A stretch of DNA of 10,578 nucleotides from Oscillospiraceae bacterium (GTDB taxonomy: Bacteria > Bacillota > Clostridia > Oscillospirales > Oscillospiraceae), in assembly GCA_031280325.1 (NCBI GenBank), contig JAITGW010000065.1:1-10578 (forward strand). Direction: 5' to 3'. How positions within the stretch are numbered: position 1 is the stretch's first letter; the number at the start of each line of letters is the position of its first letter. The notes below the pieces were generated by a model. That model was given only the letters and a program-made list of their open reading frames with translations, made no database searches and was not told where the DNA came from. The position numbers and the translations under genes are program-made. Of the stretch, positions 1-10,578 are shown piece after piece.

Positions 1-1473
1 CTGCGGCAAGTGCGTCACGACAAGAATTTGCCGCCGGCGGGCAAGCTCGGACAGCTTCTCGCCGACGCGCTGCGCCGCAATGCCTGACACTCCGGCGTCA
101 ACCTCGTCAAATACCATGACGTCAACCGGGTCAGATTCGCCCAGCACATTTTTCAGCGCGAGCATAATGCGAGACAGCTCTCCGCCCGAGGCGATTTTCG
201 ACACTCGCCCCGGCTCCTCGCCAGCGTTTGCGGACATGAGAAAAGACGCGCCCTCCGCCCCGTCGCGCCCCAACCCGGAATTCTCCGTAAACCGCACGGC
301 AAAGCGCACGGACGGCATCGCAAGCTGCGCAAGCTCCTCCTCAAGGCGGTGCTTCAGGTTTTCGGCGGCACTGATTCGCGCGGCGGTAAGCTCTTGCGCC
401 GAAATGCGCGCGGCGGCGTATTTCTCATTGCGTTCACGCTCAAGCTCCACTCGCCTTTCGTCAGAAACGTCAATCTCGCAAAGCTCCTTTTGCGCGCGCT
501 CTAAATATGCCAGCGCGGCAGGCTCGTCGCCGCCGTACTTGCGCGTGAGCCGCGAGATCTCCGCAAGACGGTCAGAAAGCCCGTCAAGCTCCTCCAGCGA
601 GAACTCAACACTCTGCCTCGCCGCCCTAACCTCCTCCGCAATGTCCTCCGCGTTATAGCGCAGATCGCGCGCCCGCTCGAAAAGCTCGCGAAATGACGCT
701 GAAAACCCGTTCAAATCCTCCAAAAAAGTTTCCGCGTCGCGCAAAAGCGCCGCCGCCCCGTCAGAGTCGTCGCCTCCGTACAGCGCCTCATACGCCCCGT
801 CAAGCGCGCCGTGAAGCCGCGACGCGTTTTTAAGCATGGCAAGCCGCTCCTCAAGCTCGGCTTCCTCGCCGATTCGGAGCGCGCCCGCCTCTATATCCTC
901 AATTTGATCCCGCAAAAGCTCCGCACGGGCGCGGAGCGCGCCGTCGTCGCCCCTGAGCTTGTCGAGAAGCTTTTCAGTCGTCCAAAGCTCCTCAAACCGG
1001 TCACGATACCGCGCGAGCAGCGCGGCGTTCCCGCCGAACGCGTCCAGCACGGCAAGGTGCGCCCGCTCGTCAAGCAGCCGCATACCGTCGTTCTGTCCGT
1101 GAACGTCAATCAAAAACTCCCCAAGAGCGCGCAGCTGTGTCACCGTAACGGGCGCGCCGTTAACGCGGCAGCTGCTTTTACCCTCCGCCGTGACCTTCCG
1201 CGTTACGATAAGCGTATCGTCCGGAGGAATATCATTCTCGGAAAACCACGCAAGCTCACCCAATCCGGAAAACTCCGCCGTAACCGAAAGCGCGTCCGCG
1301 CCGGAGCGAACGAGCGTCTTTTCAACGCGAGAGCCGATGACCGCCGAAATCGCGTCCACAACGATGGATTTTCCGGCGCCCGTCTCGCCTGTGAGGACGT
1401 TCAGCCCCTGTCCAAAGCCCAGCTCAACCCTCGAGATAAGCGCAAGGTTGGAAATGCTTAGAGATTCGAGCAT
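1..1473 (-). CDS. recN: DNA repair protein RecN, C-terminus cut by window edge
   Basis: RecN is an SMC-like ATPase that gathers broken DNA ends in recombinational repair. The reading frame is open for 491 codons from ATG at 1473 to base 1, with no internal stop; the family is about 550-570 residues, so roughly the last 70 lie outside the window. Visible motifs: Walker A GETGAGKS at residues 29-36; an early LIDVHGQND segment; a charged coiled-coil middle rich in Glu, Arg and Leu (about 150-360); the ABC signature SGGELSR near 429-435; Walker B VMVFDEVDAGVSG at 452-464; and the H-loop VTHLPQ ending at 491. The start lies 1 nt after the argR stop and has no good Shine-Dalgarno sequence of its own, so translation is probably coupled to argR. 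Identification is firm. Confidence 0.96.
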   Translation of the reverse strand, partial: MLESLSISNLALISRVELGFGQGLNVLTGETGAGKSIVVDAISAVIGSRVEKTLVRSGADALSVTAEFSGLGELAWFSENDIPPDDTLIVTRKVTAEGKSSCRVNGAPVTVTQLRALGEFLIDVHGQNDGMRLLDERAHLAVLDAFGGNAALLARYRDRFEELWTTEKLLDKLRGDDGALRARAELLRDQIEDIEAGALRIGEEAELEERLAMLKNASRLHGALDGAYEALYGGDDSDGAAALLRDAETFLEDLNGFSASFRELFERARDLRYNAEDIAEEVRAARQSVEFSLEELDGLSDRLAEISRLTRKYGGDEPAALAYLERAQKELCEIDVSDERRVELERERNEKYAAARISAQELTAARISAAENLKHRLEEELAQLAMPSVRFAVRFTENSGLGRDGAEGASFLMSANAGEEPGRVSKIASGGELSRIMLALKNVLGESDPVDVMVFDEVDAGVSGIAAQRVGEKLSELARRRQILVVTHLPQ

Positions 1474-1474
1474 T

Positions 1475-1927
1475 CTATCTTATCATCTGCGCGATTTCTT
1501 CATTCAGGCGCATTGCCGCCAAATCATCCGACATGGCAAGAAACGCCGTGTCGTCACCGGCAACGCTCCCGAGATAGCTGCGCAGCGCCATGCCGTCAAT
1601 CGCGGCGCACGCCGCTCCCGCAAGTCCGGGCAGCGTCCGCAATACGACGAGATTGCGCGCGACGTCGCTGCTTGTGACGCACTCGCGGAATATTGTTTTA
1701 AGCCGCGATGAATAGTCCCTCTCCTGCGAGGTCGAACCGGCGCAGTATCTGTAAACCCCTCTCGGCGAAAGCTCCTTCACAAGCGCAAGCTCCTTGATGT
1801 CGCGCGAAATCGTCGCCTGTGTGGAATCAAAGCCCTTGGCTCGCAGCGCAGTTATGAGATCATACTGCGTCTCGACATCCTGGTCCTAAATGATTTGTAA
1901 AATAATATACTGTCTTTTTTTCTTCAT
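1475..1927 (-). pseudogene. argR: Arginine repressor ArgR interrupted by an in-frame TAG at codon 14
   Basis: ArgR/AhrC is the arginine-responsive, hexameric transcription regulator of arginine metabolism. From ATG at 1927, with a strong AGGAGG 8 nt upstream, the frame spans 150 codons, the usual family length. It begins MKKKRQYIILQII, then meets TAG at 1888-1886, then continues in the same frame DQDVETQYDL. The winged-helix recognition segment STQATISRDIKEL (35-47) and the C-terminal arginine-binding/oligomerisation domain with GDDT (124-127) follow. Spacing around the TAG matches AhrC, so one base substitution from CAG, AAG or GAG explains it; there is no frameshift. After the TAG the first usable start is GTG at 1780, preceded by AAGGAG at 9 nt. 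That product would be 101 residues: the C-terminal domain without the DNA-binding domain. Options are recent inactivation, a sequencing or assembly error, or readthrough. The family call is firm; the functional state is open. Confidence 0.85.
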
Positions 1928-1989
1928 GGATAACCCCTCCTGAAATAGTCTTTTATATGTTCATTTGCAAAGCAAAATTCACATCACGC
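1928..1989 (-). promoter_or_regulatory. AT-rich leader of argR with strong RBS and a weak promoter candidate
   Basis: This 62-nt spacer is the only sizeable gap within the left operon. On the minus strand it holds AGGAGG at 1941-1936, 8 nt before the argR ATG. It also holds a possible -10 TATAAA (1957-1952) with a poor -35 GTGAAT (1982-1977) at a long 19-nt spacing. Two TGAA-containing stretches (around 1982-1974 and 1966-1957) loosely resemble ARG-box half sites, which would fit ArgR autoregulation. No terminator hairpin with a U-run follows nadK. The RBS is clear; the promoter and operator are guesses. Confidence 0.35.
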
Positions 1990-2796
1990 CTAAAGCTTTT
2001 CCGCAACGCGTTTATAGAAATTTTTGCCCGTGACCTGCGCGAAACACACCGTCCTTGATGACTCCCAAACCGCAAGCTTATCTCCCGGGAAAACATCCGC
2101 GGGCTCACGCCCGTCAACCGAGAGATACGCCGGGTTGCGCTTCATCTCCCCCACCTCGACGCTCACGCGTCTGCCGGGCATCAGCACATACGATCTCGCC
2201 TCCAGAATATGTGCGCAAACGGGCGTCACAATAATGTTTCTCGCTCCCGGCTCTACTACGGGTCCGCCGGCCGCAAGGGAGTACGCCGTCGAACCTGTGG
2301 GCGTCGCGATGACAATCCCATCGCCGGCAAAGCGGGATATCTGCCGTCCGTCTCCAAAAATCGTCAGGTCAACCACCTTTGCCACGCCGCTTATCACTGC
2401 GTCGTTTATTGCGTAATCCCGGAACACAGTCTTGCCCCCGCGCGACAACTCAACTTCAAGCAGCAAGCGCTCCTCCCGCTCAAACGCGCCCGCTGCGATT
2501 TCGGGTATGCGCTCAATATCAGAAAGCTCCAGCTCCGCAAGAAACCCCTTGCCGCCCATATTCACGCCGAGAATCGGCACACCGGTTCCCGCGGCTGCGC
2601 GCCCCGCGCGCAGCATTGTCCCATCGCCGCCGAAAACTATAATCAAATCCGCGCCATATATCGCCGGATCCGCGTCCTCCGGAAATTTTGTCAATACCCG
2701 CGGCGCCATTCCCGCGTCGCCGAGCGTCTGCGCGACGCGTGACGCGGTTTCGCCGCCGATGTCGCGGTCAGGGTTTGTGCAGAGAACGATATTCAT
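1990..2796 (-). CDS. nadK: NAD kinase
   Basis: This enzyme phosphorylates NAD at the 2'-hydroxyl of its adenosine ribose to make NADP in the cytosol. The 268-residue length is normal for bacteria. Visible motifs: GGDGT at 56-60 (nucleotide and catalytic site); GVNMGGKGFL at 77-86, a variant of the usual GxNxGxLGFL; NDAVI at 131-135 (family NE/ND motif); and a glycine-rich block from DG at 159-160 through ATPTGSTAYSLAAGGP to about 179. A SVDGRE segment lies at 226-231. The ATG overlaps the tlyA stop by 4 nt (ATGA), and GGAGG lies 6 nt upstream. It ends with TAG, with a second stop, TGA, two codons later. The neighbourhood tlyA-nadK-argR-recN is typical of Firmicutes. Confidence 0.96.
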   Translation of the reverse strand: MNIVLCTNPDRDIGGETASRVAQTLGDAGMAPRVLTKFPEDADPAIYGADLIIVFGGDGTMLRAGRAAAGTGVPILGVNMGGKGFLAELELSDIERIPEIAAGAFEREERLLLEVELSRGGKTVFRDYAINDAVISGVAKVVDLTIFGDGRQISRFAGDGIVIATPTGSTAYSLAAGGPVVEPGARNIIVTPVCAHILEARSYVLMPGRRVSVEVGEMKRNPAYLSVDGREPADVFPGDKLAVWESSRTVCFAQVTGKNFYKRVAEKL

Positions 2797-3596
2797 GCGC
2801 TTCCTCCGCTCTTAAAGTGCGTATGCGCGGTTTTTACAACCGCCGCGCAGTCGATTTCCGCGGCGCCTGCGTCACCGAGCAACGCGAGAAACTCAATGTT
2901 TCCATCGCCGCCGCGAACAGGCGAGTGCGTAACCGCCGTGATCTCAAATCCCGCGGCGCGAGCGGAAACAAGCAACTCCTCCAATACGCGCTTGTGAGTT
3001 TTCGGGTCTTTGACGATCCCCTTTTTGCCGACATTTCCGCGCCCCGCCTCAAACTGCGGCTTGATAAGAGCAATCACTTGCGCACCCGGCGCGATAACCG
3101 TTCGCAGCGCCGGAAAAATCAGCGCCAGCGAGATGAACGACACGTCGATAACTGCAAGCTGCGGCGCTTCGGCAAGGATTTCGGGCTCGATCTCCCGCGC
3201 GTTCACTCCCTCAAGCGACACCACGCGCTCGTCACTCAGAAGCTGCGGCGCAAGCTGTCCGTGACCCACATCAACAGCGTATACACGCTTTGCGCCGCGC
3301 AGCAACAGACATTGCGTAAAGCCGCCTCTGCTCGCCCCGAGATCAAGGCATACAAGCCCCCGCGGCGATACCCCGAACACGTCCAGCGCGCGCTCAAGCT
3401 TTTTGCCGCCTCGCGAGACATAGTCTTCCGCCGCCCGCGGCGCAGCAAGAATCGCGTCTTCGCAGACAAGCTCGCTCGGCTTATCGGAAATCACCCCGTT
3501 TACGGAGACTCTTCCGGCAAGAATCGCGCCCTTAGCACGCTGGCGGCTCGGAAAAAGACCGCGCGCCGCAGCCAAAGCGTCAAGCCGAACCATCAT
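2793..3596 (-). CDS. tlyA: TlyA family rRNA (cytidine-2'-O)-methyltransferase
   Basis: TlyA-type enzymes methylate ribose 2'-OH groups of cytidines in rRNA using S-adenosylmethionine; some members were first described as hemolysins. The 267-residue protein has an N-terminal S4 RNA-binding domain (about 3-55, with RLDALAAARGLFPSRQRAKG). The linker YVSRGGKKLERAL follows (59-71). The FtsJ/RrmJ-like methyltransferase domain then shows SAM motif I LGASRGGFT (86-94), DVGHGQL (109-115), DVSFISL (151-157) and LIKPQFEAGR (177-186). The chosen ATG at 3596 gives an ATGA overlap with the dxs stop and has GAGGGAG about 8 nt upstream. A longer version with 17 more residues would begin inside dxs and would precede the conserved S4 start. 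Methyltransferase activity is inferred from family membership. Confidence 0.93.
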   Translation of the reverse strand: MMVRLDALAAARGLFPSRQRAKGAILAGRVSVNGVISDKPSELVCEDAILAAPRAAEDYVSRGGKKLERALDVFGVSPRGLVCLDLGASRGGFTQCLLLRGAKRVYAVDVGHGQLAPQLLSDERVVSLEGVNAREIEPEILAEAPQLAVIDVSFISLALIFPALRTVIAPGAQVIALIKPQFEAGRGNVGKKGIVKDPKTHKRVLEELLVSARAAGFEITAVTHSPVRGGDGNIEFLALLGDAGAAEIDCAAVVKTAHTHFKSGGSA

Positions 3597-5434
3597 CTCA
3601 TAAGCTCCCTCGCGGCTGATACGATCCCCGCGGCGTCCAGCCCGCACATGCGCTTCAGTTCCGGAACAGCGCCGCAGGGCGGCGTCTCGCTTCCGACGTT
3701 CAAAAGCCGGAACTTCGCCGCGATGCCAAGCTGCGCGAGGCTCGCGGCAATCCGCTCTCCCACTCCGCCGCAGAGAATCGAATCCTCAACAACGACGCAC
3801 CGTCCCGTTTTCGCGGCGGAAGCGCCGATATGGGTAAAATCAATCGGACACACGCGCCCAAGCTTTATGACTTCCGCAAAAATGCCTTGCTCCGCAAGCA
3901 TTTCTGCCGCCTCAACGCAGTCGTTCACAAGAATGCCGTATGTCACAAGCGTAACGTCGCTTCCGCGGCGCAGCAGCAAAGACGCATCAGTGCCGCCGCG
4001 GACATAGCTCCCCTGCTCCCCCTTTGGATATCGTATGGCGACCGGAGAGTCAAAATCATTCACCGCAAGCGAGAGCATATCGCACAGCTCGGCATAGCTT
4101 GTCGGAGCGAACACCGTCATTCCCGGAATCCCTGAAAGATACGAAACGTCAAACACTCCCTGATGAGTCTCACCGTCCCCGGCGACAAGTCCCGCCCTGT
4201 CAAGCGCGAAAATCGCATGGACGCGCATAAGCGAAACGTCGTGTATGAGCATATCAAAGCCTCGCTGCAAAAACGTGGAATAAACCGCAAACACGGGAAG
4301 CATACCTCCCGCCGCAAGTCCCGCGCACATCGTAACCGCGTGCCCCTCCGCAATGCCGACGTCGAAAAACCGCTCCGGAAACAGAGTCTTGAAAGGCGCG
4401 AGACCGGTGCCGGAGGCCATCGCAGCTGTCACCGCGCAGAGCTCTCCGCTCCTCGCGCCAAGCTCGCACATCACCGCGCCAAACGTCCGAGAAAAGGATT
4501 CTCCTCCGCTTTCCGTCTCACCTGTCTCCGGGTCATATAAGCCAACGCCGTGGAACGTCTCCGGGCTGCGCTCCGCCGGAGTGAAGCCGCGCCCCTTTTG
4601 AGTGATGACGTGTACGAGCGCCGGGGAATTGAATGCCCGCGCAAGCTCAAGAGCGCGCGTCATTGACTTAATGTCGTGACCGTCGATCGGTCCGATATAT
4701 TCAAATCCCATCTCCTCAAACATACTGCATTGCAGCACCGCGCGCTTTATCGCCGCCTTGAGCCTGTGCGTAAACCTGTAAAGCAGCTTCCCTCCGGGAA
4801 TTTTTTCGGTGAAGCGGCGATACCTCTGCTTAAAGGTCAAGTACGATGGCTTTATTCTCTGCCGAGAGAGATATTTTGCAACACCTCCGACGTTTCGAGT
4901 GATAGACATGCCGTTGTCATTCAGCACTACGACCATCGCTTCGCCTGTGTCCCCGGCGTCGGACAATCCCTCATATGCAAGGCCGCCCGTCAACGCTCCG
5001 TCGCCAAGCAGCGCGACAACAGAGTGCGTATCGCCCCGCAGCGTCCGCGCCCGCGCTAGTCCCAAAGCTGCCGAAACAGAGTTTGACGCGTGCCCCGCGA
5101 CGAAAGCGTCATAGTGAGACTCCGCGGGCTTTGGAAAACCGGACAATCCTCCGAATTTGCGCAGGGTTGCGAATTTGTCCGTGCGCCCTGTGAGGATTTT
5201 ATGTATATAGCTCTGATGTCCGACGTCGAACAGCAGTCTATCCCTGTCAAAATCAAACGCGAGGTGCAGCGCCACAGTAAGCTCCACAACACCAAGATTG
5301 GACGCCAGGTGTCCGCCCGTCTTCGAGAGGTTTGTTATGAGAAATTCCCGTATTTCGGCGCACAATTCAGACAGCTCACGTCCGGAAAGTCCGCGCAGGT
5401 CGGCGGGTGTGTGAATATTTGAAAGCAGGTTCAA
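3593..5434 (-). CDS. dxs: 1-deoxy-D-xylulose-5-phosphate synthase
   Basis: Dxs condenses pyruvate and glyceraldehyde 3-phosphate with thiamine diphosphate (ThDP), the first and rate-setting step of the MEP isoprenoid pathway. The 613 residues are full length. Visible: GGHLASNLGVVELT from 40 with His42; DVGHQ with His73; the ThDP/Mg-binding GDGALTGG (144-151) and NDN (172-174); PETFHG with His295; the cofactor-activating glutamate in FDVGIAEGHAVT (Glu363); and the transketolase-like DRAGLVAGDGETHQG (412-426). The C-terminal domain is intact. The start is TTG at 5434, 1 nt after the oapA stop, with GGGAGG inside the end of oapA, so translation is probably coupled to oapA. It ends in an ATGA overlap with tlyA. 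Upstream ispA uses products of this pathway. Confidence 0.97.
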   Translation of the reverse strand: MNLLSNIHTPADLRGLSGRELSELCAEIREFLITNLSKTGGHLASNLGVVELTVALHLAFDFDRDRLLFDVGHQSYIHKILTGRTDKFATLRKFGGLSGFPKPAESHYDAFVAGHASNSVSAALGLARARTLRGDTHSVVALLGDGALTGGLAYEGLSDAGDTGEAMVVVLNDNGMSITRNVGGVAKYLSRQRIKPSYLTFKQRYRRFTEKIPGGKLLYRFTHRLKAAIKRAVLQCSMFEEMGFEYIGPIDGHDIKSMTRALELARAFNSPALVHVITQKGRGFTPAERSPETFHGVGLYDPETGETESGGESFSRTFGAVMCELGARSGELCAVTAAMASGTGLAPFKTLFPERFFDVGIAEGHAVTMCAGLAAGGMLPVFAVYSTFLQRGFDMLIHDVSLMRVHAIFALDRAGLVAGDGETHQGVFDVSYLSGIPGMTVFAPTSYAELCDMLSLAVNDFDSPVAIRYPKGEQGSYVRGGTDASLLLRRGSDVTLVTYGILVNDCVEAAEMLAEQGIFAEVIKLGRVCPIDFTHIGASAAKTGRCVVVEDSILCGGVGERIAASLAQLGIAAKFRLLNVGSETPPCGAVPELKRMCGLDAAGIVSAARELMR

Positions 5435-5435
5435 G

Positions 5436-5960
5436 CTATTTCATCCTCCCGCGGAAAAAACTGACTACCCTGCCGACGCCGTATATTATCTCCCCCGATT
5501 TTGTCATAGCAAGGCTTTTGCCGACGGCTTTCCCGCCGACCGTGAGCGCCGTCACAGCGCCGGCAATCAACAGCGACGCTGTCAGCTCTCCTATATTGAA
5601 ATCTCCGTGGATGCGCGCCACGAGCAGAGCCGAGGTCGAACCTGAAATAATTCCTGCTATGTCGCCGACCACGTCGTTGCAAACGCTGGAGACCTTGTTC
5701 GCGCTGCGGATGAGGGTAATCGCCTCGCGCGCGCCGCGCCGCTTGTGCGCCGCCATCGCGTGGAACGGCGCTTCCCGCGCCGCAGTCACAGCGACGCCGA
5801 CAATATCGAAAACCACGCCGAGCAGTATAAAAAACAACAGTGCCAGCATCGCCGAAATATATCCCGCGCCGTCAAGCGCGGCGGAGGCCAAAAAAGTGAA
5901 CATGACCGATGCCGCAATGGCGCTGAGTATAAGCTTAACTATCCAAGAATGCCTGCCCAA
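5436..5960 (-). CDS. oapA: OapA-type OLE RNA-associated membrane protein
   Basis: This 174-residue polytopic membrane protein has hydrophobic segments at about 8-29, 33-59, 99-115 and 124-146. Between the second and third lies a basic loop (AHKRRGAREA, 71-80) followed by CNDVVGD (94-100), which contains an Asp-x3-Asp pair (96, 100) at a membrane edge. It lies directly downstream of the large structured RNA and directly upstream of dxs. That is where OapA, the membrane partner of OLE RNA, is found in other Firmicutes; OapA proteins are small, four-helix, with conserved basic and DxxxD motifs. Such proteins are sometimes annotated as CorB-like Mg/Co transporters; I see no CBS domains, so a full CorB is unlikely. 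The start is TTG at 5960 with GGAG 10 nt upstream; a TGA lies just before it in frame, so no longer form is likely. Assignment rests on context and motifs. Confidence 0.8.
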   Translation of the reverse strand: MGRHSWIVKLILSAIAASVMFTFLASAALDGAGYISAMLALLFFILLGVVFDIVGVAVTAAREAPFHAMAAHKRRGAREAITLIRSANKVSSVCNDVVGDIAGIISGSTSALLVARIHGDFNIGELTASLLIAGAVTALTVGGKAVGKSLAMTKSGEIIYGVGRVVSFFRGRMK

Positions 5961-6004
5961 ACAAATTCATCTCCGTCAAAAACGCCTTCGTCGCAACAAT
6001 TGGG

Positions 6005-6757
6005 TTACATTAAGCTCGGCGGCTGCGCGCGGGGTAAATCTTACGGCTTAGGTCGGGCAGACTTTCTCCAATGGAAACCCTCCGTTGCCGCAAGGGCGGT
6101 TTCCCCTTCGTTCCAAGGTCGGCGCGTTGCCGCACGCCGGCGCTGTACGCCATATAGACGCGTGTTGCGCGGCGCATTCGCCGCCGCCCGATCGCCACTC
6201 AGTCCGTACCGTAGCCCCCCGCGCGCAAGTAAAATCCAACAGCCTAGTCGTTTTCCGAAACAATCCGTCCGTCTCTTTAGCCTCTTTTGCAGGCGGTATT
6301 TCAAGGGGCGATCGTCTCCAGCCGGCCGGCCGACCGGCGAAAGCCGTAGTTCCCCTATCCGCACCAGCCACTCAAGGCAGGCTACACCGCGCACAGCTTT
6401 GTTGCCAGCCGCCGGCGCAAAACGCCGCGGCGGACGCAAACCGCGTCACGGGTTCAACCCTGACACGTACAGGATACGCCCTCCGGAACCGAAGATAACG
6501 CTCCCGCACATAGACAGGTCTCCGCATAAGCAGGGTCGGGTTCTCCATGCCATTGGAAATCGCCCTACATATGCAAACCCTACAGATGAATATTCACCAG
6601 ATGTAGGATTTCCCCCCAGCACCCACCCCAAACTGGGCGTTCAAAGCAGGCACAAGGGACTTCACAGGTATGCCCTTCAAAGGATTTTTAGCCCCTTCCT
6701 AGGAGACGGCGAGACTGACTAGGATACTGCGCCGCCGCGGCGGATACTCCGCCGTTT
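6005..6757 (-). ncRNA. ole: OLE RNA (ornate, large, extremophilic), about 750 nt
   Basis: This stretch lacks a credible protein gene and is dense in RNA secondary structure. Its place, ispA then RNA then oapA then dxs on one strand, is the known OLE locus. OLE RNA binds OapA at the membrane and has been linked to cold, alcohol and magnesium-related stress responses. The 5' end is set by the promoter at 6764-6792; the 3' end is approximate. Helices read on the minus strand: a 5' GC hairpin (6738-6754); a 6+7 bp stem (6555-6560/6608-6613 and 6564-6570/6601-6607) enclosing a small AUAU-loop hairpin; GUCA-GGG hairpin (6445-6464); GC hairpin (6409-6433); GCAA-capped hairpins (6122-6135 and 6073-6104); and a possible closing helix 6731-6737 with 6017-6023. 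Several stems contain U-G pairs that would be A-C mismatches if the plus strand were transcribed. Length is slightly above the roughly 600 nt typical of OLE. No covariance search could be run here. Confidence 0.8.
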
Positions 6758-6763
6758 GAATGC

Positions 6764-6792
6764 ATTGTAACATAATATTTTGTGTTATTCAA
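6764..6792 (-). promoter_or_regulatory. Sigma-A type promoter of the OLE RNA
   Basis: On the minus strand, -35 TTGAAT (6792-6787) is followed by exactly 17 nt and -10 TACAAT (6769-6764). The extended-10 dinucleotide TG stands one base before the -10. The expected transcription start is an A around 6757, just before the 5' GC hairpin of the RNA. This gives OLE, oapA and the dxs block their own promoter, separate from the nusB-ispA operon. It is the best promoter in the window. Confidence 0.8.
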
Positions 6793-6795
6793 GTG

Positions 6796-6840
6796 TTTTT
6801 ACGATAATATTCGTTTTTTTTATAATTTTCACATTTTTTT
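6796..6840 (-). promoter_or_regulatory. Phased A-tracts upstream of the OLE promoter
   Basis: On the minus strand there are A-runs of 7, 4, 8 and 5 bases centred near 6837, 6827.5, 6817.5 and 6798, with an AATATT element between the last two. Spacing is 9.5, 10 and 19.5 bp, so all lie on one face of the helix. Phased A-tracts bend DNA, and A-rich sequence just upstream of -35 can act as an UP element. Both would raise promoter strength; this is inferred from pattern only. Confidence 0.6.
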
Positions 6841-6859
6841 CGAATATATGAGGCATGAA

Positions 6860-6897
6860 TATCGGGGAAACGGCATATATGCGCCGTTTCCCCGATA
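6860..6897. repeat. Perfect 15-bp inverted repeat with 8-nt loop
   Basis: Arms 6860-6874 and 6883-6897 are perfectly complementary, and the loop is ATATATGC on the plus strand. A further GAATAT/ATATTC pairing can extend the stem past a 3-nt bulge. It lies between the ispA 3' region and the OLE promoter. No U-run follows it on the minus strand, so it is not a classic intrinsic terminator. It could act as a 3'-end stabiliser of the ispA transcript, a protein-binding site, or an upstream part of the OLE promoter. Confidence 0.75.
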
Positions 6898-6920
6898 ATA
6901 TTCGCCTTTGTATTACGGCT

Positions 6921-6998
6921 GATATTATACCATAGCCGCAAAGCGGCGTCATGGTATATTCACTGAGCGGGAGGGAAGGGCCTTGCCCGGCTCCCGCG
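6921..6998. repeat. Tandem intergenic hairpin repeat, copy 1 (78 bp)
   Basis: This unit starts GATATTATACC and holds two hairpins. The first has arms 6926-6933/6951-6958 with an inner GCCGC-AAA-GCGGC. The second has arms 6966-6972/6991-6997 with an inner GGGC/GCCC. The first 28 nt are identical to copy 2. It resembles non-coding, REP- or MITE-like elements scattered between genes in bacterial genomes. No transposase or coding sequence is present. Confidence 0.8.
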
Positions 6999-7076
6999 GA
7001 TATTATACCATAGCCGCAAAGCGGCGAAATGGTATAGGCATTGAGTGCGCGGGAGGGCTTTGCCCGACCCTCACGG
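6999..7076. repeat. Tandem intergenic hairpin repeat, copy 2 (78 bp)
   Basis: This is the second unit at an exact 78-bp period, starting again GATATTATACC. Its first hairpin (TATACCAT/ATGGTATA arms around GCCGC-AAA-GCGGC) is kept apart from two loop-side bases. The second hairpin is diverged (GAGGG/CCCTC or GGGC/GCCC arms). A partial third start, GTATTATAC, follows at 7077-7085, next to the ispA stop. If transcribed from ispA, the pair forms four consecutive hairpins in the 3' UTR, which might stabilise or weakly terminate the message. Confidence 0.8.
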
Positions 7077-7086
7077 GTATTATACT

Positions 7087-7959
7087 CTATTTTTCCCGCG
7101 CCGCCATTTTTTCAGCCAGCGCACAGAGAAACTCTGTTTTCGCCGGAGAAAATCCTCCCAGCGCCAGCACTGCTCTCGCCGTATATTCGTCAATCGCGCG
7201 GCGGCACTCTTCTTCTCCGTAAAGCGTATAGAACGTCGTTTTTCCGTTGCGTTCGTCCGATCCGACAGGCTTTCCGAGCGTTTTCTCGTCGCCAATCGCG
7301 TCGAGCACATCGTCGCGGATCTGAAACGCAATTCCAAAGCTCCGTGCGTAATCCTTCGCGGCGTCAATTTGAAACGCGGTTCCTCCCGCCGCATATACTC
7401 CCATACAACAGGCGGCTTCAATCAGCGCGCAGGTCTTTTGCTCATGCGTCAGCAACAGACGCGCCTCATCAATCGGCTCGCTCTCAGACTCCATATCAAG
7501 GCTCTGCCCAAGGCACATCCGGTATGCGGCGCGCGCCAGCTCCCCGCTGATTTTCACAACACGCTCCGGCGGCAAACGGGACTCCGCCGCGCGCAAAAAC
7601 GCCTCCGCCTGGAGGGCGTCGCCCGCCAAAAGCGCTCTCCACTCTCCAAACGCCGCGTGATTAGACGGCTTCCCGCGCCGCATGTCATCGTCATCCATGC
7701 AGGGCAAATCGTCATGAATAAGTGAATACGCATGTATAAGCTCCGCCGCGCACGCAGCGTCAAGCGCGGCTTCCATATCGCCTCCGGCCGCCTCGCAGAA
7801 TTTCAGCGTGAGAATCGGGCGCAGACGCTTCCCGCCGGCAAGCGCGCTGTAGCGCATGGCGCGGCGCAGCCCGTCTGACTCACTCTGCGCAAAATAAAGC
7901 TCCAGCCGAGCCTCTACCATAAGCCGCAGACGATCCAGTTCCTCCCAAAATGCGCTCAT
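7087..7959 (-). CDS. ispA: Polyprenyl (geranyl/farnesyl) diphosphate synthase
   Basis: This trans-type prenyltransferase adds isopentenyl diphosphate units to allylic diphosphates, giving C10-C20 isoprenoid precursors. The 290 residues match the short-chain class. Visible: GGKRLRP (42-48) for substrate phosphate binding; the first aspartate-rich motif DDLPCMDDDDMRRGKPSNH (83-101) with the two-residue insert typical of bacterial FPP synthases; GDAL (113-116); and the second aspartate-rich motif FQIRDDVLD (212-220), followed by GKP (229-231) and GKTTF (239-243). The protein is mostly alpha-helical and cytosolic. The ATG overlaps the xseB stop by 4 nt (ATGA). It ends the right-hand operon, and repeats begin immediately after its stop. 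Product chain length cannot be fixed from sequence alone. Confidence 0.94.
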   Translation of the reverse strand: MSAFWEELDRLRLMVEARLELYFAQSESDGLRRAMRYSALAGGKRLRPILTLKFCEAAGGDMEAALDAACAAELIHAYSLIHDDLPCMDDDDMRRGKPSNHAAFGEWRALLAGDALQAEAFLRAAESRLPPERVVKISGELARAAYRMCLGQSLDMESESEPIDEARLLLTHEQKTCALIEAACCMGVYAAGGTAFQIDAAKDYARSFGIAFQIRDDVLDAIGDEKTLGKPVGSDERNGKTTFYTLYGEEECRRAIDEYTARAVLALGGFSPAKTEFLCALAEKMAAREK

Positions 7960-8186
7960 TCCGCCGCAAACGGCTCCTCAACCGGCTCACCGTCCGTGCC
8001 TTTGGAGAGCTTTGTCACCGTCTGCTCCGCCTTATCGAGCATTGCGGAGCAGGTCTTAATCAATCCCGCCCCCTCCTCGAACAGCGCGAGCGACTGCTCC
8101 AGCGGAGCGCTCCCCTGCTCAAGCGCGCGGACAATTTCGTCCAGCCGCCGTATATTTTCCTCAAAGCTCGTCTTTTTTGCCGCCAT
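7956..8186 (-). CDS. xseB: Exodeoxyribonuclease VII small subunit
   Basis: XseB is the small, helical, non-catalytic subunit that wraps the coiled-coil arm of XseA in exonuclease VII, a single-strand-specific nuclease that degrades from both ends. The 76 residues are typical. The hallmark run is SFEENIRRLDEIVRALEQG (7-25), then PLEQSLALFEEGAGLIKTC (28-46) and a helix through LDKAEQTVTKL; the acidic tail is disordered-looking. The ATG at 8186 has GAGGAA about 8 nt upstream. It overlaps ispA by 4 nt, and a 21-nt gap separates it from the lipoprotein gene that splits it from xseA. Confidence 0.94.
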   Translation of the reverse strand: MAAKKTSFEENIRRLDEIVRALEQGSAPLEQSLALFEEGAGLIKTCSAMLDKAEQTVTKLSKGTDGEPVEEPFAAE

Positions 8187-8207
8187 ATAACTTTCCTCAA
8201 CCTTTCA

Positions 8208-8726
8208 CTACCGCCCAAAGTTTATTACTTCCCACTCGGAATATGCATCCCGCCGCCCAAGCGCCGCCTGATCGTCGCTGTATTTCGTTGTTTCGATGCG
8301 AAACACCGCCAGATTTCCCGGCGCGAACAGCTTTGGATTTTGGTCGTCGTCGCTCAAACCCTCGCCGTGAGCATACCAAAGCCATGCTCCGCCCTCGTCC
8401 GTGTCCGCGGCGAACGTCACGGAAATAACTGTTCCAAGCCCCGGATTATCCCTGTAAAGACGCTCCGCGATCTCTTGCGCCGCCGCAATATCGCGCTCGC
8501 TCAGCGCGCCGATAAAATCAGACAGCTCAATCTGCCGGACGGACGGCGTTTCCGTCGGGTTGTCCGTCGCCATCGCACTTGGGCCGGACGGCGAAATCAG
8601 CCCCGGCGCGGCCGGCGCTTCTCCTCCCGGTTCGTTCCCGGTCGCCGCGCCGCCGTTGCAGGCGCTCAGCAATACGGCTGCCGCAAGTAATACGGCAAGG
8701 CTCGCCGCCGCTTTCTTTACGCTCAT
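8208..8726 (-). CDS. Small lipoprotein of unknown function
   Basis: This 172-residue protein has a lipoprotein signal: KK at 4-5, a hydrophobic run to about 19, and lipobox LSAC with Cys23 as the likely lipidated residue. A low-complexity linker rich in Gly, Ala, Pro and Thr follows (24-62), suited to tethering on the outer face of the membrane. The C-terminal part (about 65-172) looks folded, with a helical stretch SDFIGALSERDIAAAQEIAE and a likely beta-rich end containing WLWYAHGEG and AVFRIETTKYSDDQAALG. I do not recognise a family. It lies 4 nt after xseA and 21 nt before xseB, inside an operon in which these two subunits are usually adjacent. Its start ATG has GAGG 9 nt upstream. It ends TAG directly followed by TGA. 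Confidence 0.85.
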   Translation of the reverse strand: MSVKKAAASLAVLLAAAVLLSACNGGAATGNEPGGEAPAAPGLISPSGPSAMATDNPTETPSVRQIELSDFIGALSERDIAAAQEIAERLYRDNPGLGTVISVTFAADTDEGGAWLWYAHGEGLSDDDQNPKLFAPGNLAVFRIETTKYSDDQAALGRRDAYSEWEVINFGR

Positions 8727-8730
8727 CCCT

Positions 8731-9966
8731 CTATTCCTCTACAATACACTTAAGCTCGTCCTTTTGCAGACGCACCGTTATTTTCTCACCGCGCGGCGCG
8801 TCCTTCGCCGTGCGTATCACGCTTCCGCCCTCAGTTCGCGCGATCGCGTATCCCCGCCCGAGTACTTTAAGCGGACTTAGCGCGTCAAGCGCCGCCGCCG
8901 CCGCGGAAAACCCTTCCCTCCGCACGGATATTTGACGGAGAGCTGCCGCGCCCATGCGCTCTGTAATTCTGTCGAGCGCAAGGCGCCGATCGTCAATCGC
9001 GGCGCGCGGCGATTGCATTATTCTCCTTCCGCTCAATGCGTCAATCCGCTGGCGATATGCCGCGAGGCGCTGACTCATTGTCCGCTCAAGCCGGTTTGCG
9101 TAAGAGGCGATGGCGGCATAAACCTCATTTATGTCCGGCACGGCAAGCTCCGCCGCGTTCGACGGCGTCGCCGCGCGCAGATCCGCGACAAAGTCCGCAA
9201 TCGTAACGTCCGGCTCGTGTCCGACAGCGCTGATCACGGGAATTTCCGACTCGAATATAGCTCTCGCGACACGCTCGTCATTAAATGCCCACAAATCCTC
9301 CGCGCTGCCTCCGCCGCGCCCTGTGATAATCACGTCGGCAACGCGGTGACGGTTTGCGTACCGTATCGCGCCGACAAGCTCCGGCGGAGCCTCATCTCCC
9401 TGCACGCGCACAGGCAGCAGCACAATCCTCGCAAGCGGCCAGCGCGCGCCGAGAATCCTGATCATATCGCGAACCGCCGCTCCTGCGGACGACGTTATGA
9501 CCGCTATCGTGCCCGGGATTTTCGGAACCGGCTTCTTGTGCTCGTCCGAAAAAAGACCCTCGGCAAGCAGCTTTGCCTTCAGGCGCTCGAACTCAATGAA
9601 CAAATCCCCCACGCCGTCCGGCGTGAGGGTATCCACATAGAGCTGATATGCCCCGTCCCTCGGAAACACGTCCACGCGCCCGAAAGCAAGCATTCTCATA
9701 CCGTTTTCCGGTTTGAAGCGCAGCTTCATCGCAGCGCCCTTGAACATCACGCAGCGCAGTGCGCTCTCGGCGTCCTTAAGCGTGAAATAGTGGTGTCCCG
9801 ATGGGTATATTTTATAATTAGACAGCTCCCCCCGAACCTGAAGACCGCCCAAAACCGGCTCTGACTTCAGCAAACCGCGGATAAGCCCGTTGACCTCCGC
9901 GACGCTGTATATTTTTTCCGTCTCGGCCTGACCGAAAAAGTCAAGCTGTCCCGAAATATTACTCAC
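8731..9966 (-). CDS. xseA: Exodeoxyribonuclease VII large subunit
   Basis: XseA is the catalytic subunit of exonuclease VII, cutting single-stranded DNA in repair. The 411 residues comprise an N-terminal OB-fold (about 14-110, with YSVAEVNGLI and QVRGELSNYK then HHYFTLKD), a catalytic core and a C-terminal helical arm for XseB. The core carries VITSSAGAAVRDM (157-169), ITGRGGGSAEDLWAFND (214-230) and ISAVGHEPDVTIADFVAD (245-262) with ATPSNAAE. I chose GTG at 9966 because GGGGAG lies 9 nt upstream and it overlaps the nusB stop by 8 nt. A TTG at 9987 would add seven poorly conserved residues and lacks as good a site. It ends TAG, 4 nt before the lipoprotein start. Confidence 0.95.
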   Translation of the reverse strand: MSNISGQLDFFGQAETEKIYSVAEVNGLIRGLLKSEPVLGGLQVRGELSNYKIYPSGHHYFTLKDAESALRCVMFKGAAMKLRFKPENGMRMLAFGRVDVFPRDGAYQLYVDTLTPDGVGDLFIEFERLKAKLLAEGLFSDEHKKPVPKIPGTIAVITSSAGAAVRDMIRILGARWPLARIVLLPVRVQGDEAPPELVGAIRYANRHRVADVIITGRGGGSAEDLWAFNDERVARAIFESEIPVISAVGHEPDVTIADFVADLRAATPSNAAELAVPDINEVYAAIASYANRLERTMSQRLAAYRQRIDALSGRRIMQSPRAAIDDRRLALDRITERMGAAALRQISVRREGFSAAAAALDALSPLKVLGRGYAIARTEGGSVIRTAKDAPRGEKITVRLQKDELKCIVEE

Positions 9967-10420
9967 CGGGCAGCTCTCCCCTGACAAAGCTCGCTAAAAG
10001 CCCGTTCACAAACGGCACAGTCTCCGGATGTTCATACTTTTTGGCAAGCTCCACCGCCTCGTTTATCGCGGCGCGAACCGGCACCTCGCCGGACATGTAC
10101 AGCGTTTCGAACATGGCAAGGCGCAGAATTGCCGCCGCCGTGCGGGAAATCCGGTGAAAATCCCAGCCGACGGCATATTTCGATATGTATCCGTCAAGCT
10201 CAGCCCCATGCTCGCTCACGCCGGCGACGGCGCGCGCAAGATAGCTCCGCGCGTCGTCGCCGGGATACGCTTCATAAAGCTTATCCTCTCCGCCCAGGGA
10301 CATATAATAGTCCGGCGAGAGAATTTCCTCTAAAAATTCGCCTGACGGCACAGGGTTTTCCATAAGGGCAAACGTCAGCCGCAGGGCAAGCTCACGCGCG
10401 GCAGTCCGCGACATTTCCAT
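9959..10420 (-). CDS. nusB: Transcription antitermination factor NusB
   Basis: NusB binds boxA RNA together with NusE (ribosomal protein S10) and supports antitermination, mainly on rRNA operons. The 153-residue, all-helical protein has the usual basic N-terminus (SRTAARELALRLTFAL, 4-19) for RNA contact. It also has the conserved C-terminal helices INEAVELAKKY (119-129) and FVNGLLASF (137-145); ILRLAMFE at 98-105 is also typical. The ATG at 10420 has GAGG 7 nt upstream; an ATG two codons later is possible but worse placed. It starts 17 nt after the asp23-like stop and ends with the only TAA of the window, overlapping xseA by 8 nt. Confidence 0.94.
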   Translation of the reverse strand: MEMSRTAARELALRLTFALMENPVPSGEFLEEILSPDYYMSLGGEDKLYEAYPGDDARSYLARAVAGVSEHGAELDGYISKYAVGWDFHRISRTAAAILRLAMFETLYMSGEVPVRAAINEAVELAKKYEHPETVPFVNGLLASFVRGELPGE

Positions 10421-10437
10421 AATATTGCCTCTTTTGC

Positions 10438-10578
10438 CTAAGCTTTTTTCTTCAGGCAGACGCCGCAGACATGGACATTAACCGCACACGGAGTAATGTT
10501 GCACGACCCCTCGATCGCCGAGCGGATATTGCGCTGAACCGCCTCGCCGACCTTGCCGACGGACACCCCGCCCTCTAC
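10438..10578 (-). CDS. Asp23/Gls24 family protein, C-terminal 46 residues only
   Basis: The frame enters from the right edge and ends with TAG at 10440-10438. The visible 46 residues include VGKVGEAVQRNIRSAIEG and VNVHVCGVCLKKKA, which match the end of Asp23 (alkaline shock protein) domains. Family members are small cytosolic proteins often tied to the envelope and encoded just before nusB in Firmicutes. The tail carries four cysteines (Cys-x4-Cys-x6-Cys-x2-Cys) where most family members have none, to my knowledge. Most of the protein, including its start, lies outside the window. Confidence 0.85.
   Translation of the reverse strand, partial: VEGGVSVGKVGEAVQRNIRSAIEGSCNITPCAVNVHVCGVCLKKKA

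Follow-up and report, generated by a model that had tools for sequence, protein, structure and literature searches.

An OLE RNA and OapA locus with an additional J5/6 hairpin in a member of the Oscillospiraceae

The 10,578-nt stretch of Oscillospiraceae DNA analysed here (hereafter the window) contains a genuine and correctly named OLE/OapA locus, as covariance and profile searches confirm; as a find it is ordinary. Its RNA belongs to a clade of OLE RNAs with an extra, covarying hairpin in J5/6, which stands in place of the GUUAAGG strand proposed for k-turn 1a, absent from the J5/6 of the window. The source assembly comprises 1.1 Mb in 219 contigs and is 64% complete.

Identity and surroundings of the locus

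OLE (RF01071) is the sole cmscan match of the window at or above the gathering score, scoring 361.2 bits (cut-off 50; E 2.8e-103) over the whole model (1–616 of 616). A sequence-only reading of the same DNA had named OLE from synteny, described a structured stretch of about 750 nt, and proposed the Rfam covariance search on the minus strand as one check. The match lies on that strand, the gene is 749 nt long and its fold (6751..6003; minimum free energy -340.3 kcal/mol) has a z score of -4.8, with none of 20 shuffles as low; the name is borne out by the full-length match and by the co-occurrence with OapA described below. The combination which that reading had named as speaking against OLE, no covariance match and a poor OapA profile score, did not occur, and its span, 5436-6757, takes in oapA and the whole RNA. 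The promoter that it claimed is likewise found as a promoter-like site upstream of ole (Table 1). The top-scoring site upstream of OLE is TTGAAT-16-TATAAT in G003, G004, G007, G008, G010 and G011 (same genus) and in G012 and G034, and scores just 8 and 6 of 12 in G009 and G001, also of the same genus. Its description of the region as non-coding holds in that the sense frames contain 7, 11 and 4 stops, but needs qualifying, as this GC-rich DNA contains sense-strand open stretches that reach 134 codons (minus-strand ORFs at 6041-6439 and 6048-6371).

Table 1. Features of the OLE/OapA locus in the window (PMC sources as far as available)
Feature	Coordinates	Strand	Evidence
ispA-type farnesyl diphosphate synthase, upstream neighbour	7087..7959	minus	NF045485, 287 bits
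Promoter-like site TTGAAT-17-TACAAT before ole	6764..6792	minus	consensus scan, 9/12
ole, full-length-type OLE RNA gene, 749 nt	6003..6751	minus	RF01071 covariance match; fold
J4a/5 k-turn strand: C6668 (U84 place), C6667 (C85), bulge 6666-6664 UGU, G6663, A6662	6662..6668	minus	alignment of 21 OLEs; family table
Extra hairpin in J5/6 (J5/6 = 6615..6566), frame A6611 and U6575-G-C	6575..6611	minus	Rfam insertion, fold, covariation
J6/7 strand GGAGA, k-turn 1b partner	6519..6523	minus	motif kept in 84/85 family OLEs
L9.3 palindrome GGCC, place of OLE-dimer kissing loop	6328..6331	minus	L9.3 script; contact per PMC12286853
P13 region, place of OapB site	6073..6106	minus	Rfam alignment; site per PMC9723947
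oapA, 174 aa, TTG start at 5960, DxxxD D96/D100 (codons 5675-5673, 5663-5661)	5436..5960	minus	own profile; CNNM match
dxs, downstream neighbour	3593..5434	minus	TIGR00204, 644 bits

The minus-strand gene order is nusB, xseA, a lipoprotein-like ORF, ispA, ole, oapA, dxs, tlyA, nadK and an ArgR C-terminal ORF, with a gap of 42 nt between ole and oapA; the ispA and dxs flanks claimed earlier are supported by their family matches. The lipoprotein-like ORF (172 aa, 8208-8726) matched nothing in Pfam at E 0.1 and no NCBIfam family above cut-off. Between ispA and ole lie two 62-nt direct repeats (6918-6979 and 6996-7057; 84% alike), each carrying a CGCCGCTTTGCGGC stem and ATGGTATAATAT; in the remaining 22 OLE loci, the 400 nt before OLE contain no GCCGC..GCGGC stem. 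The same interval contains an inverted repeat of 15 nt without mismatch, TATCGGGGAAACGGC, around an 8-nt loop (6860-6897), which may mark the end of the ispA transcript.

The protein motifs described from sequence, a basic loop (AHKRRGAREA) and a DxxxD pair (D96-VVG-D100), are present in OapA, and both aspartates are invariant in all 41 aligned relatives. Its Pfam CNNM match (24.8 bits) lies below the cut-off of 28.4, and NCBIfam assigns the 174-residue protein to no family. A dedicated OapA profile was built from ten OapA candidates. Among the 40 nearest genomes, our own included, covariance and profile searches place OLE and OapA in the same 22, with no match of the OapA profile in the 18 OLE-less genomes; the claimed OapA identity is upheld by this exact tracking. 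By tblastn, oapA lies downstream in 21 of the 23 fetched OLE loci, the misses being L022, where a contig end cuts it, and L011. In G029 there are two OapA genes (L146, C94; L016, C41), one adjoining the only OLE found and the other adjoining dxs at a contig end. OLE and the OapA gene of G025 are on separate contigs (L144, C53; L145, C30), and a long ORF downstream of that OLE resembles mfd by eye.

Pfam and NCBIfam searches matched CNNM alone in the window protein, with no CBS pair or CorC_HlyC after it, and the structure model has a CNNM-like membrane fold resembling MtCorB, without CBS/CorC domains. Foldseek with this model returned nothing at E 0.001 or better (best MtCorB, 0.024), and a profile of 41 OapA sequences gave no match at E 1 to PDB chains by sequence. 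The protein shares with known OapA its CNNM-like character, the DxxxD motif and its position adjoining ole, with no decisive difference; it has 174 residues and a short N-terminus. Compared with the Mg2+ transporters MpfA, CorC and CorB it has no CBS/CorC_HlyC part, and has the DxxxD motif and an added N-terminal helix (5-31 in the model).

The open sense stretches, the CNNM score below the Pfam cut-off and the missing NCBIfam family would fit a reading other than OLE, with GC-rich coding or regulatory DNA lying ahead of the gene for some unrelated small membrane protein. Against this stand the 361-bit full-length match, a covariance search of 14 control genomes that gave no OLE match, and the strict co-occurrence of OLE and the protein, which together with the covariance score already refutes such a reading; we give it practically no chance.

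The J5/6 hairpin and the two proposed k-turns

Length varies along this OLE. In the Rfam alignment a 36-nt insertion lies between P5 and P6, and the P7, P8 and P12 regions are expanded; matches within the genus span 660-833 nt. In L020 (G001:C40), of the same genus, J5/6 is enlarged to 194 nt and the OLE as a whole to 833 nt. The inserted hairpin (6611..6575) folds with a z score of -4.3. In a first set it was present in all 11 OLEs of the same family, whereas nine of ten OLEs from other families had a J5/6 of 13-16 nt and the tenth (G031) one of 27 nt that forms a small hairpin. A class could be assigned to 84 of the 87 family OLEs: 59 are of hairpin type and 25 of short type, carrying GGGUUAAGG or a close form; G208 and G257 (contig ends) and G296 (misparsed) were dropped, and G201 was classed by eye. 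Because the GUUAAGG strand is missing from 59 of the 84, it was taken to mark a subtype and was not used to test OLE membership.

The frame of the hairpin is conserved, with an A at the 5′ edge in 60 of 60 distinct sequences and UGC at a fixed place at the 3′ edge in 54. Among the 57 distinct relatives that fit the frame, the other three of the 60 (G001, G006, G009) being out of register and left out, standard pairing holds in 199 of the 228 cells of the four outer pairs; sliding by 1-3 positions gives at most 134, and partner shuffles average 166, with none of 1000 as high. In a tree built from OLE cores with J5/6 removed (73 rows), the hairpin requires one change with corrected labels (three set by hand: G264 and G031 to short, G296 left out) and four with automatic labels; G208, G227, G257 and G301 were not entered, 23 family loci were lost where script anchors were not found, and G201 was lost for want of a parsed J5/6. 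The hairpin seems to have arisen once.

In the available parts of the respective papers, k-turn 1a is proposed to form from J4a/5 and J5/6 (PMC9723947) and k-turn 1b from J4a/5 and J6/7 (PMC12286853), and both, being mutually exclusive in the OapC/bS21 region of OLE, are treated as live (PMC12054373). C85 and G89 are present in every one of 85 family OLEs, and the J6/7 GRAG motif was found by script in 84, the miss being G009, whose aligned sequence reads GGAGACC. The U84 place is U in all 24 OLEs with GUUAAG, and U in 25, A in 16, C in 14 and G in 6 of the rest, a class defined by GUUAAG not being found, which may hold a short-type row; the search pattern for this table contained A90, and neither C85 nor G89. 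On the tree, with other families included, U84 changes 12 times in 52 hairpin rows and once in 21 short rows. Our reading is that the J5/6 strand probably holds U84 in the short type, in line with the prediction of k-turn 1a, and that the type of the window would have lost this hold, whilst the core residues needed by k-turn 1b appear to be kept. The C at the U84 place of the window was considered as a sign of lost OapC binding; this argument was dropped because, according to the available part of PMC9723947, the U84C mutant still binds OapC robustly (U84A is weakened, and binding is lost in C85A).

An alternative is that the hairpin is tolerated length variation in a bona fide OLE, of no bearing on OapC or on the k-turn. 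Other parts of the RNA vary in length too (P7, P8, P12; 660-833 nt in the genus), the hairpin has only one origin, and OapC is found in some hairpin-type genomes. Its position at the very strand proposed for k-turn 1a, the kept A...UGC frame and the release of U84 that accompanies the loss of GUUAAG point the other way, and we consider mere tolerance possible, though not the likelier case.

Elsewhere in the RNA, L9.3 was read by a script that may take a neighbouring hairpin, as it did for L019: in 167 parsed loci, some genomes being repeated, it is GGCC in 142, GUAC in 7, AGCU in 2 and a different palindrome in 1, with no palindrome in 15. GUAC occurs within the window's genus (G001, G003, G006, G007, G009), keeps self-complementarity, and would extend the set of switches, to GAUC and AGCU, described in the available part of PMC12286853. 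Two seemingly distinct OLE genes in G008 are both partial matches at contig ends, more likely one split gene, and candidate mini-OLEs in G227 and G208 were rejected as each match lies at a contig end.

The OLEs of Halalkalibacterium halodurans and Clostridium acetobutylicum share with that of the window the whole Rfam model, the k-turn 1b strands (J4a/5, J6/7), the L9.3 palindrome, the P13 region, the adjoining oapA and a promoter-like site of their own. They differ in length (about 600 nt against 749 nt), and in having the GUUAAGG strand where the window has its hairpin; no OapC was found in the window's genus. In OLE variants 1 (TANB77) and 2 (RF39) of Fernando and Breaker 2024, OapC is likewise absent or not found. 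Those variants are described with P7/P8 shortened or missing (in variant 1 also P9), whereas P7 and P8 are present and expanded in the window, whose system, in contrast to both, also keeps OapB and the P13 region.

Partner proteins

OapC is essential in H. halodurans. It has been reported to bind the OLE k-turn in question. In the window's genus OapC is apparently missing and OapB present. An OapB candidate in G000, a KOW-type ORF between map and infA, matches PDB 7k9b ('OLE-associated protein B', E 2.2e-5), and an OapB-like ORF was recognised by eye in 11 of 12 genus genomes, the twelfth (G006) having no infA match. A profile built from nine YbxF/OapC-like proteins of relatives found no OapC in the six genus genomes of the family sample (G000, G001, G003, G005, G009, G011), and no OapC-like ORF was found between rpoC and rpsL in G003. 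Since our own assembly has no rpsL, its OapC could sit on a missing contig.

Across the family sample, a strong OapC match is present in 23 of the 25 genomes with short-type OLE, 22 of the 59 with hairpin-type OLE and 93 of the 213 that lack OLE. Short-type OLE goes with keeping OapC (short against hairpin type, p 2.6e-6), and the hairpin type shows no difference from genomes lacking OLE (p 0.46; Fisher tests, kinship ignored). The comparison amounts to one independent pair, as the hairpin has a single origin, and the association of the hairpin with OapC loss was accordingly not taken as a clean statistical link. In 43 of 50 genomes reached by way of named contigs, some of them the same genomes as above, the trend is weak, with OapC present in 8 of 12 short-type and 14 of 31 hairpin-type genomes (p 0.31). 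Outside the family, G033, the one OLE-bearing relative with no OapC match by rpsL, has a short J5/6, so OapC can be lost without the hairpin. We hypothesise that the J5/6 hairpin is linked to the loss of OapC.

Another k-turn protein, YlxQ, might replace OapC in the window's genus and bind the same bend. YlxQ is said to bind K-turns (Baird et al. 2012, title), C85 and G89 are invariant, and the L7Ae-family matches of G006, G010 and G011 are ylxQ-type by neighbourhood (nusA-ylxR-ylxQ-infB); G007 and G009 have L7Ae matches too. Against such a substitution, no L7Ae match was found in G000, G001, G003, G004 and G008, and weak matches occur in OLE-less genomes too, so that YlxQ would not be restricted to OLE carriers. 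We regard it as improbable.

Distribution, exchange with MpfA and working of the particle

OLE is found in 87 of 300 genomes and 32 of 106 genera of the Oscillospiraceae sample, including Papillibacter cinnamivorans and Sporobacter termitidis, both placed in this family by NCBI. Isolates of the window's genus bear the codes Gx485_bin225, Hs463_bin65 and Hs463_bin31, which we take to denote the termite gut. The expectation that the locus puts OLE in a GC-rich lineage of clostridia was correct as to the placement but is not new, given these 87 genomes and the 2,822 matches across Bacillota of Fernando and Breaker 2024 (PMC11332333, as far as available); the locus is one more carrier of a known class, not the first. 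The main text of that paper contains no match for J5-6, insertion, Oscillospir-, Clostridia, Papillibacter or termite, and the hairpin may be drawn in its figures or supplements. A search of the available literature returned no paper combining 'OLE RNA' with Oscillospir-, or 'ornate large extremophilic' with Ruminococc-.

CorC_HlyC exceeds its cut-off in none of the 22 OLE-bearing genomes of the close set (one weak match, G026) and in 13 of the 18 OLE-less ones; in the family sample the counts are 21 of 87 and 197 of 213 (Fisher p ~3e-32, kinship ignored). This domain is the mark of MpfA Mg2+ exporters. The pattern repeats the OLE/MpfA anticorrelation published by Fernando and Breaker 2024 (PMC11332333, in the part available), now at genus level inside one family. 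In 13 fetched OLE-less loci, the ispA-dxs gap is about 20-180 nt in 5 (tblastn ends) and several hundred nt in 2; ispA is not in the stretch in 6.

From what these genomes show, namely the identity of the RNA, its co-occurrence with OapA, the gene for OapB, the exclusion of MpfA, the covariation in the hairpin and the retained k-turn 1b strands, we favour, by a modest degree, the following working picture. OLE RNA, transcribed from its own predicted promoter, would dimerise through contacts at L4 and at the GGCC loop of P9.3, and dock onto the membrane protein OapA; the dimer, the membrane location and the stress role are carried over from published work on other species. The particle would do the stress and Mg2+-homeostasis job of the MpfA-type CNNM-CBS-CorC proteins in OLE-less relatives, and in the window's genus it would contain OapB, apparently without OapC. 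As the hairpin occupies the place of the J5/6 strand that k-turn 1a would need, the bend at the base of P5 would most likely be set by J4a/5 and J6/7 (k-turn 1b), and, hypothetically, RNA structure would do there what OapC helps do elsewhere. Several observations weigh against the whole: OapC in 22 of 59 hairpin-type genomes, the single origin of the hairpin, with its one independent comparison, the weak OapC trend in the overlapping named set, CorC_HlyC in 21 OLE-bearing family genomes, no Foldseek match at E 0.001 or better, and the possibility of OapC on a missing contig. A bolder version, which we advance as a tentative and rather doubtful one, is that OLE remodelled its own core in a large Oscillospiraceae clade: the hairpin first supplanted the k-turn 1a strand in J5/6, and much of the clade lost OapC afterwards, the RNA having made this protein dispensable, with k-turn 1b as the working form.

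OLE is a large noncoding RNA that is still unexplained, and by itself the locus adds one carrier to a known class. Which of k-turns 1a and 1b works in OLE is a live question in the available part of PMC12054373, and the window's version of the RNA bears on it: hairpin-type OLEs, as natural RNAs that lack the 1a strand yet retain those of 1b, would be able to decide between the two. The Oscillospiraceae further offer genera with OLE and without OapC, and genera without OLE and with MpfA, in which the roles of OapC and the exchange of OLE for MpfA may be tested.
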